From the NCBI GenBank assembly GCA_003214815.1, contig QCLE01000001.1:124001-188000 (forward strand): 64,000 nt of DNA, given 5' to 3'. The notes under the pieces are model-generated. The model was given only the letters and a program-made list of their open reading frames with translations, made no database searches and was not told the origin of the DNA. Source of the stretch: Prochlorococcus sp. AG-412-J13 (lineage in GTDB: Bacteria > Cyanobacteriota > Cyanobacteriia > PCC-6307 > Cyanobiaceae). This document shows positions 1 through 64,000 of the stretch, in pieces. Numbering within the stretch: position 1 is the stretch's first letter; the number at the start of each line of letters is the position of its first letter. Position numbers and translations under genes: made by a program.

Positions 1-237
1 TGGAAATTCTAATAAATACCTTGAAACAGCAAATCTATATTGCCGAAGAATGATAACTTTATTATCTTTTGTGATAGGCACGGCTAATGCTGCTCCAGGA
101 TGCTTAATATATCCATATTCACCTTCATGTCCATTTGGAAGCTCAATTCTATTTATTTCGAAACTAAATTTTTTAGACTTTAACTCAGATATTTTTTCTT
201 TAAAAATGGATCTTTTTATAAGTTTTTTGTTGCCCAT
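1..237 (-). CDS. NUDIX hydrolase (ADP-ribose pyrophosphatase-like), C-terminus cut by window edge
   Basis: Minus-strand translation MGNKKLIKRSIFKEKISELKSKKFSFEINRIELPNGHEGEYGYIKHPGAALAVPITKDNKVIILRQYRFAVSRYLLEFP resembles the N-terminus of ADP-ribose pyrophosphatases; open to the window edge. Confidence 0.75.
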   Translation of the reverse strand, partial: MGNKKLIKRSIFKEKISELKSKKFSFEINRIELPNGHEGEYGYIKHPGAALAVPITKDNKVIILRQYRFAVSRYLLEFP

Positions 238-284
238 AATTTATAAATAAAATTAGCCTAACAGTTATTTTTTGGTTTTGTAAA

Positions 285-863
285 TCATTTAATAGACCAT
301 TTTGGGTCATCAAACTTTTTGATTTTTTGGCTTCTACTTAAGATTTCAGATAGTGGCGTAATAACGAAATTCCGATTCATGAATCTAGGGTGAGGTAATG
401 TTAATTCCTCGTCAACCGTATGAAAATCTTCCCACCAAAGAATATCTAAATCGAGACATCTTGATAGCCATTTCTTACCCTTTGGCGTCTTTTCTCGTCC
501 GAAAAATCTCTCTAACTTTTTTAGTTCTTTTAAAAGTAATTTCGCCTTTTTATTTGATGGTTTTGGAAAAAAATTACTTTTTATAAGCAATAGAGAATTT
601 AAATAATTTGGTTGCTCATTTTCAACTCCATGAGGTAATGTCTCATAAATTGAAGACCACAAAAAATTTGCATGAAATTTTCTTTTCTCTTCTTTTTTTT
701 TGTTGGAATGATTTCCCCACTCATTTATAATTTCTTCTATTTTTGGTTTGCAAATTAATAGTGACTCATGAGGGCTTCCGAATTTACTATCAATATTTGC
801 TCCGAGGGATATACATAGTCCATTTTTGATATTAAGATTTGATAATTCCACTACAAAAAACAA
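285..863 (-). CDS. folK: 2-amino-4-hydroxy-6-hydroxymethyldihydropteridine pyrophosphokinase
   Basis: [19 protein letters not shown] and [16 protein letters not shown] motifs of HPPK. Confidence 0.9.
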
Positions 864-899
864 AGTTATTGGATAAATTCTATATCAGGCATTTTTAAA

Positions 900-3077
900 G
901 TGATTTTGAACCCCGAGTTAAAAGAAAAAGGAGAAATAAAAGATTTAATGAAGTCTAAGGATTCTTTTAGAGCTTTCCCTTTGGCGGCAATTACAGGTCA
1001 TAGCTTATTGAAATTATCTTTGCTTTTGGCAGCAGTTGATCCTAATTTAGGAGGAGTGATTATCGCTGGCGGAAGAGGTACTGGCAAGTCAGTATTAGCA
1101 AGGGGTTTGCATACTTTACTTCCTCCTATAGAGGTATTAGATAATGAATCAATACTGGAAAAGTTAACTAAGAGAAATAGTAATACTTCATTAAGACCTA
1201 TTGGTAGGAACCTAGATCCAGATAAACCAGCGGAATGGGATATTAGTACTAATGAATTGTTAAAGGCGGCAATTGGAAGTGATTATTTGAATCAAATTCA
1301 AGAAATTCCAAAAAAAGTAAGAGAGGCCCCATTTATTCAAGTCCCTATTGGCATAACTGAAGACAGACTTGTTGGATCAATTGACGTCGCTGCCTCATTA
1401 AGTACGGGGGAACAAGTTTTTCAGCCTGGAATTTTGGCAGAGGCTCATAGGGGTGTTCTTTATGTAGACGATATAAATTTATTGGATGATGGTATTGTAA
1501 ATTTAATTCTTGAAGCTACAGGAAGAGAGAAAAATAATATTGAAAGAGATGGTTTAAGCCTTTCTCATCCTTGTAAGTCACTTTTAATAGCAACTTATAA
1601 TCCTGAAGAAGGTGCTTTAAGAGATCACGTTTTAGATCGTTTTGCTATTGTGCTTTCCGCAGATCAATCGATTGATAATGCTCAAAGAGTTGAGATTACA
1701 AAATCTGTTTTATCACACGCAGAAAATAATATTAAATTTTCAGAAAAATGGTCGGAAGAATCCGATAATTTATCTACTCAATTAATTTTGGCAAGGCAAT
1801 GGTTAAAGGATGTCAAGATAACAAAAGAGCAAATAACCTATTTAGTGAATGAAGCTCTTAGAGGAGGAGTAGAAGGGCATAGGTCAGAATTATTTGCAGT
1901 AAAAGTAGCAAAGGCTAATGCAGCTCTTCGAGGCGATGAGAATGTAAATTCTGAAGACCTAAAAGTCGCAGTAAGGTTAGTTATTCTTCCACGAGCAATG
2001 CAAATACCTCCTGACGATGATGATATTCAACCACCTCCTCCAGAGGATCAGAGCCCCCCACCCCCACCTCAATCAAACAATGAAGAGTCTGAACCTGATA
2101 CTAGTGAAAATGATAATGAGCAAGATCAAGAACAAGAAGAAGATAATTCTGATGGAGAAGAAGAATCTACTCCCGAAATACCTGAAGAATTCATATTAGA
2201 CCCTGAGGGATGTAATGTGGATCCTGATTTATTGCTCTTTTCATCAGCTAAAGCTAAGGCAGGGAATAGCGGGAGTAGATCAGTTATATTTAGTGACACT
2301 AGAGGAAGATATGTAAAACCTATTATTCCAAGAGGTAAAGTAAAAAGAATTGCTGTAGATGCTACCCTTCGAGCTGCTGCTCCTTATCAAAAATCGAGAA
2401 GATTGAGGAACCCTAATAAATCAATAGTTATTGAAGAAAATGATTTTAGGGCAAAGCTTCTTCAAAAAAAGGCGGGGGCTTTAGTGATTTTTCTAGTTGA
2501 TGCTAGTGGCTCTATGGCTTTAAATAGAATGCAAAGTGCCAAAGGAGCTGTAATAAGACTTTTAACAGAGGCATATGAGAATAGAGATGAAGTAGCTCTT
2601 ATTCCTTTTAGAGGTAATCAAGCAGAAGTTCTTTTGCCTCCAACAAGATCAATAACTGCAGCGAAAAGAAGGCTAGAAACAATGCCTTGTGGTGGAGGAT
2701 CGCCTTTAGCTCATGGACTAACACAATCAGCAAAAGTAGCAAAAAATGCTCTATCTACTGGAGATATAGGTCAAGTTATTGTTGTTGGGATTACCGATGG
2801 CAGAGGAAATGTTCCATTAGGATTATCTCTAGGACAAAATGAGGTTGAAGAAAAAGATAATTCAAATGCCAATTTAAAGCAAGAGGTTCTTGATATTGCC
2901 GCAAAATATCCCATGCTTGGGATAAAACTTTTGATAATTGATACAGAAAGAAAATTTATTGCCAGTGGATTTGGTAAAGAATTAGCAGAGGCCGCTAAAG
3001 GGAAATATGTCCAGCTGCCAAAGGCTACGGATAAAGCAATCGCAGCTATGGCTTTAAATGCTATAAATGAATTCTAA
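900..3077 (+). CDS. chlD: Magnesium chelatase subunit D (AAA+ domain, acidic/proline linker, vWA domain)
   Basis: [19 protein letters not shown], proline/acidic linker, [13 protein letters not shown] motif. Confidence 0.95.
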
Positions 3078-3083
3078 AATTTC

Positions 3084-3929
3084 TTATGGATAAATTTCGT
3101 TGAGGAATTTTGAAAGTCCAATAGTTAAATCTCTTATAGATTTAGTTAATTCTTTATCTTGAGTTAATTTTTCAAAATCATCACTCATATTATCTATTTT
3201 GTTTGAAATAGACTTAGCAGCATTAATTGTCAACTTAATGTCATTCAGGGTTTCTTTGTCATCGATAGTAGACAAAATGTTATTTAAATGATTAGCAGCA
3301 ATTGTAATTTCTTTTATTAGAGGTTCAACTCTTTGTATTTCTTTTTTCGATAAATAAATTAATTCATCAAGATTTTCTTGAGTTCTATCAAATGTGTCAA
3401 TTGATTTGAGGATGTTCTCAATTAAGTTTTCTTGATTTGTTTCTTTTAAAAGTTGACTTATTCTATTAGTTATATTTGAGAGACTTGATAGTTGTTTACC
3501 TGTGATAGTGTCTCCCTGACAAATAATTAATTTGGTATCGCATTTTTCGGATATAGGTTTTGCAATGTTTTTAGGAATTGTCTTTTCACTAGTTTCTAAA
3601 GCAACTTGCACATCTCCTCCTAGGAAAGAATTTGTAACTACTCTCGCAAATGCTGGCCTTGGAAGAATAATTTCAGGATTACTTAAAACTATTTTTGCTT
3701 TAATTGATTCATTCGTAAACAAGATATCTTCTATCGAGCCTACTAAAATTCCTCTATAAGTAACTGGAGATTTTTTTGATAAACCGCTTGCGTTATTGAA
3801 TTCAGCAAAGAGGTACCAATTTTTTGAAGATAATCTTACTCCCCTTAGCCAAAAAGAAAAAAATGTGAATAATAATATTCCTCCTAATAAGGAAAAACCA
3901 ACTATTGAATCTCTTATGCTTCTACGCAT
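3084..3929 (-). CDS. MlaD/MCE-domain ABC transporter substrate-binding protein (Ycf22-like)
   Basis: N-terminal TM plus MCE domain (FNNASGLSKKSPVTYRGILVGSIEDI), adjacent to the ATPase gene. Confidence 0.8.
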   Translation of the reverse strand: MRRSIRDSIVGFSLLGGILLFTFFSFWLRGVRLSSKNWYLFAEFNNASGLSKKSPVTYRGILVGSIEDILFTNESIKAKIVLSNPEIILPRPAFARVVTNSFLGGDVQVALETSEKTIPKNIAKPISEKCDTKLIICQGDTITGKQLSSLSNITNRISQLLKETNQENLIENILKSIDTFDRTQENLDELIYLSKKEIQRVEPLIKEITIAANHLNNILSTIDDKETLNDIKLTINAAKSISNKIDNMSDDFEKLTQDKELTKSIRDLTIGLSKFLNEIYP

Positions 3930-3934
3930 AATTT

Positions 3935-4720
3935 CTAAATGTCTTTGGGTTGCATTGGACCATCAAGTTTTCCATGCCTAAATTGAAATACATAGGGATC
4001 ATTACTCTCTTTAAATTCATTAATAGAACCTGCCCATCTAAATTTGCCCCCATAAAGCATTAAAACTTTATCTGAAGTCCTTTCTATAGTACTAAGAACA
4101 TGGCTAACCACAATAGATGATCCGCTAGCTTTATCATTTGTTTTATTAATTAAATCTTCAATTCTTGATGAGGCAATTGGATCAAGGCCGGCAGTTGGTT
4201 CATCAAAAAGTAATAGGGGTTTAGACTTTGCATTAAGAGTTTGATCAGTAATTAATGCTCTAGCAAAACTTACTCTTTTTTGCATGCCTCCGCTTAATTC
4301 ATTTGGAAGTTTATTCTCAACATTAAATAATCCTACCTCAGCTAGGCATTCAGATACTATTTCATGAATCAACTTTTTAGATAGGTTTTTATTTCTCTTA
4401 AGGAGAAAACCTACATTTTCTTCTATAGTTAAAGATCCTAATAAAGCCGGGTTCTGAAAAACTAGTCTTACATCAGGAGGATTATTTTGATCTAATCTCA
4501 AATATGTTTGCTTCTCACCAAATATTCTTAATTCTCCTTGGGTAGGTAAAATTAGTCCTGCTAATATCTTTAATATGGTTGATTTACCAGAACCTGAGGG
4601 GCCAACAATAGCTAATTTCTCGCCATCATTAAGTTCAAAATTTATTTGATTAAGTACATTAACTCCCCCCCAGCTTATTGAGAGGTTTTTTGTTTCAACT
4701 GCATGCTTTGATTTTTTCAA
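3935..4720 (-). CDS. ABC transporter ATP-binding protein (MlaF-like)
   Basis: Walker A GPSGSGKST, signature LSGGMQKRV, Walker B LLLFDEPTAGLDP. Confidence 0.9.
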   Translation of the reverse strand: MKKSKHAVETKNLSISWGGVNVLNQINFELNDGEKLAIVGPSGSGKSTILKILAGLILPTQGELRIFGEKQTYLRLDQNNPPDVRLVFQNPALLGSLTIEENVGFLLKRNKNLSKKLIHEIVSECLAEVGLFNVENKLPNELSGGMQKRVSFARALITDQTLNAKSKPLLLFDEPTAGLDPIASSRIEDLINKTNDKASGSSIVVSHVLSTIERTSDKVLMLYGGKFRWAGSINEFKESNDPYVFQFRHGKLDGPMQPKDI

Positions 4721-4820
4721 AACTTATATAAAAAAATCTTTTATTTCATTTTGCCTATTTTTAGAAATAAAAAAAGCATGTATGAATTTGATTTATAATG
4801 ATTTTATATAGTTTTTAAAT

Positions 4821-6233
4821 TTGAGAAATAATTTAAGAGGTTATTTAATGAATAAGCTTAAAAAAAGGGTAAGAAGAAACTATAAAAATATTAAAAAGTC
4901 TAATTTTGTCTTTTTGAACAAAATCTTAAGAATTTTGAGTTGGCTTTTGCCAGGATTGTTAATAAAAAGATGGATATTTACATCTGCGATAGGATTTTTG
5001 ACTACATTATTAGGCTTGGCAATTTGGACAAATTTAAGACCGCTCTATTGGCTTATTGAAACCTTTTTTTGGGTAATGACAGGTTTAACTAGTATTTTGC
5101 CTGTCTCATTAATGGGACCATTCATTTTTGTTATTGGACTTTTATTAATAGGGATTGGACAAAATAGAAGTATCAATTCTATTCAAAAAGCGCTCGTTCC
5201 AGAAAAAAATACATTTTTAGTTGATGCATTAAGAGTTAAAAGTAAATTAAACAGAGGTCCAAATATTGTAGCAATTGGGGGAGGTACAGGCTTATCTACG
5301 TTACTGAAAGGCTTAAAAAATTACAGTAGTAATATTACTGCAATTGTGACCGTATCTGATGATGGTGGAAGTAGTGGAATTCTCAGAAAACAATTAGGTG
5401 TGCAACCTCCAGGAGATATTAGAAATTGTTTAGCAGCCTTATCAAATGAAGAGCCTACTTTAACTAGATTATTTCAGTATAGATTTTCAGGAGGAAGTGG
5501 TCTGGAAGGTCATAGTTTTGGAAATCTATTCTTGTCAGCTTTAACCACAATTACAGGCAGTTTAGAAAAAGCAGTTCAAGCCTCAAGTAAGGTTTTGGCG
5601 GTACAGGGTCAAGTTTTACCTGCAACAAGTATTGACGTTATGTTATGGGCCGAATTAGAAGATGGTGAGAAAATTTTTGGTGAAAGTAAGATCAGCAAAT
5701 CTAAAAAATTAATTTCGAGGATTGGTTACCTACCAGAAAATCCTTCAGCTCTTCCAAGTGCTCTTGAATCTATAAAAGAAGCTGATTTAATTGTGCTTGG
5801 CCCAGGGAGTCTATACACTTCTTTATTGCCTAATCTGTTAGTACCAGATATAGTAGATGCCTTATTGCAAAGTAATGCTCCCAAAATTTATATAAGTAAT
5901 TTGATGACTCAGCCAGGAGAAACAGATGGACTAAATGTTTATCAACATATCAAAGCAATAGAAAAACAAGTATTAAATTTTGGAGTTAAAACTAGAATTT
6001 TTAATTCAATCTTATCTCAGATTCAATTTGAAAAGTCTCCATTAGTAGACTATTACGAAAGTAGAGGGGCAGAGCCTGTCCAATGTAATAAAGAAAAATT
6101 ATTATCTGAAGGTTATTATGTTTTGCAAGCACCATTATATTCAAAAAGAATAACTCCAACTCTTAGACATGATCCAAAAAGACTCGCAAGAGCAGTTATG
6201 TTTATGTACCGCAAATTGAAAAAATTAAACTAA
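4821..6233 (+). CDS. YvcK/CofD-like family protein (gluconeogenesis factor-like) with N-terminal TM segments
   Basis: [54 protein letters not shown]. Confidence 0.9.
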
Positions 6234-6760
6234 TAAGCATCTTGAAGTTCATAGAAATCTGGCTGAATATAGTCTTTTCGCAATGGCCATCCTCTCCAGT
6301 CTTCAGGCATTAAGAGTCTTTTAGGATTTGGATGATCAATAAAATTTATACCATACATGTCATATGTTTCTCTTTCTTGCCAATCGCTTCCTTTAAAGAT
6401 TTTATACAAACTAGGGATTGATAAATCAGAATCTCTTTTTAAAAAAACTTTTAATCTGACTTCTTTAATCTTTTCGATCTTTTGTAGGTCATCAACAGTT
6501 ATAAAATGATAGAAACTTACAAGATTTTTTCCTGGCCCTTCATCATAGCCTCCTTGACATTGAAGATAGTTGAAACCGAAATTTCTTAAAGCCGATACTG
6601 CTGCATATAATTTGTTAGGTTCTACAGAAATATTTTCTATTCCTAAATGATCATTAGCTAATGATTGATTTTTAATTCCATCTTTAGATAAAGCTTGACT
6701 TATCAGTCCTTCTCTTTCTATTGAAATTTCTGAGGATTTCGCTAAGTCGTCTTTCTCCAT
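6230..6760 (-). CDS. ndhJ: NAD(P)H-quinone oxidoreductase subunit J
   Basis: [38 protein letters not shown]; ndhC-K-J cluster. Confidence 0.95.
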
Positions 6761-7494
6761 TAATCTTCCTCAGTTTTAATAATTTCAGTTTTTTCGGTTT
6801 TTTCAGGCAATTCAGTTATTTTTTCTTTTTTGGAGGAGGGAATGACGTTAGCTGAAGTTTTGTTTAGATATTCACCTGTATTTTCTGAGAAAACAAGATT
6901 CATTTCGTGATCAGATGTTATATATCTGTGAGTTTGCTCTGTTTTTGTACGCTCTAAAATTGATTCATTACCAACTTTTTTTCTTAATTTAACTACAGCA
7001 TCAAAAATTGCCTCTGGTCTTGGTGGACATCCAGGAAGGTATAAATCAACTGGTATCAATTTATCAACTCCTCTTACAGCTGTAGTAGAATCTGCGCTGA
7101 ACATTCCCCCTGTGATTGTGCAAGCACCCATGGCAATTACATATTTTGGTTCAGGCATTTGTTCATAAAGTCTTACCAAGGCGGGAGCCATCTTCATCGT
7201 TACTGTTCCAGCCACTATTAGTAAATCTGCTTGCCTTGGTGAGCTTCTAGGTACTAATCCAAATCTATCAAAATCAAATCTAGATCCGATTAAGGCAGCA
7301 AATTCTATAAAACAACAAGCTGTTCCGTATAAGAGGGGCCATAGACTACTTAATCTAGCCCAATTATGAAGATCGTCTAAACTTGTTAATATTATATTTT
7401 CGCTTAAATCTGTGGTGACTTGCGGTGCACCAAGAGGATTGCAAGCTCCTTCTCGTATTTCTCTTATTGATTTTGGGGATAATTGTGGATTCAA
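6760..7494 (-). CDS. ndhK: NAD(P)H-quinone oxidoreductase subunit K
   Basis: [43 protein letters not shown]. Confidence 0.97.
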
Positions 7495-7498
7495 TTTT

Positions 7499-7861
7499 TT
7501 AACTCCATTCTAAAGCACCTTTTCTCCATGCGTAAGCCAGAGCGATAACGAGTATTGCAATGAAAATTAATGCCTCAATAAATGCTAATAAGCCTAATCT
7601 ATTAAAGGCTACAGCCCAAGGATAAAGGAATACTGTCTCAACATCAAATATAACGAAAACTAAGGCGAACATGTAATAACGAATATTAAATTGAATCCAT
7701 GCTGCTCCTATAGGCTCCATTCCGGATTCATATGTTAGTTTTCTTTCCCCAGTTCTGCCTTTAGGTGCAACTATGAGATTAGTAACTAGAGCCAATATTG
7801 GAACAGCAGCTGCAATTAATAGAAAACCTAAAAAATATTCATAACCAGTTAATAAAAACAT
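7499..7861 (-). CDS. ndhC: NAD(P)H-quinone oxidoreductase subunit 3
   Basis: [43 protein letters not shown]. Confidence 0.97.
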
Positions 7862-7938
7862 CTTAAAAAATTAATTTTGAATAAAAGTCGCTTAATTAAG
7901 CAAAATCTTTTAAAGTTCTTAAAGAACAATAATAAACC

Positions 7939-8367
7939 GTGAGTGAAAACATTCAACCAGCCTCTGAGGAAAACAAAATAGTTGAAAATTTCGAGAAAGA
8001 AGAATTTTCTAAAAACTCCTTAGGAGTAAATGTTGAAAAATCTTCTATTAATTTAGAACAAAATAGATTCGAATGTAGAAGTTGTGGATACATATATGAT
8101 CCTTCTGAAGGAAATCAAAAATTAAAGATACCTAAAAATACACCTTTTTCAGAGTTGGATGGAAATACCTTCACTTGCCCTGTTTGTCGAGCTGGTAAAA
8201 ATTTTTATAAGGATATAGGTCCTAAATCTAAACCTAGTGGTTTTGAAGAAAATTTAGTTTATGGGTTTGGTTTTAATAGTTTACCTCCTGGACAAAAAAA
8301 TATATTGATTTTTGGAGGGCTGGCTTTTGCTGCTGCTATGTTTCTTTCTTTGTACTCTTTGCATTAA
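7939..8367 (+). CDS. rub: Rubredoxin with C-terminal membrane anchor
   Basis: CRSCGYIYDPSEG...CPVCRAGK, C-terminal TM helix, upstream of ycf48-psbEFLJ. Confidence 0.93.
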   Translation: MSENIQPASEENKIVENFEKEEFSKNSLGVNVEKSSINLEQNRFECRSCGYIYDPSEGNQKLKIPKNTPFSELDGNTFTCPVCRAGKNFYKDIGPKSKPSGFEENLVYGFGFNSLPPGQKNILIFGGLAFAAAMFLSLYSLH

Positions 8368-8376
8368 TATATACAA

Positions 8377-9393
8377 ATGAAAAAAATTATTACGAGTATT
8401 CCCAATCTACTTTTATCTATTCTTATTTGTTTTGTATTGAGCAGTTGTTCATCTACAGGAGTAAAGATTAGTGATAACAGCCCTTGGAAAACAATTCAGT
8501 TTGAGGACCAGGCTAATGCTTTAGATGTTGATTTTATAGATGATAAAAATGGATTTTTAGTTGGTTCTAATAGACTTATTATGGAATCTAATGATGGGGG
8601 AGAAACTTGGGAGAAAAGAAATTTAGATTTACCAAGTGAAGAGAACTTTCGTCTGCTAGATATTGACTTTAAAGGTGAAGAGGGATGGTTAATAGGTCAG
8701 CCCTCATTAGTAATGCATACGATTGATGCTGGGAAAAATTGGACTCGTTTATCTCTAGGCAACAAATTACCAGGACAACCATTTCTAATAACGACTGTTG
8801 ATGCAGGGGTTGCAGAGTTTGCTACAACTGCAGGTGCAATCTATGAAACATCAGATAGTGGTGAATCATGGAATGCAAAAGTTGTAGATGCATCTGGTTC
8901 TGGAGGTGTAAGAGATTTAAGAAGAAATAAAGAGGGAGATTATGTCAGCGTAAGTAGTCTGGGTAATTTCTTTTCTACTTTAGAAAATGATAGTGATGCA
9001 TGGATAGCTCATCAAAGAGCGAGTAGCAAAAGAGTTCAAAGTATTGGTTTCAATCCAAAAGGAAGTTTATGGATGCTTTCTAGAGGAGCAGAAATTAGAT
9101 TTAATGAAGATACGAATGACCTAGAAAAATGGTCGAAACCTATTATACCTATTCTTAATGGATACAATTATCTAGATATGGGATGGGACCCAAATGGTGA
9201 TATATGGGCTGGCGGGGGTAATGGCACTTTAATAGTAAGTAAAGATCAAGGTAAAACTTGGAATAAAGATCCTGTTGCTTCTGAATTGCCAACAAACTAC
9301 ATTAAAATAGTTTTTCTTGATAAAGAGGCTTTAAATAATCAAAAAGGATTTATACTTGGCGAGCGTGGTTATATCCTTAAATGGAATAGCTAA
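8377..9393 (+). CDS. ycf48: Photosystem II assembly factor Ycf48 (HCF136)
   Basis: Lipoprotein-like signal (SSCSST), repeated [23 protein letters not shown] motifs, classical neighbourhood. Confidence 0.95.
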
Positions 9394-9529
9394 GTTTGAA
9401 TAATTTGACTAAATAGTAAAAAAAAACTTAATTTTTTACAGATTTAGCAACTGTCTGTAACCATGCTGTTAATTTCTTCGCGAACTTATGATTTTACACT
9501 GTAAGATCATAGGGTAAACATTTGTGATT

Positions 9530-9778
9530 ATGGCCGCAGGTTCAACGGGTGAACGCCCATTCTTTGAAATAATAACCAGTATTAGGTACTGGATTATTCA
9601 TGCAGTAACATTACCAGCTATTTTTATAGCAGGCTTCTTATTTGTATATACAGGCTTAGCCTACGACGCTTTTGGAACTCCTCGTCCAGATAGTTATTTC
9701 CAATCATCTGAATCTAAAGCCCCTGTCGTAACACAAAGATATGAGGCTAAATCTCAACTAGATTTAAGAACAAAATAA
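9530..9778 (+). CDS. psbE: Cytochrome b559 alpha subunit
   Basis: [32 protein letters not shown] at 9530 preferred over GTG at 9524. Confidence 0.97.
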
Positions 9779-9780
9779 CA

Positions 9781-9927
9781 ATGACTAATTCTCAAGCTCC
9801 AATGCAGGCTGCTGAAGTCCGCGTTTATCCTATATTTACTGTTCGTTGGCTAGCAGTTCACGCTTTAGCTATACCCTCAGTATTCTTTTTGGGTTCTATT
9901 GCTGCGATGCAATTCGTAGCCCGATAA
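9781..9927 (+). CDS. psbF: Cytochrome b559 beta subunit
   Basis: Below track cutoff; [48 protein letters not shown]. Confidence 0.97.
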
Positions 9928-9937
9928 TTTAACTATC

Positions 9938-10057
9938 ATGCAAGTAAACGAAAATCCTAACAAAGTTCCAGTTGAACTTAATCGTACAAGCCTTTATTTA
10001 GGCTTATTATCAGTCTTTGTATTGGGAATTTTATTTTCCAGTTACTTTTTCAATTAA
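9938..10057 (+). CDS. psbL: Photosystem II protein L
   Basis: Below track cutoff; [39 protein letters not shown]. Confidence 0.97.
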
Positions 10058-10066
10058 ATTAAAATT

Positions 10067-10264
10067 ATGAGTAAATTAAAAGGACCTGATGGAAGAATTC
10101 CAGATAGACTTCCCGATGGCAGACCAGCAGTTGCATGGGAAAGAAGATGGACTGAAGGAACTCTTCCTCTATGGCTTGTTGCTACAGCAGGTGGACTTGC
10201 AGTTATCTTCGTTTTAGGAATCTTCTTCTATGGCTCATACCAAGGAGTTGGAGCTGGAGGCTAA
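10067..10264 (+). CDS. psbJ: Photosystem II protein J
   Basis: [35 protein letters not shown]...[13 protein letters not shown]. Confidence 0.95.
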
Positions 10265-10308
10265 CAAAATTCTTACCTAGGCCTTACAATCACTTAAATC
10301 TAACAAGT

Positions 10309-11202
10309 CTAATAAGAATCAGTAAATATCCTTAGTTTCTCTTTTGTGAAACTTGGGATATTTTCTTTTTGGGTGATCAATCCATCTTTTAATGAAAAAT
10401 GAGATTTACTTTTTGGCCTTTCTTTTTCAATTATTTTAGCTACTTCGAAGATTATTTTATTAGCCACTTCAGTATTTGATCTAAGATTATCCAAAACCAT
10501 CTCTACAGAAACTTCTTGATGAGTTTGATGCCAGCAATCATAATCAGTAACCATGGACAATGAGGAGTAAGCTATTTCAGCCTCTTTAGCTAATCTTGCT
10601 TCTGTATGGTTCGTCATCCCTATTATTGAACATCCCCAACTTCTATATAAATTAGATTCTGCTCTAGTTGAGAAAGCGGGACCTTCCATTGCTAGATAGG
10701 TACCCCCTCTATGTAATTGTCTACCGCCAGGAATATTTTTTTCTCCGATTTCACTTAATATACGTGATAAATTTGTGCAGAATGGATCTCCCATAGTTAC
10801 ATGTGCGACAGCTCCCTCGTTAAAGAATGTTGCTGGTCTATTTTTTGTCCGGTCTATAAATTGATCTGGCACCACTATATCAAGTGGCCTTATCTGTTCT
10901 TGTAATGAACCAACTGCTGATGGGGCAATAATCCATCTTACTCCTATTGATCTTAAAGCCCAAATATTAGCTTTGTAAGGGATTTCAGTAGGATTTAATC
11001 TATGTGTTCTTCCATGCCTAGGAATGAATGCTATCTCTAAATTTCCAAGACTATATACTCTTATTGAATCAGAAGGTTTACCATAGGGAGTATTGATTTC
11101 TATTTCTCTTAAGTACTCAATTTGATCCATTGAATAAAATCCACTCCCACCAATTACTCCTAATCTTGATTTTTCAATTGGTAATAAATGTTCTTTATTC
11201 AT
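10309..11202 (-). CDS. mtnP: S-methyl-5'-thioadenosine phosphorylase
   Basis: GVIGGSGFY, PRHGRTHRLNPTEIPYKANIWAL, MEGPAFSTRAES, GMTNHTEARLAKEAEI. Confidence 0.92.
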   Translation of the reverse strand: MNKEHLLPIEKSRLGVIGGSGFYSMDQIEYLREIEINTPYGKPSDSIRVYSLGNLEIAFIPRHGRTHRLNPTEIPYKANIWALRSIGVRWIIAPSAVGSLQEQIRPLDIVVPDQFIDRTKNRPATFFNEGAVAHVTMGDPFCTNLSRILSEIGEKNIPGGRQLHRGGTYLAMEGPAFSTRAESNLYRSWGCSIIGMTNHTEARLAKEAEIAYSSLSMVTDYDCWHQTHQEVSVEMVLDNLRSNTEVANKIIFEVAKIIEKERPKSKSHFSLKDGLITQKENIPSFTKEKLRIFTDSY

Positions 11203-11212
11203 TGTGATGTAA

Positions 11213-13387
11213 ATGACTTTTAATCATCTAGTACTAATTGGAGGAGGACACACAAATGTTCTTCTAATTAAGAAATGGTTAATGTGTACGAAATTAATGC
11301 CAGAGATTCCTATTTCAATTATATCTAGAGATTCTCATTTGGTTTATTCGGCAATGTTCCCATCGGTGCTTTCAAAATCCATTTCTCTAGAAGAGAGTTT
11401 AATTGATATAAAATCTTTAGCAAAAAATGCAAAAGTATCTTTTATAGAAGAAGAAGTAAAGGATATTGATTTCAATTTAAAGAAAATTGTTTTAAGTAAT
11501 AGACCCTCAGTTAATTATTCTAAGTTGCTTCTTAATTATGGAAGTCAAACAATAATTCCAAATGAATTTGAGTCACTAGTTAAAAATCGAAATGCTTTTA
11601 CAATTAAACCTTTTTTGAGGGCTTATGACTTAATACAAAAAGAGGACATTTTTGATTCAATTAATGAACTTCCATTTATAATAGTTGGGAGTGGCCTTGC
11701 TGCAATTGAAGTATCATATGCTTTGAGAAAAAGATGGAGATGTAGATCTTTAAAATTATTATGTGATTCAAGAAAAATTAATAATACAATTCTAAAAAGT
11801 TTACAGAATTCCAATATTGATTTAGTGGAAAACCTTAATTTTGATTATGGCAAGATTCTTTTATGTACTGGAAATAAATCTCCTTTATGGGTACAAAAAA
11901 AACAATTATTACATGCGGATTCTCATGGCAGAATAATCACAAATCAGAATTTGCAGTTGAAAAGTTTCTCTGGGATCTTTGCTGCGGGTGATTGCGCAGT
12001 TGTAGATTCAGCAAAAAGACCAGCATCGGGAGTTTTTGCAGTAAAAGTTGTAAATACATTAGTCAAAAATCTTAAAAAGGATATAGAAGGGGGATCATTA
12101 AGAAAGTGGTTTCCTCAAAGGATTGGATTACAAATAGTTAATATATTTCCAAGCCATCATCAAAAAGCTTTTGCTATTTATCGCAATTTTGTTTTTGGTC
12201 CTTCTTTTCTGTTTTGGATTTTAAAGCATAAAATTGATCTGAACTTTATTAACAAGTTCAGATCAAAAAGGCTAATTATGAAAGGTAGTAGAAAAAATAT
12301 TTCATTGAATGATTGCAGGGGATGTGCAGCTAAAATTCCTCAGTTTGTTTTGAATAAATCATTAATAAAATCTAATTTAGATTCTTTTGCCTCATCCCCT
12401 GAAGATTCAGTTGAGATCTATCAAAATGGTCAAGATATTATCTTGCAAAGTGTAGATGGATTTCCTGCTTTGGTAAGTGATCCTTGGCTTAATGCAAAAA
12501 TTACTACTTTGCATGCTTGCTCAGATTTGTGGGCATGTGGAGCAAAACTTTCATCCGCGCAGGCTTTAATTTCATTACCAAAAGTTGAAAGGGAATTTCA
12601 GAGTTACCTCTTTTCTCAATCCCTTCAAGGTATTAAATCAACAGTTGAGGATCATGGAGGTGAATTACTTGGAGGCCATACTTTCGAGGCAAGAAGTTTA
12701 GTAAATAAACCTTATTCATTAGGAATAGATATTTCTTTAACTGTACAAGGCATTTTAAAAAATGGAGCAAAACCATGGCTTAAATCTGGAATGAATGACG
12801 GAGATATTCTCATGATGTCTAGACCTCTAGGCGTTGGGATTTGCTTTGCCGGTCAAATGCAAAATATTAATATGCTAGGTAGTTCTTCTGAAGTAATTAA
12901 TAATTTAGTAAAGAGTCAGCAATATTTGATTGATGAAATTTATCTTTTTCAAGATCAATTGAAAGAATCATTAGTCAATGCTGCGACTGACATTACTGGA
13001 TATGGATTTATTGGACATCTTAAAGAGATGGTTGAATCATCTAATTTATATAGGGAAAGAAATAATCTTGAGCCACTAAAAGTTTTATTAGATTTATTTG
13101 CATTTAAAGCTTATCCTGGAGTATTTGATTTAATAAGAAAAGATGTTAAAAGTACTTTCTTTGAATCTAATAAAGAAATTTTTGACAAAATTTATAGAGG
13201 AAATCAGCAAAAAAGAATAATTAATTTTTTAAACGAAAATTCATTAGATAAAGAGATTTTTAACGAGAGAATATCATTACTATTAGATCCTCAAACATGT
13301 GGCCCCTTGTTGATTAGTTGCAATCGTAAATATGAGAATAGACTTAAAGAAAAATGGTACAAGGTTGGAGAAGTTGTAAAAATGTAA
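11213..13387 (+). CDS. selD: FAD-dependent oxidoreductase fused to selenide, water dikinase (SelD)-like domain
   Basis: N-terminal GGGHTNV and VGSGLAAIEVSYAL nucleotide-binding motifs; C-terminal GCAAKIP, DITGYGFIGHLKEM and LLDPQTCGPLLIS, typical of SelD. Confidence 0.9.
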   Translation: MTFNHLVLIGGGHTNVLLIKKWLMCTKLMPEIPISIISRDSHLVYSAMFPSVLSKSISLEESLIDIKSLAKNAKVSFIEEEVKDIDFNLKKIVLSNRPSVNYSKLLLNYGSQTIIPNEFESLVKNRNAFTIKPFLRAYDLIQKEDIFDSINELPFIIVGSGLAAIEVSYALRKRWRCRSLKLLCDSRKINNTILKSLQNSNIDLVENLNFDYGKILLCTGNKSPLWVQKKQLLHADSHGRIITNQNLQLKSFSGIFAAGDCAVVDSAKRPASGVFAVKVVNTLVKNLKKDIEGGSLRKWFPQRIGLQIVNIFPSHHQKAFAIYRNFVFGPSFLFWILKHKIDLNFINKFRSKRLIMKGSRKNISLNDCRGCAAKIPQFVLNKSLIKSNLDSFASSPEDSVEIYQNGQDIILQSVDGFPALVSDPWLNAKITTLHACSDLWACGAKLSSAQALISLPKVEREFQSYLFSQSLQGIKSTVEDHGGELLGGHTFEARSLVNKPYSLGIDISLTVQGILKNGAKPWLKSGMNDGDILMMSRPLGVGICFAGQMQNINMLGSSSEVINNLVKSQQYLIDEIYLFQDQLKESLVNAATDITGYGFIGHLKEMVESSNLYRERNNLEPLKVLLDLFAFKAYPGVFDLIRKDVKSTFFESNKEIFDKIYRGNQQKRIINFLNENSLDKEIFNERISLLLDPQTCGPLLISCNRKYENRLKEKWYKVGEVVKM

Positions 13388-14635
13388 TCAATTTCTATTT
13401 AATTTGTCAATTTCCAAATATCTTAATCTTTTGATTTCCTTTCCCATTTCCTTCCCTGGATCCCATCCTTCTTTTTTTAATTTTTCTCCATCTTTTTTTG
13501 ATTTTATGAATTTGTAAATAAATAACCACTTAAACAAGTTACGCCAGTATGGACCTCCATCACAAATTAATAATTTGACTGTCTCATCATTCAGGTTTCT
13601 ATCCTCAATAAATTCTGTCCAACTTGATGGAGAAAAATGATTGAATTTTTTTTGGTTGGTTTTTAATATCTTTTTTATATTTGAAAAATCTTCTAATATT
13701 TTTACCTCACTATTATTTACCAAAAATCTTTGACATGCTGTTTCTAAATCTTCTGAATCTTTTAACAAGTAAAGCATATAATTTCCATTCAACTTCTTAA
13801 TCCAATTTAGTCCTCTTAAAAACCTTTTATCGACTTTAATATTTTCATTTAAGATTGAGATAATTTCCCATTTATGAATTATCGAAATTACATTATTCAA
13901 ATTATCGTATTTGCATATTTGAGCTAGTTCCATCCTTATTCGTATGCCGAGTGCAGGAGGGTAAATCATTTTCTGAGAAGTTTCTGAACTTTTCCATGGC
14001 CATTGTCTAACTGTTTCTTGAGATTGTTTGAGGGAATTATTTGAAATATTGAAATCTAACCTTGAAGCATATTTTGCGCATCTAATTAATCTACTTGGAT
14101 CATCTGAAATACTTTTACTGTGAAGTAGGTTCAATTTTTTGCTTTTTATATCAGAAATTCCTCCATAAAGATCATAGATTTTCCTTGTCGAGACCTCGAA
14201 TGCTATTGAATTTATCGTGAAATCTCTTCTTTTAAGATCCTCCTCAATAGTACTATTAGTTACTGTGGGATTTAAGCCTGGAGCAGAATAAATCTCTTTT
14301 CTTGCAGAAGCAATATCAATTTTATAGTCATTAATATTTATTTCTACTGTGTTGTATAAATTAAATTCCTTGATTAAACATAAATCTACATTTACAATAT
14401 TTTTTTTTATAAATTTTGCCAGAGAAATAGAGGAGCCTTCAATAACAAGATCTATATCTAGAGGTTTAGAAAAAGATTTTTTGTGGAATTGACTAATTAA
14501 TAAATCTCTTAAATAACCGCCAACAAAAGCTACTTTAGTATTCTTATTAGATTCTATGTATTTAGTAATTAGGTTATATAAATTAAATGGAGTTTTGATT
14601 AATTCCCCTTGGATGTAATCAGAGATATCGTTCAT
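13388..14635 (-). CDS. tRNA nucleotidyltransferase/poly(A) polymerase family protein
   Basis: VAFVGGYLRDLLI, DIDLVIEG, RRDFTINSIAFE, DDPSRLIRCAKYASRL. Confidence 0.9.
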   Translation of the reverse strand: MNDISDYIQGELIKTPFNLYNLITKYIESNKNTKVAFVGGYLRDLLISQFHKKSFSKPLDIDLVIEGSSISLAKFIKKNIVNVDLCLIKEFNLYNTVEININDYKIDIASARKEIYSAPGLNPTVTNSTIEEDLKRRDFTINSIAFEVSTRKIYDLYGGISDIKSKKLNLLHSKSISDDPSRLIRCAKYASRLDFNISNNSLKQSQETVRQWPWKSSETSQKMIYPPALGIRIRMELAQICKYDNLNNVISIIHKWEIISILNENIKVDKRFLRGLNWIKKLNGNYMLYLLKDSEDLETACQRFLVNNSEVKILEDFSNIKKILKTNQKKFNHFSPSSWTEFIEDRNLNDETVKLLICDGGPYWRNLFKWLFIYKFIKSKKDGEKLKKEGWDPGKEMGKEIKRLRYLEIDKLNRN

Positions 14636-14640
14636 GAGTT

Positions 14641-17049
14641 TTAACTTACAAAACGAATTGGAGCTAATCTGGGATCTAGAATTTTACTGCCTTTATCACC
14701 AAATTTTACTGCTAAAGATATTTTTTCCCCACTCCCAAAAATATGTATGATTTCACCTTTCCCAAATTTTGAGTGAATTAGCTTATCTCCAACTATCCAG
14801 CTTTTCCCTTTACTGGGTCCTGAATAAAATTTCCTTACTGCATTTATTGGTTTGTTAACAAATTCATTTTGATTGTTTCGATCAACTCTTGTTAAACGAT
14901 CAAGATGCCAATCTCTTCTAATTGAAGCACCACCAGTTTGTGGTAATTCGCCATCCATTAAATCTTCAGGTATTTCTGAAAGAAATATTGAAGGAATTGT
15001 TGCTTCACGCATTCCACCCCATAGTCTTCTTTCTCTGGCATGACTAAAGAAAACTCTTTCTTTAGCTCTAGTAATACCTACATAGCATAATCTTCTTTCC
15101 TCTTCAAGAAGTGAGGGATTATCTATTGATCTATGGCTAGGGAAAAGACCTTGCTCTAGCCCAGTGATAAAAACATTTTGAAATTCTAAACCTTTACTAT
15201 TGTGCAGAGTCATAAGAGTTACAGAGTTGGGATTATTTTTCTTCGTATCATTATCAGTTGTTAATGCTGCTGTAGAAAGAAATCCCTCTACATCTCCACT
15301 TTCTGTTTCTTCTTCATATTGAGTAGCTGCATTAATTAGTTCTTGTAAGTTATTTCTTCTGTCTTCAGATTCTTCAGTCCCACTAGATAGCAAGTCACTT
15401 AAATAACCACTTTTTTCTAATATTAGTTGTAGTAGTTGAGCAGGTCCTGAATTTTCTAGATAACACAGTAGATCATTCATAACTTCAGTAAATTTATTAA
15501 TTCCTTTTGATGATCTGCCTATTGTTTCTTCAAGACTTTGCTTGTCATTTATAACTTCCCATAATGGAATATTTAACTTGTTAGATAATTCATTAAGTTT
15601 TTGAATAGTAGTCTTACCAATCCCTCTTCTAGGAACATTTATGATGCGTAAAAGACTTACGTTATCAGAAGAATTAACCAGAACTTTCAAGTATGCTATG
15701 GCATCTTTTATTTCTCGTCTATCATAAAAACGCAATCCTCCGAAAATTGTATAAGGAACGCGCCACCTTACAAGAGATTCCTCTAATACTCTTGACTGAG
15801 CTCTGGTTCGATATAAAATTGCAAAATTTTTCCAAATTGGTTTCTGATTATAATTGTTTAATGATTTAATTTTATTGGTAATTGCTTCTGCTTCGGAAAT
15901 TTCATCATCACAGCTGAGTAACTTTAAAAGCTCCCCTTTTTCTTTAGTAGCCCTTAAAACTTTGTCAATTCTTTCAGAGTTGTTTTCAATTAGCGAGTTT
16001 GCAGCATCAAGGATATTAGATGATGACCTATAATTTTCTTCTAATTTAATTAAAGATGATTTTGTATCTTCACTAAGTGAAGTTTTAAAATCGTCTTGAA
16101 AACCAATTAGAATTCTGAAGTCAGCTGCTCTGAAACTATAAATACTTTGATCAGCATCTCCTACTACAAAAATTGACCTATCTTCCCAACTAAAGAATTT
16201 TTTTGGTTCAGTATTTCCACCAGTAATTAACTTTATAAGTTCATATTGTGTTCTATTTGTATCTTGATATTCGTCAACCAAAACATGTTTAAATCTTTTG
16301 TGCCAGTAATCTCTGACTATTTCATTTTGCCTCAATAAGAAAACAGGCAAAAGTAGAAGATCATCAAAATCTAAAGAATTATTTTTTGAAAGCGAAATTC
16401 TATATCTCTTGTAGGCTTCTGCAACTGTTTTATCAAAATTATTATCTGCTTTTTCTAAAAGATTATTCGAAGTTAGGCATTGATTTTTAGCATTACTTAT
16501 TAATCTTTTGATCTTTTTGGGATCATATCTTTTAGGGTCAAGATTCATATCTTGACTGATAATTTCTTTAACTAATGTTTGAGAATCTGTTTCGTCGTAA
16601 ATTGAAAATTGCCTTGTCCATTTTAGTCCTTCTGGATCAGTATATTTTTCAATATCGTATCTCAGAAGTCTTGAAAATAAAGAATGGAAAGTACCGATCC
16701 AAAGGTTCTGAAGCCTATCTTGGTGAACGTTTGTTCTTAATTGATTTTGATCAATTTCTTTGAGAGTTGTCCAAGGCTGACCAAATTGATTTAAAGCTAA
16801 TTCTTGGGCTAGAAGAACCTCTAATCTTGCTTTCATTTCTTTAGCAGCTTTGTTAGTAAAAGTGACTGCCAGAATGTTATAGGGATCTATAGAGTTATTT
16901 TCAATAAGATTTGCAATTCTGTGTGTAAGAGCCTTAGTTTTTCCGCTACCTGCGCCTGCGACAACTAATAGTGGTCCATAAACATGTTTTACTGCTTGAA
17001 GTTGCTCATTATTTAAAGATTTAAAAAGAAAATTGTTGGTTTGAGGCAC
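14641..17049 (-). CDS. uvrD: UvrD/PcrA-family DNA helicase
   Basis: LNNEQLQAV, VVAGAGSGKTKAL, VDEYQDTNRTQYEL, VGDADQSIYSFRAAD, TLHNSKGLEF. Confidence 0.95.
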   Translation of the reverse strand: MPQTNNFLFKSLNNEQLQAVKHVYGPLLVVAGAGSGKTKALTHRIANLIENNSIDPYNILAVTFTNKAAKEMKARLEVLLAQELALNQFGQPWTTLKEIDQNQLRTNVHQDRLQNLWIGTFHSLFSRLLRYDIEKYTDPEGLKWTRQFSIYDETDSQTLVKEIISQDMNLDPKRYDPKKIKRLISNAKNQCLTSNNLLEKADNNFDKTVAEAYKRYRISLSKNNSLDFDDLLLLPVFLLRQNEIVRDYWHKRFKHVLVDEYQDTNRTQYELIKLITGGNTEPKKFFSWEDRSIFVVGDADQSIYSFRAADFRILIGFQDDFKTSLSEDTKSSLIKLEENYRSSSNILDAANSLIENNSERIDKVLRATKEKGELLKLLSCDDEISEAEAITNKIKSLNNYNQKPIWKNFAILYRTRAQSRVLEESLVRWRVPYTIFGGLRFYDRREIKDAIAYLKVLVNSSDNVSLLRIINVPRRGIGKTTIQKLNELSNKLNIPLWEVINDKQSLEETIGRSSKGINKFTEVMNDLLCYLENSGPAQLLQLILEKSGYLSDLLSSGTEESEDRRNNLQELINAATQYEEETESGDVEGFLSTAALTTDNDTKKNNPNSVTLMTLHNSKGLEFQNVFITGLEQGLFPSHRSIDNPSLLEEERRLCYVGITRAKERVFFSHARERRLWGGMREATIPSIFLSEIPEDLMDGELPQTGGASIRRDWHLDRLTRVDRNNQNEFVNKPINAVRKFYSGPSKGKSWIVGDKLIHSKFGKGEIIHIFGSGEKISLAVKFGDKGSKILDPRLAPIRFVS

Positions 17050-17071
17050 TTTTGGAAGGGTTTTTCAAAAA

Positions 17072-17281
17072 TCAGACTTTACTATTTTGAGGTTCAGATT
17101 CAGTTTCTAGGTCTTCTAACGCTTTTTTTAAATTTATAAGTTCATTATTGTTATTAATTATTTCTTCAAATTTATTTTGAGGCATCCTTAATTTTATACT
17201 TCGGTCAAGAATTTCTTTTTCCAATCTCTTTTTATATGAGGAAATAAGTTTCTTTGATAATTTTAAATCTTGTTGATCCAA
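17072..17281 (-). CDS. Conserved small hypothetical protein
   Basis: Complete ORF, charged/helical, tightly upstream of uvrD on the same strand. Confidence 0.6.
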   Translation of the reverse strand: MDQQDLKLSKKLISSYKKRLEKEILDRSIKLRMPQNKFEEIINNNNELINLKKALEDLETESEPQNSKV

Positions 17282-17461
17282 AACTTTATTAAAAAAGTAA
17301 TTTTATATTAGCGGAAAAATATTTTTTATTTGGATTATTTCAATTATCACTTTGGAATAAAGTTATTAATTAAGAAGCGTTGCGTTAATTTCGAAATAGT
17401 ATTGTTTTTACTAGCTTTGTACTATCCTAATATTCGAACTTTAATTTTTTTAATTTAAGTA

Positions 17462-17974
17462 ATGTCAGTTTCTAAGAATAATCAACTATTGTCTGCTGAT
17501 ATGAAATTACATGATTTAAGCAATATAAAAGAATTTATTAATAGTGCTAACTCAAGATTAGATGCTATAACCTCAATAACCAATAATTCACATGCAATTG
17601 CAGCGGATGCTGTAACAGCAATGATTTGCGAAAATCAAGATTCAGTTAATTCAAAAATATCTTTAAATACAACCAACAAGATGTCAGTTTGTTTAAGAGA
17701 TGGAGAAATAATCCTAAGGATTGTTGCTTATCTTTTAATTTCTAATGACGAATCAGTTTTAGAAAAAAGTTGTTTGAAGGATCTTAAAAATACTTATCTT
17801 GCTCTTGGGGTACCTTTAAGAAATGCAAGAAGGGTGATTGAATTAATGCGAGATGCAACTATCTCTGATTTAAATTCAACAGTTAATAATATGCAAGGAA
17901 ACAAAAACTTTCTTCCTAAATTAATATCAGAAACAGAGTTTCAATTTGAAAGGATAATTAATCTTTTAAACTAG
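17462..17974 (+). CDS. cpeB: Degenerate phycoerythrin beta subunit
   Basis: [50 protein letters not shown] match the phycobiliprotein beta fold; several bilin Cys positions absent. Confidence 0.9.
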
Positions 17975-18509
17975 ATAAGTTCCTTATTTCTGAAGTATGG
18001 GACGTCTGTATTAATGAGTTATTTTCCAGATTTCTAATAATAGAGAATCTGGATCTTATGTGAGTGGATAAAAAGGAAATTCTTTCTTCGGAAACTGTTG
18101 ACTTGTAAATAGTTTTAATGTGTAAATTATTTTGTTCATCAACAAAATAATTTGATGATGAAATAAAGGATTCTGTATAACCTTTATTTCGTAAAACAAT
18201 TCCTGAATGTTCATCCTTGGGTAAAAATATCAAAATAGTTTCATCTCCCTCACTCATATCATCTTCTTCCCAATCACTAATAGCTTGCCATTTTATAGTA
18301 ATGGCGATGTTCTCTAGGTTTAAACTTAATTTGTAATTTTTAAAAGTCTCAATAACTTTTTTATTTTTTGAGTTGATATGTTTTATATATATTTTACTAG
18401 TTGAGTTTTCAAATTCCTGAAAAGCTAAAGTATGAGTACTTCTAATGGATTTCCACTCTCCTATACTTTTATCGATGAATTGATTAATTGTTGTTAAATT
18501 CTTCGTCAA
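17958..18509 (-). CDS. cpeS: CpeS-type phycobilin lyase
   Basis: [25 protein letters not shown]-terminus, [43 protein letters not shown]; convergent with cpeB. Confidence 0.85.
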
Positions 18510-18663
18510 GTTTATCTTCTGCGGAATGAGTTTCTGCTTTTTGAATCATTCTTACCATTGAATCCACCATTAATCTCTTTGCGGAAGTAACTTTTAATCC
18601 AGAAGGAGTGGTTGATATTTGTTCTCCAGGTCGATCATATGAAGTTGGTCTAAATGGACTCAT
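18484..18663 (-). CDS. Small conserved-looking protein overlapping cpeS start
   Basis: 59-aa ORF below cutoff: [59 protein letters not shown]; 26-bp overlap suggests translational coupling with cpeS. Confidence 0.7.
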
Positions 18664-18781
18664 CTAATAACTTTAAAAATTAATCGATTTCTATTCTTGC
18701 ATGAATTCTTATTTATGTAGTTGATGTTTGCAAAAATGTCATATCTTTATTCTTAATATTATAGAATTATTAATTATTTTA

Positions 18782-19417
18782 TTATTTTGGCATTTTATTT
18801 TTTGCTAATCCTGAAAGAGTCGCTAAAGCAAACATTCCCAATAGAGAAATTCCTAGAAATAATCCTGCTCCCTGGCTAACTCCAGCTCCCACTGCTACAA
18901 GTATAGAATCACTGATTAGAAGACTTATTAATAATGCTGGAGTAAATATTTTCCAGCGAGTTCCTCCAATACCAATTGCGTAGCTTAGAAAATCAAAAAG
19001 GCCAGTCATTAGTAAACCTGTCATAAGAAAGAAATTTTCTTCTAGTTGGTTCTGATTAAAACTTTCAATCTTTTTCATTGCTTTCGGGCCTACTAAATTA
19101 CGTACAGGAACCCGACCATAATTTCTTGCAATAAAGAAAGCAGCTTGGCAAAAAACGATATCAGAAAAGATTATTGTCATGTAACCTTTTTGAAATCCTA
19201 GTAATGAACCAGCTAGCAGAGAATAAGCTGAACTTGGAAGAGCAGGTAAAATAATACTTACTCCTCTAAGTATGAATATTCCAAAAGGAGCCCAAATTCC
19301 CATACTTTCTATTTTGTTCCTTAAAGGTTCAATCCCATAATTTTGGATTAAATAAATCAATACAACAAATATTGCTATAAAAAAAACTACTGAGAGAAAT
19401 TTCTGTATTTTATTCAT
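18782..19417 (-). CDS. TVP38/TMEM64 (DedA-like) family membrane protein
   Basis: Multi-TM protein with LAGSLLGFQKGYMTII, FFIARNYGR, GGTRWKIF. Confidence 0.8.
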   Translation of the reverse strand: MNKIQKFLSVVFFIAIFVVLIYLIQNYGIEPLRNKIESMGIWAPFGIFILRGVSIILPALPSSAYSLLAGSLLGFQKGYMTIIFSDIVFCQAAFFIARNYGRVPVRNLVGPKAMKKIESFNQNQLEENFFLMTGLLMTGLFDFLSYAIGIGGTRWKIFTPALLISLLISDSILVAVGAGVSQGAGLFLGISLLGMFALATLSGLAKNKMPK

Positions 19418-19564
19418 TATTTTTCTAATTAATTTATTGGAAGTAAATTATTAATTTTAATATTTGATTCTATCTATAATAGAAATACTAATCAATAAAA
19501 ATTTTTACAAATTTTTAATCTTATATTCCGCCTAATAAAAGATTTTTTTATTCCATAAGAAGTT

Positions 19565-19984
19565 ATGATTAATTCTAAGAAAAAAGTTAATTCAATATTT
19601 TTTAAAAATCTCATTTATTTACTCCTTTCGATAATCGTTTCCTTTTGTATTTCAATAAAAAAATCAGATGCTTTGCCTCATGAATGGGTTGGAGTCCCTA
19701 AAAGTGAGTATGGAGAACAGCTATGGGATAGGCAAAGTATAAAAAGGAATGAAGACGGTTCTGTGAGAGTATTGAGCAAATTTATTCCCAAAATAAAAAG
19801 TGAAATTACAAAGGATATTCTTTATACAATGGATATAAATTGTTTTGAAAAAACATTCAGAGACGTTGATGTTTCTATATATGAAGTAAATACTAATTTC
19901 AATGATTTCGCTGATTGGCAAGATCCGAATGGAGATGAACTAATTTTGGGTGTGATTGGTCAAGTCTGCAGGGTGGAAAACTAA
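19565..19984 (+). CDS. Secreted conserved hypothetical protein
   Basis: N-terminal signal-like TM; mature region HEWVGVPKSEYGEQLWDRQSIKRNEDGSVRVLSKFIP. Confidence 0.7.
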   Translation: MINSKKKVNSIFFKNLIYLLLSIIVSFCISIKKSDALPHEWVGVPKSEYGEQLWDRQSIKRNEDGSVRVLSKFIPKIKSEITKDILYTMDINCFEKTFRDVDVSIYEVNTNFNDFADWQDPNGDELILGVIGQVCRVEN

Positions 19985-20040
19985 AAATTTCAAATTCTAG
20001 AAATAAAACGAAATTAAGTTTCTACATTTCTAGAAAATAT

Positions 20041-20066
20041 AAAACCCCTTCATAGAAGAGGTTTTA
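20041..20066 (+). terminator. Putative intrinsic terminator
   Basis: AAAACCCCTT-CATAG-AAGAGGTTTT hairpin downstream of the 19565-19984 ORF. Confidence 0.5.
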
Positions 20067-20070
20067 AAGG

Positions 20071-20143
20071 TGCCAGGACCCAGATTTGAACTGGGGACAC
20101 GGCGATTTTCAGTCGCCTGCTCTACCAACTGAGCTATCCCGGC
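20071..20143 (-). tRNA. tRNA-Phe(GAA)
   Basis: GCCGGGATAGCTCAGTTGGTAGAGCAGGCGACTGAAAATCGCCGTGTCCCCAGTTCAAATCTGGGTCCTGGCA; cloverleaf with anticodon GAA. Confidence 0.96.
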
Positions 20144-20236
20144 TCTAACCTATATACTTTAAATTAAGATGTGTAGTTTGTGAAACCCTTTTAATTAAAA
20201 ATTTTATATCTTCATCAAATATCCAAAAAAAAACTT

Positions 20237-21466
20237 TTATTTTGAGTTAATCGCTAACAAGGCAGTACCAAATGAAGTAGTTTTTTTACATGAAACTATT
20301 GGTATATTGATAATTTTTTCTCTTATTTTTCTCCACTGAGGGTTTTTGGATCCTCCACCAATAGTAATAATTTTTTTTGGAAATGAACCTGTTAGTTCAC
20401 CTAGCTTTTCCCATCCTTTCAATTCGATCCTAGCTAGCCCCTCGAATAATGCATGTAAATAAAGTGAGTCGCTTACTGGCCTTGGACCAAGTATCGGCTC
20501 TAAATTAGAATTATTAACAGGAAATCTCTCTCCTTTACTATTAAGAGGCAAAAGATTTAAAGAAGTGTTTTTCGATGGATTTATTTGTCGACTGAGCTCC
20601 TTTATTTCTAAATCAGAGAAGAACTGAGACAAGATGCCACATCCTGCGTTTGATGCTCCTCCACATATCCAATCGCCATTTACTCTATGGTTGGTAATTC
20701 CTTGTCTTTTTAAAGGGTTATCAATAATTTTTTTAACTACAATAGTTGTTCCTAAAACTGTGAGACCATCTTCTTTATCTAAACCTGCAGCTATTACACT
20801 TGCATTAGAGTCAGTGGTGCCTGAGATTAATATTAATTTCTTATTCAAGTTAAATCTCTCTGCTAAATTAAAATTCACTTGTCCAATAATTTTTCCACTT
20901 TTTATTATTTGAGGTAGGCATTTTTGCCATGAAGTATTGAGATAGCTTTTTGGCCATGATTCTTTTTTTAGATCCCAACCAAGTTTGAGATTATTACCTT
21001 CTTCTCCATGAGTCCAATCTTTTAAAAACCAACCAGTGATCCAATCAGATTGATGTCGTAAAAGTATATTTGTCCCATATTTATCTATTAGTTTTAATGC
21101 TTTAGCAAGACTGCTGTATGGAGTTCGTAGATGATCTTCTCCAGAAGTTAGTGATTCGAGAAGGATCTTATGTTCATTACATGCCTGGTCATAAGGTATT
21201 GCTTCTCCTATCGCCTCTCCCTGCAAATTTGATGCTGTTAAAGTTCCTGAGGTGCCGGAGATAGCCAATTTATTAAGGTTCATTTTTACCTCAATAGGTA
21301 AATTAACTAAGAGATTTTCACAAGAATTGATCCAAGAATTTGGATTTTTAAAACTGTATGAATAAGTTACTGAATTTGAATATACTAATTTTTTATGAAG
21401 ATTAATTATTGATATTCTTGCACCACTGGTTCCAAAATCTAACCCTCCATAAAAATTATCAGCCAT
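20237..21466 (-). CDS. FGGY-family sugar kinase (xylulokinase/ribulokinase-like)
   Basis: GLDFGTSGARISII, ISGTSGT, ISGTTDSNASVIAAGL, ITIGGGSKNPQWRKI. Confidence 0.88.
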   Translation of the reverse strand: MADNFYGGLDFGTSGARISIINLHKKLVYSNSVTYSYSFKNPNSWINSCENLLVNLPIEVKMNLNKLAISGTSGTLTASNLQGEAIGEAIPYDQACNEHKILLESLTSGEDHLRTPYSSLAKALKLIDKYGTNILLRHQSDWITGWFLKDWTHGEEGNNLKLGWDLKKESWPKSYLNTSWQKCLPQIIKSGKIIGQVNFNLAERFNLNKKLILISGTTDSNASVIAAGLDKEDGLTVLGTTIVVKKIIDNPLKRQGITNHRVNGDWICGGASNAGCGILSQFFSDLEIKELSRQINPSKNTSLNLLPLNSKGERFPVNNSNLEPILGPRPVSDSLYLHALFEGLARIELKGWEKLGELTGSFPKKIITIGGGSKNPQWRKIREKIINIPIVSCKKTTSFGTALLAINSK

Positions 21467-21478
21467 AGAAAAAATATT

Positions 21479-22720
21479 TTACAAAAAGATTTTGGAAGCC
21501 TTGGCTAATCGGGCTGCTTTTTCTTCTACATTTTCCCAAGGGAGCTCAAGATCTCTTCTGCCAAAATGTCCATAGGAAGCCGTCTTTCTAAAAAATTTAC
21601 CTCCCATTTTTTTAGGTAGATTTCTTAAGTTAAATTCTTTTATTATTGCTGCGGGTCTTAAATCAAAGTGCTCTTTAATTAGCTCAGTTAAATTAGCTTG
21701 TGAAATAACACCTGTATCAAAAGTTTCCACGAGAATGGAAATTGGTTTTGCTACTCCAATTGCATAACTTAATTGTACTTCTGCTTTTTTTGCCAATTTT
21801 GCCTTAACTATGCTTTTAGCTACATAACGTGCTGCATAAGCGGCTGATCTATCTACTTTTGTGGGATCTTTACCAGAAAATGCCCCTCCTCCGTGTCTTG
21901 CATATCCACCATAAGTATCTACAATAATTTTCCTGCCAGTTAGCCCTGCATCTCCTTGAGGCCCACCTACGACAAATTTTCCCGTGGGGTTTACTAGAAA
22001 TCTTGTATTGCTAATGTTTGGTTTGATTTCTAAATCTTCAGTAGCAGGAATTACAACATGCGTCCATAAATCTTCTTTTATTCTTTGACGAATTTCTTCT
22101 TCATTTGTTATTCCATCAATCTCAGGATTATGTTGAGTTGAAATTAAAATCGTGTTAATAGAGACTGGTAATCCTTTTTCGTAATCAATGCTTACTTGCG
22201 TTTTACCATCAGGGAGAAGATAATTGAGGACTTCTTCATGCCTCACTTTGGCAAGTTGAATGGCTAATCTATGAGCTAAGCTAATCGGTAAGGGCATTAA
22301 TTCAGGAGTCTCATCGCATGCATAGCCGAACATTATGCCTTGGTCACCAGCTCCGGTATTATCTTCCAAATCATCGTTAACATCATCTGCGTCGTTTACT
22401 CCTTGTGAAATATCTGGTGATTGCTCGTCAAGTGCTACTAAAACAGCACAACTATTTGCGTCAAAGCCACCTGCTCTATAGCCTTCATAGCCAATTTCTT
22501 TAATTACATTTCTAACAAGTTTTATGTAATCGACTTTTGCTTTTGAAGTTATTTCTCCAGTAAGTAGACAAAGACCAGTGTTAACGACAGTTTCGCATGC
22601 AACTCTGCTTTCTGGATCTTCTGTTAATAAAGCATCTAAAACTGCGTCACTAATTTGATCACATATTTTGTCAGGATGACCTTCAGTTACGGATTCAGAA
22701 GTGAAAATGAAATCACTCAT
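21479..22720 (-). CDS. metK: S-adenosylmethionine synthetase
   Basis: [59 protein letters not shown]. Confidence 0.98.
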
Positions 22721-22856
22721 TTATAAATAATTTTGAAATTAGACTTTATCCTAAATTAGACTATCGTTACAAATCAATTATTGTAAATTAAAAAATACTT
22801 GTACAAAAATAATGAGCCTTAAGTTTTGATATTTTGCACTAAATAAATAAGTGAAT

Positions 22857-23948
22857 TTATACTGCTTCAGCTGTAGCTGTGAGAATCTCTTCGTTATCGT
22901 CAGTTTGTTCAAATAACATTTGTTTATATTTCGCAGCCATTTCTTCAGCTTTACTAAAAACTTTTTGAGGGTCAGTTAGCATATCGCCTGGTTCAGGTTC
23001 AAGTGCTTTAGTAGATAATGAAATTCGTCCTCTTTCTGAATCAAGGTCAATTATCATAACTTTCATTTGGTCATTCACATTTAAAACATTATGAGGAGTC
23101 TCAATATGTTCATGACTAATCTCAGAAATGTGCAATAGTCCACTAACTCCACCAATATCAATAAAGGCTCCATAAGGTTTAATACCTTTTACAGAACCAA
23201 CAACAACTTCGCCTACCTCAAGTCGGTTCATTTTTTTCTCAACCAAAGCTCTTCTATGACTTAGTACTAATCTATTTCTCTCTTCATCAACTTCAAGAAA
23301 TTTTAAAGGTAAATATTCACCTTCTAAGTCATCTTTAATTTTTCGAGCACTTATATGAGAGCCTGGGATAAAACCTCTCAAGCCTTCTACCCTGACAAGA
23401 GCTCCACCTCTGTTTGTTGCAAAAACTTCAGAATATATTGTCGCATCTTCTTTTTGGAGTTGTCTAACTCTTTCCCATGCTCTTTGATATTCAATTCTTC
23501 TAATGGAGAGGGCTAATTGGCCATCTTCATTTTCTTCGCTCATTATGAAAAATTCTCTACTTTCTGAAGGTTGTAAAACATCATTAAGTCCTTCAACTCT
23601 ATTTATTGAAACCTCTTGAACAGGCATAAAAGCAGCTGTTTTTGCCCCTATATCTATCATGGCCCCTTTGGGCTCTAGAGCAAAAACGGTACCTTTAACT
23701 AAATCGCCAGGCTTAAAGTTATAGTCATACTTACCCAAAAGTGATGCGAATTCTTCTTGTGTGAATCCTGCGTTGTCAAAATCAGTATTTGTTCTGCTAG
23801 AGGAAGAGTCTGCTGAAGGTATATCGCTCTTCTCGAATGATAAATCTTCCTCATTTTGAGAGGCTGCATCATTATCTAACTCAGACGAATTTTTAATTTC
23901 TTGATCCTCAGAAAGTTCTTTAATGGTTTGGGAAGAATTTTCGTTCAT
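22857..23948 (-). CDS. rpsA: 30S ribosomal protein S1
   Basis: Three S1 repeats, e.g. GSVKGIKPYGAFIDIGGVSGLLHISEIS. Confidence 0.95.
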   Translation of the reverse strand: MNENSSQTIKELSEDQEIKNSSELDNDAASQNEEDLSFEKSDIPSADSSSSRTNTDFDNAGFTQEEFASLLGKYDYNFKPGDLVKGTVFALEPKGAMIDIGAKTAAFMPVQEVSINRVEGLNDVLQPSESREFFIMSEENEDGQLALSIRRIEYQRAWERVRQLQKEDATIYSEVFATNRGGALVRVEGLRGFIPGSHISARKIKDDLEGEYLPLKFLEVDEERNRLVLSHRRALVEKKMNRLEVGEVVVGSVKGIKPYGAFIDIGGVSGLLHISEISHEHIETPHNVLNVNDQMKVMIIDLDSERGRISLSTKALEPEPGDMLTDPQKVFSKAEEMAAKYKQMLFEQTDDNEEILTATAEAV

Positions 23949-24058
23949 TTTTTGTATCGCAGACTACCTAAGGTAGTTAGAAAGGAATGCTACTAGCCTG
24001 CAAACCAATAGCAAAAACATTTTGATATGTATTCTACACTTTAAGATGCTGAATTTTA

Positions 24059-24535
24059 TCAAATTGAAGCTAATTGGTTTTTTGAAATTCCTTTTAGAGA
24101 TTCAAGAGTAGAAATAAAATCTTTTACCCCATTAAATTTTCTGTAAACTGAGGCGTATCTTATATAGGCTACTTCGTTTTCTTTCCTAAGATTTTTAAGT
24201 ATTAATTCTCCGATTTGTGAAGATTTAATATCTTTGTTAGAGACTTGAACGATTTGAGATTCAATTCCATCTACGAAATTAATAATTTCTTCACTACTGA
24301 AGTTAGTCTTTTCGCAAGCTCTTGATATCCCAGTAAATAATTTTTGTTTATCAAATAATTCTCTGCTACCATCTTTCTTTAAAACTGAAACTGGCATTGA
24401 TTCCACTCTTTCATAAGTTGTAAATCTAAAGCTACAATTTAAGCACTCTCTTCTTCTTCGAACACTTTTACCACCATCAGCAGATCTTGATTCCAAAACT
24501 CTGCTATCTGTGTTTTGACAGGTTGGACACTGCAT
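24059..24535 (-). CDS. nrdR: Transcriptional repressor NrdR
   Basis: [45 protein letters not shown]; start likely at 24535 rather than 24559. Confidence 0.95.
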
Positions 24536-24595
24536 GTGGTGAAATAAGCTGCACTTCAACTCTAATAGTAGAGTAATATTTTAATTATGAAAAGT

Positions 24596-24627
24596 AAAAA
24601 AAAACCTCTTGTTAAAGAGGTTTTTTT
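24596..24627 (-). terminator. Intrinsic terminator of the psbB-psbT transcript
   Basis: AAAAAAAACCTCTTGTTAAAGAGGTTTTTTTC hairpin with runs of A/T on both sides (possibly bidirectional with nrdR). Confidence 0.75.
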
Positions 24628-24633
24628 CTTATT

Positions 24634-24732
24634 TCATTTTTTATCGAATTTAGGTGGGTCTCTAAAGGCGACAGCAAAGAATAAGGTAACAACTGCGAGA
24701 GTTAGAATAAGAACGTAAGCAAAAGCTTCCAT
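24634..24732 (-). CDS. psbT: Photosystem II protein T
   Basis: Below cutoff; [32 protein letters not shown], directly downstream of psbB. Confidence 0.95.
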
Positions 24733-24755
24733 AAGATTAAGTAAATAAGTTTAGT

Positions 24756-26279
24756 TTAAACCCTTCCTGGGATTCTTCTTGTGGTTTCGTCACCAAGTTT
24801 CTTGAATAAACCAAATTCAACTTGGTCGCCAATCTCAGCATCAATACCAGCAAAGGAATTTCTATAAAGAGTTCTAGAAGCATGCCACCAGTGGCCAAAC
24901 AAGAATAGCAATCCGAAACATAAATGTGCATATGTAAACCACGCTCTCGGTGAGCTTCGGAATACACCGTCTGATTTATATGTCTCTCTGTCAAACTTGA
25001 ATGCTTCTCCAAGTTGAGCCTTTCTAGCTAATCTTTTAACTATTGCAGGATCTGTAAATGTTTGTCCATCTAGATCTCCTCCATAGATTGTTGCAGTAAT
25101 ACCAGTCTGTTCAAATGAATACTTTGCTTCAGCTCTTCTAAATGGAATATCTGCCCTTACATTACCTTCTTTGTCTTCAAGAATGACAGGGAAGTTTTCA
25201 AAGAAATTAGGAATTCTTCTAACTTCTAATTCGTTTCCTTCCTTATCTTGAAAAGCAATGTGACCTTGCCAACCAGTTGGTAATCCATCACCATTAACAA
25301 GAGCACCAACTCTAAATAGTCCACCTTTTGCTGGACTATTCCCAACATAATCGTAGAAGGCTAATTTCTCTGGAATAGATGCATATGCCTCTGATTTAGT
25401 GGCACCATTATCTATGGCAGATTGTACTCTTCTATTGATTTCAGTTTTGAAATAGCCTGAATCCCATTGATATCTGGTAGGACCAAAAAGCTCTACTGGG
25501 GTTGTTGCTGAACCGTACCACATTGTTCCAGAAACAACGAAAGATACAAATAAGACAGCAGCTAAAGCACTAGCTAGGACTCCTTCAAGACTTCCAAGTT
25601 TTAATGCTCTATAAAGTCTTTCACCAGGTCTATTAGTGATGTGAAAAATACCTCCAATAATACCCATAAGTCCTGCCGCAATATGATTCGCTACTATACC
25701 TCCTGGATTAAAAGGATTAAATCCTTCTACTCCCCAGGAAGGGGCTACAGGTTCTACATGACCAGTTAAACCATAAGGGTCAGAAACCCAGATCCCTACG
25801 TTTGCGCAATGAAAAGCTCCAAAACCAAAACAGGTTAGTCCTGCTAGAAGAAGGTGAATTCCGAAAATTCTTGGTAAATCAAGAGCAGGCTCACCAGTTC
25901 TTGAATCTTCCCATAAATCTAAGTCCCAGTATGTCCAGTGCCAAATAGAGGCCAACATTAATAGACCACTAAATACTATGTGAGCTGCTGCAACTCCTTC
26001 GAAACTCCAGAATCCAGGATCAACTCCAGTAGCACCAGTAATATCCCATCCGTTCCAACTACTTGTGATACCTAGTCTTGCCATGAAAGGCATAACGTAC
26101 ATCCCCTGTCTCCACATTGGATTGAGAACAGCATCAGAAGGATCAAAAATGGCTAATTCATAAAGAGCCATTGAACCGGCCCAGCCGGCTAATAATGCAG
26201 TATGCATAAGATGCACAGCGAGTAGTCGACCTGGGTCATTAATAACTACTGTGTGAACTCGATACCAAGGCAATCCCAT
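24756..26279 (-). CDS. psbB: Photosystem II CP47 protein
   Basis: [43 protein letters not shown]. Confidence 0.98.
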
Positions 26280-26501
26280 CGGTTAATTTCTAGTAACTAT
26301 GCTGAATAAACAGCTAAACATCACGATAGTAAGGGTTTTTTAGTCTTTGAGGGATTTTTGTAAATAAATTTATTTTCTTGCAAATATTGGGCAAATCAAT
26401 TAGCAGAACTGAGTTTATAAGGAATTTTAGGCTAAAAACTGTTAATATTTTGGTCACAATTCTCAAAGTAAAACGCCAAAATAAGAAAAATAACTAAAAA
26501 A

Positions 26502-26864
26502 ATGGCAACTATCAGATTTATTCGTGAGGATTTAGAGATCCAATGCAATCCGGGTGAAAATTTAAGGGAACTTGTAATGAGAGAGAATTTACAGCTTTAT
26601 GGCCTAAAAGGTATTTTGGGAAATTGTGGAGGCGCGGGACAATGCAGTACTTGTTTTATTTCAGTTGAAGGTGGAAATAAAAATTCTATGAGCCCTCTTA
26701 CATCTGTTGAAGAAGAAAAACTCAAAAATAGACCAGAAAATTGGCGCCTTGCATGCCAAACATTGATCAAATCATCTGCAGTAATTTTAACAAAGCCACA
26801 ATCCCCCCCCTCAAATTTGGAAGAACTAAAAAAAATTAGTGAAAATAAAAAATTATCTCGCTAA
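26502..26864 (+). CDS. 2Fe-2S ferredoxin
   Basis: GILGNCGGAGQCSTCFISVEGG ... WRLACQT cluster ligands. Confidence 0.92.
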   Translation: MATIRFIREDLEIQCNPGENLRELVMRENLQLYGLKGILGNCGGAGQCSTCFISVEGGNKNSMSPLTSVEEEKLKNRPENWRLACQTLIKSSAVILTKPQSPPSNLEELKKISENKKLSR

Positions 26865-26968
26865 ATTGTTTAAGACTGTTAATCAGTTTATAAAATTTGT
26901 TTATTTTTCCACTTTATTCCAATTTATACGTCTATAGTCTTAATACCTAATATCGATCTACCAATTAA

Positions 26969-27121
26969 ATGGAAACAACTAACTTTGGATTCGTAGCTAG
27001 TCTTTTATTTGTAGGGGTGCCAACAATATTCCTCATAGGTTTATTTATTTCTACACAAGATGGAGAAAAATCAAGCTTCTTCTCCGACTCTAGTAAGGGT
27101 AAGCTTGGGCCAAAACCCTAA
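26969..27121 (+). CDS. psbM: Photosystem II protein M
   Basis: Below cutoff; METTNFGFVASLLFVGVPTIFLIGLFISTQDGEKSSFFSDSSKGKLGPKP*. Confidence 0.95.
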   Translation: METTNFGFVASLLFVGVPTIFLIGLFISTQDGEKSSFFSDSSKGKLGPKP

Positions 27122-27132
27122 TGCTCTAATAA

Positions 27133-28002
27133 ATGCTTTGCGTTTCTGTAGAAGAATTTTTATTTTGGAAAAAAAAGCAACTTTCTAAAGGAGGCGATCG
27201 ACAATCTTTTGCGATCTTACTTGATTGTATAGGAGGTATACAGACTAGTGATTTAAACTTGATAAGTATAAATCCTAGTGGAAATTTACATTTAAAAAAA
27301 AATTTAGAATTTTTAGAATCTCTTTGGGATGATCATTTACTAAAATCTTGCCCAATCCAATATCTTTGCGGAATAACTTTTTGGAGAGACTTAAAATTAA
27401 AAGTTACAAACAAAGTACTCATTCCCAGACCAGAAACAGAGCTCATAGTTGATATCGTCTTCAATATATTTCGAAAGAAATCAGAAAAATTCTTTTTTGC
27501 TGAATTAGGAACTGGATCAGGTGCAATTAGTATTGCTTTGGCATTGGCTTATCCATTGAGCGAGGGAGTAGTAACTGACATAGATCAAGATGCATTAGAA
27601 ATAGCCACTAAAAATTTTATAAATTCTTCTAAACAATCAAATTTGAGATTTTATTGTGGAAATTGGTGGTCACCTCTTGAAAGTTTTAAAGGAAGATTAG
27701 ACCTCGCTATTTCAAACCCACCATATATTCCCAGAGATACTTATGAAAAATTACCCAAAGAAGTTAAAAATTTCGAACCTAAAGTTGCTTTATTAGGCGG
27801 CGAAGATGGTTTAAAAAATATTAGGGAAATAATACAAAAAGCACCATTATTCTTAAAAGAGAATGGTTGGCTGATTTTAGAGAATCATTTTGATCAAAGT
27901 GAAAAAGTAAAACAACTACTTACTAAAAATAAATTTACATCAATAGAAATTGTGAAAGATCTTTCAGGTATTGGTAGGTTTACCATTGGAAGATATAAAT
28001 AA
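27133..28002 (+). CDS. prmC: Peptide chain release factor N5-glutamine methyltransferase
   Basis: LIPRPETELIVD, ELGTGSGAISIALA, AISNPPYIP. Confidence 0.95.
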   Translation: MLCVSVEEFLFWKKKQLSKGGDRQSFAILLDCIGGIQTSDLNLISINPSGNLHLKKNLEFLESLWDDHLLKSCPIQYLCGITFWRDLKLKVTNKVLIPRPETELIVDIVFNIFRKKSEKFFFAELGTGSGAISIALALAYPLSEGVVTDIDQDALEIATKNFINSSKQSNLRFYCGNWWSPLESFKGRLDLAISNPPYIPRDTYEKLPKEVKNFEPKVALLGGEDGLKNIREIIQKAPLFLKENGWLILENHFDQSEKVKQLLTKNKFTSIEIVKDLSGIGRFTIGRYK

Positions 28003-28025
28003 ATTATTATAGGTTCAAAATCTAA

Positions 28026-28607
28026 ATGAATTTAGTAGACTGCAAAACTGCCTTGAAGACTCTTAAAAGTGGTTTGCCTATAATTTTCCCAACAGATACT
28101 TTACCTGCAATTGGATGCTTACCGAAATTCTCAAATATTATTTATGAGTTTAAAAAAAGAGATAGAAACAAACCCTTAATTCTTATGGGATCAGAACATA
28201 TACATTTAATTGATTATGTTCATGAATCAGCTAAAGAAGATTACGAAAATATAGCTTCAAAATATTGGCCTGGAGCTTTGACAATTGTTATTCCTGCTTC
28301 AGAAAAGCACACTATAAACCTCACCAGCAATGATCTTACTATTGGGTTGAGAATTCCAAATTCATATATGACACGATCTCTTTTGAGAGAAACAGGCCCA
28401 TTGTTAACTTCAAGTGCAAATATTTCAGGTTTTAAAGGATCAATTACAGCTGAAGGTATTGCTCTAGAATTCCCTTCTTTAAAAATTTTGGGCCCTATCC
28501 CCTGGGGAAAAAGTAGTGGAAAAGCTAGTACTATTATATTTTGGAAGAAAAGTGGAGATTGGAGACTGATTAGAGAAGGAGAAGTATTAGTTAGGGAATT
28601 GTATTAA
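28026..28607 (+). CDS. Sua5/YciO/YrdC family (threonylcarbamoyl-AMP synthase)
   Basis: LPIIFPTDTLPAIGC, KYWPGALTIVIPA, GLRIPNS, TSSANISG. Confidence 0.92.
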   Translation: MNLVDCKTALKTLKSGLPIIFPTDTLPAIGCLPKFSNIIYEFKKRDRNKPLILMGSEHIHLIDYVHESAKEDYENIASKYWPGALTIVIPASEKHTINLTSNDLTIGLRIPNSYMTRSLLRETGPLLTSSANISGFKGSITAEGIALEFPSLKILGPIPWGKSSGKASTIIFWKKSGDWRLIREGEVLVRELY

Positions 28608-28774
28608 TGTTTTTTTTATTATTTTTTGTTTTATTAATTCAATTTTTAACTTATTGGATATTTGAACCCATTGTATCTTTTTTAGAGTATTTTCTCGAAA
28701 TAAGATTGTTTCCTATAATTGCTCTGATGGGTTTGATCTTTTTATTTTCAGCAAAGAATATTAAACAGAATTAA
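28607..28774 (+). CDS. Small two-helix membrane protein
   Basis: 55-aa ORF below cutoff: MFFLLFFVLLIQFLTYWIFEPIVSFLEYFLEIRLFPIIALMGLIFLFSAKNIKQN*; start overlaps the preceding stop (TAATG). Confidence 0.6.
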   Translation: MFFLLFFVLLIQFLTYWIFEPIVSFLEYFLEIRLFPIIALMGLIFLFSAKNIKQN

Positions 28775-28785
28775 ATAATTCAAAA

Positions 28786-28857
28786 TGCCGGCTAACAGAT
28801 TTGAACTGATGACCTTCGCTTTACAAAAGCGCTGCTCTACCGCTGAGCTAAGCCGGC
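28786..28857 (-). tRNA. tRNA-Thr(TGT)
   Basis: GCCGGCTTAGCTCAGCGGTAGAGCAGCGCTTTTGTAAAGCGAAGGTCATCAGTTCAAATCTGTTAGCCGGCA; anticodon TGT. Confidence 0.95.
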
Positions 28858-28922
28858 ATAATAATTATCTTACAATTTAATGTGGATCAATCTAAGTATT
28901 TTTTGGTGCTTTTTAAAATTTA

Positions 28923-29258
28923 TTACTTTTTGATATCTTTTTCCCTTTTATCATTCTTATCATTTTTTTTAAACTTTATTTCTCCAGTAACAGTTCTTTT
29001 GATTGGTAAATTTGCTACTAATGCAGTCATTCTGTCCTCAGTCTCTAAACTTACTGCCACCTCTTCAAAATCAATCTCAACATATTTAGCTACAACATCA
29101 AGTATTTCTTTCCTCATTTTATCCAAAAGATCAGTCGTTAAAGAACTCATATCAACTCTGTCATGAGCAAGTACAAGTTGTAATCTTTCTCTAGCTGTGT
29201 TGGCACTAGCCGTTTCTCTGCCAAGCAACTTGTTTATAAGGTCTCTGAGAGTCATCAT
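28923..29258 (-). CDS. minE: Cell division topological specificity factor MinE
   Basis: [17 protein letters not shown]; minCDE order. Confidence 0.95.
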
Positions 29259-29259
29259 T

Positions 29260-30075
29260 TTAAAAAACCTTTGTTTGCATTAATCTCATGAATTTATCTT
29301 TCAGACTTTTACCTTCATTTTTGGGGTCAATAATTTGTACATCCTTTCCAGTAAGTCTTTGAGAAACATTCAAATAACATTTTTTTGCAGGAGATCTACC
29401 ATCTGTAAGTGTAAGTGGCTCTCCTCTATTTGTACTTATTATTACCTGTTCATCTTCTAAAACAATGCCTAACAAAGGCAAAGAAAGTATCCCTTGGACA
29501 TCATCGATAGATAGCATTTCTTGACTTGCCATCATGTTGGGTCGAACTCTGTTGATTACAAGCTGGATAGGCTCAATATCTGAAGTATTAAGAATTCCTA
29601 TTACTCTATCGGCATCACGAACTGCGGATAATTCCGGGTTAGTTACAACAATAGCTTCTTCACAAGCTGCAAGAGCATTTTTAAAGCCATCTTCTACACC
29701 AGCAGGACAATCTACTAAGACAAAATCAAATTTCTCACTAAGCAGTTCACTAATTTTTTTCATATCTTCTGGCTTCATCCAATCCAACATCCTTGGATCC
29801 CCAGCTGGCAGAAGAGCAAGATTAGGTTCCTTTTTATGTCTAACCAATGCTTGGTCAAGACGACAATTCTTGTCTAGAACATCTTGAGCAGTATAAATGA
29901 TGCGATTTTCTAATCCTAGAAGAAGATCTAAATTTCTTAAGCCAAAATCAGCATCTAATACAGCAGTTGTTGCTCCGCTATTAGCAAGTGCTATGCCTAG
30001 GTTTGCAGTTAAAGTGGTTTTACCAACCCCTCCTTTACCTGAACAAATTAATATTGTGCGAGTATTGTTCCCCAC
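29260..30075 (-). CDS. minD: Septum site-determining protein MinD
   Basis: [16 protein letters not shown] deviant Walker [21 protein letters not shown]. Confidence 0.98.
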
Positions 30076-30186
30076 GATTTTTAGGATTTTCCAAATAATA
30101 AAGCCACTTGCAGAAAGTTAAATATTTTAAAGATTAAGTAATTCTTAAATTTATATAGTTTGAATTAATTTATTGCAAATGATTGA

Positions 30187-30849
30187 TTAATTTTTAGTTT
30201 CGATTAGGTGCGGTTTGATAATTATCGTTTCTTTATCTATTATCGCAATTTCTGGATAACAATTTTTGGGTTTATCCTTTGGTCCAATAGCTATCATGTC
30301 TGCAATTCGTAACTGTAAAGGATTTAGATAAAGTGATGCAATAGAGGCATTTTTATCTCCACTTTTCCCTGCGAATGCTATCCCTAGTAATTTGCCCCAA
30401 ACGTAAATATTTTTCTTAGCGGAAACTATTGCTCCTGGATTAACGTCTCCAATAATGCATAGGTTTCCATTTGAAGATATTCTTTCACCCGATCGTACGG
30501 TTCCTTCGTGAAGAATATCGTCTTTCTTTTTTGAATTGAATAATAGTAATTTACTTTTAATCTCTTGCTCTTTAATAAAAGCTGAATCTATTTTTAAAGA
30601 CTTTCCACTTAGTACTGTATGTCTATTATTTGAGTAAATGTATAGAGAACAAATATTAAGTTTGTCAAAATGATTTTTTAATTTTGATAATTGATGTGAA
30701 CTTATTTGCTCATTGACTGCAAAAATTTTTGCTTCCAGAGGTCCCTTGATGGAAGAAAATTTTTTGAATGTTTCATGGATATTATCTAAATTTAACGAAG
30801 AAAAAATTTCTAAATATTTACTTTTAGTGTTTGTTAAAACGATTTTCAT
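30187..30849 (-). CDS. minC: Septum site-determining protein MinC
   Basis: GTVRSGERISSNGNLCIIGDVNPGAIVSAKKNIYVWGKLLGIAFAG. Confidence 0.92.
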   Translation of the reverse strand: MKIVLTNTKSKYLEIFSSLNLDNIHETFKKFSSIKGPLEAKIFAVNEQISSHQLSKLKNHFDKLNICSLYIYSNNRHTVLSGKSLKIDSAFIKEQEIKSKLLLFNSKKKDDILHEGTVRSGERISSNGNLCIIGDVNPGAIVSAKKNIYVWGKLLGIAFAGKSGDKNASIASLYLNPLQLRIADMIAIGPKDKPKNCYPEIAIIDKETIIIKPHLIETKN

Positions 30850-30859
30850 TGAATTAAAT

Positions 30860-32140
30860 CTAGGAATTGTTTTTAATTAATGAAATTTCATTTTTAATTT
30901 CATTTTTGATCATACCTGGATAAATAATTAAGGAGCTTTCTTCAGATCTCATCAAAGTTTTTATTAATGCAGAACTATTTTCTAATGAGCTTTGATAAGT
31001 GCCGTCCCATATTTTTAGTGCATTGTTAGATTCAAAACCTTTAAAAGACCTTTCCTTAATCCCGCAAAATATTTCTGAATCATAACCATTCTTTTCACAT
31101 AATTTTCTGGCAAACGCAAGGATATTTAATCTATTTATTTTACTTAAAAAACTTATGTCTGATGCCTTTAATAAATTTCTGTCAATAAACATTTTGCATA
31201 GTGTAGAAAGTGGCTCAAAAGATTCATCTTTCCATCGAATTAAATGATAGTAAAAGGTTACATCATCATTTTTTATGAAATCATCAAAATCAACCTTTGC
31301 AGGAGAAAATATCCATTTATGTAGAGAATTATCTAACCAAATTTTCTTTTCACAATTATGTTTTATTGTATAAATTATTTTTTCCAGAATCCATGTTGAT
31401 ATTTCGTTTATTCTGTGATTGTAGATTGTTCTGTACATCAAGTTTCTTAGTACTAGGAAATGCTCGATAGCGATAACCCCTTTTGGTTTGATTCCGATAT
31501 TTCCATCAGGTGAAAAAGTAAGGGCTGAAATAATTCTTTCTAAATCTACTAAGCCATAGTTAGTACCGGTGTTGTAACTATCGCGTAAAAGATAATCGAG
31601 ACGATCGCAATCTATCTCACTGCTAATCAATGTTTTTAAAGGTTTTGAAAATAGCTGTTTTGATTTAAATAACTCCCCAATTTGTCTAGGTAATTCGTTG
31701 TCATATTTTCTGAGTATTGAATTAATTGGAGAATAATTTTTAATTAAGTTTTGAGACCATTGCTCGTGGCTATGTTCGAATATTGTTTCACTGGTATGGC
31801 TTAAAGGTCCATGACCTAAATCATGTAATAGAGCAGATCCATAAAGAACAAATTTATTTTCACTAAATGAAGATTTACTCTCAATTAATCTTTTATATAT
31901 TTTTCTAGCTATGCAAAACACGCCAATAGAGTGGGTAAATCTACTCGATTCTGCACCATGAAAAAGTAATGATGCAGATCCTAATTGTTTTATCCTTCTT
32001 AGTCTTTGAAATGCAATTGTATCAATTAATTCAATAATCATTAATTCTTCAGGCTTTCCTGAATCAAATACTATTCCTTTATGAATTGGATCATGAAAAG
32101 TTCTTTTAAAACTCATAGTTTTAAGATTTTCTATTTTCAA
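30860..32140 (-). CDS. HD-domain phosphohydrolase (dNTPase-like)
   Basis: FQRLRRIKQLGSASLLFHGAESSRFTHSIGV, ALLHDLGHGPLSHTSE. Confidence 0.9.
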   Translation of the reverse strand: MKIENLKTMSFKRTFHDPIHKGIVFDSGKPEELMIIELIDTIAFQRLRRIKQLGSASLLFHGAESSRFTHSIGVFCIARKIYKRLIESKSSFSENKFVLYGSALLHDLGHGPLSHTSETIFEHSHEQWSQNLIKNYSPINSILRKYDNELPRQIGELFKSKQLFSKPLKTLISSEIDCDRLDYLLRDSYNTGTNYGLVDLERIISALTFSPDGNIGIKPKGVIAIEHFLVLRNLMYRTIYNHRINEISTWILEKIIYTIKHNCEKKIWLDNSLHKWIFSPAKVDFDDFIKNDDVTFYYHLIRWKDESFEPLSTLCKMFIDRNLLKASDISFLSKINRLNILAFARKLCEKNGYDSEIFCGIKERSFKGFESNNALKIWDGTYQSSLENSSALIKTLMRSEESSLIIYPGMIKNEIKNEISLIKNNS

Positions 32141-32152
32141 TCTTTTGCCATG

Positions 32153-33460
32153 TCAAGGTTTTATTCCTTCATTGCTTAATTGAATAGTTTGAACTGAAAC
32201 TTCTTCTTTTTCTAGAAGAGACTCGAGAAATAATTCTGCATTCCTCACCCATTTATCGTCAGCATTTCCATATTCACTTGCATCCGGGAGATCAAGTAAT
32301 TTATCAGGCGTCATACCTTGACCTTGAATATTATTACCTTTGGGAGTTAAATAACTAGCAACTGTAATAGCAATACCACTATCCTCTCCCAAACTTTTTA
32401 GGGATTGAATTAAACCTTTCCCATAAGTTTTTTCTCCCATAAGAATTGATCTGTCATTATCTTGTAATGAACCCGCAAGTATTTCACTAGCACTAGCAGT
32501 CCCTTTATTAACAAGAGTCACCATTGGGCCATCATAAGATGTTTCTTTTTGAGAAATTATTGCATCTTTGATTCCATTCCTATTTTTTGTCTCGACCACA
32601 GGTTTCTCACTTAACAATGAGTCTGCAACTGCTATACCTGAACTTACTAATCCACCTGAATTATTTCTAAGATCCAAGATCAATCCCTCTACCTCTTTTT
32701 CTTTTAACTCTTGAAGTGCCTCTTCAAATTTCTTGGGTACGCTTTCGCTGAATTGAGTTATTCTTAAATATCCTATTGTGTGAGAATCGTCTCTTAGTCT
32801 CTTTGTTCTAACTGGTCTGAGATCTACCGATCTTCTTTCTAAATCGAATTCCCTAATTCCTCCTGATTCCGAAGAGATTTCAACTAAAACTTTGGTTCCT
32901 GATTCACCTCTTAACTTAGAGGCAGTATTAGCAAGGCCTAATTCTTTGGATGGAATTCCATCCACTTTTTCTATGAAATCCCCGCTGATTATTCCAGCTT
33001 CTTCAGCAGGGGAGCCCCCAAGAGTTGAGATAACTTTAACTTTATTATCATTATCTTCACCTAATTGGAGCCCAACTCCATTAATCTCACTGCCGAAATT
33101 ACTTGATTTAAGGAGTTCATAATCTTTTGGGCGTAAAATTCTTGTATAAGGATCTTCTAGAGGTCTTAACATGTCTTCAATTGCGAAATAAGCCTCTTCA
33201 GTTGTTTCAATTTGTTTCTGTAGTGTTTTTTGTCTAATTCTCTTCCATTGTATTTCTTCAAACTTTTCTGGGTCATAAAAGCCCTCATTCACCAACGTCC
33301 AAGCGTCAAGGACTAATTGCTTGGTATCACTGAGAGCATCCACTCTTTCAATCAATAAAAGATTGATAGAAAAAACGATGATCATTGATGCAGTGATCAA
33401 AGTTTTGAATGTTAAAAGTTTGTTAAAAGATGAATTCATTGGGTTAAGTGTTAACACCAA
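32153..33460 (-). CDS. ctpA: Carboxyl-terminal processing protease
   Basis: PDZ region, [42 protein letters not shown]. Confidence 0.95.
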
Positions 33461-33510
33461 GTATAAGAATTTTAAGTAAGCTCTTTATATCAAAGCTAAT
33501 TTTTTTTTGG

Positions 33511-34167
33511 ATGGCCAATTCTTCATCTGTTTATGATTGGTTTCAAGAAAGACTTGAAATTCAAGACATAACTGACGACGTAACTTCCAAGTACGTACCC
33601 CCTCACGTAAATATTTTTTATTGTTTGGGTGGCATAACTTTAGTATGCTTCCTAATTCAATTTGCAACAGGTTTTGCAATGACTTTTTACTATAAGCCAA
33701 CAGTTACTCAAGCTTATAGTTCAGTAAGTTATTTGATGACCGATGTTAGTTTTGGGTGGTTAATAAGATCTGTTCATAGATGGAGTGCATCAATGATGGT
33801 TTTGATGTTAATCCTTCATGTTTTTAGAGTTTATCTTACCGGTGGTTTCAAAAGGCCTAGAGAATTAACTTGGGTCACTGGTGTTGTAATGGCAGTCATA
33901 ACAGTAGCTTTTGGAGTGACAGGATATTCTTTACCTTGGGATCAAGTGGGTTATTGGGCAGTCAAAATTGTTTCAGGTGTACCGGCTGCTATACCAGTAA
34001 TTGGTGATTTCATGGTCGAACTTCTTAGAGGTGGAGAAAGTGTTGGACAATCAACTCTTACAAGGTTCTACAGTCTTCATACTTTCGTCTTACCCTGGTC
34101 ATTAGCAGTTTTCATGTTGATGCACTTTTTAATGATTCGTAAACAGGGTATTTCAGGCCCCTTATAA
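33511..34167 (+). CDS. petB: Cytochrome b6
   Basis: [41 protein letters not shown]; true start internal to the track ORF. Confidence 0.97.
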
Positions 34168-34200
34168 ACTTTTATACTTAAAACATTACAAGAGTACCTC

Positions 34201-34683
34201 ATGTCAACGTTAAAAAAGCCAGATTTATCTGATCCAAAATTAAGAGCAAAACTAGCCAAAGGTATGGGCCATAATTACTATGGCGAGCCTGCTTGGCCAA
34301 ATGATTTACTATATATTTTTCCAGTAGTTATTTTAGGTACTATTGCCTGCGTAGTAGGATTAGCAGTTCTTGATCCTGCAATGTTAGGCGACAAAGCAAA
34401 CCCATTCGCCACCCCCTTAGAAATTCTCCCCGAATGGTACCTATACCCTGTTTTTCAAATACTTAGGGTAGTTCCTAATAAACTTTTGGGTATCGCACTT
34501 CAAACATTAATTCCACTTGGATTAATGATTTTACCCTTTATTGAAAACGTTAATAAATTTTCTAATCCATTCAGAAGACCAATAGCAATGTCTGTTTTCT
34601 TATTCGGAACTTTTCTAGCAATATATCTTGGTATTGGAGCATGCTTGCCAATTGATAAATCATTAACTTTAGGATTATTTTAG
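34201..34683 (+). CDS. petD: Cytochrome b6-f complex subunit 4
   Basis: [41 protein letters not shown]. Confidence 0.97.
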
Positions 34684-34685
34684 GC

Positions 34686-36125
34686 TTAAATCTTAAACAT
34701 ATCTAGATTGTTATTCTCATTTCTTAAAAAATGATTCATTAATAAAAATCCAACAATTGTCCAGGTTTGATATGTTCTTGATTGTTGTCCAACCCAAGTA
34801 CCTGTAGGACCATCAAAATATTCTGCCCATTCTTGTTTAGGCAACTGATTAAGTTGACACCAATATGATTCCTCTATTAAAGATTTCATTTCTTCCATGA
34901 GAATCACATCATCAGAACCATAATTTTTTTGATGTAATAGAACGGCTGCACCAAAAAACCAAAGTAAACTTGGCCAATGACCACCGTTATGGTAACTCCA
35001 TGGCCAATTCTTTGGATCTGACCCAGTTTTGTTTTGCCATTCTTCGACATCCATATGAGGATGACAAATTCTCATTGGCATTTGAGCCATCAAATGCTGT
35101 CTGTTATGTAAAACTAATCTAAATAAAGCTCTTTGTTCCTTAGGAGGTAGTACTCCAAAAATACATGCTAAAGAATTCCCTAAACTATAAAATCGAAAGT
35201 CAGGCCTTCCTGTTCTAATATTTCCTATCAAGTAACCACCTCTATTCTCTAACCAATCTTGTAGCCAGGAGGGAACTACTTGCGGTTGCACGTTAAATTC
35301 ATTGAAGTGTTGATCATCTCCGTACTGCTCAGTTGGCCTTCTTCTTAAAGTTTGCATTGTTTGGCTGGTAACCCAATAATGTTTTAAAAGAAAACTTCCT
35401 AAATCCTTAACCCATTGATTTGTAAGAATAAGTCTTTGGTCTAAAAGTCTACTAACATGATCCGCTCTACTTAATTCCATTAAGTTTATACAACTTTTTA
35501 AACATCCATGAAGTAAAACTTCAACTTCTAGAGGTGCTCCCCATACATCCATAGGTCTATCAATCATAAATGCGCAATCTGGAACAAAAAGTACTGGAGT
35601 ACCCTCAAATGTTGGATGTAGAACTAGATCTAGGAGAAGTTGAATTCCTCTTTGAACGCTTTGACTTTTTCCAAAGGCATAATCGCCGCTTTTATTGACA
35701 TAATACCAACATAAAATTGGCCACCATAAACTTGCATCAGCTGAAGTAATCCTTCCTATTGATCTCTGACCATAGTCTCCAATGAGCTTACCATTTTCTT
35801 CAACGAAACTAGTAGGAAATACACCACGTGTTTGGTAATTAGCGCTTTGTAACTCAAGACATACACTTAAGAACTTTTTGACAATTTCGTACCGTTTTTG
35901 GGTAATAAGGTAAATCATTACAGGAACGTTGTCTCTTAAAAATATTTCTCCATAATTTAACTTTTTATTTTTTGTTGGGTGTTCTAGTGCAGCAACACTT
36001 CCTACTAACTCACCTGAAATTTCAACCAACGTCTTTTCGAAGTGATTTTTTGCATTTGTTACAATTTTCTCTTCATCGGAACTTGGTCTTACTCTTAAAT
36101 TTTTTTGACTAAATCTTTCTGCCAT
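34686..36125 (-). CDS. Alkaline/neutral invertase (GH100 family)
   Basis: IFLRDNVPVMIYLI, PVLFVPDCAFMIDRPMDVWGAPLEVEVLL, WSYHNGGHWPSLLW. Confidence 0.92.
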   Translation of the reverse strand: MAERFSQKNLRVRPSSDEEKIVTNAKNHFEKTLVEISGELVGSVAALEHPTKNKKLNYGEIFLRDNVPVMIYLITQKRYEIVKKFLSVCLELQSANYQTRGVFPTSFVEENGKLIGDYGQRSIGRITSADASLWWPILCWYYVNKSGDYAFGKSQSVQRGIQLLLDLVLHPTFEGTPVLFVPDCAFMIDRPMDVWGAPLEVEVLLHGCLKSCINLMELSRADHVSRLLDQRLILTNQWVKDLGSFLLKHYWVTSQTMQTLRRRPTEQYGDDQHFNEFNVQPQVVPSWLQDWLENRGGYLIGNIRTGRPDFRFYSLGNSLACIFGVLPPKEQRALFRLVLHNRQHLMAQMPMRICHPHMDVEEWQNKTGSDPKNWPWSYHNGGHWPSLLWFFGAAVLLHQKNYGSDDVILMEEMKSLIEESYWCQLNQLPKQEWAEYFDGPTGTWVGQQSRTYQTWTIVGFLLMNHFLRNENNNLDMFKI

Positions 36126-36729
36126 TTCGTTTATATCCCTTTATTTAAGCCTAGTTCTTTAAAGAGACTTTGAACAAATAAAAAATTAATAAAAAATTTT
36201 TGTATAAAAGGTTGCAAAATTACAGGCGGATGGTTTAGTATTTTCTTCTGGGCAAAAATATACCTTTTGCATTATTCAGGTAATTACCATAAATCTGATT
36301 TTTGGTAAATTATTGAATTCTCTGGAGATGTGATCTCGATCATTGTTTTCAGCCGGAAGAAGGGTTCTCCCTTCAAAAAGAGTTATTCATTTGTTGTTTA
36401 ACTCTGCACCTAGAAAATTTAAAAACTTAGGAACTGATGCTTTTATTGCGTCAAGAATAACTAAATTTTTTTTGGTTATTCCAAGATGTACATGCAATAA
36501 AGGTGTGAGGTCCCGTCAAGAATATATAAAAATGTCATCAATTGCTAACTTTTGGCTTTGATGTAAACGGATCTGAGATCTTGGAAAGTCACTTTAGAAT
36601 TATTTTTAATGTGCACTCAATGTAATCCTTAGAATCATAAGGAGGCTGAAACTAAATACAAAAACTGAATTTTTATTTGGATAAAGCAATTCAATTTGAG
36701 TAGATTTATCTACAAAAGGATTTGAACAC

Positions 36730-38210
<1,481 letters not shown>

Positions 38211-38337
38211 AACAGGGAGACAACAAAATGTTTAATATTATTATTTTGTCACCTTAGGTCGATCGGTATCTCACGTTCTTTTTTTATTAAGAATTTCATT
38301 TCCTAAGTTTTTCTAGGTCACACCCATTATTTTTCCT

Positions 38338-38411
<74 letters not shown>

Positions 38412-38423
38412 TATCTCTATGTT

Positions 38424-38496
38424 GGGGGTATAGCTCAGTTGGTAGAGCGCCTGCTTTGCAAGCAGGATGTCAGCGGTTCGAGTCCGCTTACCTCCA
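38424..38496 (+). tRNA. tRNA-Ala(TGC)
   Basis: GGGGGTATAGCTCAGTTGGTAGAGCGCCTGCTTTGCAAGCAGGATGTCAGCGGTTCGAGTCCGCTTACCTCCA in the rRNA spacer. Confidence 0.97.
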
Positions 38497-38753
38497 CTGA
38501 TTACCACCTCTTCCATAATCTTTAGATAAGGAAATGTTTTGAGTTGTGATCTAATTCTGAACGAATCTAGCTTCCTAATGAAATCATTAAGATGCTGGAC
38601 TCATTGAATTAAATTCATTGTTTTCAGAGAACCTTGACAACTGCATAGATTATTTTTAAAGACAATAAGCATCTTTAATGATGCAGATTTATTATTTGTG
38701 CTAATGCATTAATAACAATTCTATTAAGCTGATGCTTCAATTTTGAAGTTATT

Positions 38754-41630
<2,877 letters not shown>

Positions 41631-41692
41631 TAAACTTAATTAATTGTTTTTAATTTATATAATTTTCTATGCAGTTCTCAAGGTTCACACTA

Positions 41693-41809
41693 TCCTGGTG
41701 TTCATGGCGATGTGGAACCACTCCGATCCATCTCGAACTCGGTTGTGAAACGCATCAGCGGCGAAAATATTTAGGGGGTAGCCCCTTGAGAAAATAGCTC
41801 AATGCCAGG
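41693..41809 (+). rRNA. rrf: 5S ribosomal RNA
   Basis: TCCTGGTGTTCATGGCGATGTGGAACCACTCCGATCCATCTCGAACTCGG...CAATGCCAGG. Confidence 0.95.
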
Positions 41810-41819
41810 TAAAAATATT

Positions 41820-41858
41820 AAAAGGGTTTACTCTTGATGAGTAAGCCCTTTTTTATTT
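41820..41858 (+). terminator. Intrinsic terminator of the rRNA operon
   Basis: AAAGGGTTTACTC-TTGAT-GAGTAAGCCCTTTTTTATTTTT. Confidence 0.85.
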
Positions 41859-42734
41859 TTGGCATTTAGGACACCAATGTGTACTTCTTCCAGTAATTTT
41901 TTGCCTTTCAATTAAATTCTCACATTTATGACATTCTTTACCAGTTCTCCTATAGACATTAGTCTGTAAACCGAAATTCCCATTCTCTCCCTCCAAGTCT
42001 CTAAAATCACTAAACGTCGTCCCCCCAGAACCTATACTTTTTTTTAATACAGTTACAATTGATTCTTTGAGCTTTATTAACTCATTCTTCTTTATTGTTT
42101 GAGCTTCTCTAAAAGGTGAGATGCCAGCCAAGTATAAACTTTCATCAGCATAAATATTACCTATACCTGCCACTATTGTTTGATCTAATAAAATAGCTTT
42201 TATAGATCTTGTTCTTTTTGAAATAACTTTCTTAAGGTATTTTGTATCAAAGTCTTTAGAAAATGGTTCTGGTCCTAATGAGCCTAATCCTTTGATTATT
42301 TTAATGGGCGATAACCCTTGCTTAATAAACCACATTTGGCCAAAACTTCTTACGTCAATATATCTAAGCTCATTATTGTTTTTATCTATAAACCTTATTC
42401 TTGTATGTTTACAGGGCGGAGCAAGGTTATTAATAAATTTGAAATATCCAGTCATTCTTAAATGAACGACAAGAAATCCATTATGTTTTAATGTTGTTTT
42501 TTCATGAATTTGAGTATGCTCATTTTCAATTTTTTTTAGTTCAGCTATTAAATATTTTCCTCTCCTATTCCATTTGTAAAAAAGCGAGTTCTCAAGTCCC
42601 TCAATAAACCTTTCCTTTTGACCAGGGAATGCTACAGTTGAATCCCTACAGACTTCTACTTTTTTAACAATAAAGTTATTAAGTTTTTGCTCTAAACCTC
42701 TTCTAATTGTTTCTACTTCAGGTAACTCTGGCAA
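41853..42734 (-). CDS. mutM: Formamidopyrimidine-DNA glycosylase
   Basis: [16 protein letters not shown]-terminus; C-terminal CHKC...CPKCQK zinc finger. Confidence 0.97.
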
Positions 42735-42738
42735 TTAT

Positions 42739-42948
42739 TTAAGCTTTTTCTAATTCACTTTCAGCAAAATTATTTGTATTTGCTCCACCTTCAGTTCCGC
42801 TTATACCAGCGTAATTTACTTTGTCGAATCTAACTACACAGTTATATTTAATACCTGATGTGTCAACTGAAGCTACTTTACCAATTTCATTATACCAATA
42901 TGATTCTGGTCTTTTTACTCTTACGAGATCTCCTCTTGAAATTGCCAT
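42739..42948 (-). CDS. psaE: Photosystem I reaction center subunit IV
   Basis: [29 protein letters not shown]. Confidence 0.97.
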
Positions 42949-43028
42949 TACTATAAATTTAACTTCTTAAAGAATAACCCATCATTAATAGTCTTATACA
43001 AATTATTCACACATATTAATTAAAATTT

Positions 43029-43814
43029 CTAACAAAAATCATTTATTAAATTTTTTTCGAATTCTTCTATAGGAGGCTTACCACCCCTCCATTTTCTCCC
43101 TGGGATTCTTACATCTAATTCATTCTTATCGCAATTGATTGAAAGAATAAGTTTTTTATTTTCCTGATTTAGTACATTTAAAACTTTTCTACTTTTAATT
43201 TTTTTATAAGATTTGCTTTGAATAATTATTGGACCATAAATTTGTTTATCTAACTCAAGTAATTGATTCTCTTGTAATTCATTATTGTTCTTATTTTTAA
43301 TTATTTGATAGTTTTCTGAACTAATTGGTTTGTTTGTGCTGAACAAGAGCTTTTGCCCAACTTTTATAGAATCTGGATTCTTGAGATTATTAATTTCTAT
43401 CAAATATTCTAAATTTAACTTGTATTTGCTTGATATGTCAGTAAGGCTTTCACCTGTTTGAACGATATGATAATTATTTATTAAATCTGATTGTTTTGTA
43501 GAACTTTCGGTAGATTCGGAGATAATAAGATTTTGGCCAACAAAGATATAATTTTCATCTTTTAAATTATTCAATTTAATAATTAAATCTTTATTTATTG
43601 AATAGAATTTTGAAATATGTGAAATTGTCTCTCCACTTTTTACGATATGAATTTTTTTTATTTCAGGTTTTTCTTCAGTAATTGATTCTTTTCTAGTAAT
43701 GTTCTCAATTTGATTTTTTGCTGAATCTATTTTTTCTTCGGACTTTATCAATGAGTGATTAAAAAAATTAATAAATATGGCAATTACTAAAAATGCAAAT
43801 TTCATAAACTTCAC
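43029..43814 (-). CDS. LysM-domain protein (two LysM repeats), exported
   Basis: HIVKSGETISHISKFYSIN...NYIFVGQNLIIS and HIVQTGESLTDISSKYKLN...SIKVGQKLLFS. Confidence 0.88.
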   Translation of the reverse strand: MKFMKFAFLVIAIFINFFNHSLIKSEEKIDSAKNQIENITRKESITEEKPEIKKIHIVKSGETISHISKFYSINKDLIIKLNNLKDENYIFVGQNLIISESTESSTKQSDLINNYHIVQTGESLTDISSKYKLNLEYLIEINNLKNPDSIKVGQKLLFSTNKPISSENYQIIKNKNNNELQENQLLELDKQIYGPIIIQSKSYKKIKSRKVLNVLNQENKKLILSINCDKNELDVRIPGRKWRGGKPPIEEFEKNLINDFC

Positions 43815-43876
43815 TGTTTATTTAAAGATAATCTTTTAATTTAAAATCGCTAGGTTTTTAAAACAATTTAAGTAAT

Positions 43877-45277
43877 TTAAACCTGAAAAATAAACTGTAA
43901 AAATTTCTTTACTCTTTCGTAGGGCGGATACCGCAGATTTGAATCAAATAAAAAAGCTTTAAAAGTAATAGATTTCTGATTTGAAAAATTTCGAAACCCT
44001 TCTTCTCCATGAAATTTACCAATACCACTTTGCCCAACGCCTCCAAATGGTAAATTTGGAATAAGGACTGGTAACATCACATCATTTATACAAATTGTTC
44101 CTGAGCTGGTTACTCTTGAAATATGATTATGGATTTTTTTATTGCCTCCAAATAAGTAGATTGCTAATGGTTTTGATGTTTGACTAATCTGTTGTAAAGC
44201 TGATTCCTTATCATTGATTCCAATCACTGGAAGTAGTGAACTGAATAGTTCTCTCTGTAAAATATCTCTTTCATTTAATTTGGTTCGCAAGATTGTAGGA
44301 GATATTTTTAAATTTTTTTTACTAATTGTCCCCCCAAATAAAATTCTTTTTTCTTTTTTATATTGTTTGAGAATTTCTACAGTTGATGTAAATTGCTTTT
44401 TCTCTAATTTTGATAAGTTTTCGGAAATAATTGGATTATCTCCGTAAAAATTTACTATGCATTTCTTTAATTTTTCTATAAAGTTATTTTCAATTTCTTT
44501 ATCTACAAAGATATGATTCGGAGCCATGCAGGATTGACCAGAATTAAAAAATTTGCCCCAAACAATTCTCTTAGCAGCCACTTCTAAATTTGCATTCTTG
44601 AAAATAATTACAGGATTTGTTCCGCTTAACTCAAGAGTTAATGGAGTTAAGTTTTTTGAAGCTAATTTCATAATAGATTTTCCAGTTTCAGTACTTCCTG
44701 TAAAAAATATGTGGTCAAAATTTTGTTCAATTAATTTTATGGATTGTTTATAATTCCCCTCTACTGTCAATAGGACATCTTTATGGAAATATTTGGAAGT
44801 AAGCTTTTTAATAAGTTTTGATGTTGCAGGACATTTCTCTGATGGTTTTATAACTGCAGTATTTCCTGCTGAGAATATATTTACCAATGGCTTTAAAACG
44901 TAAAGTAACGGATAATTATATGGACCAAGAATTAAGACACACCCAAGAGGTTCATAAATCACTTTGGAGGATGATGGAAATAGATAAAAAGGTGTATCAA
45001 TCTTTTTTGGTTGCATCCAAGATTTAAGTTTCTTTTTTATCAGTGAAATTTCTTCTTTCACTAGAAGGATTTCTGAAAGCCCTTCAATTTTAGATTTACC
45101 TAGATCAACAAAAAGTGATTTTATTATCTCTTTTTTATTTTCATCCAAAAGTTTAGAAACTATATTGATATGTTTGATCCGCCATTTTATATCTTCCGTT
45201 TTACCAGTGAGAACTGTATTTCTTAATTTATTAATGTCTTCTAAATGAAATTTATCAGAAATTTTCATTTTATTCAT
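43877..45277 (-). CDS. Aldehyde dehydrogenase family protein
   Basis: LGPYNYPLL, FFTGSTETGKSIM, ELSGTNPVII, FFNSGQSCMAPNHIFV, LPFGGVGQSGIGKFHGEEGF. Confidence 0.93.
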   Translation of the reverse strand: MNKMKISDKFHLEDINKLRNTVLTGKTEDIKWRIKHINIVSKLLDENKKEIIKSLFVDLGKSKIEGLSEILLVKEEISLIKKKLKSWMQPKKIDTPFYLFPSSSKVIYEPLGCVLILGPYNYPLLYVLKPLVNIFSAGNTAVIKPSEKCPATSKLIKKLTSKYFHKDVLLTVEGNYKQSIKLIEQNFDHIFFTGSTETGKSIMKLASKNLTPLTLELSGTNPVIIFKNANLEVAAKRIVWGKFFNSGQSCMAPNHIFVDKEIENNFIEKLKKCIVNFYGDNPIISENLSKLEKKQFTSTVEILKQYKKEKRILFGGTISKKNLKISPTILRTKLNERDILQRELFSSLLPVIGINDKESALQQISQTSKPLAIYLFGGNKKIHNHISRVTSSGTICINDVMLPVLIPNLPFGGVGQSGIGKFHGEEGFRNFSNQKSITFKAFLFDSNLRYPPYERVKKFLQFIFQV

Positions 45278-45424
45278 ATGAATAGTATTAAATATATCAG
45301 AGGATAAATTTCAAATAAATAAAGTTATTAGCCACTTAAATCAAAGTGAATGATTTATGAGAAATAATCAAATTTATTAATATTGCCTTCAAAAATTCAA
45401 ATTTTTCTTGGTTAATATATTTTT

Positions 45425-46315
45425 ATGAGGGAAAAATTTGCAATTAGATTGATATCTATAAATGAAATACCAGAAGTCACAAACTGGGCAAAATTAGAAC
45501 GATTTTTTCCTGGAATGGATGATGTATCAATTTATAGAAATACAGATAAACAAGGGTTATGGGTAGCCTGTCTCGATAATAATCCTATAGGTTCTATTGC
45601 ATGCATTAAATATAATTCCTCGTATGGTTTTATAGGTTTATTTATCGTAAAAAAAGAATTTCGAAATAATGGATATGGAGTGAGATTATGGAAACATGCA
45701 CTCGATTATTTAAAAAATGTTGATTGTATTGGTCTTGAGGCTGCCCCAGATAGATTGAATGATTACGAGAAGTGGGGTTTTAGAAAATCTTCCATTACAA
45801 ATCGTTGGAAATTAAATGGTTTTCAAGATTTGCCATTAAGACATTTCTATAAAGATCAATTTCATTCTTTTAAAGTTGTCCCGGGTAATCAAATTTCCTC
45901 TGAAGCAGTCTTAATTTATGATGATCAAAGAGAACCTAGTCCCAGGCCACATTTTCTAAATGACTGGTTGAAAAATTCTCATGGTAATGTCAGTGCAATT
46001 GTCGATAATAATGGGATGTGCCATGGATTTGGCAGGATAAGACCTTGTTTATTGGAGGATAATGAGCAAGGCTGGAGAATCGGACCTCTTTTGGCGGATA
46101 CTCCACCACTTGCTGAACTATTAATAAGGGAGTTAGTTGGTGATTTAGATTCCCAAATCTTATTGGATTGCTCTAATCTTAATCCTTATGCAAATTATCT
46201 TTTATCAAGTTTAGGATTTGAGGAAATATCAAAAACTTACAGAATGTATAAAGGCATTCAACCTCCCTGCCCAATGAATCAAGTATATGGACTTGCCTGC
46301 TTGGAACTGGGGTGA
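45425..46315 (+). CDS. GNAT-family N-acetyltransferase (tandem GNAT-like)
   Basis: GFIGLFIVKKEFRNNGYGVRLWKHALDYLK and a second acetyltransferase-like half ending LLSSLGFEEISKTYRMYKG. Confidence 0.85.
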   Translation: MREKFAIRLISINEIPEVTNWAKLERFFPGMDDVSIYRNTDKQGLWVACLDNNPIGSIACIKYNSSYGFIGLFIVKKEFRNNGYGVRLWKHALDYLKNVDCIGLEAAPDRLNDYEKWGFRKSSITNRWKLNGFQDLPLRHFYKDQFHSFKVVPGNQISSEAVLIYDDQREPSPRPHFLNDWLKNSHGNVSAIVDNNGMCHGFGRIRPCLLEDNEQGWRIGPLLADTPPLAELLIRELVGDLDSQILLDCSNLNPYANYLLSSLGFEEISKTYRMYKGIQPPCPMNQVYGLACLELG

Positions 46316-46386
46316 TTTCCTTGAAGCGTGCATTTTACCTTTTGTTTTTGTAATATTGAAAGAAGTTTGTTTGATTATCTATAAGC

Positions 46387-46635
46387 TTAACTTTCAGAAG
46401 GCTTCAAAATTTTTTCTACAATATCCGCGTTGATTATAGTGATCTCTCCATTATCAATATTGGCAACTTGAAACAAGGTCCATGAATTTGGATTTCTAGC
46501 TCCTCCAATACAGTCGATAACTTGACCGACCCAATAATTGTTATTCTTTTCCTTAGTATTTTCGCAATTTTCTTTTTTAATTGCGACATAATCACCAGGC
46601 CTAACGAAAAGAAACTCAGGAGTTGCTAAGCTCAC
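46387..46635 (-). CDS. Conserved hypothetical (DUF3104-like)
   Basis: VRPGDYVAIKKENCENTKEKNNNYWVGQVIDCIGGARNPNSWTLFQVANIDNGEITIINADIVEKIL; GTG start. Confidence 0.65.
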   Translation of the reverse strand: MSLATPEFLFVRPGDYVAIKKENCENTKEKNNNYWVGQVIDCIGGARNPNSWTLFQVANIDNGEITIINADIVEKILKPSES

Positions 46636-46643
46636 AATAAATA

Positions 46644-46668
46644 GCTAATAGTATATACGTACTATAGC
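46644..46668. promoter_or_regulatory. LexA/SOS-box-like palindrome upstream of the 46635 minus gene
   Basis: GCTAATAGTATATACGTACTATAGC; reverse strand contains AGTACGTATATACT, one mismatch from the cyanobacterial consensus RGTACNNNDGTWCB. Confidence 0.45.
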
Positions 46669-46732
46669 AAGTTATGGGTTTTGTTGCCGAAATTTCAATT
46701 ATTTAGCAAACTAGGGGTAATTCAAAAATAAA

Positions 46733-46825
46733 ATGGAATTAACTGAAATTGCAATATTTTCAACATTATTGGGGTTAATTTTAGCTTTAACTGACGCTTA
46801 TATAGAAAGAAATATTCCTGGATAA
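46733..46825 (+). CDS. 30-aa single-helix small protein
   Basis: MELTEIAIFSTLLGLILALTDAYIERNIPG*; hydrophobic helix. Confidence 0.5.
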   Translation: MELTEIAIFSTLLGLILALTDAYIERNIPG

Positions 46826-46842
46826 TATTTCTAATTCATTTA

Positions 46843-46974
46843 TTAAATTAAATAAGATTTAAGCTGGTCTAATATGTCGGCACGGTTGGAAACTAATTTT
46901 GTAAAAACTAAATATATCAATCCTCCCATTGCGAGCCTTCCGTTAATTTTCTCTAACTGCTTTAGTTTTCTCAA
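46843..46974 (-). CDS. High-light-inducible (Hli/CAB-like) mini-ORF, non-ATG start or decayed
   Basis: LRKLKQLEKINGRLAMGGLIYLVFTKLVSNRADILDQLKSYLI*; ExxNGRLAM motif; no ATG in frame, TTG at 46974. Confidence 0.45.
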   Translation of the reverse strand: MRKLKQLEKINGRLAMGGLIYLVFTKLVSNRADILDQLKSYLI

Positions 46975-47095
46975 CAGATTACTTTTGAAGTTAAATAAAA
47001 TTTAAGGGTTATAGAAAATAAAAAAGTATTAATTAATTCAAAATTAAAAAAAAATTACAAATTTATAGAAATATTATTTCAAAAACGAATTAAAT

Positions 47096-47242
<147 letters not shown>

Positions 47243-47358
47243 TAGAGAACCTGAATATTTGTGTTTATTCTCTCATATTTAGAGCTTTTTTTGTAAACCT
47301 AAATTCTTAAATTTTATTTAAATTTTCTACTTATTTGCTTTTTCTGTTTTGTGTGAAG

Positions 47359-47460
47359 TTATTTCGCTACAGTGGTTTTAGTGTATAGAAATTTAACTTC
47401 CCAATATACAATTCCTAGGAAGATAATACTTGCAATAATAATTTCAGAAATGGCTAACAT
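47359..47460 (-). CDS. 33-aa single-helix membrane protein
   Basis: MLAISEIIIASIIFLGIVYWEVKFLYTKTTVAK*. Confidence 0.5.
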   Translation of the reverse strand: MLAISEIIIASIIFLGIVYWEVKFLYTKTTVAK

Positions 47461-47608
47461 TTTATTTGTCAATACTAATTTAATTTTGGTATCAATTTAC
47501 ACAGAAAGCAATAGGTACTAATTACATAAAAGATTTTTAAAAGTCTTACTTAATAGAATAAGGCGTCAAAATAATATAAAATTTTAAGTTAGATACATAT
47601 TATTTTTC

Positions 47609-48043
47609 GTGGGGAATTTCATAAATTCAACAATTCTTATACCTTTAATACCTCTAGTTACGACTTTATTTATTTTTATTTTATTGGTAAGTTTTAACAG
47701 AACACTTAACAGGTTAACAAAACCAGTTACTGCACTTGTTGCATTATCTTTATTAAGTTCTGCTTTTATAAGCTTATTTGACTATTTTAATAAAATAGAA
47801 AAAGAATTAGTTTTATCTGAATTTCTGAAATTCTTTGAAGAAACAAATTTAGTTATACACCTCAATTTAGTAAATGAAAAAATTATAATTTTTTTCTCAT
47901 TAATGATGATATTAATAATTGGATTATCTTTTTATAAATTACCTAGAAAAAAAGGTTATGTCTCATTGATGATTAGCCTAGGATTAATATCTTCTTCAGC
48001 GATGATCTCAATATTGCTAATAGATTTTTCAGCACTAATCTAA
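47609..48043 (+). CDS. Small membrane protein resembling the N-terminal part of complex I antiporter-like (NdhF/NdhD) subunits
   Basis: Multi-TM; ILIPLIPLVTTLFIFILL N-terminus and NEKIIIFFSLMMILIIGLSFY resemble the start of NdhF-like proteins; about 144 aa only; non-ATG start in track. Confidence 0.5.
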   Translation: MGNFINSTILIPLIPLVTTLFIFILLVSFNRTLNRLTKPVTALVALSLLSSAFISLFDYFNKIEKELVLSEFLKFFEETNLVIHLNLVNEKIIIFFSLMMILIIGLSFYKLPRKKGYVSLMISLGLISSSAMISILLIDFSALI

Positions 48044-48549
48044 ACTGTAGTAAGCATTGACAAAGCTTCGTTAAGTTCTTGGAGATGATTTAATTCATCT
48101 TGAGCAATTTCTTTTATTTTTTTATCATTTGGATTATCTTTTAAATATTTGGAATAAGTTTCAAATGCATGTTCTTCAATTTTTATGTTGACATCATAAG
48201 CATTAGCTGGAGAGAAGAAATAATAAAAAACCATGATCCAGTAATAAACAAGCACAAGGTGTCTCGCAAAAAATCTATCAATCCAGAATCTATCTCCTCC
48301 TCTTTTCTCCATTTCTTTAAGATGCTCAGTTTCGTTAATAGCTTGATAAAAATGTTCTTTCATTAAAATCATTGTTTTTTCATTTTTAATTCCTAGGGAT
48401 TCTTTAAAATGAAGAACTGAAAGAAATGCAAAATAAGGTGATCTAGCTATTACTTCTAAAACCCAAAATCTTTGTAAAGATCTACCAGAGTATATGAAGT
48501 CTAAGAAGTTGACAGTACTATTCAAAATCAAAGAATTTAATCTCTTCAT
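48040..48549 (-). CDS. ptox: Plastoquinol terminal oxidase (PTOX/alternative oxidase family)
   Basis: VLEVIARSPYFAFLSVLHFKESLG, NETEHLKEM, KIEEHAFETY, AQDELNHLQEL: AOX di-iron ligand motifs. Confidence 0.92.
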   Translation of the reverse strand: MKRLNSLILNSTVNFLDFIYSGRSLQRFWVLEVIARSPYFAFLSVLHFKESLGIKNEKTMILMKEHFYQAINETEHLKEMEKRGGDRFWIDRFFARHLVLVYYWIMVFYYFFSPANAYDVNIKIEEHAFETYSKYLKDNPNDKKIKEIAQDELNHLQELNEALSMLTTV

Positions 48550-48704
48550 AAATTTCGTTTTTCTTTAAGTATAATTACTCGGTCAATCGAGGTCTATAAA
48601 GTATTTAAGCAATTAACCAAAAATTAATAGTTATAGTCTAAAAATTGTGACTTCCATTGAAATATTTTTTTTTCATGCATTAATTGGATAGATAAAAATT
48701 TTAT

Positions 48705-48845
48705 ATGACAACTACTGAAAAAATTGCAAATGCCAAAAAGAGGATTGATGAATTAGAAAGACTTATAAAATATTGGAATGATTCAGACCATGATGAGGCA
48801 AAAATAGTAAATATTTCAATGAATATTGAAAATAAAGTTGCTTAG
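48705..48845 (+). CDS. 46-aa helical small protein
   Basis: MTTTEKIANAKKRIDELERLIKYWNDSDHDEAKIVNISMNIENKVA*; coiled-coil-like composition. Confidence 0.55.
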   Translation: MTTTEKIANAKKRIDELERLIKYWNDSDHDEAKIVNISMNIENKVA

Positions 48846-48992
48846 ATTTTGATGATTAAGGCTGATTAACTTTTATCTACTTAAAGTGATTTAATATCTT
48901 TGAGTATTCAAATATTGTTTAATCTATAAATAGAGCAATTAAACCTATTCTCAAAAACGGTAAGGAAGAAATAATCTAAAAGAAAAATCTAT

Positions 48993-49106
48993 ATGAAAAC
49001 TTTTTCAAAAAAATATTTAGTTCCGATTAAATTTATACCCTGGCTTTTTTGGTTATTGATATCTTTTATGAGTATATATTTGTGTAAGACAGCCTGGGTA
49101 AGTTGA
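48993..49106 (+). CDS. 37-aa single-helix membrane protein
   Basis: MKTFSKKYLVPIKFIPWLFWLLISFMSIYLCKTAWVS*. Confidence 0.5.
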   Translation: MKTFSKKYLVPIKFIPWLFWLLISFMSIYLCKTAWVS

Positions 49107-49120
49107 ATAAATTAATAAAT

Positions 49121-49429
49121 CTAGCTTCTCCTTAGCCAACCAGGGGCACCGCCAAACCAATCTGATATATCATCTTCATTTGGGTTGAAATGATTTTCTT
49201 TATCCAGTCCATCTATCCCAAACGATTGTAAGAGGTTATCAATTCCCCCATCATTTTTTGCACCATTTCTTCTAAAGCTGTTAGCTTTTTTCAGCCAAAG
49301 AGAAATTGTCGAATTATGGTGTGCAAATTTATCAACATATATCCTTTCTTCTAATGTAATTGATTTATCTTGAGCAATTCTTTTAATTATTCCTAGGATC
49401 TTAAGCCTTTTTTGATTACTAAGAAGCAT
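49121..49429 (-). CDS. Conserved hypothetical protein
   Basis: Complete ORF with non-random composition; conserved-looking SDWFGGAPGWLRRS C-terminus. Confidence 0.7.
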   Translation of the reverse strand: MLLSNQKRLKILGIIKRIAQDKSITLEERIYVDKFAHHNSTISLWLKKANSFRRNGAKNDGGIDNLLQSFGIDGLDKENHFNPNEDDISDWFGGAPGWLRRS

Positions 49430-49687
49430 TTTTGATCAATTCACTAGTTTTTTTATAGGAAGGATTATTAAAAATATCTTGTAAATGTTAATTTCAACAA
49501 ATTGACTACTTTAAAAGGTTTTTAGCAAGAAAAGTCTCAATACACTAAAAAAAAGGGATCAATAAGTTATGTATGATACGTTGATTGATTTATAAAACTT
49601 ATAAATCCGACAAATTAGATAAAAACAATCAATACACTCTTGATGACGCTTTAAAATCAAGATAAGTGGACAGAGCTGTTGCGCTAT

Positions 49688-49701
49688 AGTAAATATGTAC
49701 T
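49688..49701. promoter_or_regulatory. LexA/SOS-box-like palindrome upstream of the 49730 ORF
   Basis: AGTAAATATGTACT, one mismatch from RGTACNNNDGTWCB; 28 bp before the ATG. Confidence 0.45.
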
Positions 49702-49729
49702 TATATTAGTACAGACGTATTATTAAGAT

Positions 49730-49936
49730 ATGAAAGTGATTTCATCTTCTCCTTATGCCCCTTTTAATTCAAAAGAGTGGAATTCTCTAATAAGGAAAAA
49801 TGTAAAGTTTGAAAATACTCCTATAAAGATTCAAAAAAAATTTTATAGAACTTTTACTCTAAAAAAGATTGAAAAACATGAACTTTTGCAAGAGAAGAAT
49901 GAATTGCATCAACAAATGCAACTTGTATTAGAATAG
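49730..49936 (+). CDS. Small basic hypothetical protein
   Basis: MKVISSSPYAPFNSKEWNSLIRKNVKFENTPIKIQKKFYRTFTLKKIEKHELLQEKNELHQQMQLVLE. Confidence 0.6.
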   Translation: MKVISSSPYAPFNSKEWNSLIRKNVKFENTPIKIQKKFYRTFTLKKIEKHELLQEKNELHQQMQLVLE

Positions 49937-50026
49937 AAAAATATCAACTAAAAATCTTTTTATTGAATATTATTTTACGAGATCCAATTTTTTGTTAGAT
50001 TAGTAGAAATACAAGAAGGATTTAAT

Positions 50027-50317
50027 TTGGCTGTAGATCGAGAACTTTTAAAAGAAGTTACCCAAGAACTTTGGAATACTGTAAAAAAACTTAGACCAGA
50101 AATTGATAGGCAAACTCGACTTCAATTAGTGTTAAAAGCCTTATTAACTATTGGAGATTTGCCAGATCAAATGCAGGCTGCCATGGTAGTAGGTGTTTGC
50201 GCAGAAATGGATAAGAGTGATGTTGATAATGTTGAAGTTAATTCACAAACCAAAGATTCAAGTGGAGTTGATACTTCTACAGGTAGAAAAGTAGTTAAAA
50301 GAAGTTCAGCAAAATAA
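50027..50317 (+). CDS. Conserved cyanobacterial hypothetical (TIGR03894-like)
   Basis: DRELLKEVTQELWNTVKKLRPEIDRQTRLQLVLKALLTIGDLPDQMQAAMVVGVCAEMD. Confidence 0.75.
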   Translation: MAVDRELLKEVTQELWNTVKKLRPEIDRQTRLQLVLKALLTIGDLPDQMQAAMVVGVCAEMDKSDVDNVEVNSQTKDSSGVDTSTGRKVVKRSSAK

Positions 50318-50320
50318 ACT

Positions 50321-50533
50321 TTAAAACGATCTTCCTTTAATTTTCTTTGATTCGTTTTTATTAAGTCGATTAAATAGGTAATATGAAATTACAAGTAAGA
50401 GAGGAACAAATATTGAATGTAAAGTCATCATTAATTCTGTTTGGCCCATTCCTATAAGATTTGACTCGCTTGGAAGTTGTTCTGACCAAGTGCCAACTAA
50501 ATGCCAGGCTTGAGGGATTGATAAGAAAAACAT
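50321..50533 (-). CDS. Conserved small membrane protein
   Basis: QAWHLVGTWSEQLPSESNLIGMGQTELMMTLHSIFVPLLLVISYYLFNRL. Confidence 0.65.
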   Translation of the reverse strand: MFFLSIPQAWHLVGTWSEQLPSESNLIGMGQTELMMTLHSIFVPLLLVISYYLFNRLNKNESKKIKGRSF

Positions 50534-50651
50534 ATAAGAGCGATAAGTTAAGTTTATTTCCAGATAAAGATTATCATTATTGAAAGTTTTTCCTTTCTTT
50601 ATTCTTATTTCTTAACTAAGTATTTGTAGAGTTATAAAAAATGAACTTGAT

Positions 50652-52181
50652 TCATAAATTTATTTTTCTAAGAAGAGTTTTAAATTCTTTTTTACCAATA
50701 ATTTTTTCAGCTGCGTAAGCACCGCTTGCTGAAACAGCAGGAATTCCAATACCTGGAAATGTACTTGCACCGCAAGTAAATAAATTTTTCACTGGAGTTT
50801 TGCAGCCTGGGAAAAGACCTTTTGCTGCAGATAATGCAGGTCCGTAACTACCGCAATGGGTATTGGTGAATTTTTTATGAGTGATTGGGGTTCCTAGCAT
50901 CTTTAAATCAATCCTTTTATCTATGTCAGGAATGAATTTTCGCACTACATTAAGGAATATTGAACATCTTTCTTCTTTCATATTTCTATATTCTAATTCC
51001 TTTGGATTTAGGTTTTCCCAAATTTCCCAAGGTTCATTTGCGGGAGTATATCCATGAAGAACATGTTTCCCTTTAGGTGCCATATTTTTATCTAAAACAG
51101 ATGGGATTGAAAATACAGCTATATTTCTTTCTGCGGTTATACCTTTTTCCCATTCATCAACATGTATCGCATGTATTGGCAAATCTTCAAGACCATCAGC
51201 ATCAAAACCTAGATGTATATGAAGGAAAGAATCACATTTATTAGGGTTCAAAACTTTTGTATTCCATTTTTTTGAAATTTCATTTGGAATTAACTTTTTT
51301 AAATTCCAAACATCAGTATTCGTGACAACAGATTCACAAATATAACTGGAACCATTATTAAGAGTTACACCTGTTGCTAAATTTTTATTGAAGTTAATTG
51401 TCTTTACTCTCGAAGAGAGAATTAATTCTCCTCCATTTTTTTTAAATCCATTAATTAAGGCTTTTACGATAGATTCACTACCTCCTTTAGGGTATTCAAG
51501 GTATGAATTTGGTTCAAACCATTCCTTAAATAAAGTAGCCATCGCAGCTGTATTTGTATCATACATTGACATACCACTTATCAAAAAGCTCAATAAATCA
51601 ACCCAATTTCTGAGAAAAGGATCCTCTAGATGATTATTTACTAAATTCCCAAAGCCCTTATTAATTTTTGGTATTTGCTTGATATCAGGTAGAAATTTTG
51701 AGGTTAAATTTATTAGATCTAAGAAATTTATTGATTCGGGAGAAAATGAGAGTAAAGGTATTTCGTTTATTATTTGGCTAAGAGGTTTTATTCCGGAAAT
51801 AAATGATTCCCATTCTTTAACAGATTCCTCACCTCTTAAAGTTTTAATTGTTTGTTTAAAAGGTTCTTCCCCGACATCAAGATTAAAATTGCCTTCTGGG
51901 ACAATTACTTGCCAACCTTTGTATTGAAGTAGTTCAACTTCTTCATCAAGTAATTTAAGAATTTGCCCTAAGGGATTAGTTGTCGGCCATTTACCTATTC
52001 CACTCCACAATGAAGGGCCTGATTCGAAAGTGTAACCTTTTCTTTTGAAACTGTGAGCGACACCTCCGGGCTGGGTATGAGCTTCACATATGAGAACTTT
52101 TTTGCCTGATAAAGCGAGAATCGAACCGCAACATAATCCACCTATTCCACTGCCGACTATTACAACATCGTACTTTTTCAT
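50652..52181 (-). CDS. FAD-dependent carotenoid isomerase/phytoene dehydrogenase-like oxidoreductase (CrtH family)
   Basis: DVVIVGSGIGGLCCGSILALSGKKVLICEAHTQPGGVAHSF ... NLFTCGASTFPGIGIPAVSASG. Confidence 0.88.
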   Translation of the reverse strand: MKKYDVVIVGSGIGGLCCGSILALSGKKVLICEAHTQPGGVAHSFKRKGYTFESGPSLWSGIGKWPTTNPLGQILKLLDEEVELLQYKGWQVIVPEGNFNLDVGEEPFKQTIKTLRGEESVKEWESFISGIKPLSQIINEIPLLSFSPESINFLDLINLTSKFLPDIKQIPKINKGFGNLVNNHLEDPFLRNWVDLLSFLISGMSMYDTNTAAMATLFKEWFEPNSYLEYPKGGSESIVKALINGFKKNGGELILSSRVKTINFNKNLATGVTLNNGSSYICESVVTNTDVWNLKKLIPNEISKKWNTKVLNPNKCDSFLHIHLGFDADGLEDLPIHAIHVDEWEKGITAERNIAVFSIPSVLDKNMAPKGKHVLHGYTPANEPWEIWENLNPKELEYRNMKEERCSIFLNVVRKFIPDIDKRIDLKMLGTPITHKKFTNTHCGSYGPALSAAKGLFPGCKTPVKNLFTCGASTFPGIGIPAVSASGAYAAEKIIGKKEFKTLLRKINL

Positions 52182-52220
52182 TAAATATTTACTTTACTCT
52201 TGTCGTAAAACTAATTCGTT

Positions 52221-52331
52221 TTAGACAAATGTATTAGTTGAAGTTGTAATACTTAGTACAACAGCTATGAAGAATATGTAAGGGACTGCTTTTAGAGGTA
52301 TGTATCCTTGGCTTTTAGAAATAAAATCCAT
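52221..52331 (-). CDS. 36-aa small membrane protein
   Basis: MDFISKSQGYIPLKAVPYIFFIAVVLSITTSTNTFV*; internal ATG of the track ORF 52221..52457. Confidence 0.5.
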   Translation of the reverse strand: MDFISKSQGYIPLKAVPYIFFIAVVLSITTSTNTFV

Positions 52332-52505
52332 TAATTTAGTTACTTTATGTAAATATATTAACGAGATCTTGTTCCTTATGTGTGCCAAAAAATTATTTTT
52401 TTGGAAATATATTGAAACAACTAAATCTTTTTGGAGAGATTTTTTTACTAAGAACATTTTTTATGAAGTTATCTTAGTATTTGATTTTTTAGATTAAAAT
52501 CTATT

Positions 52506-52991
52506 ATGAAACACTTTCCTGATATTAATGAGATAAAACTATTAGAAAAAAATTCTCAAAAAAATGGTAGCGGAATTGTATTTGAGGAATTGTTAGGAAT
52601 ATGGAAGTTTAAGTATGTATGGGGAAAGGAGTCAGATGAAATCAAAAATATACCCAGTTCGATTCTCCAAGTATTGTCGGCAAGACTTGAATTAAAAAGT
52701 AAAAATAAAGAGGATCAAATAAATTATGAAATAAAAAATTCAATTAAGTTCGGATTATTAAATATTACTTTTATAGGCAGCGCAGAATTAAAAGGGCTCA
52801 GACCTTTATTGGCTTTTTATTTTGAAGAATTGAAAATTAGTATTAGTAGTTTTCCAATATTTAATAAGGAATTAAAAAAACCAGAAGATAAAAAAATGCC
52901 TTTTTTCTCACTTGTAGGAATTAGCACTAAAGATAATTGGTTGTGTGCTCGAGGCAGGGGCGGAGGGCTTGCAATATGGTTTAAGTCTTAA
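52506..52991 (+). CDS. Hypothetical protein, possibly PAP/fibrillin-like
   Basis: LLGIWKFKYVWGKES ... FFSLVGISTKDNWLCARGRGGGLAIWFK. Confidence 0.6.
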   Translation: MKHFPDINEIKLLEKNSQKNGSGIVFEELLGIWKFKYVWGKESDEIKNIPSSILQVLSARLELKSKNKEDQINYEIKNSIKFGLLNITFIGSAELKGLRPLLAFYFEELKISISSFPIFNKELKKPEDKKMPFFSLVGISTKDNWLCARGRGGGLAIWFKS

Positions 52992-52992
52992 A

Positions 52993-53208
52993 TTAGTGGT
53001 ATTCTCCTGGATGATCTACCTTTCTTACGGTAACTTTATCAACTTTTTGTCCATTAAATCTTAAGAGATCATCTCCTGAAAAGTCATAACCTAAGCGTTG
53101 ACCTATTAGGGCTATATCATCCGCTGTAGAGGATTTAGTAACCTGCTTTTTTAAGTCTTCATCAGATTGCATCTTAATTAAAAATTTTCTTATTTCAGAA
53201 AAACTCAT
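52993..53208 (-). CDS. Nif11-like leader/peptide family protein
   Basis: MSFSEIRKFLIKMQSDEDLKKQVTKSSTADDIALIGQRLGYDFSGDDLLRF. Confidence 0.75.
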   Translation of the reverse strand: MSFSEIRKFLIKMQSDEDLKKQVTKSSTADDIALIGQRLGYDFSGDDLLRFNGQKVDKVTVRKVDHPGEYH

Positions 53209-53299
53209 TACTAGAATTGAATGGATTGATGTTAAAGAAATTTATAAAATCTTTTTCTTAGTAAGAACAAGATAAATAGATAATCATTATACTATTTTT

Positions 53300-53617
53300 A
53301 TGACTTACTTATTCCTCTATGTAGTTGGCATAATTTTAATATGGTGGACATATCGTGTTGGTTGGCTTGAGGCGCTCAAAACAGTAGTTAAAGTTATAGT
53401 TCCCTCAGCGCTTATTATTTTATTTAACATTAAAGCCGGAAGATTACTTTTCAAAAGTCCTGTAGTCGGTTTGTTAAGCGCTTTGCCTACCTCTATTTTT
53501 ATTTTTAGAGGTTCATTGCCTTTAGTTAGTTATATAAATAACTGGATTGAAAATAAAATAAATAAGTATGATGATTCGGAAGTTATAGATACTGATTCTG
53601 TGCCTTTAGACGATTAA
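53300..53617 (+). CDS. Conserved membrane hypothetical protein
   Basis: Multi-TM, complete ORF with acidic C-terminus. Confidence 0.65.
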   Translation: MTYLFLYVVGIILIWWTYRVGWLEALKTVVKVIVPSALIILFNIKAGRLLFKSPVVGLLSALPTSIFIFRGSLPLVSYINNWIENKINKYDDSEVIDTDSVPLDD

Positions 53618-53628
53618 TTTAATTTAAT

Positions 53629-54021
53629 TCAATCAAAGCCAAGAAATAATTCTTTGTGTACAACAAGAACATCAAATAAAGTTGTTCCATGAATAGGACT
53701 TAATGGGATTTTGTCTATATTCAATGCTTCTGCGCAAATTAAATGAGCATCCCATTTTGTATCGTGATCACTTATTTCAATTGACCACTCAATTACTTTG
53801 TTGAAATGATCTGGCATCTCCGAACCAATTTTTCTGCAAATTTGACATAGAACTGACAAAAGAGGAGGCTTTGATGTCCTTTTTAAATCTTTAATAAGAC
53901 TTGGCTGGGTAAAAACGCTTGTATAGCGGATGTAGTCTATTAATTCATATTCTTCTTTAGTGAGAGCTGCTTTATCTAATGCTCTTTCAAATTCGTGTAT
54001 GGGGGTTATGGGTCTCTCCAA
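53629..54021 (-). CDS. Conserved hypothetical protein
   Basis: Complete ORF, non-random composition, 4 bp from tatA. Confidence 0.65.
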   Translation of the reverse strand: MERPITPIHEFERALDKAALTKEEYELIDYIRYTSVFTQPSLIKDLKRTSKPPLLSVLCQICRKIGSEMPDHFNKVIEWSIEISDHDTKWDAHLICAEALNIDKIPLSPIHGTTLFDVLVVHKELFLGFD

Positions 54022-54025
54022 GATA

Positions 54026-54316
54026 TTATTTGTTGCTGTTTTCTTTATTTGAAAAATTCTTGTTTTCTGAATCTATTTTTTCTTGCTTAATTTCATTTGT
54101 TTGATTGGTTTCTATAGATTTAGGAGATTCCTCTTTATCTTCTTCGTTCATAACTTGATCGATTTCATTTTGAAATTCGTTCGACGCTTTTTTAAGACTT
54201 TTCAAAGTTTTGCCAAGCTGTTTTCCTAATTCTGGAAGCTTTTTTGGACCAAAAATTAAAAGAGCTAAGATTAGTATTACAGTAACTTCAGGCAAACCTA
54301 CACCAAAAATATTCAT
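54026..54316 (-). CDS. tatA: Sec-independent translocase TatA/E
   Basis: MNIFGVGLPEVTVILILALLIFGPKKLPELGKQLGKTLKSLKKA. Confidence 0.95.
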   Translation of the reverse strand: MNIFGVGLPEVTVILILALLIFGPKKLPELGKQLGKTLKSLKKASNEFQNEIDQVMNEEDKEESPKSIETNQTNEIKQEKIDSENKNFSNKENSNK

Positions 54317-54406
54317 AGCGGATAACTATTTAAGTTGTGAGGAAATCTATTATTAAATATAGTCAAAATATGTAAAAATTTCATTCTTGGAATAGCTTTA
54401 TTAATA

Positions 54407-54544
54407 TTAAAAAATTTTGAAAAATATGATTGTTATTAATACCCCTTTAAAGAAAACTAACCAAAGTAATTGATAATCACTCAATTTGAATTTTTTTTGG
54501 TACCAATTTATAAGAGTTTTGTGTTTATCTAGTAATCTTCTCAT
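54407..54544 (-). CDS. 45-aa small membrane protein
   Basis: Below cutoff; MRRLLDKHKTLINWYQKKFKLSDYQLLWLVFFKGVLITIIFFKIF*. Confidence 0.6.
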   Translation of the reverse strand: MRRLLDKHKTLINWYQKKFKLSDYQLLWLVFFKGVLITIIFFKIF

Positions 54545-54718
54545 TTGCACGGAGACTATTTTTTATTATGACTAATTTTATCTTAATTTCTTTTATTATT
54601 GTTTTGTGAGAAATCCTAGATTTAACTAAAATTAGATTATTTTTTTAAATTTTAATCTTTTTCTAAATTAATCTTGCTCCTAAATTATTGAAACTTATCG
54701 CTAAATTTCTGTAAAAAA

Positions 54719-54958
54719 ATGAAGTACTTATTTGTTGTTTTTTACCTAAGTTTTCTAATTAACCCAGCTGAAGCCGTTACCACAAAAATGTTTAAAGTAT
54801 TGGATACTTGCGCAAGATATCGACTTGGTGAGATTGATGCTAATGAGGCTATAGAAAAACTAAAATTAAAATTAACGAACTCTTCTACAAATCAGCCAAA
54901 GGAATTAGTAAGAAAATATTGTTCAGTATTTACTCCAAATGAAAAAATTGAATTTTAA
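54719..54958 (+). CDS. Secreted small hypothetical protein
   Basis: Signal peptide MKYLFVVFYLSFLINPAEA; mature domain with two Cys (DTCARY, KYCSVF). Confidence 0.65.
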   Translation: MKYLFVVFYLSFLINPAEAVTTKMFKVLDTCARYRLGEIDANEAIEKLKLKLTNSSTNQPKELVRKYCSVFTPNEKIEF

Positions 54959-55255
54959 TTTTATCTATACATTTTTAATTATTCTTTTTTGAATAATCTT
55001 TAGCTTTGTTTCGGATTTCTTTAACTTTTTTAAATTTAGTTATTTTTCAATTAAAAATAACTCCTAAAAAAAGAATAAGAAATAGAAAAAATATAAATTA
55101 TTTATCCTATAAGCGATTTAACAAATTCACCCTAGTTTATTACAATAATGTCTTAGTATCTTTTAAAACAAAAAAACTTACTTTAATAATAGTTATTTAC
55201 TTTGAAGGCCACAATAACATTTTAACCTCTAATATGGAGCTTTAACAGAATTATT

Positions 55256-55705
55256 TTGCAGATTGGAGATAAAATTCCAGAATTTTCTTTACTGGATCAA
55301 AATGGAACTAAAAGATCCAATAAGGGACTAAAAAATCCCCTAGTTTTGTTTTTTTATCCAAAAGATGATACGCCTGGTTGCACAATAGAAGTTTGCGGAT
55401 TTAGAGATAAATATGACTTATTTAAAGTATTAGGCGCGCAAGTTTGGGGCGTAAGTAATGGAAGTACCTCAAGTCATTTAGCATTTGCCAATAAAAATAA
55501 ATTACAATATCCACTTCTTTGCGATACGAATGACTCTCTTAGGAAAACTTTTAAAGTTCCTAAAGTATTAGGTTTTATGGATGGTAGGGTGACTTACGTT
55601 ATCGATCGCAAAGGGACAGTTAGACATATTTTTAGAGATTTATTGAATGGTCCTGAACACATTAAAGAGGCTATTAGAGTTCTTAAGGAAATTCAAAATC
55701 AATAA
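55256..55705 (+). CDS. bcp: Peroxiredoxin (Bcp/PrxQ family)
   Basis: LVLFFYPKDDTPGCTIEVCGFRD catalytic Cys motif. Confidence 0.94.
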   Translation: MQIGDKIPEFSLLDQNGTKRSNKGLKNPLVLFFYPKDDTPGCTIEVCGFRDKYDLFKVLGAQVWGVSNGSTSSHLAFANKNKLQYPLLCDTNDSLRKTFKVPKVLGFMDGRVTYVIDRKGTVRHIFRDLLNGPEHIKEAIRVLKEIQNQ

Positions 55706-55773
55706 ATTATTATTCCCAAAAATATAGATTAATAAGTTTTGTTTTATTATAGTTTTAGCTTTTATTTTAAAAT

Positions 55774-56046
55774 ATGAAAAAAATGGGAATGCAGGCTGTT
55801 GATCTTGCTATTCAAAATGGAGTGGATCTTGACGGTACTCCAATCCCTAAAAAAATGATAGATCTGTATAACAGAATTATGGATGAGGAGAATAAAAGAC
55901 AAAGGAGTGGTGTTAAAAAATCAATGAGAAATAGATGCGTCAAAACTGGTTCTAAGCATTTTGATAAAGAAACATTGAATCAATTATTAATTGACTCAGG
56001 ATGGGAGGGTCTCAAAGAAAAGGAAATTTTATTTTTTTATAACTAA
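55774..56046 (+). CDS. Conserved hypothetical protein
   Basis: Complete ORF MKKMGMQAVDLAIQNGVDLDGTPIPKKMIDLYNRIMDEENKRQRSG... Confidence 0.6.
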   Translation: MKKMGMQAVDLAIQNGVDLDGTPIPKKMIDLYNRIMDEENKRQRSGVKKSMRNRCVKTGSKHFDKETLNQLLIDSGWEGLKEKEILFFYN

Positions 56047-56146
56047 AAAAATTTTTTATATTATCTTGAAAATTATTTATGGTAATTTTTTACTTAAATT
56101 AAGAAACTTAGAACTAATAGATATTTCTTAGATCTAATTTTTTGAA

Positions 56147-56491
56147 TTATTTAAACCATCTTTTTTTGTCAGAGGACATTTTTTTCTCTTCTTCAGCTGT
56201 TGTTTTATTAATTGCTTTTTTGAAAGCCAAGTTGGCTTCTATAACCGTAATTATTGATATCAAAAAAAGACCAGAAATTCCGATTATTTGTTCTCTTTGA
56301 GAAGGTTCTGAACCTCCTTGTAAAAAAAACCCTAAAGCGAACCATACAGTACTAGAAGTGATGGTTAAAAAATAGGGTTTCCATCTTCTTTGATATAAGT
56401 AACCGGATCCTAATCCAGGAAGGAAATTTAAAAAAGATGCTACCCACCCTTTTGAAGATGCAAGTATTTCATCTCTTGAGGGATAAGACAT
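56147..56491 (-). CDS. Conserved membrane hypothetical protein
   Basis: FLPGLGSGYLYQRRWKPYFLTITSSTVWFALGFFLQGG. Confidence 0.65.
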   Translation of the reverse strand: MSYPSRDEILASSKGWVASFLNFLPGLGSGYLYQRRWKPYFLTITSSTVWFALGFFLQGGSEPSQREQIIGISGLFLISIITVIEANLAFKKAINKTTAEEEKKMSSDKKRWFK

Positions 56492-56496
56492 TTATA

Positions 56497-56601
56497 TTAG
56501 GTATTTATTAAATGTGAATTTATATAAGCAAAAGATATTGCTGCACAAATTACCCAACTGAAGGGTAAGAACATTCTTATCTTTTCTTTATTATTATTCA
56601 T
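56497..56601 (-). CDS. 34-aa small membrane protein upstream of the 56147-56491 gene
   Basis: MNNNKEKIRMFLPFSWVICAAISFAYINSHLINT*; 5 bp from the next ORF. Confidence 0.5.
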   Translation of the reverse strand: MNNNKEKIRMFLPFSWVICAAISFAYINSHLINT

Positions 56602-56671
56602 TTTTTAATTATGGAAAAAATTTTTAAAATCTGTGGATTTAATGGATACCTTAAAACTATAAGAATTAAAA

Positions 56672-56694
56672 AAGACGGTTTTAACCGTCTTTGA
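56672..56694. terminator. Putative intrinsic terminator hairpin
   Basis: AAAGACGGTTTTAACCGTCTTTG between the 56720-57070 and 56497-56601 ORFs. Confidence 0.6.
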
Positions 56695-56719
56695 AAAAAG
56701 TAATTTCTCTTACAATAAA

Positions 56720-57070
56720 TTATTTATTTTTTGAGGCTGAGAGTAATTTAAGTTCTTTCTTTACTTCTTTTTCTCTCTCTTCAAGATGTTTTAGTTGAGC
56801 TTTAAAAGCATCTTCAAGTCTTACTTTTTGTGTTGTAATTTCATCAAGCTCTTCTTGATGTTGGTTTTTCTTTAACTCCTTCATTTCACTATCGGAAATA
56901 ATATATACTGAGCGATATGAAGGTGTTTCAAAAAGAAGATCAAACATTGAATACATAAGTGACCTTTGAAATAGTACAAATTCAATATCTGATAATTCTT
57001 TGAAATATGAAAGGATAAATACCGAAGATATTGATACGGCAAATACACCGAATTTCGGTTTACCAAACAT
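56720..57070 (-). CDS. Hypothetical membrane-anchored coiled-coil protein
   Basis: N-terminal hydrophobic segment, C-terminal charged helix. Confidence 0.6.
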   Translation of the reverse strand: MFGKPKFGVFAVSISSVFILSYFKELSDIEFVLFQRSLMYSMFDLLFETPSYRSVYIISDSEMKELKKNQHQEELDEITTQKVRLEDAFKAQLKHLEEREKEVKKELKLLSASKNK

Positions 57071-57160
57071 AACCGCACAGTATTTACCGATCGAATTTTA
57101 AGATATGTTTTAAAGTATTAGAAAAATAATTCTAAAAATCTAAATTAAGAAGAACTAAAA

Positions 57161-57598
57161 ATGGATTTAAAAATTACTAAAACATTAGTAATACCATCCA
57201 ACGAAATTAAGTGGCGATTTTCCAGATCTTCAGGTCCTGGAGGCCAGAATGTAAATAAAATTGAAAGCAGAGTAGAGATTATTTTTAATATAGAAGATTC
57301 AAAAGTACTAAATGACTATCAGAAAGCAATTATCAAGATTAATTTGAAAAATAAATTAGTGAAAAATAGTTTATGTTTAGCGGTTCAAGAACATAGAAAT
57401 CAATTACTAAATAGGCAGCTAGCCTTAATGAAATTCAGTTCAATCATAAAAGATGGCTTAAATAAACCATTTAAATTTAGAAAATCTACAAAACCTACTA
57501 AAGCATCGCAAAAGAAAAGAGTTGAGTTTAAGAAAAAACATGGCGAATTGAAAAAAAGTAGGCAAAAAGAAAAAATATATCAAGTATTAGAAAAATAG
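57161..57598 (+). CDS. ArfB/ICT1-like peptidyl-tRNA hydrolase (GGQ release-factor domain)
   Basis: FSRSSGPGGQNVNKIESRVEI and basic C-terminal tail. Confidence 0.92.
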   Translation: MDLKITKTLVIPSNEIKWRFSRSSGPGGQNVNKIESRVEIIFNIEDSKVLNDYQKAIIKINLKNKLVKNSLCLAVQEHRNQLLNRQLALMKFSSIIKDGLNKPFKFRKSTKPTKASQKKRVEFKKKHGELKKSRQKEKIYQVLEK

Positions 57599-57657
57599 AT
57601 ATTTCCCTCGCAAATTGTAATTAAAGCATATGATTAATTTAATTTCATTTTGGTTTA

Positions 57658-57906
57658 TTGAATTCAAATAATGATTTTTGGTTAATTGACTCCAATTTTG
57701 TAGGGGTGATGCGTTTTCATAAAGATAAAGAGCATTCTGATAAATCTATTGCTTATATGTTTATTGAAGAAGGGATCATTATGGGAATTCATGGGGAAAA
57801 TCCTCCATTAATGAAAACTAGAAAAAAAATTGTTATTGAAGAAGCAAGATTATTATGGCAAAAATTGTTAAATGAAGGTTGGAAAAAAACTAGTAAAAAA
57901 TGGTGA
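57658..57906 (+). CDS. DUF1651-like small protein
   Basis: DFWLIDSNFVGVMRFHKDKEH ... PPLMKTRKKIVIEEARLLWQKLLNEGWKKT; TTG start. Confidence 0.6.
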   Translation: MNSNNDFWLIDSNFVGVMRFHKDKEHSDKSIAYMFIEEGIIMGIHGENPPLMKTRKKIVIEEARLLWQKLLNEGWKKTSKKW

Positions 57907-57934
57907 GGAAATTCAACAATAAATTTCTTTAATT

Positions 57935-58141
57935 TCAGAAAATAAATGAACCTTTAGGATATAGCCTGGAAATTTTTTTATGTTGTAATAATTTCTTTTT
58001 TTTGATGTCGTTTTCATATCTTCTCAACATGATTTGATAGTTTATAACTCCAAAAATTACTAAAAAGACAATAAATCTTATTCCTGCCTCAAAGTTCATA
58101 TGAGTATTGAGCTTTATTTTAATCTGACAATTACTAATCAA
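57935..58141 (-). CDS. Small membrane hypothetical protein
   Basis: One TM (IRFIVFLVIFGVINYQIMLRRY) plus basic tail; start may be internal (MNFEAG). Confidence 0.55.
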   Translation of the reverse strand: MISNCQIKIKLNTHMNFEAGIRFIVFLVIFGVINYQIMLRRYENDIKKKKLLQHKKISRLYPKGSFIF

Positions 58142-58161
58142 AAATCAATCGGTATTAATAT

Positions 58162-59022
58162 CTAATTAAAAGGTCTAGGAAAAATCTTTTTTGATTTTAT
58201 TGCATAAAAAATACATAACAAAATTAATATTAAAATTGCACTAAAGCTTCCGATTGGGTTTGGAATATTTTGTGTAAAAGGCCCTGCTAAAAAAGAAGGT
58301 GTATTGTCTTTGAATTCTATTAATCCGTTATTTATAAAAAACCAAATACCCACAAGTCCTGCATGAATTCCTATGCAATTCCATAGAGAACCTTTATATC
58401 TAATTTTTACTAATGATAGAAATATCCCAAGTAAAATAAATCCTAAACGTAATCCTATTATGTTCCAAAAGAACTCATTTGATAAATTATGAACAAAGCT
58501 AAAAACTATAGCTTGTAAAGCTATTGATATTTTTGTGCCATATTCAAATTTTAATTCTTCTAGCAACCAGCCTCTAAAAATTATTTCCTCTGCTAATCCA
58601 ACACCTAATCCCAGTACAATAGAATTTAATAATATTATTGGCGAGAATTCACCTATCCAAGAAATATAATTTTTTTGCAATAGTGGTACCAGAATTAGAA
58701 TTATTAAAACTAAAGCAAATAAAATACCTTTAGAAAAATTGACAAAGTTTTTTAAGAATTTGTCTTTAGTTATCCCAAGAAGTACCCAAGTACTTGATTT
58801 GTTTCGTTTTATATAAAACCAATATGGGAGAAAAAAGATAAAAAGTAAGAAAGTAATAATAGTTCCAATTAAGGATAAATTTTCTTTTTCAAAATTAAAC
58901 AATAAAAGTGGCTGAGATAAAGCCCAGCCAATGCCATAAAGAATTGGAATAAAAAATATAGTGGATAAAAATCTTGGTCTTAAAAGAAAAAAACTTTTAA
59001 TTAATAGCATTACATTTTTCAT
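58162..59022 (-). CDS. CPBP family intramembrane metalloprotease
   Basis: AEEIIFRGWLLEEL, FSFVHN and IGIHAG motifs in a multi-TM protein. Confidence 0.85.
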   Translation of the reverse strand: MKNVMLLIKSFFLLRPRFLSTIFFIPILYGIGWALSQPLLLFNFEKENLSLIGTIITFLLFIFFLPYWFYIKRNKSSTWVLLGITKDKFLKNFVNFSKGILFALVLIILILVPLLQKNYISWIGEFSPIILLNSIVLGLGVGLAEEIIFRGWLLEELKFEYGTKISIALQAIVFSFVHNLSNEFFWNIIGLRLGFILLGIFLSLVKIRYKGSLWNCIGIHAGLVGIWFFINNGLIEFKDNTPSFLAGPFTQNIPNPIGSFSAILILILLCIFYAIKSKKIFPRPFN

Positions 59023-59113
59023 TTTAGTTTGGATATTAATTAACCCCAGCCTTTGCTTTTTATTATTCTAACTACTTGTTCAAAAAGATTTAATTTTTTC
59101 TTTTTACTGTAAT

Positions 59114-59236
59114 TTACGTTTTTGAGAAATGAGATAAATCTTTATAAAATTGCCGAGTTGTTTTTTCTTCTTTATCACTAGGCCAAAGTAAGTCTGAGCC
59201 CTATTCATATTCTTCTTTATATCTTTCTTTATTCAA
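59114..59236 (-). pseudogene. Possible interrupted small ORF
   Basis: Minus-frame reads LNKERYKEEYE*GSDLLWPSDKEEKTTRQFYKDLSHFSKT* with in-frame TAG at 59201-59203. Confidence 0.3.
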
Positions 59237-59324
59237 ATTTTTTTATATCTTAATAATTTAATTTTTACTTATTGCAAATGCTTAAAAGTGAGATTTATTA
59301 AAATTGTAGATTTATTTAAAATTT

Positions 59325-59414
59325 ATGCTTATTAATCTTTCCACTTTAATTCTTACGTTAATATCTCCTTTGCTTATTTTTGCAGTAATAGTTTCTGTGT
59401 ACTTATTTCATTAG
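59325..59414 (+). CDS. 29-aa hydrophobic peptide
   Basis: MLINLSTLILTLISPLLIFAVIVSVYLFH*. Confidence 0.4.
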   Translation: MLINLSTLILTLISPLLIFAVIVSVYLFH

Positions 59415-59443
59415 GAAGGATTTATTAAATAATTTATACTAAT

Positions 59444-59539
59444 TTAAGGGTGTATTATACCTGCTTTTTCTAATGCAAATGATAAAACTGCAATTATCGC
59501 CATTAGAGTTAAAATCTTGTTCTTTTTGATGAAATCCAT
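59444..59539 (-). CDS. 31-aa single-helix peptide
   Basis: MDFIKKNKILTLMAIIAVLSFALEKAGIIHP*. Confidence 0.45.
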   Translation of the reverse strand: MDFIKKNKILTLMAIIAVLSFALEKAGIIHP

Positions 59540-59610
59540 AATGCATATTTATAATCTATTTATTAAATTATTATATAAAGAAATAAATAATTAAAATTAT
59601 AACAATTACG

Positions 59611-59751
59611 ATGGAACCCATATATGTAGGAGATTTAGTTCACTCAATAGCATCTTATAAAAAGGTTATTGAAAAATATGATAAAGGTATAAAAGAAGGC
59701 GAATTTTATGAAGAACCTTTTGGCAGAGATTTTAATTACACTAATTGGTAA
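59611..59751 (+). CDS. 46-aa small protein
   Basis: MEPIYVGDLVHSIASYKKVIEKYDKGIKEGEFYEEPFGRDFNYTNW*. Confidence 0.5.
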   Translation: MEPIYVGDLVHSIASYKKVIEKYDKGIKEGEFYEEPFGRDFNYTNW

Positions 59752-59869
59752 ATATTCTTACTACAAAATAACTTTTGCCTTAGCAGATTGGATTAGAGAG
59801 TGGAGAAAGAGCAGGGATAAGAATCTTTCTATTGATGATTGTGTTAAATTCGTTCAGTGGAAATTGTAA
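59708..59869 (+). CDS. 53-aa ORF overlapping the previous ORF in another frame; open frame continues after its stop
   Basis: MKNLLAEILITLIGKYSYYKITFALADWIREWRKSRDKNLSIDDCVKFVQWKL*. Confidence 0.4.
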   Translation: MKNLLAEILITLIGKYSYYKITFALADWIREWRKSRDKNLSIDDCVKFVQWKL

Positions 59870-60074
59870 GATTATGAACTTTCTGATATTGATAAAAGAA
59901 TAATAGAAGTGATGTTTGCTCTATTAATCAGAATAAGTAAGAATTATATACTTTAATTTTTTATATTTATCTATAAAAAACAAAGAATCATTAAAATCAT
60001 CTTACAAATTAAGAAAAAAGTAAATCAGCATATTTACGGATTTACTGAAAATATAAAAAGGAGTAATTTATAAA

Positions 60075-60380
60075 TGTTGAGTTCGGAGGCAATCTAAATG
60101 ATTGATAGTCCGCCTGAAATTTAGCAAATTCCAAAATATAGGAAGCGTATTCCTGAGAATGGGATTATTCGAAAATTAAAGTTCAATCAATTAGTCTGAT
60201 AAGACTGCGCTTTATAATTACTAGCGACAATAGGGACTGAAATTATCGAGAGAAATCCCCTAATTCACGTATTCTAGGTTTATGAGTAAATAGGCTTTAA
60301 AATATGTAATTTTATATCCTGTAAGAAGGAAATGAGATATTAAAAAAGGGCTGTTTTTACAGTCCTTTTTATTTTTGCAA
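60075..60380 (+). ncRNA. Candidate structured non-coding RNA ending at an intrinsic terminator
   Basis: No substantial ORF; chain of short perfect hairpins; locally higher GC than flanks; terminator AAAGGGCTGTTTTTACAGTCCTTTTT. Confidence 0.45.
60343..60371 (+). terminator. Intrinsic terminator
   Basis: AAAGGGCTGT-TTTT-ACAGTCCTTT stem (one GU) followed by T-rich tract. Confidence 0.75.
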
Positions 60381-60445
60381 TTATTTCAAAACTTTACTTC
60401 TTTTTGGATAATATAGATCTATAAAGTGATTAAAAATATTTCAAA

Positions 60446-61387
60446 ATGAAAGAACAAGTCTTGTTTCCGAAAATTGAAGTGCGGGAAAAGGGTTTTTTAA
60501 AAGTTAGTGAAATTCATACTATTTATTGGGAAAGATCGGGTAATCCAAATGGCAAAAGAATACTTGTTATTCATGGAGGCCCAGGAGGAGGAAGTCAACC
60601 AAGATATAGAAGATACTTTGATCCAGATAAATTCGATATTATTCAATTTGACCAAAGAGGTTGCGGTTCTTCAACTCCTTTCTCTGAATTAAAAGAAAAT
60701 ACGACTAATCATTTAGTTGATGATATTGAAAAATTAAGGATGCTATTAGGAATAGATAGTTGGCATTTGTTTGGTGGATCTTGGGGCTCAACACTTTCAC
60801 TTATATATGCAATTAAAAATCCCTCAAGAGTTATGAGCTTAACTTTGCGAGGAATATTTTTATGTAGAAAGTTTGAATTATTATGGTTCTATCAATATGG
60901 TGCAAGTGAGATATTTCCTGATGAATTTGAAGATTATATTTCTGTAATACCAAAAGAAGAAAGAAATGATTTGATAAGTTCTTTTTATAAATATCTAACA
61001 TCTTCAGATGTGAAGCTTAGATCAAGAGCAGCAGCAGCTTGGACAAAATGGGAACTTTCAACTAGTCATTTAATAAATAAGAAATTTGATCTTGACAAGT
61101 CTCAAGTTAATTCTTTTTCAGATGCCTTCGCAAGGATCGAATGTCATTATTTTATTAATAATATTTTCTTAGAAGATGATTTTATTTTGAAAAATATAAA
61201 AATAATAGAATCTATACCAATAAAAATAATTCAAGGGAGATATGACGTCGTATGTCCTGTCAGGAGTGCTTGGGATCTAAATAAGAAATTAAAGAATTCT
61301 GAATTAATCATTGTAAATGATGCTGGTCATTCCATGAGTGAGAAAGGTATCACGATCGAATTAATTAAAGCTGCAAAAAAAATTTAG
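60446..61387 (+). CDS. pip: Proline iminopeptidase
   Basis: VIHGGPGGGSQPRYRRYFDPDKFDIIQFDQRGCGSSTP, GGSWGSTLSLIYA. Confidence 0.95.
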   Translation: MKEQVLFPKIEVREKGFLKVSEIHTIYWERSGNPNGKRILVIHGGPGGGSQPRYRRYFDPDKFDIIQFDQRGCGSSTPFSELKENTTNHLVDDIEKLRMLLGIDSWHLFGGSWGSTLSLIYAIKNPSRVMSLTLRGIFLCRKFELLWFYQYGASEIFPDEFEDYISVIPKEERNDLISSFYKYLTSSDVKLRSRAAAAWTKWELSTSHLINKKFDLDKSQVNSFSDAFARIECHYFINNIFLEDDFILKNIKIIESIPIKIIQGRYDVVCPVRSAWDLNKKLKNSELIIVNDAGHSMSEKGITIELIKAAKKI

Positions 61388-61491
61388 GAAAAAGAAATGA
61401 TCACAAACTAGGTAAGTTAATCTCTAATAATAAAGATTATTGATTTAAGCTATATTTTTATTCAAAGGCAGATATTAATTATGTTTAAGAA

Positions 61492-61665
61492 CTAAAGACC
61501 ATTATCCTCAATATTTTGTGCAATGCTTCGCAGCAACTCCACTATATCTGAATCATCGCATTCAGTATCTTCTTTAAGCAAAATACACTCATCTCTGATA
61601 CTCACATTTGCACTCCACCAAATTCCTGAACTATTGGTATCATCCCACTCAAATCTTTTTGACAT
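61492..61665 (-). CDS. 57-aa acidic hypothetical protein
   Basis: Below cutoff; MSKRFEWDDTNSSGIWWSANVSIRDECILLKEDTECDDSDIVELLRSIAQNIEDNGL*; 2 bp from the upstream ORF. Confidence 0.6.
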   Translation of the reverse strand: MSKRFEWDDTNSSGIWWSANVSIRDECILLKEDTECDDSDIVELLRSIAQNIEDNGL

Positions 61666-61667
61666 AG

Positions 61668-61922
61668 CTAATTAATAATGATTTCGGCCCCTTCATTTAC
61701 TTTAGTTGAATATTTTAGTTCTTCTTTAGATTCTTCTGGCCAGGCAACATCAAATCTTGCAATTTCTTCTGTCGCAAAACCCTCTGGATGACGAGTACAA
61801 ATTTTCTTTCTTCTTACAAAAATATGATCAACTCTTTTTTCTTCATCTGAAGTGACTATCCTTTCTAGTTCTATTACTTCTGTGAAAGGGGTTGAATTTA
61901 GCTCTTTAGTAGGTTTAGGCAT
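61668..61922 (-). CDS. Conserved hypothetical protein
   Basis: MPKPTKELNSTPFTEVIELERIVTSDEEKRVDHIFVRRKKICTRHPEGFATEEIARFDVAWPEES... Confidence 0.6.
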   Translation of the reverse strand: MPKPTKELNSTPFTEVIELERIVTSDEEKRVDHIFVRRKKICTRHPEGFATEEIARFDVAWPEESKEELKYSTKVNEGAEIIIN

Positions 61923-62261
61923 GTTTTTATCTTGTTAAATCTACGTTAAAGCTTAGATAACTATACTATGCTTGTTTTAAATGGATTTACCAAATTCATT
62001 GTTTTTAATATACATATAGCTAAGATTGACATCTTTTTGATGTATAAAATAATATAAATTTTTAAGAAAAATTTACTAAATGCATCTTTAGAAAATTAAG
62101 GCATTGCTTTTGAGATATTTGATATTTTTAAGTATTAAAAAAAATACATTATATTTGTTCAAATTCAATCTGTTATTGATCATTATTTTCTGTTTTTGGG
62201 TTTAATTAATCACATCATCAATTTTCCTAATCAGCTATAAATAATTAGAGATCAAATTCCT

Positions 62262-62378
62262 ATGACACAATATCTTGATGTTGATTTTATTTTAAGTTTT
62301 TTTGGGATTTTTTTGTATATTTTAGGTTTAAAAAAAGTTTTATTTAACGACACCAAAAACTTATCAGGATTAAAATAA
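62262..62378 (+). CDS. 38-aa single-helix small protein
   Basis: MTQYLDVDFILSFFGIFLYILGLKKVLFNDTKNLSGLK*. Confidence 0.45.
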   Translation: MTQYLDVDFILSFFGIFLYILGLKKVLFNDTKNLSGLK

Positions 62379-62607
62379 AATTGATAAAAAACTAATACCA
62401 CTTAATATTGGAATTTAAATAATTGCCATTTTGCAGTCTTAAGGATTAATATCAAAAAAATTTTCTATGATTTTAAAGAAATCTTATTATAAAGTGAAAT
62501 GGAAATTTTTATGAAAAAACTCTTAGTTTGACTAATTTTAAATTAAATAATTTATTAGGTATTAAAATTAAAGAAATAAAAAAATTTTAACTTTAAAAGA
62601 AATATTT

Positions 62608-63231
62608 ATGTCAATTACAAAAAAACTTTGGGAGGATAATTATGAGATTGCTTTACTAAGTTTAAATACAAAATTTGTTCAAGGTTTAAAGAATGGAAGT
62701 CTCCCTAAAAATATATTTAAAGAATATTTAGCTCAAGATTATTTCTTTTTAGAGACTTTTGCTAAGGCATATGGTCTTGCAGTTTCTAAATCAAAAGATA
62801 AGTACTCAATAAGGAAGTTGAGTGAACTTTTAATGGGCGTTTCTGAGGAATTAATACTTCATGAAACTTATGCGAAAGAATGGGATATTGATTTATCTAA
62901 TAATTACATAAAAAAAACTACTAAAAATTATACAGATTTCCTTGATGATACTTCCAAGAAACTTAGTTCTGTTGAAATAATGTTTGCAATGACTCCATGT
63001 ATGAGACTTTATTCTTGGATAGGTAAAAGTTTGTGTAAAGAGGATTTTGATAATAAATATAAACAATGGATTATTACTTATTCTGATGAGAGCTTTGAAA
63101 ATTTATCAAATTCACTGGAAAATCTTATTGAGACCAATAAAGAATCGTATGATATTTATCAGGCAAAATATTTATACAAAAGAGCAATGGAATTAGAGTT
63201 GGATTTTTTTAATGCATATTCAGATTTCTAA
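62608..63231 (+). CDS. tenA: TenA/THI-4 family thiaminase-like protein
   Basis: FKEYLAQDYFFLETFAKAYGLAVSKS, TPCMRLYSWIGKSL; upstream of thiD. Confidence 0.92.
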   Translation: MSITKKLWEDNYEIALLSLNTKFVQGLKNGSLPKNIFKEYLAQDYFFLETFAKAYGLAVSKSKDKYSIRKLSELLMGVSEELILHETYAKEWDIDLSNNYIKKTTKNYTDFLDDTSKKLSSVEIMFAMTPCMRLYSWIGKSLCKEDFDNKYKQWIITYSDESFENLSNSLENLIETNKESYDIYQAKYLYKRAMELELDFFNAYSDF

Positions 63232-63281
63232 TTTAAATTTAAAATATTTTATGATATTTATAAATCCTAGTTTGTTAAACT

Positions 63282-64000
63282 ATGTATTCTAAAATTGGAC
63301 TGTCAATAGGTGGTAGTGACTCTGGGGGTGGGGCAGGTATACAGGCTGACTTGAGAACTTTTATGGCCCTTAAAGTACATGGATGTTCTGTTATTACATG
63401 CATTACTGCACAAAATAGTATACAAGTTACATGCGTTGAACCAGTAGAGAAGAATACTTTATTAAGTCAGTTAGATACTTTATTTGCTGATTTTAGTATT
63501 GATGCCTTAAAAACTGGAATGTTATTAAATGAAAGGATAATTAATGATACTGCTTCAAAATTAAATACATATAAAATAACCAAAATTATTGACCCAGTAA
63601 TGGTTACAAGAACTGGTTCTAAATTACTGGAAGATTCTGCGATTAATGCTTATAAAAAACTCTTATTACCAATTGCGGATTTGGTAACTCCAAATATTTA
63701 TGAGGCAAATCTACTTTCTGGTTTAGAAATAAGAAGTAAAGAAGATATCGAAAATTCCGCAAGAAATATTATTGGTCTTGGAGCTAAAGCGGTACTTATA
63801 AAAGGTGGCGGTTTAAAAGATATGAAAGGGAAGGATTTTTTTCTTGACTTAAATGGTAGAAAAGAGTGGCTCTTTAATAATTTTATTAATACAAAAAATA
63901 CCCACGGTAGTGGATGTACTTTAAGTGCTGCTATTTGTGGTTACAAAGCTTTAGGCTTTGAGCTTCTTGATGCTATAAAAAAAGCAAAATTATTTGTTGA
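63282..64000 (+). CDS. thiD: Hydroxymethylpyrimidine/phosphomethylpyrimidine kinase, truncated by window end
   Basis: MYSKIGLSIGGSDSGGGAGIQADLRTFMALKVHGCSVITCITAQNS; KNTHGSGCTLSAAI; absent from track because no stop in window. Confidence 0.95.
   Translation, partial: MYSKIGLSIGGSDSGGGAGIQADLRTFMALKVHGCSVITCITAQNSIQVTCVEPVEKNTLLSQLDTLFADFSIDALKTGMLLNERIINDTASKLNTYKITKIIDPVMVTRTGSKLLEDSAINAYKKLLLPIADLVTPNIYEANLLSGLEIRSKEDIENSARNIIGLGAKAVLIKGGGLKDMKGKDFFLDLNGRKEWLFNNFINTKNTHGSGCTLSAAICGYKALGFELLDAIKKAKLFV

Follow-up and report, generated by a model that had tools for sequence, protein, structure and literature searches.

Since 2008 there has been no explanation for the small RNAs Yfr8, Yfr11 and Yfr16. 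In MED4, Yfr8 (339952..340241, forward) and its antisense partner Yfr9 (complement(339887..340176)) were mapped by microarray, Northern blot and 5'RACE, with RNA species of 290, 220 and 180 nt for each of them, and were described as non-coding save for a toxin peptide proposed to be encoded by Yfr9 (Steglich et al. 2008, PMC2518516). The reported half-lives are 19.7 min for Yfr8 and 6.9 min for Yfr9, and early in phage infection Yfr9 is reported to rise with Yfr8 staying constant. A further RNA, Yfr103, is 290-328 nt long, occurs as seven paralogs in Synechococcus CC9605, has a palindrome at -29..-58 and is distributed over low-light Prochlorococcus and Synechococcus with no high-light strain listed, and it too was described as non-coding (Hou et al. 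2016, PMC5069720). It is reported to be the most abundant picocyanobacterial transcript, with no function known; in a sea sample it reportedly accounted for more than half of the 5'-end reads of Synechococcus CC9605, and it is reported as the top ncRNA in MIT9313.

The window considered here is a stretch of 64,000 nt from Prochlorococcus sp. AG-412-J13. Within it a preliminary description had singled out 60075-60380, upstream of pip, as a block with no substantial ORF and with GC above its flanks, ending at a strong intrinsic terminator and, by its look, specifying a discrete plus-strand sRNA. This was well seen: GC is 0.31-0.35 in the block and 0.17-0.28 just outside, no ORF of at least 60 aa lies over it, a strong stem with a U-run stands at about 60343-60370, and the RNA envisaged, of about 290 nt, corresponds to that detected by Northern blot and 5'RACE in MED4 (PMC2518516). 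As judged from sequence, the block is the Yfr8/Yfr9 locus, and the sRNA is thus already known. An Rfam covariance search finds RF02360 (Yfr8/9) at 60076-60301 with 257.8 bits (E=2e-64), the gathering cut-off being 40 bits. In genome G015 the RF02360 match is at exactly 339952-340177, and since these coordinates coincide with the 5'RACE end at 339952 and with the MED4 map of the pair, 60076 is taken as the Yfr8 5' end on the plus strand and approximately 60300 as the Yfr9 5' end on the minus strand, with an overlap of 225 nt. By this homology the 5' end, the length of about 290 nt, the terminator, the -10 box and the terminator of Yfr9 are all present, and the locus has the same RNA, antisense partner, strand and downstream neighbour as its MED4 counterpart. 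Passed over in the preliminary description were the minus-strand antisense RNA and an 8-codon ORF behind GGAGG. The features referred to below are as follows.

60011..60300, minus strand: the known antisense RNA Yfr9, placed by homology to MED4 complement(339887..340176)
60020..60045, no strand assigned: imperfect palindrome GTAAATCAGCATATTTACGGATTTAC, candidate promoter element, conserved, at -56..-31 of Yfr8
60064..60069, plus strand: predicted Yfr8 -10 box TAATTT (TANNTT in every near and divergent copy tested)
60076..60371, plus strand: Yfr8 transcript, known sRNA (5' end by MED4 homology, RF02360, conserved terminator)
60076..60125, plus strand: 5' hairpin enclosing the Shine-Dalgarno sequence, start codon and micro-ORF (minimum-energy fold)
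60085..60089, plus strand: Shine-Dalgarno sequence GGAGG, retained in Yfr8 copies
60098..60124, plus strand: putative micro-ORF ATG ATT GAT AGT CCG CCT GAA ATT TAG, MIDSPPEI*, frame kept
60161..60259, plus strand: core three-way-junction domain (separate folds per clade, covariation, G-U bias)
60343..60370, plus strand: Yfr8 intrinsic terminator (sequence; compensatory changes, kept in all clades)

A Yfr8 match is present in 210 of the 266 genomes of the genus, including 78 of the 87 that are near-complete (at least 90% complete) and lacking from the other 9, and outside the genus the Rfam search gave no RF02360 match elsewhere in the family. Divergent copies occur in a few genomes, and four have a further paralog. 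Across the genus, tests of conservation, covariation and the terminator all agree with a structured sRNA. The short hairpins from which structure had been surmised are all there as sequence, namely TTC..AGGC (60082-60090) with GCCTGAA (60112-60118), the enclosed CAATC-TAAAT-GATTG, AATTT-AGC-AAATT, AGGAA-GCGTA-TTCCT, AGTCT-GATA-AGACT and GGGA...TCCC. Comparison upholds CAATC/GATTG, AGTCT-GATA-AGACT, GGGA/TCCC and the terminator but not AATTT-AGC-AAATT or AGGAA-GCGTA-TTCCT, because these two lie in or against the 21 nt at 60125-60145, which are missing from the divergent clade; the AATTT pairs instead with the Yfr8 5' end (GUUGAGUU/AAUUUAGC).

When the central domain was folded separately for each representative, with pairs then counted in a structure-anchored manner, near-clade sequences, divergent copies and paralogs independently gave one plus-strand architecture: a long basal stem GGGAN..NUCCC with two hairpins, AGUCU-GAUA-AGACU and UCGCU-N11-AGCGA, though in a few sequences the minimum-energy fold replaces one inner hairpin. 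The fifth basal pair is U-A or A-U in the main set and C-G in the paralogs, and the second hairpin has a C-G to U-A change. The plus-strand structure is paired in 92.2% of cells and has 66 two-sided changes compared with 21.6 in shuffles (reached by 0 of 500), its covariation score being 0.123 as against 0.039-0.056 when slid. RF02360 itself is oriented along the antisense (Yfr9) strand, and its minus-strand structure, paired in 84.0% of cells with 22 two-sided changes, has no covariation beyond shuffles (0.078 versus 0.075, reached by 70 of 500). Selection acting on the plus strand should give an excess of G-U over A-C, and the wobble cells of the plus-strand helices contain 65 G-U and 4 A-C, a count leaning somewhat to that strand since the pairs came from plus-strand folds. 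Whole-RNA minimum energies are -81 kcal/mol for Yfr8 and -51 kcal/mol for Yfr9. On these comparative grounds the conserved fold lies on the Yfr8 strand, with the Rfam model built on its antisense. Covariance model R1 of the core domain finds Yfr8-type matches and none in the related RNA families described below.

What of the ORF? Its frame is kept across the Yfr8 loci read, 8-11 nt beyond GGAGG, with peptides MIDSPPEI, MIESPPEI, MIENPPEI and MIDDPPEI. The residue at codon 4 is not fixed (S, N, D, R or I), a single copy reads MIDSSPEI and one copy (L107) starts with GTG by an A-to-G change. In Yfr8 by itself this makes a weak case, since the ORF lies within a hairpin, whose pairing can account in part for the conservation of the Shine-Dalgarno sequence, of CCNCC and of the stop. 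No mention of MIDSPPE was found in the literature searched. The sequences nevertheless suggest a conserved micro-ORF in Yfr8 and its relatives that had been overlooked.

The relatives come to light when the palindrome upstream of Yfr8 is used as query in its own genome. Further loci found there have ATG ATC GAT AGT CCA CCA GAG.. and ATG ATT GAC AGT CCA CCA GAG.., and in all that genome has four GGAGG..MIDSPPE loci differing in synonymous codons. The pattern is matched in 83 of the 87 near-complete genomes of the genus, with the same pattern read backwards, as control, having zero matches in the own genome and in all others searched. Two extra MED4 matches fall within Yfr11 and Yfr16, the Yfr11 family being confirmed by Rfam. 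These RNAs (RF02363) are like Yfr8 in having the upstream palindrome, a transcription start 8-9 nt before GGAGG and the micro-ORF MIDSPPE, and differ in being 138-149 nt long, in their 3' part and terminator, in the absence of the Yfr8 core fold and in a peptide tail ..NLMRLV/KFIRLV. One Yfr11-type locus of the own genome (L140; C7, 1658-2605) adjoins a tyrosine-recombinase-like gene, hinting at association with a mobile element or island. A fourth, unnamed high-light RNA with MIDSPPEELDYKI is common in the genus, many of whose genomes have roughly one copy each (L142/L218; C34 in the own genome), and is without an Rfam match.

Outside the genus, low-light Prochlorococcus-like genera have loci with MIDTPPEYQIEAN. 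A DNA query from one of them has relatives in 52 of the family's 59 genera, many genomes having more than one, with weak matches (E ~3e-4) in the window's own genus; the peptides at its loci include MTADTPPEQHQEAS, MDDTPPEDF, MEDTPPEQLKGAN and MSVDTPPEYPPEVI. All 50 low-light and Synechococcus-like loci fetched with this query, and anchored on a motif 3' of the ORF, have a Shine-Dalgarno sequence, a start and [D/E]xPP[E/Q], a set not wholly free of ascertainment since the query contained the micro-ORF. The multicopy M..DTPPE loci are probably Yfr103. That identity is drawn from the published description: the likeness is in length (~290-328 nt), copy number, palindrome position and occurrence where Yfr8 does not occur, and the difference is that Yfr103 was described as non-coding.

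The ORFs are very short, of 8-14 codons, which speaks against a coding role; in the peptides the core D[S/T]PPE is fixed and the tail varies freely. Over all families mean entropies by codon position are 0.11/0.00/1.14, ranking 1 of 495 arrangements (the free codon 2 left out), and a Shine-Dalgarno sequence is followed by M..D[S/T]PPE with coding-type codon variation. Because the codons vary mainly at third positions, these 'ncRNAs', Yfr8, Yfr11, Yfr16 and relatives, probably have a conserved ORF encoding a putative micropeptide or pausing the ribosome. In having a small ORF close to the 5' end of a regulatory-type RNA, they recall dual-function sRNAs such as SgrS/SgrT and S. aureus RNAIII, from which the present RNAs differ in a far shorter peptide with a five-residue fixed core and a free tail, and in forming a multicopy family with one promoter element.

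That element accompanies the ORF. Yfr8, Yfr11/16, the unnamed high-light RNA and the low-light and Synechococcus-like loci all have GCAT about 57 nt 5' of the Shine-Dalgarno sequence, in the form ..AATCAGCAT....AC.GAT.. or GCAATGGGCATTAAGGCTGATTGC, and in Yfr8 and its relatives alike the palindrome stands at a fixed spacing from that sequence; some low-light copies also have the leader GTTGAGTT in common with Yfr8. The palindrome does not have the spacing of NtcA or HLR1/RpaB sites. In near clades it doubles, together with the A-run at 60014-60019, as the terminator of Yfr9 on the minus strand; of 9 divergent copies 5 have no Yfr9 U-run any more, and the palindrome stays. As the Yfr8 core fold is missing from the other families, it is a 5' module alone that they share and on which the superfamily rests. 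In the own genome one palindrome copy (L138; C23, contig end) has a terminator-like end without the micro-ORF and stands 8.6 kb from an intact copy.

Could Yfr8 be purely a non-coding structured sRNA, with its micro-ORF arising merely from the pairing of the 5' hairpin? In favour of this, helices 1-3 hardly vary, being paired in 90-100% of cells, codon 4 is free and the complement of GGAGG is CCNCC, whose free N is a third codon position. Pairing, however, leaves unexplained why the Asp and Glu codons vary synonymously, why every family has a start in frame, why the A-to-G change in L107 yields another start codon, why two genera with AGAGG in place of GGAGG retain the ORF, and why the same peptide recurs in RNAs without the Yfr8 structure. 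We regard this reading as unlikely, though the most credible of the alternatives, and the RNA which the preliminary description rightly recognized is probably not purely non-coding. Quite another proposal would make the block a 5' leader or attenuator of pip (proline iminopeptidase) that senses translation of proline codons, in keeping with the Pro-Pro of the micro-ORF, with a terminator between the RNA and a pip gene on the same strand, and with a distance, approximately +370 nt, that is constant in about 80 loci. However, pip is downstream in the near clade only, so Yfr8 stands as a unit of its own; divergent copies are followed by different genes, in opposite orientation, with promoter, RNA, terminator and micro-ORF kept, and paralogous RNAs occur at other places without pip. 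With no conserved linkage to a downstream gene, a pip leader is very improbable.

The antisense overlap, differential stability and induction of Yfr9 in early phage infection speak for the 2008 idea that the two RNAs are a type I toxin-antitoxin system whose toxin is a peptide encoded by Yfr9, but a conserved toxin ORF was not found. Of the 108 near copies just 34 have the 40-aa frame of MED4 at a length of at least 35 aa; it is absent at the corresponding place in 9 of 9 divergent copies and in the window stops after four codons, and the Yfr9 -10 and U-tract are not retained in much of the divergent clade. This we reject, considering it just as improbable as the pip leader. A reversed pair, with Yfr8 as the stable toxin-type mRNA (for MIDSPPEI) and Yfr9 as labile antisense antitoxin, would suit the relative half-lives and a Shine-Dalgarno sequence buried in a hairpin; against it are a charged peptide of 8 aa that is not hydrophobic, homologous families with no known antisense partner and the missing Yfr9 features of deep copies. 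Its chances seem slight, if marginally above those of the original version. Phage origin is rejected as well: a phage collection gave short chance pieces only, and where viral contigs match the MIDSPPE/DTPPE pattern they do so in unrelated proteins or in frames that lack the promoter element and, for the most part, a start.

We think it quite likely, then, that Yfr8 of the Yfr8/Yfr9 locus is an independent RNA of about 290 nt that combines the micro-ORF module of a superfamily at its 5' end with a Yfr8-specific three-way junction and an intrinsic terminator at its 3' end. The 5' module would comprise the upstream palindrome, the -10 box, a leader GUUGAG.., GGAGG and the micro-ORF MIDSPPEI*, and by it Yfr11, Yfr16, the unnamed high-light RNA and the low-light/Synechococcus-like multicopy RNAs (probably Yfr103) would be counted as members. 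Transcribed from its own promoter, Yfr8 may load a ribosome at the hairpin-embedded GGAGG and AUG which, in translating a few codons, would open the 5' hairpin and protect the RNA. Ribosomes stall at Pro-Pro, with relief by EF-P, which is the basis for expecting slowing at Pro-Pro-Glu near a start. The D-S-P-P-E core could accordingly be a micropeptide, or an early Pro-Pro pause that holds the ribosome near the 5' end; a free tail with a fixed core is equally compatible with a short motif at the N terminus and with a site of pausing. The folded 3' domain may be an effector at the RNA level, and Yfr9, being complementary to the Shine-Dalgarno sequence, ORF and fold, might on rising pair with Yfr8 and silence it.

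More tentatively, and with rather less than even expectation, Yfr8, Yfr11, Yfr16 and probably Yfr103, counted among the most plentiful supposedly non-coding RNAs of marine picocyanobacteria, may be one family of micro-mRNAs, each joined to an RNA domain particular to its lineage, in which a strong Shine-Dalgarno sequence and D[S/T]PPE load a ribosome and park it at the 5' end, or make a micropeptide, so setting or sensing translational capacity under light, redox and phage stress. New here are the strand assignment, the rejection of the pip leader and Yfr9 toxin, and the shared micro-ORF joining Yfr8, Yfr11, Yfr16 and probably Yfr103. This assigns the conserved structure of Yfr8 to the correct strand and removes the basis for a toxin peptide in Yfr9, and a common promoter element with a D[S/T]PPE micro-ORF would unite the four RNAs. 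Is it the peptide or the paused ribosome that is important? A shared micro-ORF would allow this to be tested directly.

Several observations at or near such loci may be put on record. Among deep-branching genomes, G079 has two Yfr8 copies (L125/L126) 12.5 kb apart, and others have a diverged paralog (L070-L073). In that paralog the ORF is of 24-26 aa (MVFNPPENPRKDYLLKEKPRMGLR) and the core fold is the same. Just 5' of the palindrome, at 60000-60019 of the window, is a GGATCATTAAAATCCTC-like sequence conserved in many near copies, and elsewhere in the window a cyanobacterial ribosomal protein S1 leader (RF03151) is present on the minus strand at 23956-24032.
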